The notes under the pieces were generated by a model that saw only the letters and a program-made list of their open reading frames with translations, was not told the DNA's origin and searched no databases. A stretch of DNA of 64,000 nt, taken from positions 2,758,270 through 2,822,269 of the forward strand of contig CP003179.1 in the NCBI GenBank assembly GCA_000237975.1, written 5' to 3'. Below are positions 1 through 64,000 of the stretch, piece after piece. A program made the position numbers and the translations under genes. Source of the DNA: Sulfobacillus acidophilus DSM 10332. Its GTDB lineage: Bacteria; Bacillota; Sulfobacillia; Sulfobacillales; Sulfobacillaceae. The first letter of the stretch is position 1. Each line of letters opens with the position of its first letter.

Positions 1-909
1 CGCCGCCGCCAGAATCTCGGCGGCCGATGCCGTATTCCCGTTGACGGCCACCACCACCGGCAAATGGGTTCCAGGCCCCGTGGAATCATAGGTTTTATCT
101 TGTGCCGGGTTCTTATATTTTAACGTGACGACCGGCCCGCGGGGGACAAACAAATTGGCCACCGCCAGTGCTTGCGTGACCTCACCGCCCGGATTATTGC
201 GGAGATCGAGCAAAATTCCCCGGGCCCCTTGCGCCATCAGCCAATGAAACTCCGTGACCGCCTCGGCACCGGTTTGATTGCCAAACTCGGTTATGGCGAG
301 ATAGCCGACATGCCCGGGAAGCATTTGAGCAAACACGGTCGGATAAGCAATGACTTGGCGAATCAACCGAACCGTCTTCGTCCGCCCGGCTTGGGATACG
401 GTCAGGGTCACGGCCGTTCCCGGCTTCCCATGGATCAGATTAACCGCTGCCAGCGGATTCATCCCGTTTACCGAATGCCCGTCAATCGCATCAATCCGCT
501 CTCCGGCCGCCAGGCCGGCATGAAACGCCGGCGTATCCGGGAAGACGGCCTGAATCATGAGCGGATGTCCCACCGACAACTGGATCCCGACCCCCACATA
601 GGTGGGTGCCAATAACCCCTCTAAGGCCTGAGTTTGGGACGGATTGAGGTAGTTGGTAAATTGATCGTGTAGCGTCGCCACCATGCCGTTGGTCGCTCCC
701 GTCAGCAACTGCTTGGGGGTGTTATGCCAGATGGAATCGTGCCGGATCAATTCATAGGTATCGACGAACTGGCGAAATTGCGGGCTGGCCAAGAGACTTT
801 CAGGAATCGCATCCGACCGGTGATTCGCATACTCCCAGGTAATGCCCGCCGACCCGGCCATTAAAACCACCGTCATGACGGCCCACCAAAAGACATGCCG
901 TGGCTTCAT
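1..909 (-). CDS. S41 family (C-terminal processing) protease, C-terminus outside the window
   Basis: The reading frame starts at ATG 909, behind AAAGGGGG, and runs off the window at base 1 (303 residues seen). An N-terminal membrane anchor (about residues 7-25) is followed by a helical region, then a PDZ domain containing the stretch YVGVGIQLSV. The S41 protease core follows. Near the window edge the frame reads VNGNTASAAEILAAA, which matches the nucleophile segment of CtpA/CtpB enzymes (serine in TASAAE). The catalytic Lys would lie beyond the edge. These enzymes are extracytoplasmic serine proteases; in Bacillus, CtpB acts in sporulation signalling. The gene directly follows ftsX, as in Bacillus (ftsE-ftsX-ctpB). 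The family is clear; the physiological substrate is not. Confidence 0.9.
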   Translation of the reverse strand, partial: MKPRHVFWWAVMTVVLMAGSAGITWEYANHRSDAIPESLLASPQFRQFVDTYELIRHDSIWHNTPKQLLTGATNGMVATLHDQFTNYLNPSQTQALEGLLAPTYVGVGIQLSVGHPLMIQAVFPDTPAFHAGLAAGERIDAIDGHSVNGMNPLAAVNLIHGKPGTAVTLTVSQAGRTKTVRLIRQVIAYPTVFAQMLPGHVGYLAITEFGNQTGAEAVTEFHWLMAQGARGILLDLRNNPGGEVTQALAVANLFVPRGPVVTLKYKNPAQDKTYDSTGPGTHLPVVVAVNGNTASAAEILAAA

Positions 910-956
910 AGGAGGCCCCCTTTAATCATTCCTCCTATTATAGCATGCCGCCATCT

Positions 957-1844
957 TTAGATTTTGAGGAAACGCCGCAGGGCAATCAGGCTGGCCAACC
1001 CGCCCACCACAATTCCGCCTAATCCGGTAAAGAGCGAGGTGCGCACCATGACGGCATGCCAGGACGCCATCGGCCAAAACGGCAACGAGATAGCCGCCGC
1101 ATTAATCACCCAACGGTATCCGGCACCAACCAAGCCGTCGGCTACAATGGCCCCGACCAACCCCAAAGTCAATCCCTCGACAATGAACGGCCAACGGATA
1201 AACCAATCGGTCGCTCCCACCAGTTTCATGACCTGCACCTCCCGACGTCGGGCAAACACCGCTAAACGAATGGTGTTCACGATAATGAGGAGGGTCGCAA
1301 TGGTCAACAGGCCTTCCAGCACCCAGCCGGCACCGCGCAATACGGCGGTCAACCGGGTAAGACGGGATACCACCGTGCCCTGATAAACGACGTTGTGGAC
1401 TAACGGATTACGGGCAAAGCGGGCGGCGATCCGCGGGATCTCGGTGGCCTGCACGGCATAGACATCCATGCCGTCAAAAAGCGGATTCGATTTGGTAATC
1501 ACCTGCAACAAGTCCGCTTGATTGGGAAATTCGGCTTTAAGCTGGTTAGCCGCTTGGGCTTTGGTAAAATAATGAATTTGGCGTATGCCCGGCCAATGGC
1601 GGGCGTCTCGCACCAGCGTCAGCTCCTGAGCTTGGCGGAGGTCCGGCTTAAAAAACACGCGCACCTCGACCTGGTTTTGGAGTAACCCCGTCACATGATT
1701 AATATTGACGGTTACCACCACAAAAAACGCCAACACAAACAGCGCGATGGTGACGGTCGATACCGAGGCTAGCGCCATCCATAAATTACGCCACAAGCTT
1801 TGCCCCGCTTCACGCAAAATATAGACCAGGCTACTAAGCTTCAT
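957..1844 (-). CDS. ftsX: Cell division ABC transporter permease FtsX
   Basis: This encodes a 295-residue membrane protein with one N-terminal membrane segment (about residues 20-45), an extracellular loop of roughly 130 residues and three C-terminal membrane segments ending in LIALRRFLKI. That is the standard FtsX topology. FtsX pairs with the FtsE ATPase and, in Gram-positives, controls peptidoglycan hydrolases at the septum or sidewall. I chose ATG 1844 (MKLSSLVYILREAGQSLWRN) because family members start here; the longer frame to 1898 only overlaps ftsE. The start overlaps the 3' end of ftsE by 11 bases, so the two are probably translationally coupled. Confidence 0.93.
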   Translation of the reverse strand: MKLSSLVYILREAGQSLWRNLWMALASVSTVTIALFVLAFFVVVTVNINHVTGLLQNQVEVRVFFKPDLRQAQELTLVRDARHWPGIRQIHYFTKAQAANQLKAEFPNQADLLQVITKSNPLFDGMDVYAVQATEIPRIAARFARNPLVHNVVYQGTVVSRLTRLTAVLRGAGWVLEGLLTIATLLIIVNTIRLAVFARRREVQVMKLVGATDWFIRWPFIVEGLTLGLVGAIVADGLVGAGYRWVINAAAISLPFWPMASWHAVMVRTSLFTGLGGIVVGGLASLIALRRFLKI

Positions 1845-2520
1845 ACCCGTAGACGCCCCTTGCCTCGTCGCGCACAATGCGTCCTTTTTCGATGGCAATC
1901 ACCCGTTTATGCAATTGATTGACCACATCCCGCGCATGCGTGGCCATCACCACCGTAGCGCCCCGCCGATTAATCTCGGTAAAGAGTTTCATAATGTCCC
2001 AGGCGGTGTCCGGGTCTAGGTTACCCGTCGGCTCATCCGCCAAAATATAGGTCGGCTGGTTCACCAGGGCCCGGGCAATGCCGACCCGCTGCTGCTCTCC
2101 TCCCGACAACTGATGAGGAAAGTGATCCTGGCGGGGCAAAAGACCCACTAAATCCAGCACCTGCGGCACTCGGCGGCGAATATCCCGATAGGACGCTCCG
2201 ACCACTTCCATGGCAAACGCCACGTTTTGAAAGACGGTCCGAGTCGGAAGCAGCTTTACGTCTTGAAAGACGATCCCCAATTGACGCCGAAGCCGTGGGA
2301 GCTGGCGACGCGACATGCGTTGTAAATGAAATTGATCAATGATCACCTGACCTTCGGTAGGTTGCTCTTCACCGTACAAGAGTCGAATTAACGTCGATTT
2401 GCCGGCACCCGAGGGTCCGACCAAAAAAAGAAATTCGCCCCGGTGGATCGTGAGCGAAACATTGATCAATCCTTGATGGCCATTGGCATAGCGCTTGGTC
2501 ACCGAATCGAGTCGAATCAC
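1834..2520 (-). CDS. ftsE: Cell division ATP-binding protein FtsE
   Basis: This is a 228-residue ABC ATPase. Walker A reads GPSGAGKST, the signature is LSGGEQQR and Walker B is ILADEPTGNLD, followed by the D-loop and the H-loop histidine (MATHAR). FtsE energises FtsX in control of cell-wall hydrolysis. The start is taken as GTG 2520 (VIRLDSVTKRY) because a run of seven G lies at the right distance upstream; an in-frame GTG at 2538 would put that run inside the gene. It is the first gene of the ftsE-ftsX-protease unit and is divergent from the ccdA-like gene. Confidence 0.93.
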   Translation of the reverse strand: MIRLDSVTKRYANGHQGLINVSLTIHRGEFLFLVGPSGAGKSTLIRLLYGEEQPTEGQVIIDQFHLQRMSRRQLPRLRRQLGIVFQDVKLLPTRTVFQNVAFAMEVVGASYRDIRRRVPQVLDLVGLLPRQDHFPHQLSGGEQQRVGIARALVNQPTYILADEPTGNLDPDTAWDIMKLFTEINRRGATVVMATHARDVVNQLHKRVIAIEKGRIVRDEARGVYGYEA

Positions 2521-2618
2521 GCCACGAATCCCCCCCACTTGGTCTGATCTCGCCCCAGGTATTCGACAAGAGTCATCAAAATCCTGCTCTTAACGGCCAC
2601 CAATCCGTCACCGCGAAT

Positions 2619-2646
2619 ATGATATAATCGCTGGCAAAGCCATCAA
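2619..2646 (-). promoter_or_regulatory. Probable promoter of ftsE-ftsX
   Basis: On the minus strand TTGATG (2646-2641) is separated by 16 bp from TATCAT (2624-2619). The same bases overlap the plus-strand TATAAT of the ccdA-like gene. Assignment is by motif only. Confidence 0.35.
2620..2628 (+). promoter_or_regulatory. Extended -10 promoter element for the ccdA-like gene
   Basis: TGATATAAT fits the extended -10 form (TG-N-TATAAT). It lies 31 bases upstream of the ATG at 2659. No good -35 is visible, which is usual for extended -10 promoters. Confidence 0.45.
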
Positions 2647-2658
2647 GTGAGGTCCTCC

Positions 2659-3354
2659 ATGTCTGTAGCGTCATTTTCGATTGCGTTCGGCGCCGGCTTG
2701 GCGTCTGTCCTGTCTCCTTGTGTGGTGCCGTTGATTCCTTCGTATTTGACCGCCATGGCCGGTACCTCGCTGACTTCCGAGGCTGTCTTGTCACATTCGG
2801 TTCGACAGCGGGTCATCACCAACGCACTGATTTTTATTGCCGGGTTTTCCACCATTTTGGTGTTGTCCGGCCTCTTGGCCACGGGTATCGGACAATTTGT
2901 CCGCCATTACCAGACCCTGATTTCCCAATTGGGTGGTCTGGTGATGATCATCTTTGGGCTAGAAATTATGGGGCTGATTCACGTCGGCTTTATGCGGCGC
3001 GATGTGCACTTAAACGTCGCTCCCCCGCGCCAATCGCGCTGGTCGGCCTATATTATGGGCCTTGTATTCGCGGCCGGCTGGACCCCTTGTGTAGGCCCCA
3101 TCTGGGGCAGCATCATCATTCTGGCCTCCCGCTCGACAACGGTCTGGACCGGCGGCGTCCTATTGGCCGCTTATGCCTTAGGCTTGGCGGTTCCGTTTTT
3201 CATCTTGGCCGTCTTTGTGGGGCAAGCGACCCATTGGACCCGTCGGTTGGGCCGTTATTTGCCCTGGATCGAGCGGATCAGCGGCGCGCTGTTGGTGGTA
3301 TTAGGGTTGTTGTTGACCACGAATTGGTTCGTGCGTCTGCCCGGCCTCTTCTAG
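2659..3354 (+). CDS. CcdA/DsbD-like thiol-disulfide membrane transporter
   Basis: This 231-residue protein has six predicted membrane segments and the two cysteine motifs of the CcdA family: LSPCVVPLIPS (Cys21) and GWTPCVGPIWG (Cys144). CcdA proteins carry reducing equivalents from cytoplasmic thioredoxin across the membrane to extracytoplasmic thiol proteins, for example in cytochrome c maturation or endospore formation. ATG 2659 is preceded by AAGTGAGG, which beats the in-frame GTG at 2647. No cytochrome c maturation genes (resA/B/C) are adjacent, so the partner is unknown. Its last 54 bases overlap the end of ispH on the other strand. Confidence 0.88.
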   Translation: MSVASFSIAFGAGLASVLSPCVVPLIPSYLTAMAGTSLTSEAVLSHSVRQRVITNALIFIAGFSTILVLSGLLATGIGQFVRHYQTLISQLGGLVMIIFGLEIMGLIHVGFMRRDVHLNVAPPRQSRWSAYIMGLVFAAGWTPCVGPIWGSIIILASRSTTVWTGGVLLAAYALGLAVPFFILAVFVGQATHWTRRLGRYLPWIERISGALLVVLGLLLTTNWFVRLPGLF

Positions 3355-4233
3355 CGACTTTGGATAGGCTTCCAGCCATTGAATGACGGCCCGCGTGACT
3401 TGGCTCGGGGTCGAAGAACCCGCAGTGACCGCCACCCGTCGAATCCCCTGAAACCACTCCGGCCTCAAGTCTTCGACACTTTCCACCCGCACCGCCGGTT
3501 TGCCGGCGACTTTTTGGACGACTTCGACCAAACGGTTGGAATTATTACTCCGCCGATCCCCCACAACCACCACCATGTCCGCATCCTGAGCGGCTTTGAC
3601 GGCCGCTTCCTGCCGCAACTGGGTCGCCAGACAAATTTCGTTGTAGACTTCGGCATGGGGATACCGGGCTAATATGGCGTCAATCACCTCTTGGGTATCC
3701 CATTGACTCAGCGTGGTTTGGGTGACAATGGCCAATGGCGTGTCATCGGCAAACGGTAGCCCTTCCACTTCGTCGGCCGTGGTAATTAGGGCCACACGCC
3801 CCGCGGGCGCCTCGCCCATGGCTCCTTCCGGTTCCGGATGGCCTTTCGTGCCAATATAAATGATGGAGTATCCGTTTGCCACTTTTTCCCGGATCAACGT
3901 ATGGGTTTTCGTCACATCCGGACAGGTGGCGTCAAAGAAGTGTAACCCCCGGGCCTCGGCTCGCTCTTTGACCTGCGGTGCCACCCCATGGGCCGTGAAT
4001 ATTACCGTACTACCGGCGGGAATTTGTTCTAAGAGGTCGATACGCGATGCCCCGTCAAGTGTTTGAATGTGGTGGCGCTCGAGGTCTTCAACGACGTGGC
4101 GATTATGCACAATTTGACCTAGGACAAAAACCGGTCGCGGCACATTCATATCACTCGCGACCCGCTTGGCCAACGTCATGGCATCGACCACCCCATAGCA
4201 ATATCCACGGGGCGTGACCTTGATTACGTCCAT
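3301..4233 (-). CDS. ispH: 4-hydroxy-3-methylbut-2-enyl diphosphate reductase (IspH)
   Basis: This 310-residue enzyme performs the last step of the MEP isoprenoid pathway, reducing HMBPP to IPP and DMAPP with a [4Fe-4S] cluster. The three cluster cysteines are visible: Cys12 (RGYCYGV), Cys104 (DATCPDV) and Cys201 (NEICLAT). Conserved histidine and glutamate motifs (TAHGV, GHPEPEG) are also present. ATG 4233 lies behind AAAGGCGGG and gives the usual MDVIKVTPRGYCYGV start. The gene follows the rRNA operon terminator and converges with the ccdA-like gene, overlapping it tail to tail. Confidence 0.96.
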   Translation of the reverse strand: MDVIKVTPRGYCYGVVDAMTLAKRVASDMNVPRPVFVLGQIVHNRHVVEDLERHHIQTLDGASRIDLLEQIPAGSTVIFTAHGVAPQVKERAEARGLHFFDATCPDVTKTHTLIREKVANGYSIIYIGTKGHPEPEGAMGEAPAGRVALITTADEVEGLPFADDTPLAIVTQTTLSQWDTQEVIDAILARYPHAEVYNEICLATQLRQEAAVKAAQDADMVVVVGDRRSNNSNRLVEVVQKVAGKPAVRVESVEDLRPEWFQGIRRVAVTAGSSTPSQVTRAVIQWLEAYPKSLEEAGQTHEPIRGQQQP

Positions 4234-4264
4234 GTAAAACCCGCCTTTCCGTTCCCATTGTAAC

Positions 4265-4295
4265 AAAAAAGCCTTCTGGCAGAATCCAGAAGGCT
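4265..4295 (-). terminator. Intrinsic terminator of the first rRNA operon
   Basis: On the minus strand AGCCTTCTGG and CCAGAAGGCT form a 10-bp stem with a short loop, followed by six T. It sits immediately downstream of the 5S gene and before ispH. Confidence 0.85.
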
Positions 4296-4303
4296 GAATA
4301 AAC

Positions 4304-4423
4304 TGGTCGGCACGGCCTGATGATCCCAGTCCCCGACGGGACCAGTAGTCTCAGCGTACGGGCGGGGGACGACCGTGTTCGGCATGGGAACGGGTCAACT
4401 CACCCGGCGCAACGCACCGACCA
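4304..4423 (-). rRNA. rrf: 5S ribosomal RNA (operon 1)
   Basis: The gene is about 120 nt long. Its ends TGGTCGG and CCGACCA are complementary and form helix I. Internal conserved blocks such as CGTGTTCGGCATGGGAACGG (plus-strand reading) match 5S rRNA. It is identical to the copy at 11966-12085. Confidence 0.93.
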
Positions 4424-4461
4424 AACTTACCGCCCTTCCGGGCGTTCACAACTTCCGAGGA

Positions 4462-7372
<2,911 letters not shown>

Positions 7373-7405
7373 TCCTCTGAAGTTGTCAACGTCCTGGTGT
7401 CGTGA

Positions 7406-7480
7406 TGGTGGGCCAGGTGGATTTGAACCACCGACCTCCCGCTTATCAGGCGGGTGCGCTAACCCCTGCGCCATCGGCCC
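7406..7480 (-). tRNA. tRNA-Ile (GAT anticodon), spacer tRNA of operon 1
   Basis: The sequence has a D-stem (GCGC), anticodon arm CCCGC-CTGATAA-GCGGG with anticodon GAT, T-arm GGTGG-TTCAAAT-CCACC and a 3' ACCA. It sits between 16S and 23S, a standard place for tRNA-Ile(GAT). It is odd in the acceptor: the 5' strand GGGCCGA faces only six bases (TGGCCC) before ACCA, so the stem has six pairs and one unpaired A7. The D-loop is also one base short. The gene is absent from operon 2. Confidence 0.85.
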
Positions 7481-7528
7481 CCGACGCCCGGTCCTTCCAA
7501 ACCATATCATCATGCCGCCACGGCTCCC

Positions 7529-9074
<1,546 letters not shown>

Positions 9075-9168
9075 TCGGTAAAACACCGTCATACTTCAAA
9101 CACATTCTTGCGTGTGGCATGATGATATAGTTTTCAAGGACCGGGACTGTCTCGCGACAGCAACAAGG

Positions 9169-9197
9169 ATATTATCATCTTCCCGACCAAGGTTCAA
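9169..9197 (-). promoter_or_regulatory. rRNA operon 1 promoter
   Basis: On the minus strand TTGAAC (9197-9192), a 17-bp spacer and TAATAT (9174-9169) form a strong promoter, with TGA before the -10. The leader that follows has a CTGTC-TCGC-GACAG hairpin and a boxA-like CCTTGAAAACTATA (about 9140-9127), as in Bacillus rRNA leaders. Confidence 0.75.
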
Positions 9198-9297
9198 ACG
9201 GGGAATAACCGGTTTTCCGTAAATCTCCCGCCAAAAAATCAACCTGTCGTGGATTTAGCGCCAACATCCAACAGTATGCGTCGCTTTTTGGTGTTTT

Positions 9298-10179
9298 TTA
9301 CGATGTGGCCGTCCGCCGTTTAAATCGCTGCCATAAAAACGGGGCTAAATAGCGCCAAACAGCCGGCAAAACGTAAGGTCGAAGAGGGCGTTGCCAGGCA
9401 TTATGCCACGCCAGGCGGGCGTGTTCCGAATCATGTGCCAGTTGAAAGGCGACCCAAAACCGTAAATGATGCCACGTCTCGATCGTCCGAAATTCCCTTA
9501 CGCTAAGACCGGGCGCCTGTCGATGCTTGTCCAACATGGGCAACATCGTCCGATAGACGCGCCAAACATCTTTGCTATAGCCGGTCGGCATATCCCGATA
9601 TTGGACCAAAGGCCACTCTAAGCGTCGAATCCCGGTAATCCGGGATGCCCGAAGCCAAAAATCCCAGTCTTCCGCCCCGTCGACGGCCGGATCAAACCCC
9701 CCTAAACGTTGGGCGATTTCTCGGCGCATCAGAACCGTAGAGGTTTGAAATTGATTCATTTGCAGAAGATCCCGGTATCCGAGGGACGTCACCGGAATCT
9801 GATCGGGAACCGCCGGAAATTCGCTACCGCGCACCCACGTCGTACTGATCAATCCCACATCGGGTTCTGCTTGTCCCCATTGAAGCCGTAGCTTATCCGG
9901 ATGCCAGCGATCGTCGGCATCCAAAAAAGCGATCCACTCATGCGTGGCCTTTTCGATGCCGACATTGCGGGCGTTCGACGGCCCGCTATTGGCAATGGTA
10001 ATCACTTCGGCATGGGGGAAATGATGCCGTACCACGTCGGCCGTTCCATCGGTCGACCCGTCGTCGACGACTAATACGCGCGCTATCGGTACCGTTTGGC
10101 TAAAAACGGACTGTAATGCCTCTTGAATGGTATTACGCGCATTATAGGCGGGAATAATGACGTCAACGGATTCCGCCAA
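9298..10179 (-). CDS. Family 2 glycosyltransferase
   Basis: This 293-residue protein has a GT-A fold: VDVIIPAYNA at the N-terminus, DDGSTDGT (about residues 39-46) for nucleotide binding and DADD (87-90) as the metal-binding DXD motif. The acceptor-side GAEDWDFWLR resembles the catalytic ED motif of family 2 enzymes. Such enzymes add sugars from nucleotide donors to cell-surface glycans. No membrane segment is evident. The TTG start at 10179 follows GGGAGGA at proper spacing and lies 17 bases inside the end of murE, so the two genes are co-translated. Donor and acceptor are unknown; the pairing with murE hints at cell-envelope work but does not prove it. Confidence 0.87.
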   Translation of the reverse strand: MAESVDVIIPAYNARNTIQEALQSVFSQTVPIARVLVVDDGSTDGTADVVRHHFPHAEVITIANSGPSNARNVGIEKATHEWIAFLDADDRWHPDKLRLQWGQAEPDVGLISTTWVRGSEFPAVPDQIPVTSLGYRDLLQMNQFQTSTVLMRREIAQRLGGFDPAVDGAEDWDFWLRASRITGIRRLEWPLVQYRDMPTGYSKDVWRVYRTMLPMLDKHRQAPGLSVREFRTIETWHHLRFWVAFQLAHDSEHARLAWHNAWQRPLRPYVLPAVWRYLAPFLWQRFKRRTATS

Positions 10180-11641
10180 CGTGGGAATCCTCCCTTCCTT
10201 GCCGCTGCTTCAGGGCGTGCTCGACTACCTCGGCATCATGCAAGAGCACTTTTTGGTTGCCAAAATACTGATAGTGTTCCGGTCCACGGCCCGTGATGAG
10301 CACGATGTCGTCTTGCTGCGCCTGTAACACCGCTTCGGTAATGGCTTGCGCTCGATCGAGCTCAATCCACGCTAAGCGATTGGGATCAACCTGATTAATC
10401 CCCGTTTCTATCGCGCGCAAGATCTCGCGAGGATCCTCAAAATATGGACTGTCGGTGGTTAACACCACGTGGTCGGCATAGGTCGCCGCAATACGCCCCA
10501 TCTCCGGCCGTTTACCCCGATCACGACCGCCGCGGGCACCAAATATCAGCCATACGCGGCCGGAATTAAATTCCCGGACCGTTTTTAACGATTGTTCAAG
10601 GCCATCCGGAGTATGCGCATAGTCCACCACCACGGTAGGGTGGCCTAACCGGCGAAACACCTGCATCCGACCCGGTACCGCCGGTAACGTAGGCAGCGCC
10701 TTTTCCATAACGGCCGGCAAAAGCCCCAACCGGTATCCGGCCGCCACCGTGGCGGCCACGTTATACACGTTATAAGTGCCGGGATGGAAAATATCCGCTT
10801 CGATGGTGAAACCCGGGTGCTCTAACCGTACCCGGCTCGACCAGGCGTCTTGCTTAACAATGTGGGCCCGGACGTCACCGTCACGAATGCCGTAGGTAAT
10901 GACCGGAGCGGAAATTTGATCTAAGACACGACGACTGTAATAATCATCGGCGTTGATGACCGCTCCTAAAGAATCCGCAGCCAATCCCAGAAACAATTGC
11001 GCCTTAGTTTGAATGTAATGATCCATCGTTCCATGAAAATCTAAATGCTCGCGGGTAATATTGGTCAATACGGCCAATTGAAACCGAATGTGATCAATAC
11101 GATGTTGAGCAATCCCGTGTGATGACACCTCAATCACCGCGTGTGAATAGCCGACATCGACCATATCCCGTAAAAACGCCTGTAAGTCAGGACTTTCGGG
11201 TGTGGTCAACTCGGCCGGCACTTGTCGACGACCGGTTTCGTTCATTACGCTCGAAATCATGCCAACCCCCCGGCCGGCCGAGCGTAAAAGATGGGTAAGC
11301 CAATACACCACGGACGTCTTCCCGTTGGTGCCGGTTACTCCAATCGCGGCTAATTGCTCAGAGGGTCGACCAAAGACCAAAGCCGCCAGCTCAGCCGCCG
11401 CCACCCGGCTGGACGGGACTTGAAAATACGGCACGGCGGCTAGATTTAACGGTTTCTCTCCGACAACAGCGACGGCGCCCCGTTGAATCGCATCGGCGAT
11501 GAATTGATGGCCGTCTGCCACTGCCCCCGGAATGGCCACAAAAATATTGCCCGGTTGCACCATACGGGAATCAATGGCGACTCCAGTGATGTCCGGCCCG
11601 ATGCTCCAACCTGATGCTGTTTTAACCAGGACCGCCCCCAT
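10163..11641 (-). CDS. murE: MurE-like UDP-MurNAc-L-Ala-D-Glu ligase
   Basis: This 492-residue Mur ligase would add the third (diamino) residue to the peptidoglycan stem peptide. The ATP loop GTNGKTS is at 104-110, the lysine that is carbamylated in MurE is probably K213 (IQTKAQLF) and YAHTPDGL is at 341-348. The family's DNPR signature, whose Arg contacts meso-diaminopimelate in E. coli MurE, is replaced by DSPY (397-400). The added amino acid therefore cannot be assumed. ATG 11641 follows TAGGAGGG. It sits outside a division/cell-wall cluster, between two rRNA operons, so a second murE elsewhere in the genome is possible. Confidence 0.88.
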   Translation of the reverse strand: MGAVLVKTASGWSIGPDITGVAIDSRMVQPGNIFVAIPGAVADGHQFIADAIQRGAVAVVGEKPLNLAAVPYFQVPSSRVAAAELAALVFGRPSEQLAAIGVTGTNGKTSVVYWLTHLLRSAGRGVGMISSVMNETGRRQVPAELTTPESPDLQAFLRDMVDVGYSHAVIEVSSHGIAQHRIDHIRFQLAVLTNITREHLDFHGTMDHYIQTKAQLFLGLAADSLGAVINADDYYSRRVLDQISAPVITYGIRDGDVRAHIVKQDAWSSRVRLEHPGFTIEADIFHPGTYNVYNVAATVAAGYRLGLLPAVMEKALPTLPAVPGRMQVFRRLGHPTVVVDYAHTPDGLEQSLKTVREFNSGRVWLIFGARGGRDRGKRPEMGRIAATYADHVVLTTDSPYFEDPREILRAIETGINQVDPNRLAWIELDRAQAITEAVLQAQQDDIVLITGRGPEHYQYFGNQKVLLHDAEVVEHALKQRQGREDSHVGGIR

Positions 11642-11921
11642 AACGACACCCTCCTAAGGACCCTCGTCCCTTAGCATTCGCCATCCAACGATAGATCATG
11701 AGACGCCCTAAACGGGAAAAGTCACTAATTATTAAACGAACAAGTTCGGCTTGGCCTAACAGCATTCCGCCGGTTCCACTCCTAAGTTTAGTGCATGGTA
11801 TCGCAATTTCTGCCAATTGGTGCGAAAAAAGCCTCACCGCAGCCGAAAATATTTGGCTTACACGCTTTCCTAGGATACCGAGCTCCGAAGCCGTCGGCAA
11901 TCCATCACGCGAATTTATCAT
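11642..11921 (-). other. Gap between murE and the rRNA operon 2 terminator
   Basis: No convincing gene is seen here. A possible 47-codon frame (11622-11765, minus) ends inside the start of murE and could act as a coupling leader, but its ribosome site is poorly spaced and the product (MLLGQAELVRLIISDFSRLG...) is not recognised. No clear promoter was found. Confidence 0.3.
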
Positions 11922-11949
11922 AAAAAAAGCCCGCTCAAAAGAGCGGGGG
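11922..11949 (-). terminator. Intrinsic terminator of the second rRNA operon
   Basis: On the minus strand CCCGCTC-TTTT-GAGCGGG is followed by seven T. It lies just after the second 5S gene. Its sequence is unlike the terminator of operon 1, so the repeat ends between the 5S and the terminator. Confidence 0.87.
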
Positions 11950-11965
11950 TGTTGCAGGAAAATAA

Positions 11966-12085
11966 TGGTCGGCACGGCCTGATGATCCCAGTCCCCGACG
12001 GGACCAGTAGTCTCAGCGTACGGGCGGGGGACGACCGTGTTCGGCATGGGAACGGGTCAACTCACCCGGCGCAACGCACCGACCA
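11966..12085 (-). rRNA. rrf: 5S ribosomal RNA (operon 2)
   Basis: Second copy, identical over the mature gene to 4304-4423, with the same complementary TGGTCGG/CCGACCA ends. One base differs in the spacer just beyond it. Confidence 0.93.
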
Positions 12086-12123
12086 AACCTACCGCCCTTC
12101 CGGGCGTTCACAACTTCCGAGGA

Positions 12124-15034
<2,911 letters not shown>

Positions 15035-15105
15035 TCCTCTGAAGTTGTCAACGTCCGGAAGGACCCGGTCCTTCCAAACCATATCATCATGCCGCCACGG
15101 CTCCC

Positions 15106-16651
<1,546 letters not shown>

Positions 16652-16745
16652 TCGGTAAAACACCGTCATACTTCAAACACATTCTTGCGTGTGGCATGAT
16701 GATATAGTTTTCAAGGACCGGGACTGTCTCGCGACAGCAACAAGG

Positions 16746-16774
16746 ATAGTATCACCCATCATGAATCACTTCAA
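16746..16774 (-). promoter_or_regulatory. rRNA operon 2 promoter
   Basis: On the minus strand TTGAAG (16774-16769), 17 bp, TACTAT (16751-16746), again with TGA before the -10. The architecture equals that of operon 1 although the surrounding bases differ, which supports both assignments. Confidence 0.75.
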
Positions 16775-16871
16775 ACTCCACAAACCGCCTTAAACCCCGA
16801 TTTTTTCGCAAATACCGCAACCAATCGCGGATAATCTCCAGATTGCCATCACCTTTCGCCGATTTTCACGT

Positions 16872-16877
16872 TATAAT
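16872..16877 (+). promoter_or_regulatory. Possible -10 element of the EamA-type transporter gene
   Basis: A perfect TATAAT lies 45 bases before the start codon. No matching -35 at 16-18 bp is seen, so the call is tentative. Confidence 0.3.
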
Positions 16878-16916
16878 GAGCCCAGCAAAATCACCCGATA
16901 GGGAGTTGGCCACATC

Positions 16917-17873
16917 TTGAAGTACTGTCAATTAAGGATTCCACGCCGACTCCAAGGCTATCTTATGGTCCTTTTGAGTGCGACGTTTTGGGGCGTTTCC
17001 GGAACCGCTGCCCAAAAACTTTTTGTCGTGGGCCATGTCCATCCCGGCTGGCTCGTTAGCATTCGTATGCTGGGATCGGGGGCGCTCCTTCTACTGGGAA
17101 GCGTCATGCGACAAGCGTCCACAAGCCTTCGACTGCTAAAACGGGCGGCCTGGGGTCCTCTCTTGGCCTTTGCGATAGTCGGTTTACTTGGCGTGCAATA
17201 CACCTATTTCGAAGCGATCCATACGGGCAATGCGGCCATGGCGACACTCCTCCAGTATATGGGCCCATCATTCATTGCCGTTTACGGCGCGCTGACAACC
17301 CGACGTTGGCCGTCACCGGTAGGCTTTGGTGCGCTACTATTAGCGTTAGGGGGTACTTTGCTGTTAGTCACAGGCGGTCACCTGGCCCATCTCGCCGTCC
17401 CGGCCACTGCGATCGTCTGGGGGTTATTATCCGCACTGTTCTTGGCCTTTTATACCATCTATCCGGTGCCACTCATCCGGCAATGGGGCTCGTTGCCGGT
17501 AGTCGGCTGGGGTATGGTCATCGGCGGCCTTGTCGCAGCCGGACTCACCCGATTTCCCGATGGCGGCCCCTCTCGTTGGACACCGAGCATATTGGGATTA
17601 GTATTGTTTGTCGTCCTCATCGGCACTTTATTAGCCTTTTTTCTCTATCTAGCCAGCTTAACCCGCCTTTCACCCACCGAGGCCAGCATTGCCGGCAGTG
17701 CCGAACCCATATCCGCCGTATTAGCCGCGACCCTCTGGCTTCATGTCCGCTTCACGTCAATGCAAATGGTAGGAGGGATGGCTATTGTGGCCGCCGTTGT
17801 CGTCGTTGCCTGGTTGCGCCCTTTCGAGCAGAGATCCTCCGCTTCCGCCGGTGCATCAGGCCGAGGCGGATGA
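16917..17873 (+). CDS. EamA/DMT family transporter
   Basis: This 318-residue membrane protein has ten predicted hydrophobic segments in two EamA repeats. The first repeat starts at GYLMVLLSATFWGVSG, and the second contains GTLLAFFLYLASLTRLSPTEASIAGSAEPISAV, the typical end of an EamA domain. Such proteins export amino acids or other metabolites; the substrate cannot be read from sequence. The TTG at 16917 is behind GGGAG with rather long spacing; ATG 16965 is an alternative that would trim the N-terminal basic stretch. The gene stands alone and converges with fumC. Confidence 0.85.
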   Translation: MKYCQLRIPRRLQGYLMVLLSATFWGVSGTAAQKLFVVGHVHPGWLVSIRMLGSGALLLLGSVMRQASTSLRLLKRAAWGPLLAFAIVGLLGVQYTYFEAIHTGNAAMATLLQYMGPSFIAVYGALTTRRWPSPVGFGALLLALGGTLLLVTGGHLAHLAVPATAIVWGLLSALFLAFYTIYPVPLIRQWGSLPVVGWGMVIGGLVAAGLTRFPDGGPSRWTPSILGLVLFVVLIGTLLAFFLYLASLTRLSPTEASIAGSAEPISAVLAATLWLHVRFTSMQMVGGMAIVAAVVVVAWLRPFEQRSSASAGASGRGG

Positions 17874-17946
17874 CATTCTTGTCATGGCGAACGTCGAGAA
17901 GGCCATCCCCACCATTTGGATAAATTACCGTTAAACACCCGCCACC

Positions 17947-17976
17947 AAAAAAGGACCGGCCCAAAAGGCCAGCCCC
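17947..17976 (-). terminator. Terminator after fumC
   Basis: On the minus strand GGCTGGCC-TTTTG-GGCCGGTCC forms a stem with two wobble pairs, followed by six T. It lies next to the fumC stop codon. Confidence 0.75.
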
Positions 17977-19371
17977 TTAACTTTCGGGATGCGTCATTTT
18001 TTCCAAATCCAGCGCTTCCGCCAGGGTTTTTTCATCCAATAGCTTTTGTTCACGCACAACTTGCCGCACCGTTTTACCCTCCGCATAGGCAGTTTTGGCG
18101 ACCACCGCCGCCTTGTCATAGCCAATGTAGGGATTAAGCGCTGTAGCAATGGCGGTGCTCAACTCGACATACCCGACGATGCGATCCCGATCGGCTTCCA
18201 GTCCGGCTAAAGCACGCTGATTGAACGCCATTAATCCGGTGGCCAAAATGTGAATTTCGTGCAAAAAGTTAAACGCTACCACCGGCATCATAACGTTGAG
18301 TTCCAGTTGGGCTCCACTGACCGCGTGTTGCACGGTCGTATCACACCCATACACTTGATAGCAAATCATGTTCATCATTTCCGCCATCACCGGGTTTACT
18401 TTACCGGGCATTATCGACGATCCCGGTTGCACGGCAGGCAGTTTTAATTCGGCCAATCCTGTGCGCGGCCCCGAGCTTAAAAGGCGGATATCGTTAGCGA
18501 TTTTCGCCACGGCCGTGGCCAATCCCCGAACCACGCCGGAGACCTCTAAGACGGCATCAAGATTTTGAATAAACGTAAACATGTTGGCCGGCAAATGAAA
18601 GGGCAATCCCGTTTTATCCGCCACGGCCCGAACCGCGCGCGTCTTATATTCCGGATGCGCGTTAATACCGGTCCCGACCGCGTTTCCGCCCAGCCCAATG
18701 GCATACAATTTCGTCACTTGGGTTTCCAAACTTTCCCGCCAATAAGTCAGCGCGCCAGCCCAGCCGCCAACCTCCTGTCCCAATCGCATCGGCACTGCAT
18801 CTTGCAGATGCGTCCGGCCCGACTTGACAATGCCCATCCACTCCTGGGCTTTTTGCTTGAGGGTGGCTTCCACCGTCTCTACCGCCGGTAGTAAATCATG
18901 AATAATCGCCTCGGCACCGGCAATATGAATGGCGACATGAATCGTATCGTTGGTGGATTGCGCCATATTGACATGGTCGTTGGGATGTACCAACGTGACG
19001 TCACCCCTCTGACCGCCTAATATTTCCGCGGCCCGATTGGCAATAACTTCATTGGCGTTCATGTTTTGGGACGTGCCGGCCCCGGCTTGATAGACATCCA
19101 CCACAAAATGATCGTCCCATTGACCCTGAATCACCTCGTCTGCGGCCGCCATAATCGCATCGGCTTTCGCCGCGTCTAAAGACCCGGTTTCCTTATTGGC
19201 CCGCGCCGCGGCCCACTTAATAATCCCCTGTGCCCGAATAAAGCGACGCGGCAGCTTAAGTCCGCTAATCGGAAAGTTTTCAATCGCACGCTGCGTCTGA
19301 GGTCCCCATAAGGCCGTTTGGGGAACCCGTACTTCTCCTAACGAGTCCCGACTCACCCGAAATTGGTCCAT
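17977..19371 (-). CDS. fumC: Class II fumarate hydratase
   Basis: This 464-residue enzyme converts fumarate to malate in the TCA cycle without an iron-sulfur cluster. The fumarase/aspartase signature GSSIMPGKVNP is at 317-327 with the catalytic serine at 318, and the partner histidine is H188 in GRTHLQDA. These positions coincide with the numbering of E. coli FumC. The full length and the C-terminal tail are intact. ATG 19371 gives the usual start; GGGAGGA upstream is somewhat distant. It is monocistronic with its own terminator. Confidence 0.96.
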   Translation of the reverse strand: MDQFRVSRDSLGEVRVPQTALWGPQTQRAIENFPISGLKLPRRFIRAQGIIKWAAARANKETGSLDAAKADAIMAAADEVIQGQWDDHFVVDVYQAGAGTSQNMNANEVIANRAAEILGGQRGDVTLVHPNDHVNMAQSTNDTIHVAIHIAGAEAIIHDLLPAVETVEATLKQKAQEWMGIVKSGRTHLQDAVPMRLGQEVGGWAGALTYWRESLETQVTKLYAIGLGGNAVGTGINAHPEYKTRAVRAVADKTGLPFHLPANMFTFIQNLDAVLEVSGVVRGLATAVAKIANDIRLLSSGPRTGLAELKLPAVQPGSSIMPGKVNPVMAEMMNMICYQVYGCDTTVQHAVSGAQLELNVMMPVVAFNFLHEIHILATGLMAFNQRALAGLEADRDRIVGYVELSTAIATALNPYIGYDKAAVVAKTAYAEGKTVRQVVREQKLLDEKTLAEALDLEKMTHPES

Positions 19372-19427
19372 GATATGTATGCTGTCCTCCCTCGGCTCAA
19401 ATCACCTTCAAATTGGATTCCCAGGAT

Positions 19428-19454
19428 ATTGTACACCTGACGGTTATGCCGTCA
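19428..19454 (-). promoter_or_regulatory. Possible fumC promoter with overlapping inverted repeat
   Basis: On the minus strand TACAAT (19433-19428), preceded by TG, is a plausible extended -10. TGACGG-CATAA-CCGTCA (19454-19438) is a perfect 6-bp inverted repeat placed over the spacer and -35 region, where a repressor or activator could bind. Confidence 0.35.
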
Positions 19455-19487
19455 TCAGAGGAATCTCGGGTAAGGTCCTCATGACGG

Positions 19488-19521
19488 GAAAAGCGAGCGG
19501 GAGACGCTTCCCGCTCGCTTA
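19488..19521 (-). terminator. Terminator of the ribokinase/ATPase/small-protein group
   Basis: On the minus strand AAGCGAGCGGGA and TCCCGCTCGCTT form a 12-bp stem followed by TTTT. It begins at the stop codon of the small gene at 19519. Confidence 0.75.
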
Positions 19522-19713
19522 AGGTTCCGTATGTCCCGTCCATTCCGGGCTGGGGCTAGGAGGATCCCGTCGGCTCAATGCCTGCGCTAACAGTTGACGG
19601 ACCACTTCCGACGGTGGGGTCTTGGTTTCACGCGCAATCCGCTGCACCTCGCGAATTTGCCAGGTGTAGAGATAATAATCGGCACGTTTCTGATCCGAGT
19701 GCTTGGCTTTCAT
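19519..19713 (-). CDS. Small basic protein, possibly ribbon-helix-helix-like
   Basis: This encodes 64 residues from ATG 19713, which follows AAGGGGTGAGAGG. The centre, YYLYTWQIREVQRIARETKTPPSEVVRQLLAQAL, reads like a strand followed by two helices with the SEVVRQLL pattern seen in CopG/Arc-type DNA-binding proteins. I do not recognise the family with certainty. It lies between the MalK-type ATPase and a terminator, so it may be last in that transcript. No toxin gene is adjacent, which argues against a simple antitoxin. Confidence 0.55.
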   Translation of the reverse strand: MKAKHSDQKRADYYLYTWQIREVQRIARETKTPPSEVVRQLLAQALSRRDPPSPSPEWTGHTEP

Positions 19714-19777
19714 CCTCTCACCCCTTTTACCCGACAAACGAATCGGGTGGGTTCAAGGTTACAGCTTGCCCAGGATT

Positions 19778-20878
19778 TTAGGAATTATTCAGCGATTTTT
19801 CGCTGGTCGGATCAAATGCGTGAATATGGTCCGGATCCCACTTGAGACCAACTCGATCCCCTACCTGTCCACGCCAATGATGGGGTGTACGGACCACGAC
19901 GGAGGTCCGCCCAACATCCACATAGACAATGTGTTCATGACCCATGGGCTCAATAAGCCGAATCGCCCCCCGCAGCGTAAGATCGCCGCTTTCCGTTTCG
20001 GCAACCAACGAGACGTCTTCCGGCCGCACGCCTAGAATCACTTCGGGGGCCGAAAGCCTCTCTAGGCGCGACGACCACGCCACCGGCAATCTCAGGATCT
20101 GGTCTTCCACCGACACCTGCCAATGGGCCGGCTCCCGACGGACCGAACCGCGAACCAAATTCATGGCCGGTGTCCCGACAAAAGTCGCCACAAAGGTATT
20201 GGCCGGGCGCTGGTAAATCCCTTCCGGCGTGTCAACCTGTTGTACCACCCCGTCCCGCATGACCACAATCCGAGTGCCCATGGTCATGGCCTCCGTTTGG
20301 TCGTGCGTGACATAGAGAATCGTCGCCCCCAATCGCTGATGCAGCCGTTTTAATTCCACTCGGGTTTGGGTACGAAGTTTGGCATCTAAATTGGATAACG
20401 GTTCGTCCATCAAAAAGGCTTTGGGTTCTCGCACAATAGCCCGTCCTAAGGCGACGCGCTGCCGCTGCCCTCCCGACAGTTCTTTCGGCCGCCGGGTTAA
20501 TAAATTTTCGAGCCCTAAAATGGCAGCCGCTTCTTTTACCCGGCGATCGATCTCCGGCTTCGGCACTTTATGCAATTTAAGGCCGAAAGCCATGTTTTCA
20601 TAAACCGTCATATGGGGATATAGCGCATAGTTTTGAAACACCATGGCAATGTCCCGATCTTTAGGGGGCAACTGGGTCACGTCACGGTCACCGATATACA
20701 CGGCCCCATCCGAAATTTCTTCCAAACCCGCTACCATGCGTAAGGTCGTGGTTTTCCCGCATCCGGAGGGGCCCAACAGGACCAAAAACTCCTGATCCTG
20801 GATATCTAAATTGACGTCCTGCACCGCGGTCACCGACCCAAACCGCTTGCTCACATGTTTGAGCGACACACTTGCCAT
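19778..20878 (-). CDS. MalK/MsmK/UgpC-type sugar ABC transporter ATPase
   Basis: This 366-residue ATPase has Walker A GPSGCGKTT (36-44), Q-loop, signature LSGGQ (134-138), Walker B FLMDEP (155-160) and a C-terminal TOBE/OB regulatory domain from about residue 240 (ILGVRPEDV). These are features of the shared energiser of carbohydrate ABC importers. ATG 20878 follows AAGGAAG. No permease or binding-protein genes are near, so it probably serves transporters encoded elsewhere, as MsmX does in Bacillus. It follows the ribokinase gene by 36 bases. Confidence 0.92.
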   Translation of the reverse strand: MASVSLKHVSKRFGSVTAVQDVNLDIQDQEFLVLLGPSGCGKTTTLRMVAGLEEISDGAVYIGDRDVTQLPPKDRDIAMVFQNYALYPHMTVYENMAFGLKLHKVPKPEIDRRVKEAAAILGLENLLTRRPKELSGGQRQRVALGRAIVREPKAFLMDEPLSNLDAKLRTQTRVELKRLHQRLGATILYVTHDQTEAMTMGTRIVVMRDGVVQQVDTPEGIYQRPANTFVATFVGTPAMNLVRGSVRREPAHWQVSVEDQILRLPVAWSSRLERLSAPEVILGVRPEDVSLVAETESGDLTLRGAIRLIEPMGHEHIVYVDVGRTSVVVRTPHHWRGQVGDRVGLKWDPDHIHAFDPTSEKSLNNS

Positions 20879-20914
20879 ACACACACTTCCTTTGCTCCAT
20901 TGCTGCTTTTCGGG

Positions 20915-21829
20915 CTATGCCGGCGAAAAAGTATTCCAAACCTCTTCCCAATAAGGATATGAAGGTTGCGCGCCATGCCGAGTCGTCGATAAGGCTGCGG
21001 CGTGATTGGCCCATCTTATCGCTTCGGCCAGTCCGTCCCCCGCTGCCAGGCGAGCGGCCAACGCCCCTTGAAAGGCATCTCCGGCACCGACCGCGTCAAT
21101 AGCCGCAACCGGCTCACCCGGCAAGTAAAAAAGGCCATGACCGGTGGCCCACACCACCCCTTGGTCGCCTAATTTCACCACGGCAACCTCCACGCCGCGG
21201 CTACGCAGTTGTCGAGCGGCTGCTTTGGCACTGCGGACATCGGTCACCGGATGGCCTATCAAGGTTTCGGCTTCAATCTGATTGGGCGTCATGACGTCCA
21301 CCTGAAAGAATGAGCGTGGCAACCGAGCTTCGGCCGGAGCCGGATCCAGCATCACACGAGCCTTGACGCCCTTCGCAATGCGAATCGCGCGTTCCACCAC
21401 ATCCAAGGGGATTTCACACTGGAGCAATAGCCAATCCTTGGGTTTTAACAGATGCGCCAATGCCTCCAACACATCCGCCCCAATCGCCGCATTGGCACCG
21501 GGAGCCACCGTAATGGCATTTTGCCCGGACGCTTCGACGGAAATTAAGGCTAATCCGGTGGAAGCCTCGCGCGTTACCCCGATATGCGATAAATCGACCC
21601 CATCTTGCCGGAGAAACTTCAACGCCTGCATGGCAAACGCGTCTTCCCCCACCATCCCCAACATGACGGTTTCCGCACCCATCCTGCGGGCGGCAAGAGC
21701 CTGATTAGCGCCTTTGCCGCCTGGGCTCATCGATAGGCTCTCGGCCAGCGCCGTTTCGCCGGGCCGCGGCACTTGGGCGACTTTTGCAATTAAATCCAGA
21801 TTAATACTGCCTAATACCACGACCGCCAA
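20915..21829 (-). CDS. rbsK: Ribokinase (PfkB family)
   Basis: This 304-residue sugar kinase would phosphorylate ribose to ribose-5-phosphate. The N-terminus has VLGSINLDL and the ribokinase glycine motif MSPGGKGANQALAARRMG. The C-terminal signature AIDAVGAGDAFQGALAARLA contains the catalytic aspartate (GAGD). The start is uncertain: TTG 21829 gives the longest form, whereas GTG 21820 has AGGA nine bases upstream. It lies between a CBS-domain gene and the sugar ABC ATPase gene, consistent with pentose use. Confidence 0.9.
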   Translation of the reverse strand: MAVVVLGSINLDLIAKVAQVPRPGETALAESLSMSPGGKGANQALAARRMGAETVMLGMVGEDAFAMQALKFLRQDGVDLSHIGVTREASTGLALISVEASGQNAITVAPGANAAIGADVLEALAHLLKPKDWLLLQCEIPLDVVERAIRIAKGVKARVMLDPAPAEARLPRSFFQVDVMTPNQIEAETLIGHPVTDVRSAKAAARQLRSRGVEVAVVKLGDQGVVWATGHGLFYLPGEPVAAIDAVGAGDAFQGALAARLAAGDGLAEAIRWANHAAALSTTRHGAQPSYPYWEEVWNTFSPA

Positions 21830-21915
21830 TCCTGTCGGTCACCGCCTTTCCTCTGCGGTTCGCCTGGGCCAGATCATTCGCCATCGCCTCGAATTTTTCC
21901 TGTTTTTTGACGACG

Positions 21916-22413
21916 TCAAGCATCGCCGCCGGGACCGGATTCCGCAGGTGTCGGACGGGGATCGTCCACATGAGAAACCAACCAGCGAACAATGTCGTTA
22001 CGGGTAATGACCCCGACGAGACGCGAGCCTTCCAGGACAAAAACCCGCCGAACGTTTTGACTCAGCATCAAATCGGCAATTTCCCCCACCGGCGTATCGG
22101 GAGAGACGGTGACCGCTCCCCGGCTCATCATTTTTTGCACCGGTAAAGACAACAGTTGATCGCGATCCTGGTAGACCGATTCGTCGATAATGACATGCGT
22201 CTGTCCGATGAGACTGTAATAGACTTTTTGGGCCCGTTGTTGAAATAGCCGCAGCACATCACCGCCGGTAATGGCGCCGACTAATCGACCTTTCGCATCG
22301 ACAACCGGTAATCCGCTGATGGTATGCCGCTTCAGTAGGGTGACGGCCTCGGCTATGGTGGCGGTTGACTGGATTTGAATAACCCGCGTGGTCATGAGAT
22401 CCCGTGCGATCAT
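21916..22413 (-). CDS. CBS-domain pair protein
   Basis: This 165-residue soluble protein consists of two CBS domains. The first contains MTTRVIQIQSTATIAEAVTLLKRHTISGLPVVD...GAITGGDVLRL and the second VSPDTPVGEIADLMLSQNVRRVFVLEGSRLVGVITRNDIVRWL. Stand-alone CBS pairs bind adenine nucleotides and act as energy or ligand sensors; the target here is unknown. ATG 22413 follows AAAGGAG. It is divergent from the MFS gene and about 86 bases ahead of ribokinase. Confidence 0.9.
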   Translation of the reverse strand: MIARDLMTTRVIQIQSTATIAEAVTLLKRHTISGLPVVDAKGRLVGAITGGDVLRLFQQRAQKVYYSLIGQTHVIIDESVYQDRDQLLSLPVQKMMSRGAVTVSPDTPVGEIADLMLSQNVRRVFVLEGSRLVGVITRNDIVRWLVSHVDDPRPTPAESGPGGDA

Positions 22414-22448
22414 GGCTATCGGCTCCTTTCGCCAAAAACGCCTTCCCG

Positions 22449-22477
22449 TTTTCAGTGTACTGCATTTCTGCTACACT
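22449..22477 (+). promoter_or_regulatory. Promoter of the MFS transporter gene
   Basis: TTTTCA (22449-22454), 17 bp, TACACT (22472-22477) with TGC directly before the -10. It is 36 bases upstream of the start codon. Confidence 0.5.
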
Positions 22478-22512
22478 GTGTGCGGCATTTCCGCAACGCA
22501 TAGGGAGGCAAC

Positions 22513-23706
22513 ATGAGTCGCGTGTGGGACCCGGAGATTCCCCGCCCGTTTTACGTTCTGATGGCGGGCCGGTTTATGAATTTAGTCGGGAATTCATTGG
22601 TGTTCCCCTTTATGACCATTTATCTCGCGACCCGATTGCATGCGAGCTTGGGCATCGTGGGACTGATTATGACGCTCTACGGAGCGAGCCAAGTCGCCGC
22701 CCAATTGCTCGGCGGCGTTTTAAGCGATACCTGGGGACGAAAACGCGTCATGATAACCGCGACGGTGCTGGGAGCACTTACGACCGTTGAAGTGGGCCTC
22801 GCTCATCACGCGGGGTTCCTGATTACCATGCTGATTCTCATGGGACTGACCGTCCCGCTCTTCCAACCGGCGTCGATGGCCATGGTCGGGGACTTGGTGC
22901 CCGAGTCTAAACTCAGCCATGCCTATAGCCTGATGCGCATGGCGTCGAATGCCGGCATTGTCATTGGACCGATGATCGGTGGATTTTTGGCGGATCGCTC
23001 GTTCGAAAGCATTTTTCTGTTAGATGCCCTCTCACTCGTCATTTTTTTCGTCATCATTGTGCGCTTCATCCCCGAAACTCGCCCGTCGGGCCCGCGCCCG
23101 CGTAATCCGGGAGGCATTCGGGACGTCTTGCGGGACCGGTCCTTTCTGCATTTTTCAGCCCTTTGGGGCCTTACCGGCATGGTGTATTCCCAGCTTTATC
23201 AAGTCGTCCCCGCCTATTTGCATGTGGACCTGCATTATCCCCCCAGCACCTTTGGTTACCTGGCTGCCGAAAATGCCCTCGGTGTCGTCTTGTTGCAGTG
23301 GCCGCTTACCCGCCTGACTCGCCCCTTGGGCTCGAGTAGCCAAATGGCGTTAGGGGTCCTCGCGTATGCCGGCGGCTTTTTACTCATGTTGCTCGGTCAT
23401 CGCCTCCTGGTATTTGCGGGAGCGGTGATGGTCATTACCATAGGGGAAAACATCATTAATCCGGCCGCCTCCACGTGGGTCGCCGAACGCGCCCCGGAAG
23501 CCCTGCGCGGCCGCTATATGGGGGTATTCGGGCTCGCCAATCGACTCGGTGCGGCGCTGGGACCTAGCTGGGGCGGCTGGTTATTGACGCTGGGGGCTGT
23601 TCCTTGGTTATTGTTAACGGGTCTGGAAGGCGGATTCTTGGCGTGGGGCTATCGGCGGTTTGGCCACGCTCGCCGGCAGCCGCTCCAACTACCGGCATCC
23701 CGGTAA
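22513..23706 (+). CDS. Major facilitator superfamily transporter
   Basis: This 397-residue protein has about twelve hydrophobic segments. The loop between segments 2 and 3 carries the MFS motif GGVLSDTWGRKRVM, and the N-terminal part RFMNLVGNSLVFPFMTIYL resembles drug or small-molecule exporters of the YttB/YitG type. The substrate cannot be assigned. ATG 22513 follows TAGGGAGG at ideal spacing. It ends three bases before the stop of the convergent YitT gene. Confidence 0.88.
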   Translation: MSRVWDPEIPRPFYVLMAGRFMNLVGNSLVFPFMTIYLATRLHASLGIVGLIMTLYGASQVAAQLLGGVLSDTWGRKRVMITATVLGALTTVEVGLAHHAGFLITMLILMGLTVPLFQPASMAMVGDLVPESKLSHAYSLMRMASNAGIVIGPMIGGFLADRSFESIFLLDALSLVIFFVIIVRFIPETRPSGPRPRNPGGIRDVLRDRSFLHFSALWGLTGMVYSQLYQVVPAYLHVDLHYPPSTFGYLAAENALGVVLLQWPLTRLTRPLGSSSQMALGVLAYAGGFLLMLLGHRLLVFAGAVMVITIGENIINPAASTWVAERAPEALRGRYMGVFGLANRLGAALGPSWGGWLLTLGAVPWLLLTGLEGGFLAWGYRRFGHARRQPLQLPASR

Positions 23707-23709
23707 CCG

Positions 23710-24558
23710 CTATTCCTCCAGCGGCGGGCTACGAAATCCTTCGCCCACCACTTCATGGACATTCGCCACGACAACAAAGGCTAAGGGATCGACGTCATAG
23801 ATGAGCTCTTTTAACCGGGTAACCTCCGAACGTAACACCACCACGTACAAAATGGGGCGTTTTTCTCCCGTATAGGCTCCCTCGGCCGCAATTCGCGTAA
23901 CACCGCGGCCGATTTCCGCCATGATCCGGTCGGCAATCACGTCCGCATGCCCGCTCACGATGGTAAAGGCGCGAGCAAACGCCGTGCCTTCTTGCACCAC
24001 GTCAATCGCCTGCGAGGAAATAAACAAGGCAATCAGGGAATACATGGCTTGCGTCGGATTAAAGACGACCCCAAACCCGGCGATAATGAAAAAATCGATC
24101 GTCATCATGGCCTGGCCCATACTGACCGGCAAAATATGCGAGAGAAATCGGGCAATCACATCGGTACCGCCCGTGGTGCCTTTGGCCCGAAACACCAAGC
24201 CCAACCCGGTTCCCGACAAGATCCCGCCATAAATCGTGGCCAGCAAGGGATTATGGGTTAGGGGATGGACCCGAATCACCCCGACCATGACCGAGAGTAA
24301 AATAGTGCCGGCCAGCGTCCGCACACCGACCCGCCCGCCCCACAATCGATGGCTTAACCACAACAAGGGGAGGTTAATGATGGTAAGGGTGACCCAAATC
24401 GGCACATGCAACAGGTATTGCAGAATAATTCCAATCCCGGACACGCCACCGTCCGAAATATGGTTCGGTGCGTAAAATCCGTTAATACCGGTCGCCGTAA
24501 TGGCCGTACCAATGATGATTTGGACATAAGGCATAATGGCTTTTCGCTTAATCGTCAT
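23710..24558 (-). CDS. YitT family membrane protein
   Basis: This 282-residue protein has five to six membrane segments (about 8-195) typical of the YitT family (IIGTAITATGINGFYAPNHISDGGVSGIGIILQYL; GTGLGLVFRAKGTTGGTDVIA). A cytoplasmic DUF2179 domain follows (from GVTRIAAEGAYTGEKRPILYVVV). Its function is not established; transport or membrane signalling has been suggested for the family. The ATG at 24558 overlaps the TGA of the DUF2993-like gene (ATGA), so it is the last gene of a secA-prfB transcript. Confidence 0.88.
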   Translation of the reverse strand: MTIKRKAIMPYVQIIIGTAITATGINGFYAPNHISDGGVSGIGIILQYLLHVPIWVTLTIINLPLLWLSHRLWGGRVGVRTLAGTILLSVMVGVIRVHPLTHNPLLATIYGGILSGTGLGLVFRAKGTTGGTDVIARFLSHILPVSMGQAMMTIDFFIIAGFGVVFNPTQAMYSLIALFISSQAIDVVQEGTAFARAFTIVSGHADVIADRIMAEIGRGVTRIAAEGAYTGEKRPILYVVVLRSEVTRLKELIYDVDPLAFVVVANVHEVVGEGFRSPPLEE

Positions 24559-25223
24559 GGGCTCCCCGCTTTAATTACGATGGTATTGGATGAGGTTTCG
24601 GTGACTTGATCAATCGCTAAGGGCAGGGGCAGCTTGAGATTCGCCAGATTCACTAATTGCATTTCCGTTAAAACGGGTAGATGAATGCCATCAATCTGGG
24701 TTGCTCGAAAGATCAGCTGCTCCTGATTGGGTGACACGAATAAATTGCCGGTGGCGGTCAAAGGAAAATATACCCCGCCTACGAGAATACGCCCTGATAC
24801 CGTAATGCCGGTAGGACGGATGGTGACCGACGGAGACGCTAACGTATTGCCTTGGGCTAGGACATGCGACAGGGCCGTACCGGACAAGGCCACTTGCAAA
24901 GAGACATGGCCTGGCCGTTTAATGTCGAGTTGATGATGGAGTAGTCCCGCAATCGACACCTGACCGTCGGCCCAATTCATCGTAACCCCTTGCACCGCCA
25001 CCCCGGCCAACGTGAGTTGACGGGCTTGAATATAGAGGTCTTGAAATCGGCCGGAGGCCAGCGTCCAAAAAGGAATGGCGGTGACTTCAACCGTGGGAGT
25101 GACTCCTCCGTCCACCTGGGCCAATTGGCGGGCCACCTGCTGACCGACCCAACGGGGTATCCCCCATTGTAAACCCGCCATGAGGAGCGCCAAGACCAAT
25201 AAGGCTTGCAGCACCCGGCTCAT
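24555..25223 (-). CDS. DUF2993 (LmeA-like) secreted or membrane-anchored protein
   Basis: This 222-residue protein has one N-terminal hydrophobic anchor (about 4-22) and a beta-rich extracytoplasmic domain. It contains segments typical of DUF2993 (ASGRFQDLYIQARQLTLAGVAVQGVTM; LSHVLAQ). Mycobacterial LmeA of this family is a lipoglycan mannosyltransferase-type factor; the role in Firmicutes is unknown. The start ATG overlaps the prfB stop by four bases and its stop overlaps the yitT start, so all three are co-translated. Confidence 0.75.
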   Translation of the reverse strand: MSRVLQALLVLALLMAGLQWGIPRWVGQQVARQLAQVDGGVTPTVEVTAIPFWTLASGRFQDLYIQARQLTLAGVAVQGVTMNWADGQVSIAGLLHHQLDIKRPGHVSLQVALSGTALSHVLAQGNTLASPSVTIRPTGITVSGRILVGGVYFPLTATGNLFVSPNQEQLIFRATQIDGIHLPVLTEMQLVNLANLKLPLPLAIDQVTETSSNTIVIKAGSP

Positions 25224-26351
25224 GCACCCGTATCCTCCGGCGATAACGAGCCGCGTGCTTCCGCTTGCAAATACGCTTCGATAAACCCGTCAATTTCTCC
25301 GTCCATGACGGCATCCACATTGCCCATTTCAAACCGCGTCCGATGATCGCGAACCACCGTATACGGTTGAAACACGTAGGAACGAATTTGCGAACCCCAA
25401 CCGATTTCTGCTTGGGCACCCCGCATTTCCGCCATTTTCTGCTCCCACTCACGTTCCTTCAGTTCAGCCAATTTTCCCCGTAAAAGCCGCATAGCCGTTT
25501 CACGGTTGGCGTGTTGAGAACGTTCGGATTGGCAGGTGACGACAATTCCGGTCGGTAGATGCGTAATCCGCACCGCCGACTCGGTTTTGTTGATATGCTG
25601 GCCTCCGGCCCCCGATGCTCGAAAGGTGTCGATTCGAAGTTCTTCGGGCCGGATTTCCACGGCCTCGTCGGACTCAATATCCGGCACGACTTCAACCGAG
25701 GCAAACGACGTATGACGGCGTCCGGACGCGTCAAAGGGGGAAATCCGCACTAACCGATGGACTCCCCGTTCCGGTCGTAAAAACCCGAACGCGTTTTCCC
25801 CGTGGACCTCTACCGTCACACTTTTCAACCCGGCTTCTTCACCGGGCAGTTGGTCTATGATTTGCGTCCGAAATCCCCGGCGCTCGGCCCAACGCAAGTA
25901 CATGCGGAGTAACATTTGCACCCAGTCTTGCGCCTCGGTACCACCGGCGCCCGAGTGCAAGGTTAAAATGGCGTCTTCGTGATCATAGGGACCCCGCAAT
26001 ATGAGTTCTAATTCCAGATGACGTAGGGCGGCCGCCAGCTGTTCCGCTTCTTTCAATTGCTGCCGTAAGAGGTCCTGATCCCCTTCGGCATTGGCGAGTT
26101 CGACGAATTCTTGCCATTCTTGAAACCGGCGCACCAACGTTTCATATTCGGTTAAGGGGCCGGTCACAATGTGGAGTTGTCGAGTAATCCGTTCAGCCCG
26201 TTTCGGATCGTTCCAAAAATCAGGCTCGGCCATCACCGACTCCAAGTGATGTTTTTCGGTTAAGCGGCCCTCGGGGTCAAAGAGACCCCCTTATGCGATC
26301 GATAAATCCTTCAAACACATCCCGATATTGCGCCAAATCGTCCTGAATCAT
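25220..26351 (-). CDS. prfB: Peptide chain release factor 2, expressed by programmed +1 frameshift
   Basis: RF2 ends translation at UGA and UAA. The frame opens at ATG 26351 ([24 protein letters not shown]) and meets TGA at codon 25 (26279-26277). The shift signal is complete: AGGGGG, three bases, CTT, TGA, C. Slipping +1 on CTT gives [25 protein letters not shown] and continues to 25220, for 376 residues in all. The RF2 motif SPF ([13 protein letters not shown]) and catalytic GGQ ([12 protein letters not shown]) are present. The start overlaps the secA stop (ATGA). The shift makes synthesis depend inversely on RF2 level. Confidence 0.96.
26276..26292 (-). promoter_or_regulatory. RF2 programmed frameshift site
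   Basis: On the minus strand AAGGGGG TCT CTT TGA C: an internal Shine-Dalgarno element three bases before the slippery CTT, then the in-frame UGA stop in a weak context (UGAC). It matches the classical prfB autoregulatory signal. Confidence 0.95.
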
Positions 26352-28888
26352 GCGTCTCCCCCTTCCGCTTCCGCTCCGTGACAACGCTTATATTTCTTTC
26401 CGCTGCCACACCAACACGGATCGTTTCGGCCAATGGTCCCGGGCTCTTTAGGCGCCTTGCCGCCGGCAATGACCTGAAAAGGTCCCCGGGATCCGGGATC
26501 GGGAGCGGCGATCGCCTCCGGCACCGGTAAATTTATAGCCGGCGCCATTTGCACATGGAACAACATGCGAATAACCTCTTCGCGAATCGCCCCGACCATG
26601 TTTTGGAACATGTCATAGGCCTCGGTCTTATATTCCACCAGCGGGTCCCGTTGTCCGTAAGCCCGGAGGCCGACACCTTCCCGCAGCGCCTCCATGGCAT
26701 CCAAATGCTCAACCCACTTGGCGTCGACCACTCGCAGCATGATCACGCGCTCCAGTTCCCGCATATTGTCTGGGCCAATTTCTTCTTCCTTTTTGGCATA
26801 GAGCTCTTCGCCATACCGGAGGAGCGTCTCGACCAATTCGTCTCGACTCATCCCCTGAATTTCGTCCAGCGGCACGGTATCTAACGGCAGGAACACCTCC
26901 GCTAAACTCTTGACCAAGGCCTCAAGGTCCCACTCCTCGCGGTGAAGGTTTGGCGGACAATGGGCGTCCACGGCATCTTCGATGACACCTTTTAACATGT
27001 GCAGCACATCATCCCGCAGACTGGGTTGGGTTAGAATGTCACGCCGCTGTTTATAGACAACTTCCCGTTGTAGGTTCATCACATCGTCATATTGCAACAC
27101 ATGCTTACGGGCATCGAAGTTGCGGGCTTCCACCTTTTTCTGGGCCGATTCTATCGCGCGGGTCAAAGCCGGACTTTCTATCGGGTCATCTTCATCGACC
27201 CCTAGCCGGTCCATCAACACGGATAGCGTCGGAGCGGCAAACAACCGTAAAAAGTCGTCTTCCAACGATAAATAGAAGCGCGAGGAGCCGGGATCACCTT
27301 GACGCCCTGCCCGTCCTCGTAACTGGTTGTCGATACGGCGGGATTCATGCCGTTCCGTGCCAATAATGTGAAGCCCCCCCATTTCGGCCACTCCCGGTCC
27401 CAATACAATGTCGGTCCCGCGGCCTGCCATGTTGGTGGCGATCGTCACGGCGCCGGGTTGGCCGGCTTGCGCGATAATTTCGGCCTCCTGCTCGTGGTAC
27501 TTGGCATTCAACACGTTGTGCGGTATGCCCCGCTCTTTCAACATCTGACTTAAATGCTCGGATTTCTCAATCGACACCGTCCCTACGAGTACCGGTCGGC
27601 GTTGACGATAGAGTTCCTCGATTTCCCGTACGACCGCCCGGAATTTAGCCGCCTCCGTCTTATACACCACATCGGGATAGTCTTTCCGAATCATGGGCTT
27701 ATTGGTCGGGACGACAATGACGTCGAGTCCATAAATCTTCCGAAATTCCTCTTCTTCGGTTATCGCCGTTCCGGTCATACCGGCCAGTTTTTGATACATG
27801 CGGAAGTAGTTTTGGAATGTAATCGTCGCCAACGTTTGGGTTTCTTCTTGGATCTTGACGCCTTCCTTAGCTTCAATTGCTTGGTGGAGGCCGTCGGAAT
27901 ATCGCCGACCAAACATCAGACGGCCGGTGAATTCGTCTACGATAATGACTTCGCCGTCTTTGACCACATAATCCCGATCACGCTTCATGAGCGCTTGCGC
28001 TCGGAGGGCCTGGTTTAAGTAGTGGGCATAATCGAGATGGGCGTCGTCGTATAGGTTAGACACCCCCAACATCCGCTCGACTTTGGCCACCCCGGCCTCG
28101 GTCGGTGCCACCGCCTTCATTTTCTCGTCAACCGTATAATCCCGGCCTTCCTTCAGGTTCCGGACGATGCGGGCAAACGTATAATAAAGTTCCGTCGAGC
28201 GCTCCCCTTGGCCGGAAATAATCAAAGGAGTCCGCGCCTCGTCAATCAAAATACTGTCGACCTCGTCCACGATGGCGTAATGGAGGCCGCGCTGCACCAT
28301 GTCGTCGAGCGTCAGTACCATATTGTCACGGAGATAATCAAATCCAAATTCATTATTGGTTCCATAGGTTATATCCGCGGCGTAGGCGGCTTTCCGTTCC
28401 GGAGCCTCCATGTCGTGTTGAATCAGCCCCACCTTGAGGCCCAAAAATTCATAGAGTTGGCCCATCCATTTCGCATCACGGCGTGCCAGGTAGTCGTTTA
28501 CCGTCACCACATGGACTCCCTGGCCCGGCAGGGCATTTAAATAGGCGGCTAACGTCGCCACCAGCGTCTTTCCTTCACCGGTTTTCATTTCGGCAATCCG
28601 CCCGTCGTTGAGCACCATCCCACCGATGAGCTGGACGTCGAAATGGCGCATCCCCAACACTCGCTTGGAGGCTTCTCGTACGACCGCAAACGCCTCCGGC
28701 AAGATCTGGTCCAATGTTTCTCCCTGGCTCAGCCGATCACGGAATTCGTCCGTTTTCGCCTTGAGGGCGTGGTCGGTCAGTTTCTCCACTGCCGGTTCCA
28801 GCTGATTGATCTTTGCAACAACGGCCCGATAACGGCGCACTTCCCGCTCACTAAACCGATTCACCCAATTGGACAACATCTTCAACAT
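26348..28888 (-). CDS. secA: Preprotein translocase ATPase SecA
   Basis: This 846-residue motor drives protein export through SecYEG. Walker A TGEGKT is at 103-108, followed by the DEAD-type [16 protein letters not shown], the motif [12 protein letters not shown] and the preprotein-binding and scaffold domains. The C-terminal zinc finger [14 protein letters not shown], for SecB or ribosome contact, is intact. The start is taken at ATG 28888 ([12 protein letters not shown]), with GGAGG upstream; ATG 28906 would place that site inside the gene. Order hpf...secA-prfB matches Bacillus. Confidence 0.96.
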
Positions 28889-28988
28889 GACGGCATGGTC
28901 CTCCATTCAAACAACCAAAAGGAACCTGACCCAGGTTCCCGCACGTGTAACACCTATCGATTTAGTGTAGCATGGGCCTGTCGACGCA

Positions 28989-30347
28989 TCAAGTTGAGGA
29001 ATCCGGCGGATTTTCCGCCTGAAACGCACGAATCTCGTCCTCACGCAGTTGTTGAATCTCTTCTCCCGACATGGCAGGCGTTCGGTCCCATCCGTGCCCG
29101 GAACCTTCATCCAACGCGAGATTGACGGTTTCACAAAGCTCGATAAACTTCTGGACTACAATCGGATCAAACTGGGTTCCCGCTTCCGCACCAATTTCCT
29201 GCACCGCTTCCTCGTGATTCATGGCACGCCGGTAGGGGCGGTCGGACGTCATCGCGTCATAGGCATCCACAATTGAAACGATCCGCGTTTCCAAAGGGAT
29301 TTCTTCCGCCCGAAGGTTATCGGGATATCCGGTGCCGTCCCACCTTTCGTGATGGTGCAACACCCAGTCACGGGCACAGCCCACCAATTGAACGTGGCTG
29401 AGCATTGCACTACCCAAAAGGGGATGCCGTTGAATGATTTCCCGCTCCCAGGGATCGAGGGCCCCCCGTTTATTTAAGATGTTGTCCGGAGTGGCCATTT
29501 TCCCGATATCGTGGAGCATCCCGGCATACCGGATTTGTTCCACCACGTCTTCAGGCAACTTCATAAATCGGGCCAGCACCGCTGCATAGTGCCCCACCCG
29601 CATCGAGTGGCCAAAAGTGTAGGGATCCTTGGCATCGAGGCCAATCAACAAAGCCCGAATACTTTGGTTGTACATATCACGGACCCGCTTGATAAAGACC
29701 ATCCACCAGCGGGTAGCCGCCAACGGCAATAAGAAAATTAACTCCGGCCATGGACCGGAAAGGTGGTAAACTTCAGCCATCAGGTATCCGATCGGTAGCA
29801 TGAGCCAAAAACTGGGGAGCATCCATTTGAAGTAAACTCGAATAACTTCCCAAAGACTGCGTTCCTCTTTTATCGCAATAGCAATTGCCAATAACAGGAG
29901 GTTCTCAAGGAAAGCGGCGATCGAGGAAATCAACAGCGGAACGCTAGCATGAGCCAAATTTAAATGGTTTACATCGCCGCCAAAATAGCTAAACAATTTG
30001 GCAGACGACCATCCAACAATTGCAAATTGCGCTCGATTAAAGGCCACAGAAAACCAACGGACTTTACCATGTAGTTCTTTCTATGTCCATGAAAAACCTC
30101 CTGAAATCCAACATCCCGCTGCAGGGCCGAGCGCAATGCTCGTGGCTACCATAACTGGAAGCGTTACCGATACCAATCCTTTTCCACGTATCATCTCAAT
30201 AGCAACAACCGAACTCAAAAGCACGGCAATTGCAAAAACGCCATCGGCTGTTGTTATATGATACCAAAACCGAAACGTAGCAATATAAATTATTGCTCCA
30301 ATCAAAATGACCGACCCAACGTACGCTTTAAAGTTAAAAGAATACAT
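28989..30347 (-). pseudogene. Membrane HD-GYP phosphodiesterase gene interrupted by an in-frame amber codon
   Basis: Two frames in the same phase are separated only by TAG at 30083-30081 (codon 89). The first part (30347-30084) starts MYSFNFKAYVGSVILIG and forms the first membrane segments, ending GGFSWT. After TAG the frame continues KELHGKVRWFSVAFNRAQFAIVGW, more membrane segments and a complete HD-GYP domain (HDIGK, HHERWDGTGYP), which hydrolyses cyclic-di-GMP. The join reads as one continuous sensor domain (W-x-ELxGKVxW...FNRAQ). A GTG at 30047 could restart translation and give a 352-residue product lacking the first segments. It is therefore a nonsense mutant, a split gene or a read-through case. 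AAGGGCGG precedes the ATG at 30347. Confidence 0.8.
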
Positions 30348-30371
30348 GGCGTTAACCGCCCTTCAGCTCTA

Positions 30372-30399
30372 ACTATAACAACTGATCATGATGTGAAAA
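30372..30399 (-). promoter_or_regulatory. Weak candidate promoter for the HD-GYP gene
   Basis: On the minus strand TTTTCA (30399-30394), 16 bp, TATAGT (30377-30372), about 25 bases before ATG 30347. The rest of the gap 30400-30605 holds nothing recognisable. Confidence 0.3.
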
Positions 30400-30605
30400 T
30401 TATTCGGCCAAAGCGGTGTTTTTAAAGGTCCATGTGAACTCCAAAACCCCCGGATACTAAAACGTTCATTAATCCGGAAACGAGGTTGCGAACAATCCCC
30501 TTCATCATTTGGCCAGCTACTCCTATCGTAACGGCCACGACAGGGCACCCGCTATGTTACCCTGCCTCTGAAGTTCGCTCGTTCACGCACCGTTGGTCGA
30601 AACCT

Positions 30606-31223
30606 TTAAACTTTTTGTCCGCTGTAGAGGATAAAGCGGCGATTGATTGCGTCAAGTACAGCCCGGATGACCGCATCCTCCAGGGTGTCATAGACTACGG
30701 CGTTGCCTGCCATCACCTCCCCATCGGCATCCCCGACCACAATCAGCGCTATGGTCCGACCGGCAGCAGGTAGTTCCTTGGCTTCCACGACATGTAATCC
30801 CGCGGCGGGGCCCAACGCCTGATTGACCGCGTTCAAGGTGGCGCCTGCCATCGCCAAAACCACAGTAGCTGAAACAGCCTCTCCATGATATTGCCGTTCC
30901 CCGTAATACAGCCGACTTTCCGCTCGATAACCGCTTTGATGAAAGCCGACCGCATAGCCTCCGATTTTCAACCTCCCCATCGACGGCCGGGACAACTCGG
31001 GACTTTGGGTTTTAACCATCACGATTTGCTCCGGGTTCAGCTCGGTCCACCCATAACTGCGAAGCAATGCGACGATTTCCCGCAGGACTTGGCGTGGGGC
31101 ACTTTCGCTGTGACTTACCACGCGCACTTCGACGTCGCCGTTGTCTTGCGAGATAATCTCGGCGTGGTCAATGTGCGGAACCCGCCGTAACACCGCTTCA
31201 AATTCCCGGTACCGGTCCTCCAT
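30606..31223 (-). CDS. Conserved protein of unknown function beside hpf
   Basis: This encodes 205 residues from ATG 31223, which has AGGAGGCGG just upstream. The N-terminal half (about 1-75) is an alpha/beta segment with HAEIISQDNGDVEVRVVSHSESAPRQVLREIVALLRSYG. The C-terminal half, after a Pro/Arg-rich linker, reads VSATVVLAMAGATLNAVNQALGP...ALIVVGDADGEVMAGNAVVYDTLEDAVIRAVLDAINRRF. It has no membrane segment and no catalytic motif I can name. The two-part organisation resembles unnamed proteins I recall from Clostridia, without function. It follows the hpf terminator, so it is a separate unit. Confidence 0.7.
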   Translation of the reverse strand: MEDRYREFEAVLRRVPHIDHAEIISQDNGDVEVRVVSHSESAPRQVLREIVALLRSYGWTELNPEQIVMVKTQSPELSRPSMGRLKIGGYAVGFHQSGYRAESRLYYGERQYHGEAVSATVVLAMAGATLNAVNQALGPAAGLHVVEAKELPAAGRTIALIVVGDADGEVMAGNAVVYDTLEDAVIRAVLDAINRRFILYSGQKV

Positions 31224-31291
31224 AGCCGCCTCCTCTACGGAACACGTCGATCTATTTCGACTTCCATATGCCAATTCCTGCTTGAAGCCCG

Positions 31292-31325
31292 AAAAAAGGA
31301 GGCCTTTTTAGAAAAAAGGCCTCCG
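31292..31325 (-). terminator. Terminator after hpf
   Basis: On the minus strand GGAGGCCTTTTT and AAAAAGGCCTCC form a 12-bp stem followed by TTTTTTC. Confidence 0.85.
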
Positions 31326-31345
31326 GTGCTTTGTCGATTTACGCC

Positions 31346-31861
31346 TTAACGCGGCTCTAAGAGTCCGTAGTTCCCGTCCTGCCGTCGGTAAAGCACATTA
31401 ATGGTGTCCGTTTCGGCATTGGTGAACGCAAAGAAATCATGTCCGAGGAGTTCCATCTGCATCATCGCTTCGTCCACCGTCATCGGCTTACGCGGAAACG
31501 TTTTGCGCCGGACTAACGCCGAATCCCCTTCCTCTCCGGAATCCTCCAACACCCCTTTAGTGTCATTCAGATGACGGGGCTTTAATCGCGTCTTGTATTT
31601 ATCGAGTTGCCGCTCTAATTTGTCTACCACCCGGTCCACGGCCACATACATATCGGGATGGGCCTCCTCACCCCGCAAAAGATACCCTCCCACGGGAACC
31701 GTCACCTCAACAATGTGCCGGTCTTTTTCCACACTCAATCGGGCCTGTGCCGTAACCTCTTGATGGTCGAAATATTTTGACATCTTTGAGAGTTTTCGTG
31801 TTACGTGGTCTTTCAACGCGTCCGTGACTTCAACGTTTTTACCGCGCACGATGACGTCCAT
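31346..31861 (-). CDS. hpf: Long-form ribosome hibernation promoting factor
   Basis: This 171-residue protein has the N-terminal S30AE fold (MDVIVRGKNVEVTDALKDHVTRKLSKMSKYF, about 1-100). A linker leads to the C-terminal dimerisation domain (KTFPRKPMTVDEAMMQMELLGHDFFAFTNAETDTINVLYRRQDGNYGLLEPR). Long HPF alone makes 100S ribosome dimers in resting cells. ATG 31861 follows AGGGGTG; the upstream extension to 31927 is not conserved. It has its own promoter and terminator. Confidence 0.95.
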   Translation of the reverse strand: MDVIVRGKNVEVTDALKDHVTRKLSKMSKYFDHQEVTAQARLSVEKDRHIVEVTVPVGGYLLRGEEAHPDMYVAVDRVVDKLERQLDKYKTRLKPRHLNDTKGVLEDSGEEGDSALVRRKTFPRKPMTVDEAMMQMELLGHDFFAFTNAETDTINVLYRRQDGNYGLLEPR

Positions 31862-31925
31862 CTTTTGACACCCCTCGTACGTTGCCAGTTTACCGTGCCG
31901 GCAATCAAGCCGGTTTGGTAGCCAC

Positions 31926-31931
31926 ATTATA
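31926..31931 (-). promoter_or_regulatory. Extended -10 element of hpf
   Basis: TATAAT preceded by TGG on the minus strand, about 65 bases before the hpf start. No clear -35. Confidence 0.45.
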
Positions 31932-31960
31932 CCACAGCCGGACAGCCCCGATATAACGAG

Positions 31961-31981
31961 AAGGCCGGGAGTCCCGGCCTT
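31961..31981 (-). terminator. Hairpin after the cold-shock gene
   Basis: AAGGCCGGG-ACT-CCCGGCCTT is a perfect 9-bp stem. The following bases (CTCGTTATAT) are not a good T-run, so termination may be weak or factor-assisted. Confidence 0.5.
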
Positions 31982-32005
31982 CAGCCACCGTCGAACTAGA
32001 AACTT

Positions 32006-32209
32006 TTAGAGGCGGACAACATTGGCGGCTTGTGGACCGCGGTCACCCTCTACAACCTCAAATTCGACACGCTCGCCTTCGTTGAGCGTTCGGAAACCTT
32101 CGCCATTAATGGCACTGTAGTGTACAAAAACGTCGCCGCCGTCTTCCCGCTCAAGAAACCCGTAGCCTTTTTCCGCGCTAAACCATTTGACGCGTCCGGT
32201 CATATTCAA
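32006..32209 (-). CDS. Cold-shock family RNA chaperone
   Basis: This 67-residue single cold-shock domain has RNP1 KGYGFLE (about 14-20) and RNP2 VFVHYSAI (27-34). It binds single-stranded RNA or DNA and melts secondary structure. The TTG at 32209 has AAAGGGG at ideal spacing and gives [13 protein letters not shown] 32203 is also possible. The leader is short (about 43 nt), unlike the long regulatory leaders of E. coli cspA, so thermal control at the RNA level is not obvious here. Confidence 0.93.
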
Positions 32210-32258
32210 AACTTATCCCCTTTCTTAAAGACGCCCCGCAAGCAGAGCGACCGCGCTC

Positions 32259-32287
32259 AATATAGCATTCGCTGCCATAAAAGTCAA
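32259..32287 (-). promoter_or_regulatory. Promoter of the cold-shock gene
   Basis: On the minus strand TTGACT (32287-32282), exactly 17 bp, TATATT (32264-32259), with TGC before the -10. A near-consensus, strong promoter. Confidence 0.75.
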
Positions 32288-32417
32288 ACGATATCGGGTG
32301 ACTGGGATCGACGGCCAGGTCTGCCAGCGTTTGACAGACGTTCTCACCTGGGGATAGTGGGGATAAGTCTGTTGATAACAATAAAATGAAGCATTTGCGA
32401 TGGGGATAAATGTCAAA

Positions 32418-34031
32418 TTATCGAGAATCGGAGGAGACCCTGTCGCGCCGTTGTTGCTTCATGAGATACATCCGCTGGTCGGCCGTTCGTAAAAGCTCTT
32501 CCGCCGTCGTTCCGTCGTCGGGCCAGGTGGCGATACCGACGCTGGCCTGAATCGGCAGTGTTACCGGTGAAAAATCGTGCTCCCGAATCCGCGTCCGAAT
32601 CCGCTCCAGAACCCGTGTAGCGGCCGGGCCATCGGCGCGCCGTAAAAGGAGAATAAATTCGTCCCCGCCATAACGGGCCAACACGTCATCCGGTCGGATT
32701 TCTAATCGGATGAGGCGGACAAATTGTTCCAACACGCGGTCTCCCATGAGGTGGCCATATTGGTCATTAATCTCTTTAAACCGGTCCATGTCCAAGAAGG
32801 CCAGCGTAAAGGGTGCTTCTTCGCGCATGACCAGCTCCTCCAGCACATGGCGCAAGTGACGAAAGTTGTAGAGTTCGCTAATCACCGGGTCGGCGTGCGC
32901 TAACCGAAGAGAATCCTGATGAAAGACCCATTTCCGAACCGCCAACGCTAAACTGCTGCCCAAAGCCTGCGCCAATTCCCGTTGATGGGCCGAATAGGCT
33001 TGGGCGGCGGTACTGCCCACGATGAGTAACCCCCATACGTCCCGTCCGGTTGCCAACGGTATGAGAAATCCGGAACGGAGCGCCCTATCAGGAGATTGAG
33101 GCTGTTGAATCCATTCGAGCCGGCGTGTAGCCAAGGCCCAGCTCCCGAAGGGATAAGGGGGGCTCAAGTACAATGGATATGGTAGCTCGTCGCCGGTCGG
33201 ATGAATCACGTTAATACGCCGAAACCCGTTTTGTGAGCGGTCGATTAAATACAGCCCAAAAATGTGATGCGGAATCGCTTCCGAAAAAATATCCAGGGCC
33301 GCATTCCAAATATCCGTATCCGTGGTCGCTTCCGCCAACTTAACCGCCCCCTCCGCCAGCCAGCGGTTTTCTCGTCGGTCACGGCGAGTGAAAAAATAAA
33401 ACCGCATTAAGAATGCGGACGTCAGATACGGTAAGATCGCCAAGAGTTCCAATCCCGGGCGGTGGGGATAGGCGTGAACCAACAGCACAAAAATACTGAC
33501 CAACGGCAGACTGATAAACCAACTGATAGCATCCCACAAAAGACCCTGCATGATCGCCGCTCGCCGCATTTGGCCGTCACGGATCCAATAATACACATCA
33601 ATCAAGAGATGGTTCACCATAAGAAAGACCACGGCAAAGAGCAATAACCGCCCCAGGGCGAAGGGACCTGAGGGCCCGACGAGTGAGGCCGCCCATAAGG
33701 ATAGGATGTCGACGGCCAAATTGCCCCATGATTTGATGCCGCGGTAGTGCCCCACCCAACTGACGAGAGTTCCCACTAACAGTACCGCCACCGCAGCCGG
33801 AAGCCCCCCGAGGAAATAGGCCGAAATATATCCCGCCGTCGAAAGGGTGACGGCACCCCGCTCCATGGGTAACGGGCCGAGGCCGTCCAACGCCACCATA
33901 CCGGCGGTTAACCCGAAGCTTAACCCCGATAGAGGGCGCCCGGAGGCCACGGGCATCGTGAACCACATGACGCCGGTCAAAAAAACTAACAGCCCGAAAT
34001 AGAAGTTTGCTATGCGCGTCCTAGCATTCAT
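32418..34031 (-). CDS. Membrane diguanylate cyclase with GAF-like sensor
   Basis: This 537-residue protein has about six N-terminal membrane segments (up to about 200), a GAF-like region (about 230-370) and a C-terminal GGDEF domain. The active-site loop RYGGDEF is intact, and RPDD five residues before it is the product-inhibition site (RxxD), so it should make cyclic-di-GMP with feedback control. ATG 34031 follows GGGGATG. The N-terminal sensor resembles that of the interrupted HD-GYP gene nearby, suggesting opposing enzymes under related sensing. Confidence 0.92.
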   Translation of the reverse strand: MNARTRIANFYFGLLVFLTGVMWFTMPVASGRPLSGLSFGLTAGMVALDGLGPLPMERGAVTLSTAGYISAYFLGGLPAAVAVLLVGTLVSWVGHYRGIKSWGNLAVDILSLWAASLVGPSGPFALGRLLLFAVVFLMVNHLLIDVYYWIRDGQMRRAAIMQGLLWDAISWFISLPLVSIFVLLVHAYPHRPGLELLAILPYLTSAFLMRFYFFTRRDRRENRWLAEGAVKLAEATTDTDIWNAALDIFSEAIPHHIFGLYLIDRSQNGFRRINVIHPTGDELPYPLYLSPPYPFGSWALATRRLEWIQQPQSPDRALRSGFLIPLATGRDVWGLLIVGSTAAQAYSAHQRELAQALGSSLALAVRKWVFHQDSLRLAHADPVISELYNFRHLRHVLEELVMREEAPFTLAFLDMDRFKEINDQYGHLMGDRVLEQFVRLIRLEIRPDDVLARYGGDEFILLLRRADGPAATRVLERIRTRIREHDFSPVTLPIQASVGIATWPDDGTTAEELLRTADQRMYLMKQQRRDRVSSDSR

Positions 34032-34131
34032 AAAACGGGTTCATCCCCGGTGGGTCGTTATATCAAGTAAAATTTTGTCAAAACGTTATAGTCATTCGCG
34101 AAATGTTACGAGTTTCCTGCCGGACGGCATG

Positions 34132-34593
34132 TTAATCGGAAATTTTGTTCATCGGGGGATGGAAAAATAACATGCGTTGAACCGTCGCCAAAAGTCCCGA
34201 TACATTGTCGGAATCGGTGAGTTCGACCCAGAGAATAATGGGATAGCGGCAGCGAGACAATATGGCGTCCTTGCCTAAGGCGGCGGACACCACATGAATC
34301 GCCGGGTACTGGCGCGCCAAGCGGTCCAGAATAGCCGGCGTCTGATCGTGAGACTCATGCTCGACCAAGATAAATTCCAAACGCGGCGCGGTCTGAGCGG
34401 TATCTTGCCATAACCCTTGCAATTGCCGAATCGCCCGCTCAATCTGCGCTTCTTGATTTGTCAGGGATAAGACCACGCTGACATGGGGAATGTGAACATC
34501 CGGAGTCGCCAATAACTTGCCGTAAATCCACTCCAAAAGGACCACTAACCCATATAGCGCCAAGGCTAACCCTAATGCTCCCCACCATGTCAC
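34132..34593 (-). CDS. Small membrane-anchored glycosyltransferase-like protein
   Basis: This encodes 153 residues from GTG 34593, preceded by GGGAGG. One N-terminal membrane segment (about 4-25) is followed by HVSVVLSLTNQEAQIERAIRQLQG...LEFILVEHESHDQTPAILDRLARQYPAIHVV. That has the shape of the first half of a family 2 glycosyltransferase (VSVVIP...VVDDGSTDGT). The nucleotide-binding DDGS is replaced by EHES, and no DXD or acceptor half follows. It is probably a degenerate or specialised stub. Its ribosome site lies in a hairpin (34597-34637). Confidence 0.6.
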   Translation of the reverse strand: MTWWGALGLALALYGLVVLLEWIYGKLLATPDVHIPHVSVVLSLTNQEAQIERAIRQLQGLWQDTAQTAPRLEFILVEHESHDQTPAILDRLARQYPAIHVVSAALGKDAILSRCRYPIILWVELTDSDNVSGLLATVQRMLFFHPPMNKISD

Positions 34594-34596
34594 AAT

Positions 34597-34637
34597 GCTC
34601 CGCCTCCCTGTCCGATATATACGGAGGAAGGCGGAGC
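34597..34637 (-). promoter_or_regulatory. Hairpin between metK and the small glycosyltransferase-like gene
   Basis: GCTCCGCC (34637-34630 on the minus strand) pairs with GGCGGAGC (34604-34597). The second arm and the adjacent GGGAGG form the ribosome site of the downstream gene, so the stem could hide it. It has no T-run, so it is a poor terminator. Confidence 0.45.
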
Positions 34638-34651
34638 CTCATAACCGGAAA

Positions 34652-35848
34652 TTATGCGCGGGAAACCCCTGCCTCGGCTAACAATTGGTCGACCCGGTTC
34701 GTCCGTTCCCACGGTAGTTCAATATCGGTCCGCCCGAAATGGCCGTATGCCGCGGTCTTTAGATAAATGGGGCGCTGCAAATCTAAGGCCTCGATAATGG
34801 CTAAGGGCCTTAAATCGAATACCTCTCGGACCAATTCGGCTAGTCGATCGTCCGGAAGCCGACCGGTACCAAACGTGTCCACCATAATGGAAATCGGTCG
34901 CGCGACCCCGATGGCGTAGGCAATTTGAATTTCCGCCCGGTCGGCCAAGCCCGCCGCCACGAGGTTTTTAGCCACCCACCGCGCGGCATAGGAAGCCGAT
35001 CGGTCGACCTTAGTCGGGTCCTTACCGGAAAAGGCGCCTCCACCGTGCCGGGCGTAACCTCCATAGGTATCGACAATAATTTTCCGTCCGGTCAGTCCGG
35101 AATCTCCATGAGGACCCCCGATAACAAAACGGCCCGTCGGGTTTACCAAAATACGGGTGTCCGACGTGAGCCAGCGATCCCCTAAAACCGGACGGATGAC
35201 ATGATGGATGACCCCTTCCCGCACGTCATCGGATGACGCGTCGGGTGTGTGTTGAGTCGACACCAGAACCGTATCGACGGCAACCGGTTCTCCATTCTGG
35301 TACCGAATCGTCACTTGGGTTTTCCCGTCCGGCCATAAAAATGGTAACACCCCCTCTTTACGCACCTCTGCCAAGCGGCGCGACAACCGGTGGGCCAGTG
35401 AAATGGGCAAAGGCATCAATTCCGGGGTTTCCCGGCAGGCAAAACCGAATACCATCCCTTGATCGCCGGCTCCAATGGTCTCTTTCGGATCCGACAGGCC
35501 TTGACGCGATTCCAGCGCTTGGTCCACTCCCTGAGCGATGTCGGGAGACTGCTCGTCGATCGACGTCAGCACCGCTAGGGTATCGGCGTCAAATCCCATT
35601 TTAGCCCGTGTATACCCGATGTTGCGGATCGTTTCCCGCACCACTTTAGGAATATCGACGTAGCAATCGGTCGAGATTTCGCCCACCACCAACGCTAGTC
35701 CCGTCGTCACGACCGTTTCCGCTGCGACCCGGGCATCGGGGTCATGAGTCAAAATGTTGTCCAAAATCGCGTCAGAAATCTGGTCTGCCACCTTATCCGG
35801 GTGCCCTTCGGTCACCGACTCCGAGGTAAATAAAATATCGCGCCCCAA
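34652..35848 (-). CDS. metK: S-adenosylmethionine synthetase
   Basis: This 398-residue enzyme makes SAM from methionine and ATP. The start TTG 35848 lies six bases after GGAGGAGG and gives [27 protein letters not shown]. The methionine-loop region [12 protein letters not shown] and the P-loop-like [16 protein letters not shown] are both present. The longer open frame to 36160 covers the riboswitch and is not coding. Expression is controlled by the SAM riboswitch upstream. Confidence 0.96.
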
Positions 35849-35902
35849 TTCAAACCTCCTCCACAAACGACATGCACGCAGGACCGCGCTGTATTTTACG
35901 CG

Positions 35903-35929
35903 AAAAACCCTCTTCCGGAGAGAAGAGGG
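35903..35929 (-). terminator. Riboswitch-controlled terminator upstream of metK
   Basis: On the minus strand CCCTCTTCTCTCCGGAAGAGGG followed by five T, 54 bases before the metK start. It is the expression platform of the SAM-I riboswitch. Confidence 0.88.
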
Positions 35930-35940
35930 AGTCCCTGTTT

Positions 35941-36041
35941 CTCTCATCCTCCCGGTCATCCCGGTCGGGTTTGGCACCTGGGCATCGCCTGGTTGCCGGG
36001 CTTCATCGGGCCGTCCCCTCCACCACTCGTGATAAGAGCAT
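35941..36041 (-). ncRNA. SAM-I (S-box) riboswitch of metK
   Basis: The minus-strand RNA shows the S-box core in order: CTCTTATCACGAG, GGTGGAGGG, GGCCCGATGAAGCCCGGCAA, GGTGCCAA and the closing GAGAG that pairs with the first CTCTT. When SAM binds, the downstream terminator should form and metK transcription stops. The expected antiterminator would involve the strand between the aptamer and terminator (about 35930-35945). Confidence 0.95.
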
Positions 36042-36061
36042 GTCCATAAATTGTCGTCGTG

Positions 36062-36090
36062 AGTATACCCAACGGCTGAACGTCTGTCAA
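36062..36090 (-). promoter_or_regulatory. metK promoter
   Basis: Perfect TTGACA (36090-36085), 17 bp, TATACT (36067-36062) on the minus strand, about 20 bases upstream of the riboswitch. Confidence 0.85.
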
Positions 36091-36184
36091 CCGCCATAGA
36101 ACCACCGGTTTGGGGGAAAATCGGCAACCGGGCGGTGGGGTCGCGCCGGGGGTTTGGCAAATACCCCCGGCCTTGATGGACCCA

Positions 36185-36442
36185 TTACACGGGATTTTGG
36201 GTCCGAAACTTTTGGCGGGTGGCCTCTCCACCCCGCAAATGACGCTCGGCCTTATTCACCTCCAAGATTTTTTTCACCTCCTGAGCGAGGTGAGCATTGA
36301 CTTTGGGGAGACGCTCGGTCACATCCTTATGGACTGTGCTTTTGGAAACCCCAAACACTTTGGCCGTATCCCGTACGGTCGCGCCACTCTTTAAAATATA
36401 GTTGCCAATATCCATTACGCGTTGCCAGATATGGTCTTTCAC
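36185..36442 (-). CDS. spoIIID: Sporulation transcription factor SpoIIID
   Basis: This 85-residue DNA-binding protein controls mother-cell genes during sporulation. The helix-turn-helix is ATVRDTAKVFGVSKSTVHKDV (about 21-41), and the conserved pattern RLPKVNAHLAQEVKKILEVNKAERHLRGGEATRQKF follows. GTG 36442 lies behind AAGGGGCCGGAG. Upstream, CATATACT (near 36486) resembles a sigma-E -10 element. It shows that the organism forms endospores. Confidence 0.94.
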   Translation of the reverse strand: MKDHIWQRVMDIGNYILKSGATVRDTAKVFGVSKSTVHKDVTERLPKVNAHLAQEVKKILEVNKAERHLRGGEATRQKFRTQNPV

Positions 36443-36491
36443 CGCTCCGGCCCCTTTCTCCCCCCGTCATTTGCTAGAGTATATGGTCCGC

Positions 36492-36526
36492 AAAAAAAAT
36501 AATGCCAGGGCCCAAGCCCTGGCATC
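36492..36526 (-). terminator. Terminator after the spoIIQ-like gene
   Basis: On the minus strand ATGCCAGGGC-TTGG-GCCCTGGCAT followed by TATTTTTTTT. It separates the SpoIIQ-like gene from spoIIID. Confidence 0.87.
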
Positions 36527-36537
36527 GGGACGTCTGG

Positions 36538-37107
36538 TTAGGAGGAAGGGTGCAGATAGTTCATCGGATTGGTCGCGGTGGCCCCATGGTAGACCTGAAA
36601 GTCCAGGTGCGGACCTGCTTGACGGCTATATAAACTGGATCCGCCCACGGTTCCAATCACTTGCCCTTGCTGCACCTGGTCTCCAGCCTTCACCGTCGCT
36701 TTCCCCAGATGCCCGTAAACTGTTTCAAACCCATCCCCGTCGGCCACTGTCACCGTGAGACCCATATGAGGTTCTTGGGTGACTTGGGTCACGGTGCCCG
36801 ACCAAGCGGCCCGAACCGGTTGATTGGCTTGAGCGGCAATGGTAATGCCCGGATTGTAGTACCATTCGTTGAGCGCCCCCGAATATTGCCACCCGAAACT
36901 CGACATGAGCTTACCCGATACCGGCATCATCAGCGGGGCTGAGGTCGGGCCTCCGGTCGACGATTTTGGTGTCGACACCGTATGCACCTTCGATATGGGG
37001 CCGGTGGCGGGTGCCGCGTGGCGATGGCTAAACACCAGCCAGCCGCCTCCAGCGACCACAATGATCCCCGCAATGACGCCCATAATGGTTTGTTGACGAT
37101 TGGCCAT
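36538..37107 (-). CDS. spoIIQ: SpoIIQ-like LytM-domain protein without zinc ligands
   Basis: This 189-residue protein has one N-terminal membrane anchor (about 7-26), a Ser/Thr/Pro-rich linker and a LytM (M23) domain. ATG 37107 follows GAGGAAGCGGGA. The three zinc positions of active M23 peptidases (HxGxD and HLH) read N85-PGI-T89 and HLD169, so no metal site is left, although H133 in VYGHLGK remains. SpoIIQ of B. subtilis is similarly inactive and links the forespore to the SpoIIIAH channel. Position just upstream of spoIIID supports the same role. Confidence 0.83.
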   Translation of the reverse strand: MANRQQTIMGVIAGIIVVAGGGWLVFSHRHAAPATGPISKVHTVSTPKSSTGGPTSAPLMMPVSGKLMSSFGWQYSGALNEWYYNPGITIAAQANQPVRAAWSGTVTQVTQEPHMGLTVTVADGDGFETVYGHLGKATVKAGDQVQQGQVIGTVGGSSLYSRQAGPHLDFQVYHGATATNPMNYLHPSS

Positions 37108-37176
37108 GCAATTCCCGCTTCCTCGGTTGAGATTGCCCAAACTGGGCTATGCTCAGTGTGTCCAGGTTTTACCAGT

Positions 37177-37872
37177 TTAATACGTCATGGTAATCAGCGG
37201 GGAGCCGACCAATACTTCCGGATGTCCCCAATAGGTATTGGGGGTTACCGCGACTTGGATATTCACCGGGCGCCCGGCCAGCGTATCGGACGTTCCGATG
37301 GCGGGGGTCTCGCCGGCCACCGATACATATTCGGCCGTAGTCATCGCATTGACCGGGTTGGCTCCGACGGCAGCGAAGGCTTGATTGATGAGACCTTTTG
37401 CCATTGCCGGAGAATAGGACTGCGAGACCCAGCCGACCAGATTGACCGAGAGATGCACGGTTCCGTACGGTGCTAATAGATGGGTCAGCCAATTCTGTGA
37501 ATCATAAAGGCCCGCCAAGCCGTCCGTCGATGTGCGATCAATCACGATATAGGTGCCGCCGGCGGTGAGCGACTCCGCAATAATGCGGGTCGTGACACCG
37601 GCCGTTTGCTGGCTCACGGTGACTTTGTCATACGTCGTGCCGGATTGGCTGACAGGCGCTCCTGAAATGTGGCCGACGTCGGCGACGTCTTTCACCAAAT
37701 GATCCAGTCCCGGATTCCCGGTGACTTCAACCCATCCATTTAAACTATATCCCGTGGCATGCGCTCCCGTGGCCTTGAAGGCGGATGTCAAGGGCGCCAC
37801 CATGGCCGCGTTGGCGCTGGCGCCCAACCACACGAGAAAGCCGATGGGCAATAGCCATCCAATGTATTTCAT
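37177..37872 (-). CDS. ywmB: YwmB family protein
   Basis: This 231-residue protein has an N-terminal signal or anchor (about 1-23) and an extracytoplasmic domain matching the YwmB family (DUF1779, which has a TATA-box-binding-protein-like fold). It contains VTTRIIAESLTAGGTYIVID and the C-terminal SVAGETPAIGT. Function is unknown. ATG 37872 follows AGAAGGGA. In Bacillus ywmB likewise lies just after the atp operon and before murAA-spoIID-spoIIQ; murA and spoIID are missing here. Confidence 0.75.
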   Translation of the reverse strand: MKYIGWLLPIGFLVWLGASANAAMVAPLTSAFKATGAHATGYSLNGWVEVTGNPGLDHLVKDVADVGHISGAPVSQSGTTYDKVTVSQQTAGVTTRIIAESLTAGGTYIVIDRTSTDGLAGLYDSQNWLTHLLAPYGTVHLSVNLVGWVSQSYSPAMAKGLINQAFAAVGANPVNAMTTAEYVSVAGETPAIGTSDTLAGRPVNIQVAVTPNTYWGHPEVLVGSPLITMTY

Positions 37873-37969
37873 CCGAATCCCTTCTTTTTCAAAATCACTC
37901 CCGTCTTGTGAAAGTTTTCCACATCCCTGGCCAATTCATACTCCACGGCAATCCCTGTCGAAAAAAGCC

Positions 37970-37995
37970 TCCCCATGTGAGGGGAGGCTTCTCCA
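37970..37995 (-). terminator. Terminator of the atp operon
   Basis: On the minus strand AGCCTCCCC-TCACAT-GGGGAGGCT followed by TTTTTT. It lies about 20 bases after the stop codon of the displaced atpC 3' end. Confidence 0.88.
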
Positions 37996-38165
37996 ATCGG
38001 ACCGGTGTCGGGCCTTTAATGCGTCATGAGCCGGCCTGCGAGTTTTAAGCGATTTTCAGCCCGTTTTAGTGCGCGTTCCGCCCGCGCCAGATCGACCGCC
38101 GTTTGGCCGCCTCCGGTATTGAGGCGTTCCAAAGCTCGCTGCCGCGCCCGTTCGGCACGGGCAAT

Positions 38166-38173
38166 GTCGACCA
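38166..38173. repeat. Target-site duplication, left copy
   Basis: GTCGACCA on the plus strand, identical to 39589-39596 and directly abutting the element's left end. Confidence 0.85.
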
Positions 38174-38200
38174 GAGGTTGTCCCAGGTTTCGTGGAATTT
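38174..38200 (+). repeat. Left terminal inverted repeat of the element
   Basis: Begins GAGGTTGTCCCA and continues TTTCGTGGAA. It pairs with the right end with about six mismatches. Confidence 0.75.
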
Positions 38201-38224
38201 CGCTAGCGTATCCTTTCTCATGAT

Positions 38225-39490
38225 TTAACCGATTTGCTCGGTTTTTTGTTCGGGTTTATGCGCCACTGCTGATTTTAAGGCCGTTTGCAACACGGGAATC
38301 TCGCGATAGCCCGGGATCCGCGTCAACGTGTCTTCGATGAAAAAGCTCGCCGACGCCAACCAGCGTAAGACTTGTTGCCCATTGGTCCAATGTTTGACGT
38401 TCTGCGCATGGGTCCGAAATTGACTGTTAAGAGATTCCATGGCATTGGTGTTGGCCAACGTTTGGCGCAAGAGGCCCGGAAGACCCAAACGCTGCACGGT
38501 GAGGGTCTCTTCCAACCCTTCTCGGAGGCTCCCGGCGGCGCCGGGATGGTCCCGTTCAAGCTCTTTCGCGAGCGCTTCTAATGCCTGGGCGGCCTTGTCC
38601 GCATCCGGTTCTTGATACGCTTTCCGTAAGCGCTGGCGGACACGATTTTCGGCCGATTTCGGCAGGTGGTCCAGCACATTCCGTTGCTTGTGAATTTGGC
38701 AGCGTTGGATGAGGACGCGATCCCCCCAGACCTCGCGCACCGCTTTGGCTAAGGCCTTGGCGCCATCGATGACCACGAGTAATCCGTGCGCGGCCGTCAG
38801 GCCGCGGGTGATCAGATCCTGTAATAAGGCCGTGACCACGGTATGATTTTCGGTGGCCCCTTCCACCAATCCCAGTACGCGTTTGTGGCCTTCCGCATCA
38901 ATCCCTAAGGCCCCGACCACCATGTGGTCGGCCACGCGCAAACCATCGATCATCACCACAACCCACGTCCGGTCATCCAACCGGCGTTGGAGGAAGCGGT
39001 CGAGGGCCTGTTGGGTGGCTTGGATAAAGCGCCGGCTCACCGTGCTTTTGCTGGGGCCCGGCTGCTCCATCGCGGATTCAAAGGCGGCATCGGCATGGCG
39101 CTGCTGGCGGCTCGCTAAGCCATACAGCATCCGTTCCAGTACGGCTTGGGTCGCCAGCGTCGGGTCCTGAAACTGATGGTAGGTGTCTAACGGAATTTCC
39201 TCCGAGCCATCGGCTGCCCGCACCCGTGGGTGCGAAACGGAGATTTTGCGATCCCCCAAAAAGACGCTCCCGACTTCGGTCCCGTGTCGGACCGCTTGGC
39301 GTTGCGGATCATGACGTCCTTTAGGCCCCGCTAACTGCTCCACCTCGGCCGCCATCATCTGTTGCAAGACCTGCAATCCGACCCGGATCGACAGCGCCAA
39401 TAAGCCGTCTTCCGCATCCTGGAGAATGTCTACCCACGGCACGGTCAGCGTCTGTTCCGAGCGGGACTTTTTCGTTATACTGGAAGCCAC
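38225..39490 (-). CDS. IS256 family (mutator-type) transposase
   Basis: This 421-residue DDE transposase has aspartates in VVVMIDGLRVAD and LLVVIDGAKALAKAV, a C/H region (IQRCQIHKQRNVLDHLP) and glutamate in NTNAMESLNSQFR. GTG 39490 has AAGGAGG eight bases upstream; ATG 39508 is in frame but lacks a good site. No frameshift or stop breaks the frame, so the element may be active or recently inserted. Confidence 0.92.
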   Translation of the reverse strand: MASSITKKSRSEQTLTVPWVDILQDAEDGLLALSIRVGLQVLQQMMAAEVEQLAGPKGRHDPQRQAVRHGTEVGSVFLGDRKISVSHPRVRAADGSEEIPLDTYHQFQDPTLATQAVLERMLYGLASRQQRHADAAFESAMEQPGPSKSTVSRRFIQATQQALDRFLQRRLDDRTWVVVMIDGLRVADHMVVGALGIDAEGHKRVLGLVEGATENHTVVTALLQDLITRGLTAAHGLLVVIDGAKALAKAVREVWGDRVLIQRCQIHKQRNVLDHLPKSAENRVRQRLRKAYQEPDADKAAQALEALAKELERDHPGAAGSLREGLEETLTVQRLGLPGLLRQTLANTNAMESLNSQFRTHAQNVKHWTNGQQVLRWLASASFFIEDTLTRIPGYREIPVLQTALKSAVAHKPEQKTEQIG

Positions 39491-39560
39491 TAGCGATTCC
39501 TCCTTCATGATGGGTTAGACCTCTCTAGTAAACCAGAGAGCCATCGGGATCGCTAGTTTC

Positions 39561-39587
39561 AATTTCCACGAAAAATGGGGCATTCTC
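39561..39587 (-). repeat. Right terminal inverted repeat of the element
   Basis: Read inward on the minus strand it begins GAGAATGCCCCA and continues TTTCGTGGAA. It supplies the stop codon of the truncated epsilon. One extra base (39588) separates it from the duplication. Confidence 0.75.
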
Positions 39588-39588
39588 C

Positions 39589-39596
39589 GTCGACCA
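39589..39596. repeat. Target-site duplication, right copy
   Basis: GTCGACCA on the plus strand, identical to 38166-38173; it is the V90-D91 coding segment of atpC. Confidence 0.85.
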
Positions 39597-39879
39597 TGTC
39601 GGCAGTCTCGGCCGAGTCGGCCAGCACGGTGGTCTCGTCCGCTTGCACTTCTAGAAATCCACCGCCGATCGTCATCTGCTCGGTCTTCCCGTCTTCCAGG
39701 TAAATCGTCATAATGTGGGGCAGCAAAGGGGTAATAATCTGCATATGATGCGCTAAGATGCCGATTTCCCCTTCCGTACTGCGGACCACTATCATGACAA
39801 CCGGACGGTCATAAATGGTCCGTTCCGGGGTCACTACCCGCAGCCGATACGTTGTGGCCATTGTCGTCCCCCCGTCCCG

Positions 39880-42170
<2,291 letters not shown>

Positions 42171-43679
42171 TTAAAACACCGCCGTTTTCTTGAATTGCTC
42201 AATAGCGTCCGACAGTTTTTTGGTCGTTTCGTCACTCAACGCTTTCTCTGTCCGAATCGTCTCCAGCAACCCCGCCTGTTGCTCGTGCAGATACCGGAGA
42301 AAGCCTCGCTCAAAGTCCCGGATGCGTTCTAACGGCACATCATCCAAAAAGCCCTTGGTCACCGCAAAAATAATCGCCACCTGCTCTTCGACCTTGAGGG
42401 GCTGATATTGCGGTTGTTTGAGAATCTCCACCGTCCGGGCTCCCCGGGCCAGCCGGGCTTGGGTCGCCTTATCCAGGTCGGAACCGAATTGCGCAAAGGC
42501 TGCCAGTTCCCGGTATTGTGCCAAGTCCAGACGCATTCCGCCCGCCACTTGTCGCATGGCCTTAATTTGGGCGGCGCCTCCGACTCGGGACACCGATAAC
42601 CCGACGTTAACCGCAGGACGTACCCCGGAAAAGAAGAGGTCGCTTTCCAAAAAGATTTGACCGTCGGTAATTGAAATCACGTTGGTCGGGATGTACGCGC
42701 TAATGTCGCCCGCAAGAGTTTCGATAATCGGCAAGGCCGTCAGGCTGCCACCGCCTTTTTCGTCGGAAAGCCGGGCTGCACGCTCCAATAGGCGACTGTG
42801 AAGGTAAAAGACGTCACCGGGATACGCCTCGCGACCCGGAGGCCGTCGGAGCAATAACGACATGGCACGGTAAGCCACCGCATGTTTGGACAGGTCATCA
42901 TAGACTACCAAGACGTCTTTCCCGTTGTCCCGAAATTCTTCCCCCATGGCACAACCCGCATAGGGGGCCAAATACTGGAGAGGAGCGGGCTCGGAAGCGG
43001 CAGCCGAAACCACGATGGTGTAGTCCATGGCGCCATGTTCTTCCAATGTCTTCACGATGCCGGCAATCGTCGATTCCTTTTGGCCGATCCCCACATAAAC
43101 GCAAATCACATTCTGATCCTTCTGGTTCAGAATGGTGTCAATGGCCAATGCCGTTTTACCGGTCTGGCGGTCACCGATAATGAGCTCGCGCTGCCCCCGA
43201 CCAATCGGAATCATGGCATCGATAGCCTTTAAGCCCGTTTGTAACGGGGTATTCACCGGCTGTCGGTCAATAATACCGGGAGCCGGATACTCGACCGGAC
43301 GTCGTCGATCACTGGCAATCGGGCCTTTGCCGTCTAACGGCTGTCCTAAGGCGGAAACCACCCGTCCGATCAGGGCTTCCCCGACCGGCACCTCGACCAC
43401 ACGGCCGGTCCGGCGGACGCGGTCTCCTTCTTTAATCCCCTCGTCGTCACCCAAGATGACACAGCCGACGTTGTCTTTTTCCAGGTTCAACGCCATACCA
43501 TAGACACCATTGTCGAACTCCAGCAACTCGCCGGCCATACAATCCTCTAACCCGTAAATGCGGGAGATACCGTCTCCGACGCTCAACACCACGCCGGATT
43601 CGGACAGTTCGGTGGTTACCCCGTATTTTTCGATTTCCTCTTTGAGAATGGCACTAATTTCGTCAGGTCTAATGCTCAA
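42171..43679 (-). CDS. atpA: ATP synthase subunit alpha
   Basis: This 502-residue non-catalytic nucleotide-binding subunit has the Walker A loop GDRQTGKT (169-176) and [42 protein letters not shown], which carries the alpha arginine-finger region. The start is TTG 43679 ([20 protein letters not shown]) after GGGGGAGG with eight bases spacing. It overlaps the 3' end of atpH by 11 bases. The length is exactly that of Bacillus alpha. Confidence 0.96.
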
Positions 43680-44235
43680 GGACACTACCTCCCCCGTCTC
43701 CACTGCGCAAGCGTTCGCCCAACAGCGCTAACCGCCGAGCCAAACTGCCGTCCAACACGCGGTCCCCCATGCGAATCACCACGCCCCCCAAAAGCTTCGG
43801 ATCTACGTGCAGCGACAGGTGAACCTGATGTCCGGTGGCACGGGCTAACGCCTGGGTCAGTGCGTCTTTTTCATCGGCACCCAATTCTTCGGCACTGGTG
43901 ACATCGGCATGCCGAATCCCTCGAGCGTCATCCCATAGCCGACGATACTCACTCGCAATTTCACCCAAGACCGTTTCCCGATTTTTATCCAATAAGACTT
44001 CTAAGAAATGCCGGGTCAACTCGTCCAAATCCGAGGCGAAAACACGGTGAACCACGTCCCGTTTGACGCGTTTGGATACTTCGGGGCGCCGAATAAATGC
44101 GCGAAACGCGGGATTTCCGTCCCACACCGCCAATACCCGCTCTAAATCCTCCCAAACGCGCGCCTCCCGGCCGGCCGACTGGGCTAAGGTAAACAGCGCG
44201 CGGGCATAGGGTCTTGCCACCTGCTGATGTATCAT
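43669..44235 (-). CDS. atpH: ATP synthase subunit delta
   Basis: This 188-residue peripheral stalk subunit has an N-terminal helical domain ([33 protein letters not shown]) and the conserved C-terminal [33 protein letters not shown]. Its ATG overlaps the atpF stop by four bases (44235-44232). Confidence 0.95.
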
Positions 44236-44726
44236 TGTAACTGCCCTGCGTCTTGGAGAATTTCTTCCAAATAGAGATGTTGGTCATCGCGGTTGACATT
44301 ACGCTCCAACAGCCGTTCCGTCGCCGCCACCACTAAGTCGGCCACTTGATGGCGAATTTGGGCCAATGCCACTTCTTTTTCATGTTCAATTTCTTCAATG
44401 GCCGCCCGCTGCCGGTAACTCGCTTCCCGTTGAGCCGCGTCAATAATCTTCTTGGCTTGCTCATCGCCCTCGCGGCGGGCATTGGCTAAAATCGCTTTGG
44501 CCTCGTCCCGCGCCTGGTTAATCAGCTGTTGGGCTTCCTGACGTAATTGTTCGGCTTCATTCCTCAGACTATCCGCATCGGAAATTTGCTTGGCGATCGT
44601 CTCGCGACGTTTTTGCATCGCTTGCAATATAGGCTTATATACGTACGCCCTGAGCAAGATAAGCAAAATCACCCATTGCAGCACAGCTGCCAGCATATTG
44701 CCTGCGGTGAGTGAAGTGCTGGACAC
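44232..44726 (-). CDS. atpF: ATP synthase subunit b
   Basis: This 164-residue stator subunit has one N-terminal membrane helix (about 10-28) followed by a long charged coiled coil (RRETIAKQISDADSLRNEAEQLRQEAQQLINQARDEAKAILANARREGDEQAKKII). GTG 44726 lies seven bases after AGGAG. A single b gene implies a b2 homodimer. Confidence 0.95.
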   Translation of the reverse strand: MSSTSLTAGNMLAAVLQWVILLILLRAYVYKPILQAMQKRRETIAKQISDADSLRNEAEQLRQEAQQLINQARDEAKAILANARREGDEQAKKIIDAAQREASYRQRAAIEEIEHEKEVALAQIRHQVADLVVAATERLLERNVNRDDQHLYLEEILQDAGQLQ

Positions 44727-44763
44727 GTCTTAACTCCTTCCTGAATTAGCCAGAATCCTCCGA

Positions 44764-45717
<954 letters not shown>

Positions 45718-45721
<4 letters not shown>

Positions 45722-46131
45722 CCGTTCACCCCCTTGCCTGTGCGATTAAACGCCGCCCACACCAAAAAGACCACGTGGGGCAAGAAAATGCCGGCGAGGG
45801 CCCAACCAAGTGCGACGTGAGTGTAATGGGAGAGGACATAAAAATACCCCCCTAACAGCACCAATCGGGACACCAGACGCAGGTTCAATCCAACGATGGC
45901 TGCGCGGGGATTTAATCGAGCCCAGAGCGGCAACCTGAGACCCAATCCTATCAGGTCAACCAGGCCGGGTAAAATGCCCATTGCTAATCCCCACAGGATG
46001 CGAGACCCTGTCACCCACCCTGCCAGCGCCAAACCGATCCCGATCAGCGCCGTCAGAGCCGCAGCACGTTTCCACTGGGTAGTAAATTCCTTCACCGGAG
46101 TAATATCCGCGACAAATGATAGATCCCCCAA
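45718..46131 (-). CDS. atpI: ATP synthase protein I-like membrane protein
   Basis: This 137-residue protein has four hydrophobic segments in the AtpI position, ahead of subunit a. AtpI helps c-ring assembly or acts in cation supply; it is not part of the finished enzyme. TTG 46131 has GGAG seven bases upstream; GTG 46095 is an alternative. Its start overlaps the preceding small gene by 40 bases. Confidence 0.8.
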
Positions 46132-46319
46132 AATCCCGCTCCGATCCCGAGGATCACTCCACTAACCGTGAGCCACGGGCCCGAGTGGAATACTCCATCC
46201 AGCCAGTGCCCGAGAACAAACCCGAGCAACGTGGCGACGATTAATTGGAAGGACAGTGCAGCTGCGATACCCACACCCCGAAGGCTTGATCCTTCGGATC
46301 CCTTAGGGTCCTCCGACAT
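46092..46319 (-). CDS. atpZ: AtpZ-like small membrane protein
   Basis: This 75-residue protein has two membrane helices (LSFQLIVATLLGFVLGHWLDGVF and PWLTVSGVILGIGAGFWGIYHL) separated by the short polar HWLDG. This is the AtpZ pattern, a partner of AtpI linked to magnesium/calcium supply. It is first in the atp operon. ATG 46319 lies after AAAGGTGAGG. Confidence 0.82.
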   Translation of the reverse strand: MSEDPKGSEGSSLRGVGIAAALSFQLIVATLLGFVLGHWLDGVFHSGPWLTVSGVILGIGAGFWGIYHLSRILLR

Positions 46320-46436
46320 CTCCCTCACCTTTCCGGTGAAATGATTGGCTTAAGTCGCGGCCTCGGAAGAGATTCGGATACCCCGTCGGGTTTCGGTGCG
46401 GGAGACATATACCTACCCCACCTTCACCGAGGCATA

Positions 46437-46465
46437 AGTATACCGATCGACCTAAACCAAGTCAA
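46437..46465 (-). promoter_or_regulatory. atp operon promoter
   Basis: On the minus strand TTGACT (46465-46460), 17 bp, TATACT (46442-46437), about 118 bases before atpZ. A near-consensus housekeeping promoter. Confidence 0.8.
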
Positions 46466-46510
46466 TATGACCAATCTCCCGCAAATCCCCCTGGCTCCGA
46501 CCACAAAATC

Positions 46511-47158
46511 TCATAGCGTGCCAAATTGCCGGTCTCCCGCATCACCTAACCCGGGAAGAATGTATCCCGATTCGTTGAGCCGTTCATCGACAGCCGCCGT
46601 AAAAATCGGCACGTCGGGATGGCTGGCTCCCACACGGTCAACACCTTCCGGAGCCGCAATGACGCTAATCAGCCGGATGTGCCGGGCGCCTTCATCCTTC
46701 AAGTAATCTAACGCATCCACCGCCGACCCGCCGGTCGCCAACATGGGATCAAGCAATAAAAACGGGTGATCCCGGTAGGCGCTGGGAAAATTGGTATAGT
46801 ACCGAACGGGCTTTAGGGTGTGATGATCCCGGTATAACCCCAAATGTGACACGATGGCCCCCGGAATGACGTCCCGAAAGCCCTCGACCAGACCCAATCC
46901 GGCCCGCAAAACCGGAACCAAAATGGGTACTTGGGCCAATTCGGCGCCAACGGCCGGAGCCATCGGCGTCACTACCGAAACCGGCACCGTCTCTAAAAAC
47001 TCCAGTACCGGATACGCCATGAGGCGGGCAATCGCCGTCAGATGCAGCCGAAACTGATCAGCCGGCGTGTTCCGATCCCTCAATCTCGTCAGATGAACCC
47101 GCAAAAGCGGGTGATCCACCACTATCATAGATTGTCTCAATGCGACCTTTCCCGCCAA
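46511..47158 (-). CDS. upp: Uracil phosphoribosyltransferase
   Basis: This 215-residue enzyme makes UMP from uracil and PRPP. The PRPP-binding loop is LLLDPMLATGGSAVDALDYL and the C-terminal uracil-binding region is YILPGLGDAGDRQFGT. TTG 47158 has GGAGG eight bases upstream. Order rpiB...upp-atp follows Bacillus except that glyA is missing. It would also recycle uracil released by the pseudouridine pathway further upstream. Confidence 0.95.
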   Translation of the reverse strand: MAGKVALRQSMIVVDHPLLRVHLTRLRDRNTPADQFRLHLTAIARLMAYPVLEFLETVPVSVVTPMAPAVGAELAQVPILVPVLRAGLGLVEGFRDVIPGAIVSHLGLYRDHHTLKPVRYYTNFPSAYRDHPFLLLDPMLATGGSAVDALDYLKDEGARHIRLISVIAAPEGVDRVGASHPDVPIFTAAVDERLNESGYILPGLGDAGDRQFGTL

Positions 47159-47179
47159 GACGAGAACCTCCTGCGGTCC

Positions 47180-47632
47180 TTATAAGGCTTGGCCTTCTTT
47201 TTCAATCTGAAGAATTTTTTCAACCCGACGCATGTGCCGACCACCGGAAAACGGCGTCGAGAGAAACACTTGGAGAATCTCTTGCGCCAGCGGTAGCGCA
47301 ACAAAGCGCGCCCCCATGGTTAACACGTTGGCGTCATTGTGTTCTCGGGCCAATCGGGCCGATACCACATCATGCGCCAATGCAGCCCGCACGCCGGGGA
47401 TTTTGTTGGCCACCATGCACATCCCTTGCCCACTGCCACAGACGAGGAGTCCTCGCTCCACATCGCCTCGAGCAACGGCCTCGGCCACCTTGGCTGCGTA
47501 ATCGGGGTAGTCCACTGACTCGTCGCTAAATGTCCCAAAGTCTTCCACATCCCACCCTTGGTCAATCAAAAAATTAACCAACGGTTCTTTTAACGGCCAT
47601 CCTGCGTGGTCCGCCCCTACCGCAATCCGCAT
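47180..47632 (-). CDS. rpiB: Ribose-5-phosphate isomerase B
   Basis: This 150-residue enzyme interconverts ribose-5-phosphate and ribulose-5-phosphate. The N-terminus MRIAVGADHAGWPLKE holds the substrate-binding Asp8-His9, and the catalytic cysteine lies in LLVCGSGQGMCMVANK (about C65). ATG 47632 follows GGGGAGG. Confidence 0.95.
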   Translation of the reverse strand: MRIAVGADHAGWPLKEPLVNFLIDQGWDVEDFGTFSDESVDYPDYAAKVAEAVARGDVERGLLVCGSGQGMCMVANKIPGVRAALAHDVVSARLAREHNDANVLTMGARFVALPLAQEILQVFLSTPFSGGRHMRRVEKILQIEKEGQAL

Positions 47633-47654
47633 GGCTACCTCCCCAAATCGTTAG

Positions 47655-48125
47655 TTACTCCTCTGGCTGAATCTGATGCCTATCATGTGTTTGTAACCGG
47701 GCTTTCAATGCAAATAAGTGTGCCCGAATATTTTCGGCAACTGCGCGATACATATCCCGGTCACCGCCAATCGGGTCCGGAATGTCCCCCTGAGAGCCCA
47801 CAAATTCCGATAAGACAAAGGTTTTATGCTGCCATTGGGGCTTCAGCTGCTGAACCCGTTCCGCTTGCGCCCGGGTCATCGTAAGAATCAGGTCGGGTTC
47901 TTCCGTAATCTCGGACAAATCCCGAGAACGGTGACGGCTGAGATCACCGCCGAAGGCGGCCACTGCCTCTTGGGCATAGGGCGCCGCCGGTTGCCCCGAC
48001 CAGGCGGAAACGCCTGCCGATTGAGCTCGGGGCACATCATCCCAGGCGTTCCATAAAGCTTCCGCCATGGGACTCCGGCAGGTGTTTCCCGTACAGACAA
48101 ATAATAAGGCATTGGGCTTCTTCAT
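47655..48125 (-). CDS. Low-molecular-weight protein tyrosine (or arginine) phosphatase
   Basis: This 156-residue phosphatase has the P-loop C11-TGNTC-R17-SPMAEAL and the general-acid aspartate in GDIPDPIGGD. It corresponds by position to Bacillus ywlE, an arginine phosphatase acting against McsB-made phosphoarginine; YwlE also carries the threonine in CTGNTCRS seen here. No mcsB is in the window, so arginine specificity is only suggested. The start overlaps the tsaC stop by four bases. Confidence 0.9.
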   Translation of the reverse strand: MKKPNALLFVCTGNTCRSPMAEALWNAWDDVPRAQSAGVSAWSGQPAAPYAQEAVAAFGGDLSRHRSRDLSEITEEPDLILTMTRAQAERVQQLKPQWQHKTFVLSEFVGSQGDIPDPIGGDRDMYRAVAENIRAHLFALKARLQTHDRHQIQPEE

Positions 48126-49129
48126 GGCTCCACCTTATCCGTACAGGCCTTTTCCACACGATTGGTCACAGCTAGGCCTAGACCCGCCATCATGTCCCAG
48201 ACTACCACAATTCGGTCCGGTTGACGACGGTCTGCGGCGCGCAAGGCAGAAAAAAGCCGTGAAGCCGCACTCTGGTCATCGGTCCCTAAGCTCTCCCGGG
48301 CAATGATGCGCGGATCGGCCGGCAAGTGCCGCAAAATCGGTTCGAGCGCCACCACCGCCACCGACCCCCACGAGGGTAAAAAATCCTCGAATAGCCGCAT
48401 AGTCTGATCCGGATCGGCCGACTTGACCCATATCGCCGGAGTATCCGGCGCATAATGCCGATATTTCATGCCGGGGGAGCGGGCCGGCCCGGCCTGTGTC
48501 CCTCGCGATAGGGTACCGATCACCGCTTCCAGCGCCTCGGCCGGAACGCCGCCCGGCCGGAGGAGGGTAGGCGGATTCGTCGTACAATCGACCACCGTCG
48601 ATTCCACCCCCACCCGCGTAGGGCCCCCGTCAATAATCCACCCGATGCGTCCATCCATGTCCACCCGAACCGCATCGGCGGTCGTCGGGCTAGGCCGGCC
48701 CGAGCGGTTGGCGCTCGGCGCCGCAATCGGACGCCCCAACCCGCGAATTAACGCTTGCGCTACCGGATGGGCCGGAGCCCGCACCGCAACGGTCGAAAGG
48801 CCCGCCCGCACAACCTCCGGAATCCGAGGATGGGCCGGCACCACCACCGTTAAGGGACCCGGCCAAAAATGTTCAATCAATTTTTCGGCCACCGGGGGAA
48901 TCTTCTCCGCCACTAAGAAAGCCAGGTCGACCGGGTCCGCCACATGTAAAATCAACGGGTTATCGGCCGGTCGCCCCTTCGCGGCAAATATCAGGCGGCA
49001 GGCTTCCGCATTTAATCCGTCGGCCCCGAGGCCATAGACCGTTTCTGTTGGAAACGCCACCAGTTCGCCTCTGGCCAAAGCCGCGACCGCCATATTCAAG
49101 TCCTCCGGCCCGATGATACGGGTATTCAT
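48122..49129 (-). CDS. tsaC: L-threonylcarbamoyladenylate synthase (Sua5/YwlC type)
   Basis: This 335-residue enzyme makes threonylcarbamoyl-AMP for the t6A modification of tRNAs that read ANN codons. The catalytic YrdC domain (about 1-200) contains AFPTETVYGLGADG and KGRPADNPLILHV, with SANRSGRPSPTTA. The C-terminal Sua5 extension begins at SPGMKYRHYAP. The length marks the two-domain Sua5 form. ATG 49129 is the natural start. Confidence 0.95.
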   Translation of the reverse strand: MNTRIIGPEDLNMAVAALARGELVAFPTETVYGLGADGLNAEACRLIFAAKGRPADNPLILHVADPVDLAFLVAEKIPPVAEKLIEHFWPGPLTVVVPAHPRIPEVVRAGLSTVAVRAPAHPVAQALIRGLGRPIAAPSANRSGRPSPTTADAVRVDMDGRIGWIIDGGPTRVGVESTVVDCTTNPPTLLRPGGVPAEALEAVIGTLSRGTQAGPARSPGMKYRHYAPDTPAIWVKSADPDQTMRLFEDFLPSWGSVAVVALEPILRHLPADPRIIARESLGTDDQSAASRLFSALRAADRRQPDRIVVVWDMMAGLGLAVTNRVEKACTDKVEP

Positions 49130-49150
49130 CAGATGCCTCCCATTTTCTAT

Positions 49151-50410
49151 TTAAAATCGTATAAGCAAAAAGAGGGCCCCCGCCAACACCGACAGCGTCG
49201 CCACTTTAAGACCAAAACCCAAGTAACGTCGAAAATTAAGAGGATATCCCCGTTCAAGGGCCAGTCCTTGCACGACGACATTGGCCGACGCCCCGATGAG
49301 GGTTGCATTTCCTCCCAGTGCCGCCCCCATCGCCAACGCGGTCCATAAAGCGGCGGCTTGATCCGGCTGGGTGGCGACCACCCGCAACAATACCGGAATC
49401 AGTGCCGCCACCAACGGCACATTATCCAAGAGTGCCGAAAGCCCCGCCGATCCTAAAAATAGCGCGAGCGGCAGGGTACTACCGGTTCCCCAGTGACCTA
49501 GCCAACTGGCCAGCCGACCGACCAAACCAGTACTTTCCAAAGCACCGACAATAATAAATACCCCGATGAAAAACCCCAACGTGCCATAGTCTATCGCGTG
49601 ACGCCAACGATCCGGCGTCTCTCCGAGATAGAGCATGCCCAAAACCGCGCCTCCGGCCGCTATGGCCCCGACGGGAATATGCCAGGCGGACTGAAAGATA
49701 AACCCGACAAACATGGCGGCCAAAATCACCAGTAACCCGGATAATTTTTCCGGGTGCCGAACGGACAAAATCCCCTGCGACCTCCCCGCCGCCGAAGAAT
49801 GTCCCGGTTTTAGCGGTTTAAGTTGTACAAGCCAGGGTATATTGATGCCGACGAGGAGAAGGATAACCAAAGACGACGGACCGAGTAAAACGAGAAAGCG
49901 ATCAAAGGGGATATGAGCGGCCGTTCCAATCATCATGTTCGGGGGATCCCCGATTAAGGTCGCCATCCCGCCCAAATTACTGGCCACCACTTCCAGCATC
50001 AGATAAGGAACCGGTTCTTGGTCGAGATCTTCGGCGGCTTGGATTAATGCCGGAGAAAGCAGCAACACCGTTGTCACATTATCTAAAAACGCCGAAACAA
50101 CCGCTGTGGCAATAAAAAAAATGCCCGCCAACCGCCAAGGATTCTCGTGAACATGCGCTTTCAGCCATCGGCTAAGAATGGCAAACAGCCCTGCTTCACC
50201 CAAAAGCGCGACCATAATCATCATGCCGGCCAGAAGCCCTATCGTATTCCAATCGATGAGGCTCATCGCCTGGGTTAAAGGCACAACTCCGGCCACCACG
50301 AGAGCGCCTGCGAGCCCCAGAGCCACCCAAGCCCGATGAAACCAATCCCCGAGCAACAAGACGTAAAGTGCCACTAAAGCCGCTAATGCCACCCATTCGG
50401 CCAAACTCAT
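49151..50410 (-). CDS. ArsB/NhaD-type ion permease (SLC13-like)
   Basis: This 419-residue protein has about eleven hydrophobic segments. The repeated motifs SAFLDNVTTVLLLSPALIQAAEDL and SALLDNVPLVAALIPVLLRV, and the twin NLGGMATLIGDPPNMMIG and GAALGGNATLIGASANVVVQ, identify the ion transporter superfamily branch with ArsB and NhaD. Arsenite, sodium or anion transport cannot be separated from sequence. No ars genes are adjacent. ATG 50410 has GGGGGAT upstream; ATG 50416 would be too close. Confidence 0.87.
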   Translation of the reverse strand: MSLAEWVALAALVALYVLLLGDWFHRAWVALGLAGALVVAGVVPLTQAMSLIDWNTIGLLAGMMIMVALLGEAGLFAILSRWLKAHVHENPWRLAGIFFIATAVVSAFLDNVTTVLLLSPALIQAAEDLDQEPVPYLMLEVVASNLGGMATLIGDPPNMMIGTAAHIPFDRFLVLLGPSSLVILLLVGINIPWLVQLKPLKPGHSSAAGRSQGILSVRHPEKLSGLLVILAAMFVGFIFQSAWHIPVGAIAAGGAVLGMLYLGETPDRWRHAIDYGTLGFFIGVFIIVGALESTGLVGRLASWLGHWGTGSTLPLALFLGSAGLSALLDNVPLVAALIPVLLRVVATQPDQAAALWTALAMGAALGGNATLIGASANVVVQGLALERGYPLNFRRYLGFGLKVATLSVLAGALFLLIRF

Positions 50411-50446
50411 CGGCATATCCCCCTTCGCCTACCCGGGTCTGGGGGA

Positions 50447-50773
50447 TTATACGCCGGACTCGTCCTGTTCACGACTCGCCAAGAACTTTAGCCAGGCATC
50501 AAACCCGCCTTGTAACTTATAAACGCCGGCGACGCCTTGTTGTTCCAAGACTTCAGCCGCATAGTCACTGGCCCCTTTCCCGAATTGGCAGTAGACCACG
50601 ACCGACGTCTCCGGGTCCCACCCCTGCGGCTCATCTTCCAGATCCAACACCGGAATGTGCCGCGACCCGGGAATGAATCCGCCGACTTGGCCCATCCGGA
50701 CATCCAGCAAGGTGAGCGGTTTTTGTTCCTTGACCCATTCAAATAACTCTTTCGCGGTAACCCACTCAGCCAT
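50447..50773 (-). CDS. Single-domain rhodanese-like protein
   Basis: This 108-residue domain has LLDVRMGQVGGFIPGSRHIPV and the active-site loop VVVYCQFGKGASDYAAEVL, with the catalytic Cys at about 62. It probably transfers sulfane sulfur; the partner is unknown. The start overlaps the prmC stop by eight bases. Confidence 0.9.
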   Translation of the reverse strand: MAEWVTAKELFEWVKEQKPLTLLDVRMGQVGGFIPGSRHIPVLDLEDEPQGWDPETSVVVYCQFGKGASDYAAEVLEQQGVAGVYKLQGGFDAWLKFLASREQDESGV

Positions 50774-51611
50774 GAAAACCCTCCCATCGACCCATGACCA
50801 CGCGATCCCATCCGGCTAAATCTTGGCGCACCGCGACCGCTTGAAATCCTTCGTCACGCATGTCGCGGGCGATGTGGTCGGCCTGGCGGTACCCGCATTC
50901 CAAGAGAAGCCACCCGCCGGAGACCAGATGTCGTCGGGATTCCCTGATCAGTCGCCGTATCAACCGGAGGCCATCGGGTTCACAAACCAGTGCCGACCGG
51001 GGTTCATAGGCACACTCAGGGTCCACGTCACCCCATTCGTCCGGCGCGATATACGGTAAATTGGCGATAACCATTTCAATCGGTTCATAAACCGGGTCTA
51101 AGAGATCTCCCTGCCGCCAATCCACCGCCAGTGCCAAACGTTCCCCGTTCGTGCGGGCCACCTCGAGGGCCTCGGCACTGATATCGGTGCCGATCACATG
51201 CCAAAGGGGCGCATGTTGTTTGACGGCTAACCCAATTGCCCCCGATCCGGTGCCCACATCCACAACGGTCCAATGCTGCCCCGCATAGTGCTCCAATGCC
51301 GCCTCGACTAACACCTCGGTATCCGGACGAGGAATCAGTACCGCCGGCGTCACAGAAAAACGCAGTCCATAAAATTCTTTTTCCCCGGTAATATATGCGT
51401 ACGGCCAACGTTGCCGGCGCTGTTCCACCACTTGGGAAAATTGCCGACAGAGCGCCTCGTCCACCGCTCCGCCCCGTAAAACCCACCATTCGTACGGCTT
51501 TTTGGTGATGAACTCCCATAACAGACGGGCTTCCGATACCGGGTCGTCGAGACCTGCACTCTTTAAGCGGGCCACTCCCGCCCGCCAAACGTCTTGCCAC
51601 GTCTCCATCAT
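50766..51611 (-). CDS. prmC: Peptide chain release factor N5-glutamine methyltransferase
   Basis: This 281-residue SAM-dependent enzyme methylates the GGQ glutamine of RF1 and RF2. The SAM motif DVGTGSGAIGLAV starts at about 118. The catalytic N-x-P-Y motif is N184-LPY, where many homologues have NPPY. The start ATG overlaps the prfA stop, so enzyme and substrate are co-translated. Confidence 0.93.
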   Translation of the reverse strand: MMETWQDVWRAGVARLKSAGLDDPVSEARLLWEFITKKPYEWWVLRGGAVDEALCRQFSQVVEQRRQRWPYAYITGEKEFYGLRFSVTPAVLIPRPDTEVLVEAALEHYAGQHWTVVDVGTGSGAIGLAVKQHAPLWHVIGTDISAEALEVARTNGERLALAVDWRQGDLLDPVYEPIEMVIANLPYIAPDEWGDVDPECAYEPRSALVCEPDGLRLIRRLIRESRRHLVSGGWLLLECGYRQADHIARDMRDEGFQAVAVRQDLAGWDRVVMGRWEGFHG

Positions 51612-52687
51612 TAGGCTTCCCGACGCATGCGCTCTTCTTCGGCTGCGGCGTGCAGTGCCTCAATCAACTCGTCTAAATCGCCGTCCAAGATGGCTTCAAT
51701 GCGATGAAGGGTTAGCCCAATGCGATGATCGGTTACGCGCCCCTGGGGAAAATTATACGTTCGGATTCGCTCGGAACGGTCGCCCGTACCCACTTGTGAG
51801 CGCCGTTCGTCCCGGATGGCGTTGGCCGCCTCTGTCTCATAAAGATCTTGCAATCGCGATCGTAAAATCCGCATGGCTTTTTCCCGGTTTTTCAATTGGG
51901 ATTTCTCGTCTTGACAATACACCACGATGCCTGTGGGCAAGTGAGTAATGCGCACGGCCGACTCGGTTTTGTTCACGTGCTGACCGCCGGCCCCGCTGGC
52001 TCGTTGGGTGTCAATCCGGAGTTCGTCGGGATTGATGACCACGTCGGTCTCTTCGGCTTCCGGGAGCACGGCGACCGTCACCGTCGACGTATGAATACGG
52101 CCTTGGGCTTCGGTCACCGGTACCCGTTGCACCCGATGCACGCCACTTTCATACTTCAACAGGCTATAGGCTCCCCGGCCTTCAATCATGAAGATAATTT
52201 CTTTAAAGCCTCCAATATCGGTCGGGCTTGACGAAAGCACTTCCGTCCGCCAGCCGTGACGCTCCGCGAACCGCACATACATCCGGTACAACTCGGCCGC
52301 AAATAAGGCCGCTTCGTCCCCCCCGGCCCCGCCGCGAATTTCCATAATGACATTTTTACTGTCATTGGGATCCCGCGGTGCCAAGAGTTGTTGAATCTCC
52401 CGTTCCCATCGGTCTAATGCCTGACGTAACCGCTCAACTTCGCTTTCCGCCCACTGGCGAGCCTCGGGATCGTCATCTCGCGCCATATCTTTCGCCACTT
52501 CCAAATCCGCTTCGGCCGCCACATACGCCTCATAGGTATGCACTAATTGTTCGGCCTCCGCCAGCTCTTGCCCGTACTTTCGGGCGAGCTCGGGATTGGA
52601 CGCCACGGTCGGATTGGCCATCTCTTCTTGCAACTCTAGATATCGTGCCTTTGCCGACTCGCATCGGGCACGCTGAATCTCGTCCAT
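51611..52687 (-). CDS. prfA: Peptide chain release factor 1
   Basis: This 358-residue factor ends translation at UAG and UAA. The stop-recognition motif is P-V-T ([13 protein letters not shown]), the PxT form of RF1, and the catalytic GGQ is in [17 protein letters not shown] 52687 is the family start; the longer frame to 52738 overlaps the rpmE terminator. RF1 is the factor that would act at the amber codon in the HD-GYP gene. Confidence 0.95.
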
Positions 52688-52720
52688 CGGACCCCTGTCT
52701 CCTTTAATTTTTTCGGCAAA

Positions 52721-52747
52721 ATAAAAAAACAGAGCCACCGGCTCTGT
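52721..52747 (-). terminator. Terminator after rpmE
   Basis: On the minus strand ACAGAGCC-GGT-GGCTCTGT followed by seven T. It lies between rpmE and prfA, so prfA probably has another promoter or depends on read-through. Confidence 0.85.
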
Positions 52748-52756
52748 TTCAGGGCG

Positions 52757-52960
52757 CTATTTAATGCCGTACCGCTTCTTAAACCGCTCGACCCGGCCCC
52801 CGGAGTCCACAATGCGCTGCTGACCGGTGTACAGCGGGTGGCATTGGCCACAAATTTCAATGTGTAAGTTTTCCCGTGTCGACCCCACATGATAGACCGC
52901 GCCACACGAGCAGGTTACCGTGGTGCGGTAATATGGCGGATGAATATCCGATTTCACCAT
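52757..52960 (-). CDS. rpmE: 50S ribosomal protein L31 (zinc-binding form)
   Basis: This 67-residue protein begins MVKSDIHPPYYRTTVTCSCG and carries CSC and CGQC cysteine motifs that bind zinc, which defines the C+ form. A C- paralogue for zinc starvation is not in the window. ATG 52960 follows AAGGTG. Confidence 0.95.
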   Translation of the reverse strand: MVKSDIHPPYYRTTVTCSCGAVYHVGSTRENLHIEICGQCHPLYTGQQRIVDSGGRVERFKKRYGIK

Positions 52961-53065
52961 GTTCACCTTCTTCCGTTCGCCCAAAGCATCAGCGACTATC
53001 TTAACAAATCCCTAAACCGGTTGCAAGCACGCGATCTCGTTTTCGCGTCCACCACGAAAAGCCCT

Positions 53066-53872
53066 TCAAATGGCGCCCAGCCGCGATACGGCCTGCCGCC
53101 CGCGTTCAATCGCTCGCCGGGCCGCCGCCTGCGGCGCGAGGCCGCGGGCCAATCCTGCGGCAAAACTCCCCGCCACGGCATCCCCGGCACCCGTGGTATC
53201 CACAACCCGAGAGGCCGGGGTTACCTCGATGTCGACCCAATGATGCCGGTCCCATAAGCGTGCGCCCTTCGGTCCGAGCTTTAATAAGACATTAGGGGCT
53301 AGCGGCCGCCCTAATGCTTCCCATTCGTCGTGATTGGGTAGCACCCAGTCAACCCGATCCAATAATCCGCGAACATCTCGCGCCAAATCGGCATGCGCCG
53401 GATCCAGCAAAATGGTCATCTGGTGCTGATGCGCCCAGTCCAGCCACCGTAAAACGCGTTCGGGCCCACCCGGTCGACCCCATAAATAGCCGGACAACAG
53501 GAGAAGTCGTGCCGGTGGGACATTTCTCGGATTAACGTCGGGCCCTCGTCCGGACTGGGTTATGAGCGCCCGCTCACCATCCGGCCGAACGAAGGAGACC
53601 ACCTGGGTGAGAGGGTCACTATGGGTGAACACCCCGGTAATCCCCCATTGTTCAATTTGCCGAGCCAATTGCCGGCTTATTGGATCGGTCCCGATTTGGG
53701 TTACCAAGCATACCTCGGCTGATTCGCCTCGCGCCGCCAACGCCATGTTGAGGCCTTGGCCGCCTGGGCCTTGATGAATGTGAGCCGGAATGTCCCGGTT
53801 GAATTGCGGCATGTCGGCCGTCTGCACGATAATATCCCAAGCCGTATCCCCGACCACTATGACATCATGCAT
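53066..53872 (-). CDS. psuK: PfkB family kinase, probable pseudouridine kinase
   Basis: This 268-residue kinase has the N-terminal PfkB motif GPGGQGLNMALAARG and the C-terminal signature VVDTTGAGDAVAGSFAAGLA with the catalytic aspartate. The family alone would allow several sugars or nucleosides. Overlap by eight bases with psuG makes pseudouridine (to pseudouridine 5'-phosphate) the likely substrate. ATG 53872 has no strong ribosome site, which fits translational coupling. Confidence 0.82.
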   Translation of the reverse strand: MHDVIVVGDTAWDIIVQTADMPQFNRDIPAHIHQGPGGQGLNMALAARGESAEVCLVTQIGTDPISRQLARQIEQWGITGVFTHSDPLTQVVSFVRPDGERALITQSGRGPDVNPRNVPPARLLLLSGYLWGRPGGPERVLRWLDWAHQHQMTILLDPAHADLARDVRGLLDRVDWVLPNHDEWEALGRPLAPNVLLKLGPKGARLWDRHHWVDIEVTPASRVVDTTGAGDAVAGSFAAGLARGLAPQAAARRAIERGRQAVSRLGAI

Positions 53873-54758
53873 GATACGCTGCAATGGCCCCCGCAAGCCC
53901 GGCATTGGCGACGAGAAGCGCGATGTTGGCCGCCTTTAATTGGTCCCCGGCTCGCTCGTTTAAATAGCCTAACAGATAAGGCGTTGTCGCTTTGCCTCGA
54001 ACGCCGTGCATAGCGGCTTCGTGTAGCGCCTCGTCAATGAGCCGGTCAACTAAGGCCGGCGACACACTTTCGGGTCCCGGCTGTACCACCAGCAGGGCTT
54101 GAGACAAATGCGCCCGGTTCATCGCGTGACGGACCGCGATAACTTCCGATACCTGATCGACACGGCCGGTAACCGGTAACCCGGTCGTCCGCACATAAAA
54201 ACCGGGCAATTCATCCGTTTGGAAGCCGAGTACCGGTATCCCCAGAGACTCGAGAAATTCAGCCGTCTTGGGGAGGTCGAGGATACTTTTGGCCCCGGCG
54301 GACACCACGGTAATCGGTACCTGAGCTAGCAGATATAAATCTGTTGAGACATCCCAGGTTTTTTCCGCTCCCCGATGCACCCCGCCAATACCGCCGGTTG
54401 CAAATACCGTGATGCCCACCTGATGGGCCATATACGCAGTCAAGGCCACGGTGGTTCCCCCATTAACCCCCCGCGCGACCGCCAACCCGATATCCCGGAT
54501 GGAGCATTTTTCTGGCCGATCCAGCAAGGCCTCCCAATCTCCCGGCGTTAAGCCCACTACGGGGCGTCCCCGGAGGATTCCCATCACGGCCGGCACCGCA
54601 CCCGCTTGACGAACGGCTTGGGCCATCCGGTGCATCGTCTCCAGGTTATCCGGATAAGGCAGGCCATGTGTCAAAACTGCCGTCTCCAATGCCACGACAC
54701 CCCGACCATCCTCGAGGGCTGCTTTGACCTCGTCTCCAATCCTCCATAGCGAATCCAT
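53865..54758 (-). CDS. psuG: Pseudouridine-5'-phosphate glycosidase
   Basis: This 297-residue enzyme splits pseudouridine 5'-phosphate into uracil and ribose 5-phosphate. Diagnostic stretches are VALETAVLTHGLPYPDNL, NGGTTVALTAYMAHQVGITVFATGGIGGVHRGAEKTWDVS, VSAGAKSILDLPKTAEFLESLGIPVLGFQTDELPGFYVR and the C-terminal RGKATTPYLLGYLNE. Products could enter metabolism through upp and rpiB, both in this window. The ATG directly abuts the stop of the permease gene. Confidence 0.95.
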   Translation of the reverse strand: MDSLWRIGDEVKAALEDGRGVVALETAVLTHGLPYPDNLETMHRMAQAVRQAGAVPAVMGILRGRPVVGLTPGDWEALLDRPEKCSIRDIGLAVARGVNGGTTVALTAYMAHQVGITVFATGGIGGVHRGAEKTWDVSTDLYLLAQVPITVVSAGAKSILDLPKTAEFLESLGIPVLGFQTDELPGFYVRTTGLPVTGRVDQVSEVIAVRHAMNRAHLSQALLVVQPGPESVSPALVDRLIDEALHEAAMHGVRGKATTPYLLGYLNERAGDQLKAANIALLVANAGLAGAIAAYHA

Positions 54759-55682
54759 TTATAATGACTCCTCTTGATATGGAATCCCGTCGGCCGCCGG
54801 CGGCGTGGTGCGTCCCACGATTCCTGCTACGGCTACCACCGTCAAAAGATAGGGTACCATTAATACGATATCGGGAGGGATAACCGAACCTTGTAGCTGA
54901 ATCGAAAGGGCCGATAAAAAGCCGAACATCAACCCGGCCCACACCACCCCGGACGGTCGCCAGTTGCCTAAAATCATGGCGGCCAGCGCAATATATCCGC
55001 GGCCCGCCGTCATATCGACCGTAAAGCCGTTTAAGACGCCGATGGACAAATAGGCCCCGGCAATCCCCGATAAAACTCCGGATAAGAGCACACCGGACAA
55101 TTGATAACGGCGGACCTTTAATCCGGCACTACGTCCGGCCTGCGGTTTTTCCCCCATCGACCGCAACCGTAATCCCCATGGAGTCCGAAACAAGGCATAT
55201 TGCGCCGCCAACAAGACCGGGATCAACAGATAGGTCAACACGTTTTCTTGGGACAAGGCGGGTCCGATGACGGGAATGCCGGACAAGAACGCCAAATGCC
55301 ACGTCGGCAACGACGGGGTACTAATCGGCGTTCCATTATAGCCATAAAACGCATCCAGCAAATAACCCGTCAGGCCTAACGCCAAGAGGTTGACCGCCAT
55401 CCCCACGACCACTTGATCGGCTTTCAAAACTAATGCGGCCCAAGAGAACAAGAGCGCCATCGCCGCCCCGCTCAGAACCCCCATCCCAAGCCCGATCCAC
55501 GCGTTGTGGGTCATCGCGGCAAACGCCACCGAGACGAAGGCCGACGTCAACATCATCCCTTCCATGGCGATATTCACCACACCGCCCCGTTCGGAAAACA
55601 TCCCGCCCAGGGCGGCATAAATTAACGGAACGGCAATGGAGATTGTCAAGGTCCAGAGTTCCGGATTGAGCAACAAATGCAT
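54759..55682 (-). CDS. nupQ: Nucleoside ABC transporter permease, second subunit
   Basis: This 307-residue membrane protein has eight to nine hydrophobic segments. GGMFSERGGVVNIAMEGMMLTSAF and GTPWGLRLRSMGEKPQAGRSAGLKVRRYQLSGVLLSG are typical of BMP-linked permeases (YufQ/NupQ type). ATG 55682 follows AAGGAGG. It works with the permease at 55684 and the ATPase at 56748. Confidence 0.92.
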   Translation of the reverse strand: MHLLLNPELWTLTISIAVPLIYAALGGMFSERGGVVNIAMEGMMLTSAFVSVAFAAMTHNAWIGLGMGVLSGAAMALLFSWAALVLKADQVVVGMAVNLLALGLTGYLLDAFYGYNGTPISTPSLPTWHLAFLSGIPVIGPALSQENVLTYLLIPVLLAAQYALFRTPWGLRLRSMGEKPQAGRSAGLKVRRYQLSGVLLSGVLSGIAGAYLSIGVLNGFTVDMTAGRGYIALAAMILGNWRPSGVVWAGLMFGFLSALSIQLQGSVIPPDIVLMVPYLLTVVAVAGIVGRTTPPAADGIPYQEESL

Positions 55683-55683
55683 G

Positions 55684-56751
55684 TTAGAGCGCCTCCTTCC
55701 CGACTCCGACCGCCGGAGGCCGCGTTTTCGCTTTTTTATTGGCTAAAACCCAGTCAAAAATCCGGTCGGCCGCCACCATGAACACAATGACCCCTTGGAT
55801 GACATACGCCATTTGGGCCGGGATGTTGGCATTCATCTGCATATAGCCCGCCCCGCTTTGCAGCGCGGCAAACAAAAAGGCGGCCGGCACGACGCCCCAG
55901 GGATTATTCCGGGCCAATAACGCGACCACAATGGCGGTATACCCATATTGGTCGGCAAACGAGTCAAAAAGCTGATGCGTCACTCCCATGATTTGAATGC
56001 CGCCGGCTAACCCGGCAAACATCCCCCCCACCGCCAAACTGATAATCGTCAGGCGGGCCACCGACACTCCGGCCAGACGAGCGGCTTTGGCATTTTTCCC
56101 CAGCAAGGTGACTTCAAACCCGAGGCGGGTGCGATAAAATAACCAAGCCGCCAGCACCACGGCCGCCAAAGCTAACCAAAGCCCGGCCGAAAGCTCGGTA
56201 GTCGGAACCAAAATCGGCAGGGTCGCATCCGTTTGCAGCGGAGGCGACTGGGGCACCGGCCCCGGCAACATGAGAGGCCCCTTCTCAATCAAGTAATGAC
56301 CAAATTCAATCGCGGCATAACTTAGCATCATGGTGGTAATGACTTCGTGAGCCCCCCGATAGGCTTTCAGCACGCCCGGAATCAGGCCGTAAAGCCCACC
56401 GGCCAGGATACTGGCCAAAAGGGTGGCCAAAAGATGGGTGCCCCAGGGCCAGTGCCCCGGCAAAGCGCCGATCCAAGCGGCCGCAATAGCGCCCATCCAA
56501 TATTGGCCTTGGGCCCCGATATTAAAGAGTCCGGCTCGAAACGCCAACGCAATCCCCAGTCCGGTGAGTACCAAAGGAATAAAAATGACCAAGGTATTGG
56601 CCAAATTGTAAAAATTACCGACCGAACCTTGCCAAAGGGCACTCATGACCTGAAGTGCCGGATATCCGGTCACTTGGCCAATCAGGCCACTAATGACGAG
56701 ACCCAACACGACGGTCAAGAGCGGTTTAAGCCATTGCCAGGATATTTTCAT
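55684..56751 (-). CDS. nupP: Nucleoside ABC transporter permease, first subunit
   Basis: This 355-residue membrane protein has about nine hydrophobic segments. GIALAFRAGLFNIGAQGQYWMGAIAAAW and FYRTRLGFEVTLLGKNAKAARLAGVSVARLTIISL match the NupP/YufP family. The ATG overlaps the ATPase gene's stop by four bases. Confidence 0.92.
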   Translation of the reverse strand: MKISWQWLKPLLTVVLGLVISGLIGQVTGYPALQVMSALWQGSVGNFYNLANTLVIFIPLVLTGLGIALAFRAGLFNIGAQGQYWMGAIAAAWIGALPGHWPWGTHLLATLLASILAGGLYGLIPGVLKAYRGAHEVITTMMLSYAAIEFGHYLIEKGPLMLPGPVPQSPPLQTDATLPILVPTTELSAGLWLALAAVVLAAWLFYRTRLGFEVTLLGKNAKAARLAGVSVARLTIISLAVGGMFAGLAGGIQIMGVTHQLFDSFADQYGYTAIVVALLARNNPWGVVPAAFLFAALQSGAGYMQMNANIPAQMAYVIQGVIVFMVAADRIFDWVLANKKAKTRPPAVGVGKEAL

Positions 56752-58289
56752 TGGTTGACCACCTCCGGCCGCGTTTGTCCCGTCATCAAAAGGCCAATCT
56801 CTTCACGGTTAAACTGTTCCCGCGTCCGCACCCCTTGAATTTTTCCTCGAAACAACACCGCAATCCGATCCGACAACTTCATTAACTCGTCGAGCTCTAA
56901 CGAAATCAGCAAAATCGCGGTACCACCGTCGGCCAGGGCCATCAGTTGTTGATGGACATACTCAATCGCTCCGACATCGAGACCGCGTGTCGGCTGCGCC
57001 ACCACCATCACCCGCGGCTTGCGACTCATCTCACGGGCCAAAAGTAATTTCTGTTGATTGCCGCCCGACAACGCACGGGCCGGCAACTCAATGTTTTGGG
57101 GCCGAATATCAAACGCCTTCACGGCGGCTTCCGCTTGTTGGCGAGCCAGGCGCACATCCATACCGGCTCCCCGCCGATAAGGGGGACGGTAATAATCCCG
57201 TAAAATAAAATTCTCCCAAATCTTGAAGTCCAGAACCAGCCCTTCCCCCTGGCGATCAGCCGGCACGTAGGCGAGTCCGCGGGCAAGCCGGTCGCGCACC
57301 CCCAAATTATCCAGGGACTCACCCGCGAACCGCAAAGAGCCTCGCGTGTGCGGTAGAAGACCGGCCACGGTTTCCGCCAACTCCTGTTGGCCATTGCCGT
57401 CAACGCCGGCGATACCCATGATCTCTCCTGCCCGCAACTCCAACGACAACGGACCGAGGCCTTGATGCTCGCGGGTTCGGGCAATTTCCAGTTGATCCAG
57501 GGTGAGAATCGGCTCACCAATCGATGCCGTGCCGTTCCCCCGGCGGCCCATCCCCAAATTCACGTCGCGCCCCACCATGAGACGGGCCAACGTCGGAGCG
57601 TCCGTGGACGACGTCGGCACCGTATCGACGACACGCCCACTCCGAATCACCAGGACACGTTGGGAAATGGCCAATACTTCATCCAATTTGTGACTAATAA
57701 AAATAACCGCGAGCCCCTGACGCGAAAATTCCCGAATCGATTCGAAGAGATGTTCCGATTCTTGCGGGGTTAAAAGCGCCGTCGGCTCATCCAAAATAAG
57801 AATCTCGGCTCCGCGGTAAAAAGCCTTCAAAATTTCTACCCGCTGCTGTTCGCCGACCGTGAGTCGTTCGACCGGCTTATCGGGATCAATGGGCATGCCG
57901 AAACGGTCCGCCAGTTGGCGAACGGTCGAACGCGCCCGCCCGTAATCAATTTGCCCCCAACGGGTTCGCGGCTCAAATCCGAGAATCAGATTCTCCATCA
58001 CCGTCATACGGGGAATGAGCATGAAATGTTGATGAATCATGCCGATGCCGGCGCGAATGGCAGCTTCCGGGTTACCGGAAGGCAGTAGCGTCCCGTTGAC
58101 TCGAATCTCTCCCGCATCGGGGCGCAAAAATCCTGAGACCACTTTCATCAAGGTCGATTTGCCGGCGCCGTTCTCTCCGAGAATCGCCAACACTTCGCCC
58201 CCGGACACCGATAACGAAATCCGGTCATTCGCCACCAAAGAGCCAAATCGTTTGGTGATATTGCTGACCTCTAGTTGGGCCACATTCAC
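56748..58289 (-). CDS. nupO: Nucleoside ABC transporter ATPase with two ABC domains
   Basis: This 513-residue ATPase has two nucleotide-binding domains in tandem. The first has GENGAGKST and Walker B ILILDEPTALLTP, but its signature reads LTVGEQQRVEIL. The second has a degenerate Walker A (GIAGVDGNGQQ) and signature LSGGNQQK, as in RbsA/NupO proteins. GTG 58289 follows AAGGGG; GTG 58283 is also possible. A hairpin separates it from the binding-protein gene. Confidence 0.93.
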   Translation of the reverse strand: MNVAQLEVSNITKRFGSLVANDRISLSVSGGEVLAILGENGAGKSTLMKVVSGFLRPDAGEIRVNGTLLPSGNPEAAIRAGIGMIHQHFMLIPRMTVMENLILGFEPRTRWGQIDYGRARSTVRQLADRFGMPIDPDKPVERLTVGEQQRVEILKAFYRGAEILILDEPTALLTPQESEHLFESIREFSRQGLAVIFISHKLDEVLAISQRVLVIRSGRVVDTVPTSSTDAPTLARLMVGRDVNLGMGRRGNGTASIGEPILTLDQLEIARTREHQGLGPLSLELRAGEIMGIAGVDGNGQQELAETVAGLLPHTRGSLRFAGESLDNLGVRDRLARGLAYVPADRQGEGLVLDFKIWENFILRDYYRPPYRRGAGMDVRLARQQAEAAVKAFDIRPQNIELPARALSGGNQQKLLLAREMSRKPRVMVVAQPTRGLDVGAIEYVHQQLMALADGGTAILLISLELDELMKLSDRIAVLFRGKIQGVRTREQFNREEIGLLMTGQTRPEVVNQ

Positions 58290-58313
58290 TCGCCCCTTCG
58301 TCCTTACCGGAAG

Positions 58314-58339
58314 AGGCTCGCACGCTACCGTGCGAGCCT
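58314..58339 (-). other. Intra-operon hairpin between binding protein and ATPase genes
   Basis: AGGCTCGCACG and CGTGCGAGCCT form an 11-bp stem without a T-run. It may protect the upstream mRNA so that the binding protein is made in excess, a common arrangement in ABC operons. Confidence 0.55.
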
Positions 58340-58345
58340 AACCTG

Positions 58346-59389
58346 TTAGCTATTGGGAATATTGGTCGGCGGAACAATCTTACCGGAGATAATCTCCTTC
58401 TCGGATTGCAAAACCTGATTCACAATGCTGCGAGGAATCGCGGAAATGGGTGGGGCCATGCCGACACCGTTATTCGCCAAGCTGAAATACTGCGGTCCCG
58501 CTTTCAAGGTTCCGTCCAGCCCTTCTTTAATGGTGTCGAATGTTGCCACATTGACCCCTTTTTCGGCACTGGTAATCACGGTATTCGGGGCTAGATAATT
58601 TTGGTCGGCATCGACCCCGATGGCGTAGACATGGGCTTGCTGGGCCGCGGTAATCACGCCCAAGCCGGATCCTCCCGCCACTTGGAAAATAATATCGGCA
58701 TGCTGGGCAATTTCCGATTGGGCAAAGACCTGTCCGTTGTTGGGATTGTTAAAGTCGTTGGTGTACTTGAGAAGAATCTTGGCACTGGGATCCACCGCGT
58801 GTACCCCGGCATAAAAACCGGCAATATAGGTATTAACGGGCGGAATGGACATGCCGCCGACCACACCCAGCGTATTGTCGTTGTTAATGTTGGGTAAGGC
58901 ATGGTCTTTTTGGATTAATCCGGCGAGTTCTCCCACCAGATACCCACATTGTTGGGTCTCAAACAAGGAGGAGGTCACGTTGGGTCCATTCACTTCGTCA
59001 TCGATAATCATAAAATGCGTGTGCGGAAATTCATGAGACACCTGCTGTACCGCTTGTGCCATTAAAAAGCCGACGGCAATCACCAAATTATAGCCTTGTT
59101 TGGCGTAGTTGGTCAAAAACGGCACGTAATCCGATTCGGTTTGCGATTGCACAACCGACACCGTCACGCCTAACTGGTTTTTCGCCTGCAACAAACCTTC
59201 ATACGCTAAATGGTTAAAACCATGGTCATTAAGACCCCCGGTGTCGGTAACCAGCCCGACTTTATATTGGGCTGCCTTTGATCCCGACGTGCTGGACGCC
59301 CCGGTACTCGACGATGTTGATCCACAACCGGCCAGTAATCCGCCGCCCACCAACAGGGTTGCCGCTAATGCTAATGCACGGGCTTTCAT
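58346..59389 (-). CDS. nupN: BMP family nucleoside-binding lipoprotein
   Basis: This 347-residue protein has a lipoprotein signal with LLAGC (Cys22) and a Ser/Thr-rich linker, then the BMP/Med fold. Recognisable pieces are YKVGLVTDTGGLNDHGFNHLAYEGLLQ, YNLVIAVGFLMAQAVQQVSHEFP and ADIIFQVAGGSGLGVI. Such proteins capture purine or pyrimidine nucleosides outside the membrane. The linked psuG-psuK suggests pseudouridine. ATG 59389 follows GGGAGGCAA. First gene of the operon. Confidence 0.92.
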   Translation of the reverse strand: MKARALALAATLLVGGGLLAGCGSTSSSTGASSTSGSKAAQYKVGLVTDTGGLNDHGFNHLAYEGLLQAKNQLGVTVSVVQSQTESDYVPFLTNYAKQGYNLVIAVGFLMAQAVQQVSHEFPHTHFMIIDDEVNGPNVTSSLFETQQCGYLVGELAGLIQKDHALPNINNDNTLGVVGGMSIPPVNTYIAGFYAGVHAVDPSAKILLKYTNDFNNPNNGQVFAQSEIAQHADIIFQVAGGSGLGVITAAQQAHVYAIGVDADQNYLAPNTVITSAEKGVNVATFDTIKEGLDGTLKAGPQYFSLANNGVGMAPPISAIPRSIVNQVLQSEKEIISGKIVPPTNIPNS

Positions 59390-59453
59390 CCCATTGCCTC
59401 CCTATTTCGAATAATCCCCCACCAACATCGGTGCCGATGCGGTGCAATTGATT

Positions 59454-59466
59454 GACATCTGATGTC
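59454..59466. promoter_or_regulatory. Palindromic operator candidate of the nucleoside operon
   Basis: GACATCTGATGTC is a perfect 6+1+6 palindrome just downstream of the expected start point, a typical repressor position. The flanks (TGAT...ATCA) extend the symmetry imperfectly. No regulator gene is adjacent. Confidence 0.5.
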
Positions 59467-59477
59467 TTATCAGCTGA

Positions 59478-59507
59478 ATTGTAAAGGACAACCCCTGAGC
59501 GGTGCAA
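59478..59507 (-). promoter_or_regulatory. Promoter of the nucleoside uptake/psu operon
   Basis: On the minus strand TTGCAC (59507-59502), 18 bp, TACAAT (59483-59478). The start point would be near 59471. Confidence 0.5.
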
Positions 59508-59571
59508 TGGTTGCAAAATAATTTGGTCGAAATAGGGGATCAATGCTACAAATGTTGGCATGAACCGCAGG

Positions 59572-60234
59572 CTATCGCGGGAGGCGAGCAAAAAAGAGAC
59601 GCGGCCCGGTCGGCACCATCGTGCCGGGAGCCGGTTCCAACGTCACGCCCACCGCATTGACCGGTCGTCGAGGCCCGGGAATCCAAAAAGAAACCCCATG
59701 GGAACGAGTAGGCCGAAACACGCTCGCCCGTAGATGACGATGCCCGATAATCCACCAGGCTTCATATACCGTACGAGGACGCGGGGGAGAAACCTGCGCC
59801 TGCACCCAGGTCCATCCGGCGGATGAGATCACGAGGGACACGGATCCTACGCGCGGGACATCGGGTACCATCTCCACCCGTGTCCCCGTCATATAAGCCC
59901 ACAAGGCGACCGGACCGGAAGGAGCCTCTGCCCATATCAAATGCGGCCAAATATAAAAGAATGCCGCTGCCGCTAAAGTCGCCAGGTAAACCAGCCCACG
60001 GCGTCTCCGAGGCAGGGTATTACGGACAACGGGCCTGGGGTCCACACGGGAAAAATCCCACGCCGGTGCCGTTTTTGCGGACACAACCGCCATCGGCGGC
60101 ATCAACGACGTCAGGTAGGCTTGCCGCGATTGGCAAACCGGGCAATTGGCCCAATGACGATACAGTCGATCTCTTTCATCCCGGTGCCCGGAAGCCAACG
60201 CCAAAAGATCCACATCATCTAAATGCCGTGTCAT
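59572..60234 (-). CDS. Membrane anti-sigma factor, RskA-like
   Basis: This 220-residue protein has a cytoplasmic N-terminus with a zinc anti-sigma motif H27-x3-C31-x2-C34 (RHWANCPVCQ). One membrane segment (about 80-100) follows, then an extracytoplasmic RskA domain (YEAWWIIGHRHLRASVFRP...VGVTLEPAPGTMVPTGPRLFFARL). It should hold the ECF sigma factor inactive at the membrane until a signal is sensed outside. The ATG overlaps the sigma gene's stop by four bases. Confidence 0.87.
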   Translation of the reverse strand: MTRHLDDVDLLALASGHRDERDRLYRHWANCPVCQSRQAYLTSLMPPMAVVSAKTAPAWDFSRVDPRPVVRNTLPRRRRGLVYLATLAAAAFFYIWPHLIWAEAPSGPVALWAYMTGTRVEMVPDVPRVGSVSLVISSAGWTWVQAQVSPPRPRTVYEAWWIIGHRHLRASVFRPTRSHGVSFWIPGPRRPVNAVGVTLEPAPGTMVPTGPRLFFARLPR

Positions 60235-60764
60235 GAGACACCTCCCGGACCGACGCGGGTGGTTTGTCGACGCAACTTATGAATCGCCCGCGATGCGAGG
60301 CTCTTAACCGTTCCTACGGGAACCCCCCACAATGCCGCGATTTCTTTTTGCGTAAAGCCGTAATAATAGGCTAACTGTAGTACCCGGCGTTCCCGGTCCG
60401 ACAATTGGCCTAGGGCATCTTGAAGCCAATCATGATCCTCTTCCCCGTCATCGTCTACGACAGGCGAATCAAACTCCTCCCAGGAGATTGTGGCCGGGCG
60501 CCGTTGACGCCAATAGTCCATCGCCTTACGGCGAGCAACTTGCCACAGCCAACCGGAAGCGGACCCCCGCCGGGGATCGAATCGTGACGCCCCCCGCCAG
60601 ACGTCCAATAAAATATGCTGAACCACATCGGCCACATCATGCGCCGGAACCCCGGTCGCCCGGATTAATTGGGCCCAACGCGGGCCCCATCGGACATACA
60701 ACTCTTCCATCAAATCCGGATGGTGAGCCAATCGGCTTAACAATTCGTCATCGTTAGGTACCAT
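60231..60764 (-). CDS. ECF-type sigma factor (SigK-like)
   Basis: This 177-residue sigma-70 family factor has region 2 (DVADVVQHILLDVWRGASRFDPRRGSASGWLWQVARRKAMDYWRQRR) and region 4 (LSDRERRVLQLAYYYGFTQKEIAALWGVPVGTVKSLASRAIHKLRR). Coupling to the RskA-like gene defines a sigma/anti-sigma pair. ATG 60764 lies close behind GGGGG; TTG 60779 is an alternative. I found no clear autoregulated promoter in the short gap to ppc. Confidence 0.9.
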   Translation of the reverse strand: MVPNDDELLSRLAHHPDLMEELYVRWGPRWAQLIRATGVPAHDVADVVQHILLDVWRGASRFDPRRGSASGWLWQVARRKAMDYWRQRRPATISWEEFDSPVVDDDGEEDHDWLQDALGQLSDRERRVLQLAYYYGFTQKEIAALWGVPVGTVKSLASRAIHKLRRQTTRVGPGGVS

Positions 60765-60805
60765 GAACCCCCGCTGCAAAGAGGCCGTCTCAAGGCCCCT
60801 TTTCG

Positions 60806-63442
60806 TTACCCGGTATTCCGCAGGCCCAATGCAATTCCTTCCATGGTCTGCGACAAAATCGGCAACAACTTCGGATCCTCTGTCGCCCGGTAGGTCTTCA
60901 GCAATTCGATTTGCAAATAGTTTAACGCATCCACTTGCGGATTACGCCAGGTCACCGCGGTTTTTAGGCGCGGTTGACCAGACAAAGGCGGCCCCCCGGA
61001 GATCGCCTGCAGAGCATTGGTCAGACGTCGCCGTTCTTCTTGGATCAGCGGCCAAAACCGGTCTTTGAGCTCGGGCGTGGCCAACGATTGATAGGCCTCG
61101 GCCACCATGTCATCCGACTTGACGAGTGCCAACTCCAAATTATGCAGCATGGTGTTCAAAAACGGCCACTGTCGGCGAAGCATTTGAATGCGCGATAACC
61201 CCTCCGGTTGACTTAGGGCTTGGTCGAGGGCCGTCCCGGCCCCATACCAGGCAGGTATCCCCATCCGATTTTGGGTCCATGCGAAGACCCAGGGAATGGC
61301 ACGCAGGTCATCCCAGCAAAATTGTTCCCGCCAAGACGGCCGAGAGCCCCAATTTAAGGCCGACATTTCCCGAATGGGCGTAACCGCCAAGAAGTATTCC
61401 CAAAATCCCGGGGCATGGACTAATTCGCGATAGGTTTTAACCGCCAGGTCACCTAAATGGTCCATCCAGCCGACGGTGTCCGCATCCGGTTCCCATCCCG
61501 GATCCGCCGCATGCTGAACATGAGCCACCGTCATCAGTTCCAAGCTTCGCCAGGCTAACGAGGGTAACAAGAATTTTTGGGACAACACCTCACCTTGCTG
61601 CGTCATCCGAAGCGGGCTTAATCGCGTCTTCGGGGGTTGCCCTAAAATGGCGTACGACGTGGGACCGCCCCCGCGTCCCAAGGCCCCGCCCCGGCCATGG
61701 AAAAATCCTAACGTGACGCCATGTTGCTCCGCCCAGAGCATCAATTGGTTTTGAGCCTGATAAATTTTCCAACTGGCCGTAAATGTTCCGGCATCCTTCG
61801 TGCTGTCCGAATAGCCGAGCATCACCTCTTGATAGAATTGCCGACTCTGCAGATGCTGGCGCCAGACAGGCTCCTGAAAAGCCTGATCTAAAATCACCAC
61901 CGCATTTTCCAGGTCATCCAGAGTTTCCACCAAGGGGATGATGTCGAGACTCAACTCCGGATCTACGGCTCGACCGAGCGCTAAAACGGCTAATAAATCA
62001 CTGGCGTGATGAGCCATACTGACCAAGTAACGAGACACCGCACGCGGGCCGTATTGACGGCGCGCTTGAGAAATGACCTGAAATGTCTCTTTCAGCTCGG
62101 CGGTAACGGACGACGAAGGAATCCACGCCGGTGGATGCTCAATCAATTGCGCTAACACCTTCATCTTGTCGCGCTCGGATAATGTCCGATATTCCTCACC
62201 GGCCAGATCGACCACGCCTTCAATGTGCACGCGGCTATGCTGGCGAATATCCAAACTGGCCAAGTGAAATCCGAAGATATCGATCTGACGCAAAAGGCGC
62301 TTTAGTTCATAGGGCCAACGGTCGGGATCGGCATCCCAAAAACGACCTAACTGCTCCACATCCTGCCGAAATTGATGCGCTTGCCGATATCCGCGAGGAT
62401 CGTGGTTCAGCGTTGCCGCCAGCCGCTCGCGCATCAGGCCGACCATCTGCCGCAGAGGCTCCATCGGGTACCGCCGCGCCAAGACATCCGCCACGTCAGG
62501 AAACTCTTCGGCCAAAAGCGCAATCCACCGCCGGCATTGTTCGCTCTTCTCCAGATACCGATCGCTTGCCGTTAAGGTCCGCTCCAAATCATCCAACAGC
62601 GGCTGATAAAGTCGCAAAATCGTCTCTTGATGCCGCCGAAGCGTGTGCTCGGTCACCTGAGCGGTCACCTGGGGATGCCCGTCGCGGTCGCCCCCAATCC
62701 AGGAGTCCACCGCCCAGTCAATCCGCCCCAACCGATGCCGAGCCAAGACCTGATCGAGTTCCAGCAAGAGATCCGGTAACATGGAAAATAAACTGTGTTC
62801 TAAATAAAAAATGCCAAGCTCCACTTCGTCAAGCACCGTCGGGCGATCCTGACGCCGACTGGGGGTTCGCCAAAGCGCCCGAATCTCTTCCCGCAACCGG
62901 AAGATTTGCGTGTCATGTTGAGCATGGGCTACCGAGACACCCGATGCGGGATCCAAGAGCTGGCCTAATTTGCGAATGTGCTGCAAGATCGTCCGTCGCG
63001 TACTTTCCGTCGGATGAAACGTAAGCACCATACGACCTACAAGGGGGCGGCCAAACGGCTCGGCCTGCCGCTGATCCAAGAGCTTGGCCAATTGATTCAA
63101 CGATCCACGGGGTGGCTCACTGCCATCTTTCCGGCGCATTTCGACGACTTTAGCCCGCGCCAAATCCTCGGCCAGGTTTTGCAATCGAAGCCGCTCCGTA
63201 AAATACCGAGCCAATGCTTCCGCTTCCCGTACATCCGGCTTGGGCTGGAACCCGCCGGATTCCCGATGCTGCAGCACCTCATCGAAATATCCGTGCGCGT
63301 CATCCACCAAGTGAGGATTATCTTCTCCCCGAACCACATCATCCAATAGCGACCACAGCAAGTTCACCATTGGCCGCCATAAATCAACATGCCCAGTGGA
63401 CGAAATAGTCCCCGTTCGATTTGCCAATGGTTGCGCCTGCAA
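60806..63442 (-). CDS. ppc: Phosphoenolpyruvate carboxylase
   Basis: This 878-residue enzyme adds bicarbonate to PEP, giving oxaloacetate to refill the TCA cycle. The catalytic histidine is H143 in FHPTESTRR. The substrate loops GYSDSTKDAG and FHGRGGALGRGGGP are intact, and the C-terminus ends RNTG as is usual for the family. TTG 63442 gives the longest frame; the ribosome site GGAGGGAG is rather distant, so the start is uncertain. Repeats upstream may regulate it. Confidence 0.95.
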   Translation of the reverse strand: MQAQPLANRTGTISSTGHVDLWRPMVNLLWSLLDDVVRGEDNPHLVDDAHGYFDEVLQHRESGGFQPKPDVREAEALARYFTERLRLQNLAEDLARAKVVEMRRKDGSEPPRGSLNQLAKLLDQRQAEPFGRPLVGRMVLTFHPTESTRRTILQHIRKLGQLLDPASGVSVAHAQHDTQIFRLREEIRALWRTPSRRQDRPTVLDEVELGIFYLEHSLFSMLPDLLLELDQVLARHRLGRIDWAVDSWIGGDRDGHPQVTAQVTEHTLRRHQETILRLYQPLLDDLERTLTASDRYLEKSEQCRRWIALLAEEFPDVADVLARRYPMEPLRQMVGLMRERLAATLNHDPRGYRQAHQFRQDVEQLGRFWDADPDRWPYELKRLLRQIDIFGFHLASLDIRQHSRVHIEGVVDLAGEEYRTLSERDKMKVLAQLIEHPPAWIPSSSVTAELKETFQVISQARRQYGPRAVSRYLVSMAHHASDLLAVLALGRAVDPELSLDIIPLVETLDDLENAVVILDQAFQEPVWRQHLQSRQFYQEVMLGYSDSTKDAGTFTASWKIYQAQNQLMLWAEQHGVTLGFFHGRGGALGRGGGPTSYAILGQPPKTRLSPLRMTQQGEVLSQKFLLPSLAWRSLELMTVAHVQHAADPGWEPDADTVGWMDHLGDLAVKTYRELVHAPGFWEYFLAVTPIREMSALNWGSRPSWREQFCWDDLRAIPWVFAWTQNRMGIPAWYGAGTALDQALSQPEGLSRIQMLRRQWPFLNTMLHNLELALVKSDDMVAEAYQSLATPELKDRFWPLIQEERRRLTNALQAISGGPPLSGQPRLKTAVTWRNPQVDALNYLQIELLKTYRATEDPKLLPILSQTMEGIALGLRNTG

Positions 63443-63553
63443 CTTTCCGCAGGCTCCCTCCTTCCGCTGTCGCCAAAATATTATGTTTAAGCATACCGTT
63501 CCCCAGACGGATTGGGTAGTAGGTTTTCCCCGAAATTACCGTTGACCTTGTGT

Positions 63554-63590
63554 ATTTTTACATTTCACCCGTCAATTTTTACAATTCACC
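63554..63590. repeat. Two 16-bp direct repeats upstream of ppc
   Basis: ATTTTTACATTTCACC (63554-63569) and ATTTTTACAATTCACC (63575-63590) differ at one base and start 21 bp apart, two helical turns, as expected for a dimeric or tandem activator or repressor site. Confidence 0.7.
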
Positions 63591-63620
63591 TGCCAAAACC
63601 GACGATTGGCGGATAATTTA

Positions 63621-63634
63621 GTGAACGTGTTCAC
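63621..63634. promoter_or_regulatory. Palindromic operator candidate between ppc and aldolase genes
   Basis: GTGAACGTGTTCAC has perfect 6-bp arms around GT. It is followed on the plus strand by ATATAAC, a weak -10 candidate for the aldolase gene. Confidence 0.5.
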
Positions 63635-63893
63635 ATGCACATATAACATATCAGCAAGGCTGCGATCCCCATTCCCCAAGGTAAAACGGTTCTAATTTTC
63701 AGAATACCTTGTAAGGTGATCCGCTGCACCCAACGCGCCCATTTACTTGCGTAGCACTCGGACAGCATCAGGCATACGGAAAGTCCAGAATAATTCGAGA
63801 CATGACCGGCCGAGAGCACCAAAAGACAATTTTTGTGCTCGGCAGCGGCGGTGGGTGATGATTTTTTTAAATTGACGGAAGGGAGAGAGAACC

Positions 63894-64000
63894 GTGGGTT
63901 TTGCGTCCTTTCGCACTATTGTGCGCGATGCCTTCGAACATGGATATGCCGTCGGGCATATCAACATTAATAACCTGGAATTTGTCCAAGCGATCGTGGA
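63894..64000 (+). CDS. fba: Class II fructose-bisphosphate aldolase, 5' end only
   Basis: The frame opens with GTG 63894 after GGAAGGGAGAGAG and reads FASFRTIVRDAFEHGYAVGHININNLEFVQAIVE to the window edge. The pattern GYAVG-x-x-N-x-NN-x-E-x-x-QAI is the N-terminus of class II aldolases (where it reads GAFNVNN). Catalytic and zinc residues lie beyond the window. The leader is long if transcription starts near the palindrome. Confidence 0.85.
   Translation, partial: MGFASFRTIVRDAFEHGYAVGHININNLEFVQAIV

Follow-up and report, generated by a model that had tools for sequence, protein, structure and literature searches.

The interrupted gene and its neighborhood

The window analyzed here, a stretch of 64,000 nucleotides of the Sulfobacillus acidophilus DSM 10332 chromosome, contains on its minus strand a single frame that runs from ATG 30347 to a stop at 28989 and is broken only by a TAG (Table 1). 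Around this break the minus strand reads GGA GGT TTT TCA TGG ACA TAG AAA GAA CTA CAT GGT AAA, and the phase on either side of the TAG at 30083-30081 is identical, as stated correctly in a preliminary description made from the sequence alone. Shine-Dalgarno pairing upstream of ATG 30347 amounts to -8.1 kcal/mol, and the first usual start downstream of the TAG is GTG 30047. As both flanks of the TAG align with the orthologue family, and as the column itself is ungapped and is occupied by a sense codon in every relative, we are dealing with one interrupted gene and not with two neighbors in chance phase. A frameshift near the stop can be rejected, as the other two frames close soon and the similarity to the family stays in one frame. 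The stretch 29700-30500 is AT-rich, with a GC content of 39-48% versus 57% for the genome.

Table 1. Features of the interrupted gene and of the nearby GGDEF gene (window coordinates)
Feature	Position	Strand	Basis or remark
5' part, first membrane helices of the sensor, ATG ORF of 88 aa	30081..30347	-	ORFs, orthologue alignment, model
In-frame TAG	30081..30083	-	Sense codon in 20/20 orthologues
Frame continuation, about four further membrane helices and HD-GYP domain (PF13487, 138 bits)	28989..30080	-	
Possible restart product, 352 aa, four helices and HD-GYP, from GTG 30047	28989..30047	-	Start use presumed
AGGAGG-TTTTTC-ATG and out-of-frame 8-codon ORF (MDIERTTW)	30064..30102	-	-11.0 kcal/mol; absent here in relatives
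Intact GAF-GGDEF gene, separate from the broken gene	32418..34031	-	

The gene is predicted to encode a membrane-sensor HD-GYP c-di-GMP phosphodiesterase. The match to Pfam HD_5 scores 137.9 bits versus a cut-off of 27.2, and the HD, HHE, and GYP motifs (HDIGK, HHERWDGTGYP) are intact in an alignment to 4mcw (E=3.1e-38). In the window protein and in its relatives, a KDPYTFGH-like sequence stands where 4mcw has its E-T-x-x-H stretch, and the metal site may therefore be a different one. In a structure model of the read-through protein (mean pLDDT 67.5, about 78-91 near the break), residue 89, the position of the stop, falls between predicted helices 75-84 and 98-121. According to this model, the stop sits inside the membrane sensor and not at the sensor/HD-GYP junction, with about four membrane helices after it; of the earlier statement that an amber codon separates the sensor from the HD-GYP domain, the split of the frame thus holds and the place of the split does not.

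The order hpf - hypothetical - HD-GYP - secA is common to the window and to two relatives with intact genes, L048 and L043. The related GGDEF gene nearby is intact, as previously noted, and it is not adjacent in either L048 or L043; judging from this gene order, it would not be a conserved partner of the HD-GYP gene. The genome has 11 GGDEF, 9 EAL, and 5 HD_5 matches, four of the latter outside the interrupted gene (two of these four may share one gene). As only one hydrolase would be lost, among 9 EAL and about four other HD-GYP matches, the net c-di-GMP level is unpredictable, and the earlier suggestion of a balance shifted toward c-di-GMP was a weak one. An Rfam scan of 28800-34700 produced no match at gathering score, and no c-di-GMP riboswitch. 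Between the hpf-like and the GGDEF genes (31957-32332), the cspA thermoregulator is matched below threshold (21 bits versus a gathering score of 78), probably by chance.

The genome comprises 3,557,831 bases, of which the chromosome makes up 3,472,898, and the published sizes are 3,472,898 and 84,933 (PMC3558970). Interrupted genes are common in it: 155 pseudogenes have been published (PMC3558970), from which about 2.8 would be expected per 64 kb. One possible further truncated gene is a 153-aa ORF at 34132-34593, whose match to a glycosyltransferase family 2 domain covers only the start of that domain, positions 1-59 out of 168. Elsewhere in the window, 4297-9177 and 11961-16754 are two copies of about 4.9 kb, 99.8% identical; the former is an rRNA operon (23S, tRNA, 16S, minus strand), and the ORFs listed there are not genes.

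Relatives and the age of the stop

The comparison covers 20 full-length orthologues from related genomes, DSM 10332 being the only S. acidophilus and the only Sulfobacillus genome in the set. All 20 are single uninterrupted ORFs. In the column of the TAG they have Q (7, CAG or CAA), Y (6), R (4), W (1), I (1), or S (1), and the codons seen are CAG, CAA, TGG, TAC, TAT, CGN, ATC, and AGT, several of which are one base change away from TAG. As every one of the orthologues is uninterrupted, with a sense codon in this column, the break is particular to the DSM 10332 lineage among the genomes compared; if strain TPY (CP002901) turns out to have the same TAG, then the break predates the divergence of TPY and DSM 10332. 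The same alignment speaks to the idea that homologues may naturally be encoded as two proteins broken at the same place, which the preliminary description had considered: with 20 of 20 being single ORFs, the idea is refuted for these relatives, and its probability overall is negligible. A search of viral contigs with the TAG junction, the first base of the stop left open, returned no match, and a literature search (Sulfobacillus c-di-GMP, HD-GYP, TPY GGDEF, MASE9) returned no paper discussing the interrupted gene.

Decay after the stop is typical of old pseudogenes, while young ones need not show it. In the window protein, none of the 59 columns of the HD-GYP part that are invariant in the 20 relatives are changed, compared with one of the 18 that follow the stop in the membrane part (R160K) and one of the 6 that precede it (P3S). 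With no decay after the stop, this would be a young pseudogene at most. In partition trees, the ratios of the branches of the window gene (part before the stop to HD-GYP part and membrane part to HD-GYP part) are inside the range of the relatives, with no special acceleration, and relaxed evolution of either half can be rejected on these grounds. As a rough bound, if the neutral rate is taken to be at least that of the 5'-part branch of the window gene (1.3 substitutions per site), the unchanged 59 columns would leave no more than about 4% of that branch for evolution free of constraint. There is some local drift, as seen in the third-position GC of the 5' part (0.36, below all 20 relatives) and in the nearly invariant P99, which is F in the window protein.

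The unchanged HD-GYP columns imply either that the stop is recent or that selection continues to act on the HD-GYP half, and the full downstream conservation fits continued use of this half as well as it fits recency. What favors recency is the short segment of 11 codons between the TAG and GTG 30047: it would be untranslated under restart, and it still matches the family (E91, W98, S100).

Ordinary stop, recoding, or restart

The likely explanation, in our view, is that a recent single-base nonsense mutation interrupted the gene for the membrane-sensor HD-GYP phosphodiesterase in the lineage of the S. acidophilus type strain, and that the TAG is an ordinary stop. A change of one base would have created the TAG in the sensor-coding part of the gene. 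As RF1 is present (chromosome positions 2809892-2810938, about 51623-52669 in the window, over cut-off) and as none of the tRNAs has a CUA anticodon, termination would be of the usual kind; the first product would be a membrane stub of 88 residues, and the full-length enzyme would be lost or reduced to trace readthrough, while some HD-GYP protein may still arise via reinitiation at GTG 30047. Of the options offered earlier, that of lost or altered c-di-GMP breakdown is thus supported to the extent that full-length protein would be lost or reduced, the gene being the only family member seen with a stop and RF1 being present.

The notion that the TAG is read as sense, by a suppressor tRNA, by pyrrolysine, or by programmed readthrough, draws on the frame being intact on both sides and on comparative work proposing frequent readthrough of in-frame bacterial stops (PMC7918605). 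However, among the 52 tRNA genes located and typed with ARAGORN none has the CUA (CTA) anticodon, so that the amber suppressor tRNA that had been proposed as a check is rejected. A permissive pattern for the CTA anticodon returned 19 matches: two fall within tRNA genes assigned by ARAGORN to Gln (ctg) and Glu (ttc), and the others do not overlap tRNA matches. Pyrrolysine decoding is likewise rejected, as matches to pyrrolysyl-tRNA synthetase (PylS) in the genome are only far below cut-off, and the relatives do not have the stop, let alone conserve it. Overall, the data lend no support to dedicated recoding, as raised in the preliminary description; readthrough at a low background level is possible, and we give sense decoding a very small probability. 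An error of sequencing or assembly at 30081-30083, also considered earlier, is scarcely more credible. It could be argued from the single genome of the species in the comparison and from the TAG being one base from the codons of several relatives. However, with the assembly at 219.6x coverage, polished with Illumina data, and with a stated error of less than 1 in 100,000 (PMC3558970), at most about 36 wrong bases would be expected in 3.56 Mb, few of them giving stops, compared to 155 pseudogenes, and thus an error is an unlikely source of the TAG.

A more serious alternative, possible but distinctly less probable than a simple nonsense mutation, is that the two halves of the gene are both functional: ribosomes would make the stub, terminate, and restart, either by way of the site at ATG 30090 described below or directly at GTG 30047, and the 352-aa protein would work alone, lacking the first helices, or with the stub. 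This alternative partly overlaps with the preferred explanation, which allows for low-level restart; what it adds is that the split form is functional. Downstream of the TAG, the frame stays open throughout and retains every one of the 59 invariant residues, and the strongest Shine-Dalgarno site around the junction, AGGAGG-6-ATG at 30102-30088 (ATG 30090; -11.0 kcal/mol), overlaps the TAG. The 8-codon frame that starts there ends at TAA 30066-30064, 16 nt upstream of GTG 30047, and this minicistron could feed reinitiation at the GTG; nothing comparable is found at the corresponding place in the 20 relatives. Genome-wide, the AGGAGG-spacer-ATG motif occurs 527 times versus 86 for the reversed control, which puts the chance density at one in roughly 83 kb of strand, and thus most instances of AGGAGG-6-ATG probably mark real starts. 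There is also precedent in Shigella flexneri, whose dgcQ, dgcN, and dgcE carry stops before the GGDEF domain and still raise c-di-GMP, with more than one protein made from some of them (PMC11327459). However, ATG 30090 is out of frame with HD-GYP, the site at GTG 30047 itself is poor (-2.2 kcal/mol), the motif was spotted only in hindsight, and the codons between the TAG and the GTG lack the decay expected for an old split. The restart at GTG 30047 envisaged in the preliminary description may therefore occur, given the open frame, the strong site nearby, and the Shigella precedent, with the weak pairing at the GTG counting against it. The most specific version, in which a new internal ribosome-binding site and the minicistron pass ribosomes to GTG 30047 to produce two cooperating or uncoupled proteins, is improbable. 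A promoter-like sequence at 30089-30061, immediately before GTG 30047, is a consensus match only.

In conclusion, a nonsense mutation with ordinary termination remains the preferred explanation, and the interrupted gene is most probably a pseudogene of recent origin, or one that yields a residual product by restart. We infer from sequence that the break is recent and that translation ends there in the cell, and the same holds for any restart. The case is an ordinary one, presenting a clear single stop in an otherwise perfectly kept signaling gene, in the complete genome of a biomining-relevant organism. Should the cell still produce the HD-GYP half, the restart finding in Shigella would extend to a hydrolase and to another phylum, and the case would caution against writing such genes off. 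If it does not, this is one more young pseudogene beside the 155 reported.

Comparison with known systems

The closest parallel is presented by the Shigella genes dgcQ, dgcN, and dgcE (PMC11327459), which share with the window gene a nonsense change before an intact catalytic domain and a start codon near the stop. While those genes encode GGDEF synthases, with activity tested and with two proteins seen on Western blot for some, the window gene encodes a predicted HD-GYP hydrolase, with a GTG start of weak Shine-Dalgarno pairing. Another comparison is with the in-frame stops under apparent purifying selection (PMC7918605), as here too one in-frame stop is found in a gene otherwise well kept; in contrast to those cases, the stop is known from one genome. 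As to the enzyme itself, the HD and HHE...GYP motifs of the solved HD-GYP phosphodiesterases (4mcw, 5z7c, 4r8z) are retained, while the N-terminal sensor is different, and Y stands in place of the glutamate that 4mcw has in its E-T-x-x-H stretch. The sensor was compared with MASE9 (PF20972), for which the intact relative L048 scores above the cut-off (27.3 versus 24.3 bits), whereas the window protein scores below it (19.6 bits); the stop lies within the sensor region, bordering the stretch that is matched.

Follow-up and report, generated by a model that had tools for sequence, protein, structure and literature searches.

An IS256-type element interrupts the ATP synthase epsilon gene of Sulfobacillus acidophilus DSM 10332 directly after the codons for the beta-sandwich domain

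Introduction

What the C-terminal domain of the ATP synthase epsilon subunit does in vivo is a matter of dispute, its influence on ATP hydrolysis varies from species to species, and a review treats the role of epsilon across bacteria as unsettled (PMC5990651). The domain has been removed by engineering in several bacteria: the PS3 and TA2.A1 deletions and the Bacillus subtilis K90 stop mutation begin at residue 90, and the Escherichia coli truncations begin at residue 91 or 94, as described in PMC6692558. According to the same paper, truncation has been reported to raise both ATPase activity and proton pumping in E. coli, PS3 and TA2.A1, whereas in the B. subtilis mutant lacking the domain (epsilon-ΔC) ATPase activity was down by 48%, ATP-driven proton pumping was also lower, and vesicles made approximately 19% less ATP. 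This mutant grew at the wild-type rate in Luria-Bertani (LB) medium, but was outcompeted by the wild type (PMC6692558). For PS3 F1 with an epsilon stopped after D87, the review mentions no obvious difference in rotation (PMC5990651). In JCVI-syn3A most transposon insertions in atpC, the epsilon gene, are reported to lie in its 3' region, despite which the authors classed atpC by hand as essential (PMC6609329). Shortened epsilons also occur in nature, since most epsilons of Alphaproteobacteria are described as truncated at the C-terminus, and the source of this statement gives (I/L)DxxRA as the ATP-binding motif of regulatory epsilons (PMC9317440).

Here, we describe the atpC gene of the acidophile Sulfobacillus acidophilus, in its sequenced type strain DSM 10332 (NAL^T), the genome of which measures 3,472,898 + 84,933 bases (PMC3558970). 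A literature search at the level of titles and abstract beginnings gave no description of an atpC interruption in this species. The term 'ATP synthase' is absent from the main texts of three Sulfobacillus genome papers and the strain TPY transcriptome paper, and the main text of PMC3558970 contains neither 'ATP synthase' nor 'transposase'.

Results

The element lies between codons 91 and 92 of atpC

The window, i.e., the whole stretch of 64,000 nucleotides that was analysed, contains the atp operon on the minus strand, running from approximately position 46328 downward with atpC as its last gene, and atpC carries an IS256-type element between codons 91 and 92. The features are listed below in window positions.

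38016..38165, minus strand: stranded 3' part of atpC, codons 92-140 plus stop, for the two C-terminal helices (sequence)
38166..38173, no strand: target duplication copy GTCGACCA, gene-downstream side (sequence)
38174..39588, minus strand: IS256-type element in atpC, core 38174-39587 = 1414 bp (comparison with other copies)
38174..38199, no strand: terminal inverted repeat, transposase-3' end (end-to-end comparison and repeat search)
38225..39508, minus strand, same direction as the atp operon: transposase of 427 aa, Mutator/IS256 family (PF00872, NF033543)
39559..39588, minus strand: nine codons supplied by the element plus a TGA stop, tail GECPIFRGN (translation)
39562..39587, no strand: terminal inverted repeat, transposase-5' end (end-to-end comparison)
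39589..39596, no strand: target duplication copy GTCGACCA, gene-upstream side (sequence)
39589..39861, minus strand: atpC 5' part, codons 1-91, beta-sandwich domain up to D91 (open reading frame; start at 39861)
39880..41289, minus strand: atpD, beta subunit, intact (TIGR01039, 844.8 bits)
41298..46328, minus strand: rest of the atp operon, uninterrupted (open reading frames)

We take the frames in 41298..46328 to be those for gamma, alpha, delta, b, c and a, plus two small upstream frames. The frame that is actually open at atpC (39559-39861, minus strand) encodes 100 residues, 91 from epsilon and nine from the element (GECPIFRGN). An earlier note on this DNA had placed the cut after residue 91 and described an 8-bp duplication, and coordinates, frames and duplication were all verified. 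Its claim that excision restores an exact 140-residue epsilon was reproduced by removing the element and one duplication and joining the flanks in a script. The duplication is exact over 8 bp, or extends over 9 bp with one mismatch, depending on whether base 39588 is read as one extra base or as a ninth, mismatched duplication base. The insertion itself was thus confirmed, and only the element length of 1,415 bp given in the note required adjustment, since the element proper measures 1414 bp by comparison with the other copies; the excised length is the same either way (1415 + 8 = 1414 + 9). With an exact 8-bp duplication at both ends and 12 other long copies in the genome, this is not a chance feature.

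The short epsilon retains the beta-sandwich domain

The truncated frame passed the F1 epsilon model TIGR01216 with 89.9 bits (cut-off 67.25), covering profile positions 1-88 of 130, and PF02823 matched residues 6-84 (3.7e-27). AlphaFold2 gave the 100-residue protein ten strands with a mean pLDDT of 87, the block up to residue 80 scoring 91-95, and the last ten residues, at pLDDT 41, formed a tail without confident structure. When the model was compared with solved structures, the second-best hit was a PS3 epsilon with the C-terminal domain deleted (8yh8_H, target TM 0.94). The N-terminal beta-sandwich of the truncated epsilon is therefore predicted to be complete, and translation and predicted structure together bear out the earlier description of the remaining frame as the beta-sandwich plus nine residues of the element. 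The C-terminal helical hairpin is absent from the open-frame polypeptide, which ends at residue 100.

In an alignment to PS3 epsilon, D91 corresponds to D89 of the Bacillus PS3 protein; counted in PS3 residues, the insertion thus cuts epsilon exactly where a much-studied laboratory mutation does. The stretch equivalent to the ATP-binding motif is VD|IARA, in which the bar marks the break, and its first position was a V even before the break.

No second epsilon gene was found in the genome

A second complete atpC, which the earlier note had counted among the findings that would speak against its reading, was not found in the genome. TIGR01216 had one match; PF02823 returned atpC and two fragmentary matches (E 1.06 and 1.35) that stayed under the cut-off; and the 140-residue epsilon, used as a query against the genome, found just the two halves of atpC. 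A second F-type ATPase was considered as well and rejected, as TIGR01039 matched a single beta gene over the cut-off, with three further matches below it, one of which is by position the alpha gene of this operon.

The element has been recently active

Insertion sequences of the IS256 family duplicate 8-9 bp of their target. The transposase scored 232.3 bits with NF033543, the NCBIfam IS256 model (cut-off 150), and 2.9e-43 with PF00872. The inverted ends are imperfect, with 20 of the first 26 positions matching the other end. Twelve copies in the genome have both ends: eight of these, including the one in atpC, share the same 1414 bp without any difference, a further copy has a single mismatch, and the older ones carry 127 (one copy) or 221 and 224 differences (two copies). 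A thirteenth long copy (L013) lacks its first 31 bases and, with one end missing, was left out of the duplication count. A target duplication was present in 11 of the 12 two-ended copies, the exception being L011. In the nine young copies the duplication is exact and 9 bp long in six cases and 8 bp long in two, the remaining case being atpC, with its 8 exact bases and the additional or mismatched one. The element has thus been recently active and the insertion is young. In its Mutator-type transposase, inverted ends, 8-9 bp duplications and size of approximately 1.4 kb, it shares the common features of IS256-family insertion sequences and shows nothing unusual. Full-length copies with 84-92% identity are present in relatives, e.g., G006, G016, G023 and G240. 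One young copy (L009) is located on the plasmid of the strain, at an unassigned place, and a PLSDB search, from which records of the own genome were possibly excluded, found just a 99-base match of 76% on one Rhodococcus plasmid.

For three young copies, Pfam matches support a position inside a mobile-element or recombinase frame, namely L004 (DUF4277, which we take to be a transposase domain), L005 (IstB) and L008 (tyrosine recombinase), and two more, L003 and L006, lie in or beside transposase-like frames with weak support (DUF6431, and a helix-turn-helix match below the cut-off). At L008 (G000:C1:481378-485791) the recombinase gene is split by an identical copy at approximately residue 74, with a 9-bp duplication.

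At L001 (G000:C1:3059123-3063537) an identical copy with an 8-bp duplication splits a stop-to-stop frame of 688 codons that contains a FapA N-terminal domain, of the flagellar assembly protein A family. The first ATG of a prepilin-peptidase (A24) frame at L007 (G000:C1:541078-545491) is closely preceded by another identical copy, which could alter the expression of this frame. Among the older copies, the 84% copy at L011 (G000:C1:485717-490130), which lacks the target duplication, is located 2.9 kb from the identical copy L008, and this arrangement suggests a past rearrangement between element copies. At L015 and L013 (G000:C1:3067528-3070175) element bases 2-36 precede, by approximately 1.2 kb, an 84% copy that starts at element base 32, and the overlap of five bases points to the entry of another element into this copy with a 5-bp duplication.

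The stranded 3' part is undecayed

The frame of the stranded 3' part is open over 79 codons, running through the end of the element, and before codon 92 it contains no ATG, GTG or TTG, only one ATT and two CTG codons. A simple scan of 37850-39900 for sigma-70-like promoters found none, with 0.8 expected by chance. Because the frame has none of the three usual start codons before codon 92, the helices are unlikely to be made separately.

Relative to L053, the closest relative, the stranded codons show 5 replacements among 45 residues and another 25 codons with silent changes only; the corresponding figures for the N-terminal part are 17 among 91 residues and 42 codons. Comparison with relatives revealed no frameshift, stop codon or excess of replacements in the stranded codons. 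Relaxed selection was examined with the rows of 32 relatives, in which L021/L053 and L036/L051 are identical and so counted twice, and the own locus (L035) and seven weaker relatives without a returned locus were left out; the stranded part was counted as codons 92-136. No relaxed selection was detected: the mean residue difference for pairs including NAL was 0.37 in the N-terminal and 0.35 in the C-terminal part, and 0.42 and 0.41, respectively, for the other pairs. Since there is no frameshift, stop codon or replacement excess, the domain was under purifying selection until recently. The decay test fits ages from decades to some thousands of years alike. Together with the near-identical copies, the undecayed codons support the suggestion in the earlier note that this is a very recent event.

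Relatives keep the C-terminal domain

An epsilon match was found in 23 of 24 genomes of the same family, all reaching at least residue 132, and the 24th genome, which is 83% complete, had no match. In the same order, all eight genomes reach residue 132 or further, and in the same class five of eight have a match, four reaching at least residue 133 and one ending at residue 97 with an internal stop codon. The matches of Sulfobacillus thermotolerans, S. harzensis and MAG WH5.bin23 extend to residues 135, 136 and 140. That the same-family relatives keep the domain argues against a lineage-wide adaptation.

At the level of the phylum, 173 of 199 genomes have an epsilon match, and among the matches listed profile position 128-130 is reached with one exception. 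In this genome, G188, an epsilon of 88 residues consisting of the N-terminal domain only follows directly after atpD (L066:511-777) and is apparently a settled natural form. NCBIfam epsilon models of 88, 101 and 102 positions exist as well, thus, with the alphaproteobacterial proteins, a short epsilon as such is already known.

Discussion

We consider it probable (approximately 0.8) that atpC was hit by chance at codon 91/92 by an IS256-type element with recent activity, which created the 8-9 bp target duplication, and that the strain has a working ATP synthase without regulation by the epsilon C-terminal domain. The open frame takes in nine codons of the element before its stop and so encodes an epsilon of 100 residues, in which the beta-sandwich is complete and the C-terminal helices are missing. 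Like the engineered epsilon-ΔC proteins, this short epsilon would still join gamma to the c-ring and support ATP synthesis, so that the ATP synthase likely works without its regulatory domain, although the short protein could be unstable. On this reading the young insertion was tolerated, as ATP synthesis does not depend on the lost part, and nothing points to an adaptive benefit. That the strain survives is unsurprising, since the B. subtilis mutant grows normally in LB and most syn3A transposon hits in atpC lie in its 3' region, even though the gene was classed as essential there. Chance is also the simpler account, as the young copies are often found in mobile-element frames and atpC is the last gene of its operon with a 3' third that can be lost. 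The insertion is probably neutral or mildly harmful, and because B. subtilis epsilon-ΔC loses in competition and makes less ATP, long-term fixation would need drift or compensation.

Two alternatives concern the distribution of the insertion and overlap with this main reading, which is why our confidence figures do not sum to one. The insertion may be polymorphic and culture-derived, so that it is present in only some of the cells that were sequenced or deposited and the strain overall keeps a full-length epsilon. The recent mobility apparent from the identical copies and the competitive disadvantage of B. subtilis epsilon-ΔC (PMC6692558) favour such a mixture, yet the insertion is in a finished consensus reported to be based on 168.4x Illumina and 51.2x pyrosequence coverage (PMC3558970), and we regard it as unlikely, though a serious candidate. 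Somewhat less probable is an old insertion common to strain TPY, in which case the short epsilon would be species-wide. A different transposable element, in a potassium transporter, is described as the sole clear difference in gene content between NAL and TPY (PMC3558970), which would fit a shared insertion, but a COG comparison could miss a truncated atpC, so this listing says little about TPY. The eight identical copies and the undecayed remnant also speak against great age. The latter is a weak test, since NAL and TPY are reported to be 99.01% identical in their aligned parts (PMC3558970), and a shared 147-base remnant would be expected to show one or two changes. Misplacement of the element in atpC during assembly is highly improbable. 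Nine near-identical copies are hard for short reads, and the first assembly is stated to have had 104 contigs in three scaffolds; against this, the sequencing included paired-end libraries of 6 kb and 10 kb, the record has finished status (PMC3558970), and the two junctions share one gene and an 8-bp duplication, a pattern that would not result from misjoining.

The remaining alternatives concern function. An adaptive loss, in which the missing domain frees hydrolysis to pump protons at low pH or under anoxia, would agree with the increased ATPase activity and pumping reported for the truncated E. coli, PS3 and TA2.A1 enzymes, but both were lowered in B. subtilis (PMC6692558), and the PS3 F1 stopped after D87 rotated in a manner that was not obviously different (PMC5990651). 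Moreover, the domain is present in every one of the 23 matching same-family relatives, and of the young copies, nine in total, no fewer than three and perhaps five are in mobile-element or recombinase frames, as in an unselected burst, so that we consider adaptation very unlikely. Since the effect of truncation depends on the species, the direction in which hydrolysis would change in S. acidophilus is unreadable from sequence. The earlier proposals that the strain runs without epsilon inhibition and that this suits proton expulsion are possible but unsupported, because truncation affects ATPase activity and proton pumping in opposite directions in B. subtilis and in E. coli, PS3 and TA2.A1. 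Hardly credible is a split epsilon, in which the stranded part would yield the C-terminal helices as a small protein of their own. The open frame of 79 codons and its undecayed state would allow this, but youth explains the absence of decay, the promoter scan was negative, and the idea was rejected because the stranded helices have no usual start codon, the one ATT and two CTG codons being all that is present.

There is only a slim prospect that the strain is fixed for epsilon-ΔC, that loss of the domain shifts the balance between ATP and proton-motive force in strong acid, and that an uninterrupted sister strain would serve as a test of the role of the domain in an extreme acidophile. If sister strains are intact, the loss of exactly this domain through a single insertion would make it easy to compare the two states in an organism whose pH gradient is very large. 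Caution is in any case advisable when NAL^T is used as a model of the genus for bioenergetics, as its ATP synthase may be atypical.

Natural shortened epsilons look settled, whereas atpC of S. acidophilus was disrupted recently, in a family where the domain is otherwise retained. With the engineered epsilon-ΔC proteins it has in common that the beta-sandwich is kept and both helices are missing, with a break equal to PS3 D89; it differs from these in that it was made by an insertion sequence in a culture-collection strain and carries nine extra residues, and in that its activity is predicted only. It is not a new kind of system, but a natural epsilon-ΔC counterpart of a known laboratory mutant.
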